From Synergistaceae bacterium (GTDB taxonomy: Bacteria; Synergistota; Synergistia; Synergistales; Aminobacteriaceae): 5,405 nucleotides of DNA. Shown piece by piece: positions 1 to 5,405 of this stretch. The first letter of the stretch is position 1, and each line of letters starts with the position of its first letter. The position numbers and the translations under genes are program-made. The stretch covers positions 1 through 5,405 of the forward strand of contig JAFTBT010000151.1 of the NCBI GenBank assembly GCA_017455085.1, given 5' to 3'. The notes below the pieces were generated by a model. The model made no database searches. It worked only from the letters and a program-made list of their open reading frames with translations, and was not told the origin of the DNA.

Positions 1-1
1 A

Positions 2-235
2 TTTGCGCTTGTGCTTTTCCCCATAAGCATAATATTGCAGTTAGTTGTCGGCGGTATACTGTACTGGGTTATGTACAACCCTCTCAACGGCGGAATAGAC
101 ACGGCCAAGAATATGCTTATCCGTCAGAGATTGCTTGAGGCAAATCAGGCACGATACACTACGGAACTTCCGGCCAAGTACTGGGCAGAAATCGAGCCGT
201 ATATCAAGAAAGCAACAGATTCATCACAAAACTAG
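2..235 (+). CDS. C-terminal end of an unidentified membrane protein (5' truncated)
   Basis: The reading frame is already open at the left edge and ends at TAG 233-235, leaving about 77 residues. A GTG at 11 could be read as a start, but there is no Shine-Dalgarno in the ten bases before it and the frame continues upstream, so this is more likely the tail of a longer gene. The visible part begins with a strongly hydrophobic stretch of about 24 residues (from the edge through ILYWVMY), which looks like one membrane helix. A polar tail follows, rich in charged and aromatic residues (RQRLLEANQARY, KYWAEIEPYIKK), probably on one face of the membrane. I do not recognise the family. It is followed by about 500 bases without a full gene and has no clear terminator, so read-through into the repeats is possible. 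Confidence 0.6.
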   Translation, partial: FALVLFPISIILQLVVGGILYWVMYNPLNGGIDTAKNMLIRQRLLEANQARYTTELPAKYWAEIEPYIKKATDSSQN

Positions 236-303
236 TGCACTTCAGGGGAGTACACACACGCTCCCAGGTTCACATTTCCTGCTAGCACACACACTCCCTT
301 ATC

Positions 304-312
304 TGGTATAAT
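304..312 (+). promoter_or_regulatory. Extended -10 promoter of repeat unit A
   Basis: TGG followed by TATAAT (307-312) makes a consensus extended -10 element. No good -35 hexamer lies 16-18 bases upstream (284-289 reads AGCACA), as is common for extended -10 promoters. The transcript would start near 319 and carry the leader with AGGAGGT at 344-350. Confidence 0.6.
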
Positions 313-357
313 CCCCCTCATTCCAAGAATCACACACATTCTCAGGAGGTATGCTGC

Positions 358-453
358 ATGTTCAACGGAGACGAATATGTTACCGCTAAGGGCGTTATTC
401 TCTCCTGTGAGGACAGGGGCGAAAATTTCTTTGCCTCTGTATTATTCTATTAG
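358..453 (+). pseudogene. 31-codon recO-like 5' fragment, repeat unit A
   Basis: ATG at 358 follows AGGAGGT (344-350) with a 7-base spacer, so it should be translated if transcribed. The 31 residues match the start of the full protein at 743 in pattern (MFNGDEYVTAKGVILS, then DRGEN), and the frame closes at TAG 451-453. Compared with unit B, one extra T just before the end puts the frame into this stop. It covers only the first strand or two of the RecO N-terminal OB fold, so it cannot work as RecO. It is best read as a duplicated gene fragment. A small expressed leader peptide is the alternative, because start, Shine-Dalgarno and promoter are all intact. Confidence 0.65.
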
Positions 454-469
454 TGAAATGTTGAGCAGT

Positions 470-498
470 TATACAAGAGTTTATCTATCTGCTATAAT
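470..498 (+). promoter_or_regulatory. Promoter of repeat unit B
   Basis: TATAAT at 493-498 is preceded by TGC, giving an extended -10 (490-498). TATACA at 470-475 matches four of six bases of the -35 consensus with a 17-base spacer. It drives the short ORF at 545 and could contribute to downstream transcription. Confidence 0.6.
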
Positions 499-544
499 CT
501 GATCCATCCCAAAATTCACACACATCTTCAGGAGATATACTGCA

Positions 545-664
545 ATGTTCAACGGAGACGAATACGTTACCGCTAAGGGCGTTATTCTCTCCCGTAAGGA
601 CAGGGGCGAAAATCTCTTTGGGTCTGTATTATTCCATAGTGAAATGTTGAGCAAATGTTATTAA
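545..664 (+). pseudogene. 39-codon recO-like 5' fragment, repeat unit B
   Basis: ATG at 545 follows AGGAGAT (530-536) with an 8-base spacer. The first 31 codons are nearly the same as unit A and parallel the start of the full recO-like protein (MFNGDEYVTAKGVILS, DRGENLF). The frame then enters sequence unrelated to recO (HSEMLSKCY) and stops at TAA 662-664. Relative to unit A it lacks one T, so it reads eight codons further. The C-terminal extension does not resemble the corresponding part of the full protein, so the repeat junction lies at about codon 28-30. Most likely this is a non-functional duplicate. Expression as a small peptide cannot be excluded. Confidence 0.65.
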
Positions 665-689
665 CTTGTTATGCAAGAGTTTATCTATC

Positions 690-698
690 TGCTATAAT
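690..698 (+). promoter_or_regulatory. Extended -10 promoter of the recO-like gene (unit C)
   Basis: TGC plus TATAAT (693-698) lies in the 40-base block that is identical to unit B. The -35 region at 17-base spacing is TATGCA, a poor match. The predicted 5' leader is about 35-40 bases and contains the CACACACA tract and AGGAGGT (728-734). This is the closest recognisable promoter for the operon 743-4681. Confidence 0.6.
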
Positions 699-742
699 CT
701 GATCCATCCCAAATTACACACACATTCAGGAGGTATTGCCGC

Positions 743-1375
743 ATGTTGAACGGAGAAGAAGAAGTTACTGCTAAAGGCGTTATCCTCCATCGGGAAGACA
801 GAGGCGAAAATCGTTTGTGGTCTACAGTTTTCCTTCAAGGCATCGGGATGGTCGGAGTATCCTCCAAAAACTTCGCAGGAGACTCTGAGCCGTTCGTGTG
901 GGGAGAATTTTACTTCCGGAGAATCAGAAACAGCACCAAATACTTCATGTTCGACACTGACATAAAAGATACTATGCTGCACATCAGACGCAGAGGCCTC
1001 GAAACACTGCAAATAGCTTTTGCTTTCGTGAATGCCGTCATGAAATACCTTCCCTATGAACAGCCGGATGATGACTTGCTCGTAAATCTCTACTGGTCCA
1101 TGAAGCTCCTGACTATTGGGGCAGTACCTCCAAGCGCAGCACATTGGCGTTTTGTGTGGCGGTGGCTCAATGAGTGGGGACTCGCTCCAGAACTCAGGGG
1201 CTTTTGCGTGTCAGGGAACTTCCTCCAAGAAGAATTTGACCTGCTTTCACAAGTTGCCGGCCTCACTCCCAAAGCAGCAGCAGATATTTTCTCAGGCAAA
1301 CTCAATCCCAACATCAGGCAAAACGTCTTCAGAGTAGCAGTCAATAACGCTGTGAAGTTCTTAGACCAGATATAG
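743..1375 (+). CDS. recO: RecO-like DNA repair protein
   Basis: RecO anneals single strands and, with RecR, loads RecA onto SSB-coated DNA during gap repair. The 210 residues follow the RecO layout. Residues 8-60 look like the N-terminal OB fold: VTAKGVILHREDRGEN, then a strand ending in GMVGVSSKNFAG and a later QPF-like SEPFVWGEF. A helical region follows, with LYWSMKLL (116-123) and FVWRWLNEWGLAPEL (137-151) matching the conserved arginine-rich helix and the 'lG..P.l' turn before the zinc site. The C-terminal part ends in a basic amphipathic helix (VNNAVKFL). Only one cysteine is present (C155), so the four-cysteine zinc finger of many RecO proteins is missing, and the protein is shorter than the usual ~240 residues. 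The start at 743 is set by AGGAGGT 8 bases upstream. It heads the probable operon, 45 bases before cobT. The family call rests on pattern, not on a search. Confidence 0.68.
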   Translation: MLNGEEEVTAKGVILHREDRGENRLWSTVFLQGIGMVGVSSKNFAGDSEPFVWGEFYFRRIRNSTKYFMFDTDIKDTMLHIRRRGLETLQIAFAFVNAVMKYLPYEQPDDDLLVNLYWSMKLLTIGAVPPSAAHWRFVWRWLNEWGLAPELRGFCVSGNFLQEEFDLLSQVAGLTPKAAADIFSGKLNPNIRQNVFRVAVNNAVKFLDQI

Positions 1376-1410
1376 ACACTAAACACTAAACACACTATCA
1401 CTAACTCAAC

Positions 1411-1416
1411 AGGAGG
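1411..1416 (+). promoter_or_regulatory. Closely spaced Shine-Dalgarno of cobT
   Basis: AGGAGG is only 4 bases from ATG 1421, closer than usual. The start is nevertheless supported because residues 1-39 line up with the known N-terminus of CobT (LLR.I..PD..AM..AQ, then PP.SLG.LE). The preceding 1375-1405 stretch is a loose repeat of ACACTAA-like words with no visible promoter or terminator. Confidence 0.65.
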
Positions 1417-1420
1417 ATTC

Positions 1421-2470
1421 ATGACTCTCACCAGTATACTCCGCTCAATCACTCCCCCTGACTCTCAGGCAATGCATGACGCTCAAGCCATCCTTGACGG
1501 CAAAATCAAGCCCCCCAAAAGTCTCGGAACACTCGAATCCATAGCCGTACGCTTGGCCGGAATCACTGGCAGCCCTCGAAACACTATCACCCGCAAAGTA
1601 ATATGCTTGTTCGGGTCCGATCACGGAGTCTATTCCGAAGGAGTATGCTCTTCACCGCAGGACTTCACCCAAAAACTAATGCATGTCTACGCAGACTCCC
1701 AAACCGGCGGGATAAACATTCTCGCTCGTCAGGCAGGCGCAGAGTTACGGCTCTATGACTTGGGCGTGAAGGGACTCGCTCCTCATCCAAACATCATCAC
1801 GCAAAAATTCATGCCATCAGGTACTCGCAGCTTACTCCGTGAGCGTTCTATGCCTCCGGAGACAGCCAAGAGAGTAATCCTGTGGGGTATAGGCCTCGTG
1901 CGGGAGATGAAGGCTCAGGGAGTTGACCTCATCGGCACAGGAGAAGCAGGCATGGCGAACACTACTCCGGCTTGTGCGTGCATAATGGCAGCTACGGATT
2001 CGCGGGACTCGTCTCTAGTCGGGAGGGGTGCAGGTCTGGATGACGAGGCATTTGCGCGGAAACAGCGTGTGATTCTTGACGCTCTGGACCTCCATGCGGA
2101 GAGCCTCACTGATCCGGTAAACATACTTTCTTGTGTCGGAGGGCTGGACATAGCAGCTATGACCGGTGTATTCATCGGAGGGGCTGTGTATCATGTGCCT
2201 GTAGTTGCGGACGGAGTGATCTCTATTGCGGGGGCGTTGCTGGCGTATAGGCTTGAGCCTCTTGTGCGGGAATATATGCTAGTCTCTCACGAATCCCCTG
2301 AACCTGCGTACACACATGCAGCTAGATTCATGAACCTGACTCCGTGCCTGAAGATGGGCATGCGTTTAGGTGAAGGAACTGGATGCGCGGTATTCATGCA
2401 CATAATTGACGACGCATTAGCTATAATTAACGGCATGGGAGATTTTTCCCAGCTCACGAAGGGAGAGTAA
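1421..2470 (+). CDS. cobT: Nicotinate-nucleotide--dimethylbenzimidazole phosphoribosyltransferase
   Basis: CobT transfers the phosphoribosyl group of nicotinate mononucleotide to the lower-ligand base (5,6-dimethylbenzimidazole or a related base). It makes alpha-ribazole 5'-phosphate and releases nicotinate; this is the cytosolic nucleotide-loop branch of cobalamin synthesis and salvage. At 349 residues it has the usual family length. Motifs in order are PPKSLGTLE (31-39), FGSDHGVYSEGV (64-75), GGINILARQAGAE (96-108), GTGEAGMANTTPA (172-184), GRGAGLDDEAFARK (201-214), NILSCVGGLDIAAMTG (234-249), VVADGVISIAGALLA (261-275) and MRLGEGTG (314-321). Glu318 in the last corresponds to the catalytic Glu317 of Salmonella CobT, and Glu175 to Glu174 of its base pocket. 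All key parts are present, so the enzyme should be active. It lies 3 bases before the nicotinamidase fusion, which also produces nicotinate. No cobalamin riboswitch is visible upstream. Confidence 0.95.
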   Translation: MTLTSILRSITPPDSQAMHDAQAILDGKIKPPKSLGTLESIAVRLAGITGSPRNTITRKVICLFGSDHGVYSEGVCSSPQDFTQKLMHVYADSQTGGINILARQAGAELRLYDLGVKGLAPHPNIITQKFMPSGTRSLLRERSMPPETAKRVILWGIGLVREMKAQGVDLIGTGEAGMANTTPACACIMAATDSRDSSLVGRGAGLDDEAFARKQRVILDALDLHAESLTDPVNILSCVGGLDIAAMTGVFIGGAVYHVPVVADGVISIAGALLAYRLEPLVREYMLVSHESPEPAYTHAARFMNLTPCLKMGMRLGEGTGCAVFMHIIDDALAIINGMGDFSQLTKGE

Positions 2471-2473
2471 TCA

Positions 2474-3577
2474 ATGAAAGATATTCTAGTTGTTGACTGT
2501 CAATATGATTTCATCAACGGCACATTAGCCTGCATACACTCCGAAGAGGCCGTCAAAAACATCATCGCCTACATCAACGCCAACCCCTCAGCGAGAGTCT
2601 TCTACTCAGCAGATGCCCACAGCCTCAAACACTGCAGCTACATTCCCAACGGCGGAACTTGGCCGGTACACTGTCAGGCAGGGACTCACGGCGCAGAACT
2701 GCACAGCTCATTCACAACGGACATCATCAACCCCGAACAGCGTCCCACTGAATCCAACACCTTCTACAAGGGAACAAGAGACGACCGCGAGGAGTATTCA
2801 GCTTTCTGGGCCGGAAACAACGCAGGACAGAATTTGTGCGAAGTACTCGGGCAGGACGTACTTATCTGCGGAATAGCTACCGAGTTCTGCGTCAAGGAGA
2901 CCGTGAAAGAGTTTGTGTACACTTGGCGGAATATAGAGGTTTGTGCTGATATGCTTGGCTGGGTTGACGACGAAGGCCACAAAAAGACTCTGGAGGAACT
3001 CTCAGCGTGGGGAGCAGAGTCCGGGAAAATCAGCACGGTAATTTTGGGCGGACACTTTGGGGATTCGGTGATAGATTATTGCTGCTGGGCGGCACTGGAG
3101 AGTGTTTTTCACGAGGAAGGCAATCTCAAGCCGGGACAGGAAAGCATGATAGACACCATTACCGAATCAGCTTGGGGAAAATCATACGGTGCAGGAGACC
3201 CCGCAAAACTCTTAGCCTCAGCAATAGCCGCCGCTCCCGACCGTGAACATGAACTCCGTGATGCATTTGCAGATCTCGGAACACCAAAGAATCTTCCGGC
3301 ATGGATGGTATCGCTCAAGAATAGGGGCTGCAGAATCGTGTGCATGTCAGAGTACGCAATGAAGTCTGAAGTTTTCGAGGCAGTCAGGCCTGAAGCTCCG
3401 GAAAGCCTCGCAGGGAAATACGGCCTTGTTCCGTCTGAGTGCATATTCACCGCAGATGATGAGGGACTCTGTGAGGCAGCAAAAGCAGCAGGGTTTTTCG
3501 CACTGCCCTCGCCTAACATGGCTCACTTGCGCAGAGCGTTGAGCAAGCTCTTCGTGAAGGTAGACGTTCATGATTAG
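2474..3577 (+). CDS. Nicotinamidase (PncA-type) fused to a degenerate HAD domain
   Basis: The N-terminal part (residues 1-186) is a nicotinamidase of the isochorismatase fold, which hydrolyses nicotinamide to nicotinate and ammonia. The triad is visible: Asp8 (VVDCQYDF), Lys99 (FYKG) and Cys139 (GIATEFCVK). The metal ligands Asp47, His49 and His66 sit in SADAHS and WPVHC. From residue 187 the protein continues without a break into a second domain resembling the HAD protein encoded next door. Shared blocks are STVI, AW/VWG, AGDP, EHELR..FA..G, LKNRG and KY.LVP.EC.F. The HAD catalytic residues are mostly gone: the nucleophile Asp region reads LGGHFG, the motif III lysine segment is deleted, and the DD of motif IV reads TADD. 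Only Ser292 of motif II remains. This half is therefore probably a pseudophosphatase with a structural or regulatory role. Standalone PncA proteins are about 180-215 residues. It starts 3 bases after cobT, behind a GGGAG site. Confidence 0.85.
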   Translation: MKDILVVDCQYDFINGTLACIHSEEAVKNIIAYINANPSARVFYSADAHSLKHCSYIPNGGTWPVHCQAGTHGAELHSSFTTDIINPEQRPTESNTFYKGTRDDREEYSAFWAGNNAGQNLCEVLGQDVLICGIATEFCVKETVKEFVYTWRNIEVCADMLGWVDDEGHKKTLEELSAWGAESGKISTVILGGHFGDSVIDYCCWAALESVFHEEGNLKPGQESMIDTITESAWGKSYGAGDPAKLLASAIAAAPDREHELRDAFADLGTPKNLPAWMVSLKNRGCRIVCMSEYAMKSEVFEAVRPEAPESLAGKYGLVPSECIFTADDEGLCEAAKAAGFFALPSPNMAHLRRALSKLFVKVDVHD

Positions 3578-4181
3578 CACAGTCATCTTTGACATCGGAA
3601 ATGTGTTAGTAGATTTCGACTGGGACGGATTCATTCACAGGATGTTCCCCGGACGCGAAGAACTCATCACGGAACTGGACGAGGCAGTCTGGGGCGGAGG
3701 CAGGTGGGACAGACTCGATGCCGGCGATCCTCCGGAACAGGTGTTTGCGTCAATCATAGCCCACGACCCCAAACATGAACATGAACTCCGCAAAGTCTTC
3801 GCGAACGTCGGCGATACCCTCAGAAAACGTCCGGCAAGCTCTGTGTGGATCACTGACCTCAAGAATCGGGGCTATAGGGTGCTGTACCTGTCGAACTACT
3901 CCCGCTACGTGATGGGTCTGAATCCCGGAGTGCTGGACTTTCTGCCGCTGATGGACGGAGGAGTGTTTTCGTGTGACGTCAGACTCATCAAGCCGGACAG
4001 GAGAATCTACGAGTGCATAGCGGAAAAGTATGCTCTAGTGCCGGGTGAATGCGTGTTCATTGACGACATAGAGAAAAATATCAAGGCAGCAAGAGATTTC
4101 GGGTTTCATGCGATACAGTTCGGGTATCTTGAGCAGGCGCAGAGAGACCTGAATAACTTATTGGAGGCTGATAAATCATGA
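3570..4181 (+). CDS. HAD-superfamily phosphatase, YihX-like (subfamily IA)
   Basis: A 203-residue cytosolic hydrolase with all four HAD motifs. Motif I is FDIGNVLVDFD with nucleophile Asp8 and a DxGNV form typical of YihX-like phosphatases. Motif II is YLSNYS with Ser108. Motif III is Lys141 in LIKPDRRIY. Motif IV is FIDD, Asp165-Asp166, followed by EKNIKAARDFGFHAI as in the family. The helical cap lies between residues about 18 and 90. The length is normal. YihX of E. coli acts on alpha-glucose-1-phosphate, but the substrate here cannot be read from the sequence. The context with cobT and a nicotinamidase makes alpha-ribazole phosphate or a pyridine nucleotide plausible, which is inference. 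The gene overlaps the end of the fusion gene by 8 bases and its stop overlaps the next start (ATGA), so translation is probably coupled. It shares 14 identical bases (3245-3258 and 3777-3790) with the upstream pseudo-HAD region, in line with tandem duplication. Confidence 0.85.
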   Translation: MISTVIFDIGNVLVDFDWDGFIHRMFPGREELITELDEAVWGGGRWDRLDAGDPPEQVFASIIAHDPKHEHELRKVFANVGDTLRKRPASSVWITDLKNRGYRVLYLSNYSRYVMGLNPGVLDFLPLMDGGVFSCDVRLIKPDRRIYECIAEKYALVPGECVFIDDIEKNIKAARDFGFHAIQFGYLEQAQRDLNNLLEADKS

Positions 4182-4681
4182 GGAATTTCCGTACAAACTA
4201 TATCATAACCGGAGTAATACAGATCATTTTGGGAGTGCTGACCATGCGCTACCCCCTTGAGGCGATAATGTCTGCAGGAGTTATCATCGGTATCGGGCTT
4301 GTTGCGTCAGGGCTGAACTATTTCAGCGGGTTCTACTTTTTCGGGCTGAAGAGGTTTATCCTGCTGGGTATTCTTGACTTCCTGATGGGAGTGTATATGA
4401 TTGCACAGCCGGGAGTTACTGCGTTCGTGATCCCGTTCGTGATGGCGATGTGGCTGCTGATGGAGGGAGTTTCCCGCGTAGGTGTGTCGTTGTGGCTGGG
4501 AGGAGCAAAAGTTTCCGGGTGGTGGCTTATGCTGCTGAACGGAATAGTGCTGATTCTCTTGGCCGGACTGATGACGGCTGCACCGTTGAGCGCGGCGTTC
4601 TCGGTGATGATGATTCTGGCGGGGGTACTTATCGCGTCAGGAGTGTTAGCGGTGATTGAGGGCTGTGTGATGTACAGATAG
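4178..4681 (+). CDS. HdeD/DUF308-family small integral membrane protein
   Basis: A 167-residue, almost wholly hydrophobic protein with about six predicted membrane helices, near residues 7-23, 30-53, 60-77, 80-106, 115-133 and 138-163. It is built from three two-helix repeats. A glycine-led helix ending in a proline turn recurs at G12-P26, G64-P78 and G122-P136, with the same 14-residue step each time, and each is followed by a second helix. This plan, with short loops, is typical of the HdeD/DUF308 family. HdeD itself is linked to acid resistance in E. coli, but most members have no known function. The start overlaps the HAD stop as ATGA and has TTGGAGG (4161-4167) 10 bases before it. It is the last gene before the terminator at 4710. 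A role tied to the cobT/nicotinamidase genes is not evident. Confidence 0.75.
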   Translation: MRNFRTNYIITGVIQIILGVLTMRYPLEAIMSAGVIIGIGLVASGLNYFSGFYFFGLKRFILLGILDFLMGVYMIAQPGVTAFVIPFVMAMWLLMEGVSRVGVSLWLGGAKVSGWWLMLLNGIVLILLAGLMTAAPLSAAFSVMMILAGVLIASGVLAVIEGCVMYR

Positions 4682-4746
4682 TCCCTAGTCATAAAATCTG
4701 CGTGTAGGGATTCCCGGTAGTTGCAAAAAGGCTGCCGGGAATTTTT
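4682..4746 (+). terminator. Intrinsic terminator of the recO-cobT operon
   Basis: Positions 4710-4720 (ATTCCCGGTAG) pair with 4732-4742 (CTGCCGGGAAT) as an 11-bp stem with one G-T pair and an 11-base loop, followed by a T run at 4742-4746. A second small hairpin sits just upstream, TCCCTA 4682-4687 with TAGGGA 4705-4710, sharing base 4710 with the main stem. The position right after the HdeD-like stop and before a new promoter fits the end of the operon. Confidence 0.8.
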
Positions 4747-4776
4747 GTGAAGTATCCTGCAAATTCTGAAGGGTTG

Positions 4777-4782
4777 TATAAT
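4777..4782 (+). promoter_or_regulatory. -10 element of the fbaB promoter
   Basis: A perfect TATAAT lies 42 bases before the fbaB start, directly after the terminator. The sequence 17 bases upstream (4754-4759, ATCCTG) is not a convincing -35, and TTGTGA at 4745-4750 is too far away. The leader would be about 35 bases with AGGAGGT at 4807-4813. Confidence 0.6.
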
Positions 4783-4823
4783 GTTCAGGCAACATCATAT
4801 TTCTTCAGGAGGTACTTTTCACA

Positions 4824-5405
4824 ATGGAATTCGGAAAAATTGAAGCCCTCTTAGGTTCAGAAGCAGAATCCCTGCTGACACACAAGTGCGAAACTATCTC
4901 TAAAGATATGCTCTCACTTCCCGGCCCGGACTTCGTGGACAGAGTCGTAAGCATCTCGGACAGACCCATTCCCGTAATGCGCTCACTGCAGACTATCTTC
5001 TCGCACGGCAGGCTCGCTAACACCGGCTACATCTCCATCCTCCCGGTCGATCAGGGAATCGAACACTCCGCAGGCGCGTCCTTCGGCCCGAACCCGATCT
5101 ACTTCGACCCCGAAAACATCATCAAGCTCGCAATCGAGGCAGGCTGCAACGCCGTAGCTACCACCCTCGGAGTCTTGGGGGCAACCGCACGCAAATACGC
5201 CCACAAAATCCCGTTTGTCCTCAAGATCAACCACAACGAACTCCTCACCTACCCCAACCAGTACGACCAAGTACTCTTTGCCTCAGTCGAACAGGCCTAT
5301 AACTTGGGAGCTGTAGCCGTCGGAGCAACCATATACTTCGGCAGCCCGGAGTCTACACGCCAGATTCAGGAGATCTCCCGCGCGTTCCATCAGGCTCACA
5401 AAATG
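4824..5405 (+). CDS. fbaB: Class I fructose-bisphosphate aldolase, FbaB/DhnA type (3' truncated)
   Basis: The enzyme reversibly splits fructose 1,6-bisphosphate into dihydroxyacetone phosphate and glyceraldehyde 3-phosphate in glycolysis and gluconeogenesis, through a Schiff-base lysine. The 194 residues seen track E. coli FbaB closely: [14 protein letters not shown] (9-22), [10 protein letters not shown] (32-41), [20 protein letters not shown] (68-87), [10 protein letters not shown] (90-99), [12 protein letters not shown] (102-113), [20 protein letters not shown] (125-144), [12 protein letters not shown] (147-158) and [17 protein letters not shown] (161-177). The family length is about 350 residues, so roughly the last 45% lies beyond the right edge. 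By analogy with E. coli FbaB, that part includes the Schiff-base lysine, so activity cannot be confirmed here. AGGAGGT ends 10 bases before the ATG. The gene has its own promoter after a terminator, so it is a separate unit from the cobT operon. Confidence 0.95.

Follow-up and report, generated by a model that had tools for sequence, protein, structure and literature searches.

The stretch of DNA that was analysed (the window; 5,405 nucleotides from a Synergistaceae contig) contains a single 367-residue open reading frame at positions 2474–3577 of the forward strand, which starts with ATG and joins a nicotinamidase (PncA) part to a HAD-derived part. The gene for CobT (1421–2470, forward strand; TIGR03160, 346.6 bits with a cut-off of 319.3) ends three bases before the fusion gene. 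An intact, YihX-like HAD-IA protein, which is likely the sister of the HAD-derived part of the fusion, is encoded on the same strand at 3570–4181 (PF00702 and TIGR01509 above cut-off). E. coli YihX is the best match among solved structures to the profile of this downstream HAD's family. The last eight bases of the fusion gene (3570–3577, forward strand) are also the first eight of the HAD gene. The intact HAD gene lies downstream of the fusion in the window and in the genomes G043 and G044, which are all three of the fused loci seen, and it is followed by a DUF308 protein and then by a DeoC/LacD-family aldolase. The genome G044 has an ankyrin-repeat gene between these last two genes. The Rfam scan of the window identified no riboswitch or other family at the gathering threshold.

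A RecO-like gene occupies positions 743–1375, and its matches to RecO_C (21.2 of 22.1 bits) and TIGR00613 (15.3 of 48.7 bits) are both under cut-off. Judged by eye, a RecO-like gene precedes cobT in the window and in loci L002, L004, L046, and L047; the protein in L046 has no Pfam match. Within positions 282–833 of the window, the 5' region of the RecO-like gene is present as three partial copies. They include a 123-base unit at 326–448, 513–635, and 711–833, the copies of which are 71–73% identical to the middle one, and a 58-base upstream unit that is likewise tripled. The last 123-base copy alone runs into the full RecO-like gene, and the partial copies look like remnants of tandem duplication.

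The PncA half of the fusion comprises residues 1–182 (2474–3019, forward strand) and matches the Pfam family PF00857 (Isochorismatase) over residues 4–181, with an E-value of 2.3e-12 and a score of 47.8 bits against a cut-off of 27. It contains D8 (2495–2497), K99 (2768–2770), and C139 (2888–2890), which we take to be the catalytic triad, and D47 (2612–2614), H49 (2618–2620), and H66 (2669–2671), presumably the metal ligands, all on the forward strand. The first-pass annotation of this DNA had described the open reading frame with its intact triad and ligands; the six residues are present as described and are identical in all seven fused and all 38 unfused PncA rows, a count that leaves out five distant members of the 50-row PncA tree. 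The sole NCBIfam match is the equivalog PRK11609 (bifunctional nicotinamidase/pyrazinamidase), the score of which, 49.7 bits, is so far under the cut-off of 174 that the protein belongs to a distant PncA subfamily, with nicotinamide as its presumed substrate. Judged from its sequence, the N-terminal half is probably a nicotinamidase with intact active-site residues. Three sites in the PncA half are specific to the fused proteins, which is not an unusual number, since control clades have 0, 1, 1, and 17 such sites. Residue W151 (2924–2926, forward strand) is a tryptophan in all seven fused PncAs and a glycine in all 38 unfused ones.

The C-terminal half of the fusion, residues 183–367 (3020–3574, forward strand), had no match in a Pfam search. 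Its resemblance to the neighbouring HAD, recognised in the first-pass annotation for about 180 residues, is borne out by 33% identity to the product of 3570–4181 over 206 alignment columns and by profile matches. Searched through 5.8 billion proteins, the profile of three fused C-terminal domains has 11 matches, of which two are fragments of the pseudo-HAD kind and nine are 200-residue HAD proteins with E-values of 1e-16 to 4e-15, the named ones being 'HAD family phosphatase [Synergistaceae bacterium]'. The alignment and the profile matches rule out that the C-terminal half is an unrelated domain.

The sequence motifs of HAD phosphatases are eroded in the C-terminal half. The position of the motif I nucleophile, which is aspartate in all 38 intact HADs, is G192 in the window (3047–3049, forward strand). 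Glycine is found here in six of the seven pseudo-domains, and aspartate in P0003. The motif II serine, S292 (3347–3349, forward strand), is kept in the window and in six of the seven pseudo-domains, and is followed by a gap of 20 alignment columns that are missing from all seven, a loss that the first-pass annotation had overlooked. Short pieces near RWDR and DTL are also missing from all seven. The alignment places R305 (3386–3388, forward strand) at the motif III position, where the fused proteins have lysine in four cases and arginine in three, that of the window included. The first aspartate of motif IV is replaced by A327 (3452–3454, forward strand) in the window, which reads A327-D328; alanine is present in five of the fused proteins, glutamate in one, and aspartate in one (P0003, where the alignment is uncertain). 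The losses from motifs I, III, and IV noted in the first-pass annotation are thus correct for the window, but they are only partly general, as P0003 keeps the aspartate and four proteins keep the lysine. The C-terminal half of the window's fusion has neither the motif I aspartate nor the combination of a motif III lysine with a motif IV acidic pair that characterises catalytic HAD phosphatases, and the fused HAD copy seems incapable of phosphatase activity.

Models predict that the C-terminal half contains a HAD-like core with a C1-type cap. The model of the isolated pseudo-HAD domain has a pLDDT of 88.1, and that of the full-length fusion has a pLDDT of 89.9 and a pTM of 0.80. The full-length model contains a C-terminal strand that the isolated-domain model lacks. 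In the alignment used for the full-length model, the C-terminal half was covered by the seven fused rows only. The alignment for the domain model combined three pseudo-domains with 34 intact HADs, so this model may lean toward the intact-HAD fold. A joint alignment of fusions, PncAs, and HADs was set aside because the HAD N-termini were misplaced in it. The VIA-align comparison was made with the domain model, and the 50 Foldseek matches listed for the full-length model belong to the isochorismatase superfamily. The first-pass annotation had staked its reading on the second half folding as a HAD domain and on the fusion occurring in close relatives. The predicted fold (pLDDT 88) is HAD-like, and relatives do have the fusion, within one clade.

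Seven distinct full-length fused proteins were identified, six by protein search (P0001–P0006, 64–100% identity, including that of the window) and one in the genome G043. The genome search covered 81 genomes from the family of G002, a Synergistaceae metagenome-assembled genome (MAG); 48 of the 81 had some match. Two of them, G043 and G044, carry the fusion with the same neighbours, and the G044 protein is P0006. A private frameshift or an assembly artefact is ruled out by the seven distinct proteins, two of which come from whole genomes among the 81. A close PncA (E-value below 1e-50) is encoded in 43 of the 81 genomes, and a HAD gene adjoins pncA in 36 of these: two with the fusion and an extra intact HAD, and 34 unfused. 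The unfused pairs overlap by four bases in 31 cases, by eight in one, and by eleven in one, and one pair is separated by a gap of 105 bases. No HAD gene was found within the examined stretch around pncA in the remaining seven genomes; one of their contigs, L057, ends 261 bases after pncA. A 429-residue open frame in G045 was considered as an independent fusion and rejected, because pncA and the HAD gene are distinct at this locus, with 105 bases between them. Two shorter proteins of 131 and 132 residues, P0017 and P0018, span the greater part of the pseudo-HAD domain but are altered at the N-terminus, and look like damaged or split versions of it. Their first halves are identical to each other and P0017 matches P0006 exactly in its second half, so P0017 may derive from a chimeric contig.

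In a tree of 50 rows, the seven fused PncAs group together as a single clade (SH-aLRT 100), with the unfused PncAs of G034 and G027 beside it. The HAD tree of 45 rows likewise places the seven pseudo-domains in one clade (SH-aLRT 100), the branch to which is 2.66 changes per site long. Both trees are quick ones with SH-aLRT as their support. Because of the long branch and the unsettled placing of the intact HADs, the HAD tree gives no proof as to which HAD gene was copied. We favour the adjacent HAD gene as the source, based on its position, the best hits, and the junction, which reads ..KIS / MISTVI... Since the fused loci retain an intact HAD gene downstream, the C-terminal half appears to be a second HAD copy that arose in tandem and became attached to pncA. 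The homology and the single clade of fused proteins are direct results of the comparisons, and tandem duplication followed by joining is the event that we infer from them. Alternatively, a sole HAD copy may have been fused and an intact HAD re-acquired later.

The pseudo-domain is under weakened purifying selection. The rates were calculated from the DNA of three of the seven fused genes. The NG86 dN/dS values are 0.12–0.16 for the PncA half, 0.08–0.11 for the intact HAD, and 0.32–0.42 for the pseudo-domain. The corresponding pseudo-domain values are 0.36–0.43 by maximum likelihood and 0.42, 0.43, and 0.78 by YN00, the last from the pair G043–G044; in these two methods several pairs were saturated or gave no estimate. 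The NG86 values are quoted because the neutral simulations use NG86. Among 300 neutral simulations per pair (median 0.80), values as low as those observed occurred in 0, 0, and 6, the six belonging to G043–G044. With the exception of the YN00 value of 0.78 for one pair, the estimates indicate purifying selection on the pseudo-domain after the loss of catalysis. An unselected lineage with 0.55 changes per site would have stayed free of stop codons with a probability of about 0.003. This argument counts for less, since the frame could also be preserved by coupling of its translation to that of the overlapping HAD gene. The evolution of the pseudo-domain is much faster than that of its neighbours, and P0017 and P0018 look damaged, so that selection, though real, is weak across much of its length.

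These rates raise the main rival explanation, in which the fused HAD copy is a tolerated passenger in slow decay. A premature stop in it would break the translational coupling to the overlapping HAD gene, and PncA would suffer from a misfolded tail, so that the frame would be kept. The relaxed dN/dS, three to four times that of the neighbours, the mosaic loss of motifs, the damaged appearance of P0017 and P0018, and the near-identity of the tail DNA across the HAD gene start all speak for a passenger. The position of dN/dS under the neutral simulations speaks against it, as does the pattern of conservation within the domain, described below, and we regard the explanation as possible but doubtful.

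The most conserved stretch of the pseudo-domains is a block of cap helices, residues 242–266 (3197–3271, forward strand), which contains the EHELR motif and is helical in the models. The mean pairwise identity of the seven pseudo-domains is 0.78 in this block and 0.55 overall, which makes it the first of 149 windows, whereas in the 38 intact HADs the same block ranks 146th of 149. This pattern was not reproduced in 2000 random seven-member sets of intact HADs: none of the 642 sets with a mean identity of at most 0.62 reached 0.78 in the block (the best value was 0.58), and none ranked it higher than 81st. For seven near intact HADs, the identity is 0.79 in the block against an average of 0.80, which places it 97th. 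The block was picked after the conservation table had been made, for which the window rank corrects in part, and its EHELR core had already been named in the first-pass annotation. The synonymous divergence of the block (pS 0.47–0.62) is ordinary compared with the rest of the pseudo-domain (0.53–0.62), but its non-synonymous divergence is low (pN 0.13–0.15 versus 0.32–0.41), and the constraint therefore acts on the protein. A block that is conserved at the protein level only, in reverse of its rank in intact HADs, is not what is expected of a decaying passenger. Compared with the intact HADs, the constraint in the pseudo-domains has thus shifted, with the cap block now its strongest point. The proposal of the first-pass annotation that selection is not aimed at catalysis is in line with both this shift and the dN/dS of 0.32–0.42. 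The surface-type blocks it listed fared unequally: the EHELR region is well conserved, but the other two are not conserved in the family, as LKNRG is retained only as LK..G and four of the seven proteins have a KY.LVP.EC.F block that lacks three residues. The C-terminus reads VDVHD in six of the seven fusions, and P0002 ends in VDVHA. The tail VKVDVHD overlaps the HAD gene start, where the DNA is nearly identical in two of the three loci and the last 15 bases are identical in all three, and it was therefore not counted as protein evidence.

A further rival explanation is pairing with the intact HAD. The pseudo-domain would then take the place of one chain in what was once a HAD dimer and tie PncA to the phosphatase; the first-pass annotation had proposed dimerisation with the active HAD. 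The intact HAD lies directly downstream in all three fused loci seen, and an EHELR-like block is common to it and the pseudo-domain. However, the matching block in the three intact HADs of the fused loci shows no raised constraint (pN 0.09–0.19 versus 0.10–0.16 in the rest of the protein), and it is among the least conserved windows of the 38 intact HADs. Given the lack of matching constraint, we do not favour such pairing and consider it improbable.

The other suggestion of the first-pass annotation was the sensing of a phosphorylated pyridine or ribazole compound, through which the pseudo-domain would regulate PncA. The gene for CobT adjoins the fusion gene, the motif II serine is kept in six of the seven pseudo-domains, and motif III is lysine or arginine in all seven, but support does not extend past this neighbourhood and these residues. 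The region of the old pocket is loosely conserved, and the 20 adjacent columns are gone in all seven proteins. Ligand sensing is therefore very improbable.

The metabolic setting was surveyed in ten chosen genomes, G043, G044, and eight with unfused genes. Neither NadA nor PF04095 (NAPRTase) was found in any of the ten. A missing NAPRTase was nevertheless rejected, because a QRPTase/NAPRTase-type gene is present in all ten, and the G043 protein matches the nicotinate phosphoribosyltransferase PRK08662. A strong NAD synthase match was found in nine genomes and CobS in all ten. The idea that the HAD stands in for a missing CobC is weakened by His_Phos_1 proteins in all ten genomes, the identity of which as CobC is putative. 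It is plausible from the family names that nicotinamide is converted to nicotinate and then to NaMN, which feeds NAD and CobT. In Bacteroidales MAGs (L006, 3397–5579; L007, 3451–5579), a related pncA with 38–39% identity overlaps the preceding gene by four bases, and this preceding gene in L006 matches the NAPRTase N- and C-terminal domains.

The N-terminal half of the fusion shares its fold, D-K-C triad, and metal-ligand positions with stand-alone PncAs (PF00857; PDB 1ilw, 3pl1, 5zn8). In contrast to the fusion, the solved prokaryotic PncAs listed are single-domain proteins of 159–216 residues, none with a HAD-like domain. Drosophila nicotinamidase (PDB 9u8m, 357 residues) is also longer than the catalytic domain, but the match covers residues 195–278, so that its extra part precedes the matched domain, unlike the C-terminal addition in the fusion. 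The operon HAD is homologous to the pseudo-domain, and the profile of its family best matches YihX; compared with this HAD and with YihX-like HAD-IA phosphatases (PDB 8pno, 8pne, 2b0c), the pseudo-domain lacks the nucleophile in six of seven cases and the 20 columns after motif II in all seven. Soluble epoxide hydrolase (PDB 1s8o, 5aki) provides a precedent for a HAD-IA domain within a two-domain enzyme; there the HAD domain is N-terminal and its partner is an alpha/beta hydrolase. Within the same PncA subfamily, NadE-PncA (P0008, P0009, P0011, P0013) and CobT-PncA (P0007) proteins carry an NAD- or NaMN-related partner, which by family match is a whole enzyme domain, and PncA is C-terminal in P0007 and P0008. 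Fusions of this subfamily with NAD and NaMN enzymes occur repeatedly. No paper on a PncA-HAD fusion or pseudophosphatase of this kind was found in a literature covered by titles and the opening parts of abstracts, with subscription journals little represented.

Based on the conservation, selection, and predicted structure of the pseudo-domain, a course of events can be proposed. The adjacent HAD phosphatase gene would have been duplicated in tandem and the copy joined in frame to pncA, a single event in one lineage with kinship to rumen Synergistaceae. The HAD copy would have lost its phosphatase chemistry and been kept as a folded module for protein contacts. The cap helices 242–266 may be the selected surface, and part of the pseudo-domain probably packs on the PncA half. 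The pseudo-domain may hold the enzyme in a particular assembly or let a partner set the activity of PncA; candidate partners include a second fused chain, CobT, and the intact HAD. We consider such retention of a non-catalytic HAD copy as a folded contact module to be probable, with modest confidence. The fast evolution outside the block, the YN00 value of 0.78, the damaged appearance of P0017 and P0018, and the lack of the domain in most relatives are points against it. A more specific role, in which the pseudo-HAD is a pseudophosphatase acquired by gene fusion that acts as a regulator or scaffold to couple NAD salvage by PncA to the neighbouring CobT/HAD step, and in which its working surface now lies on the cap helices instead of in the catalytic pocket, is unlikely.

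An intact paralogue, an inactive fused copy, and many unfused relatives are available side by side, which enables a direct comparison of the loss of catalysis and the subsequent new use of a HAD domain. Nicotinamidase is plausibly an important step in the NAD supply of these bacteria, and a contact role of the pseudo-domain, if true, would add a layer of control to this enzyme.
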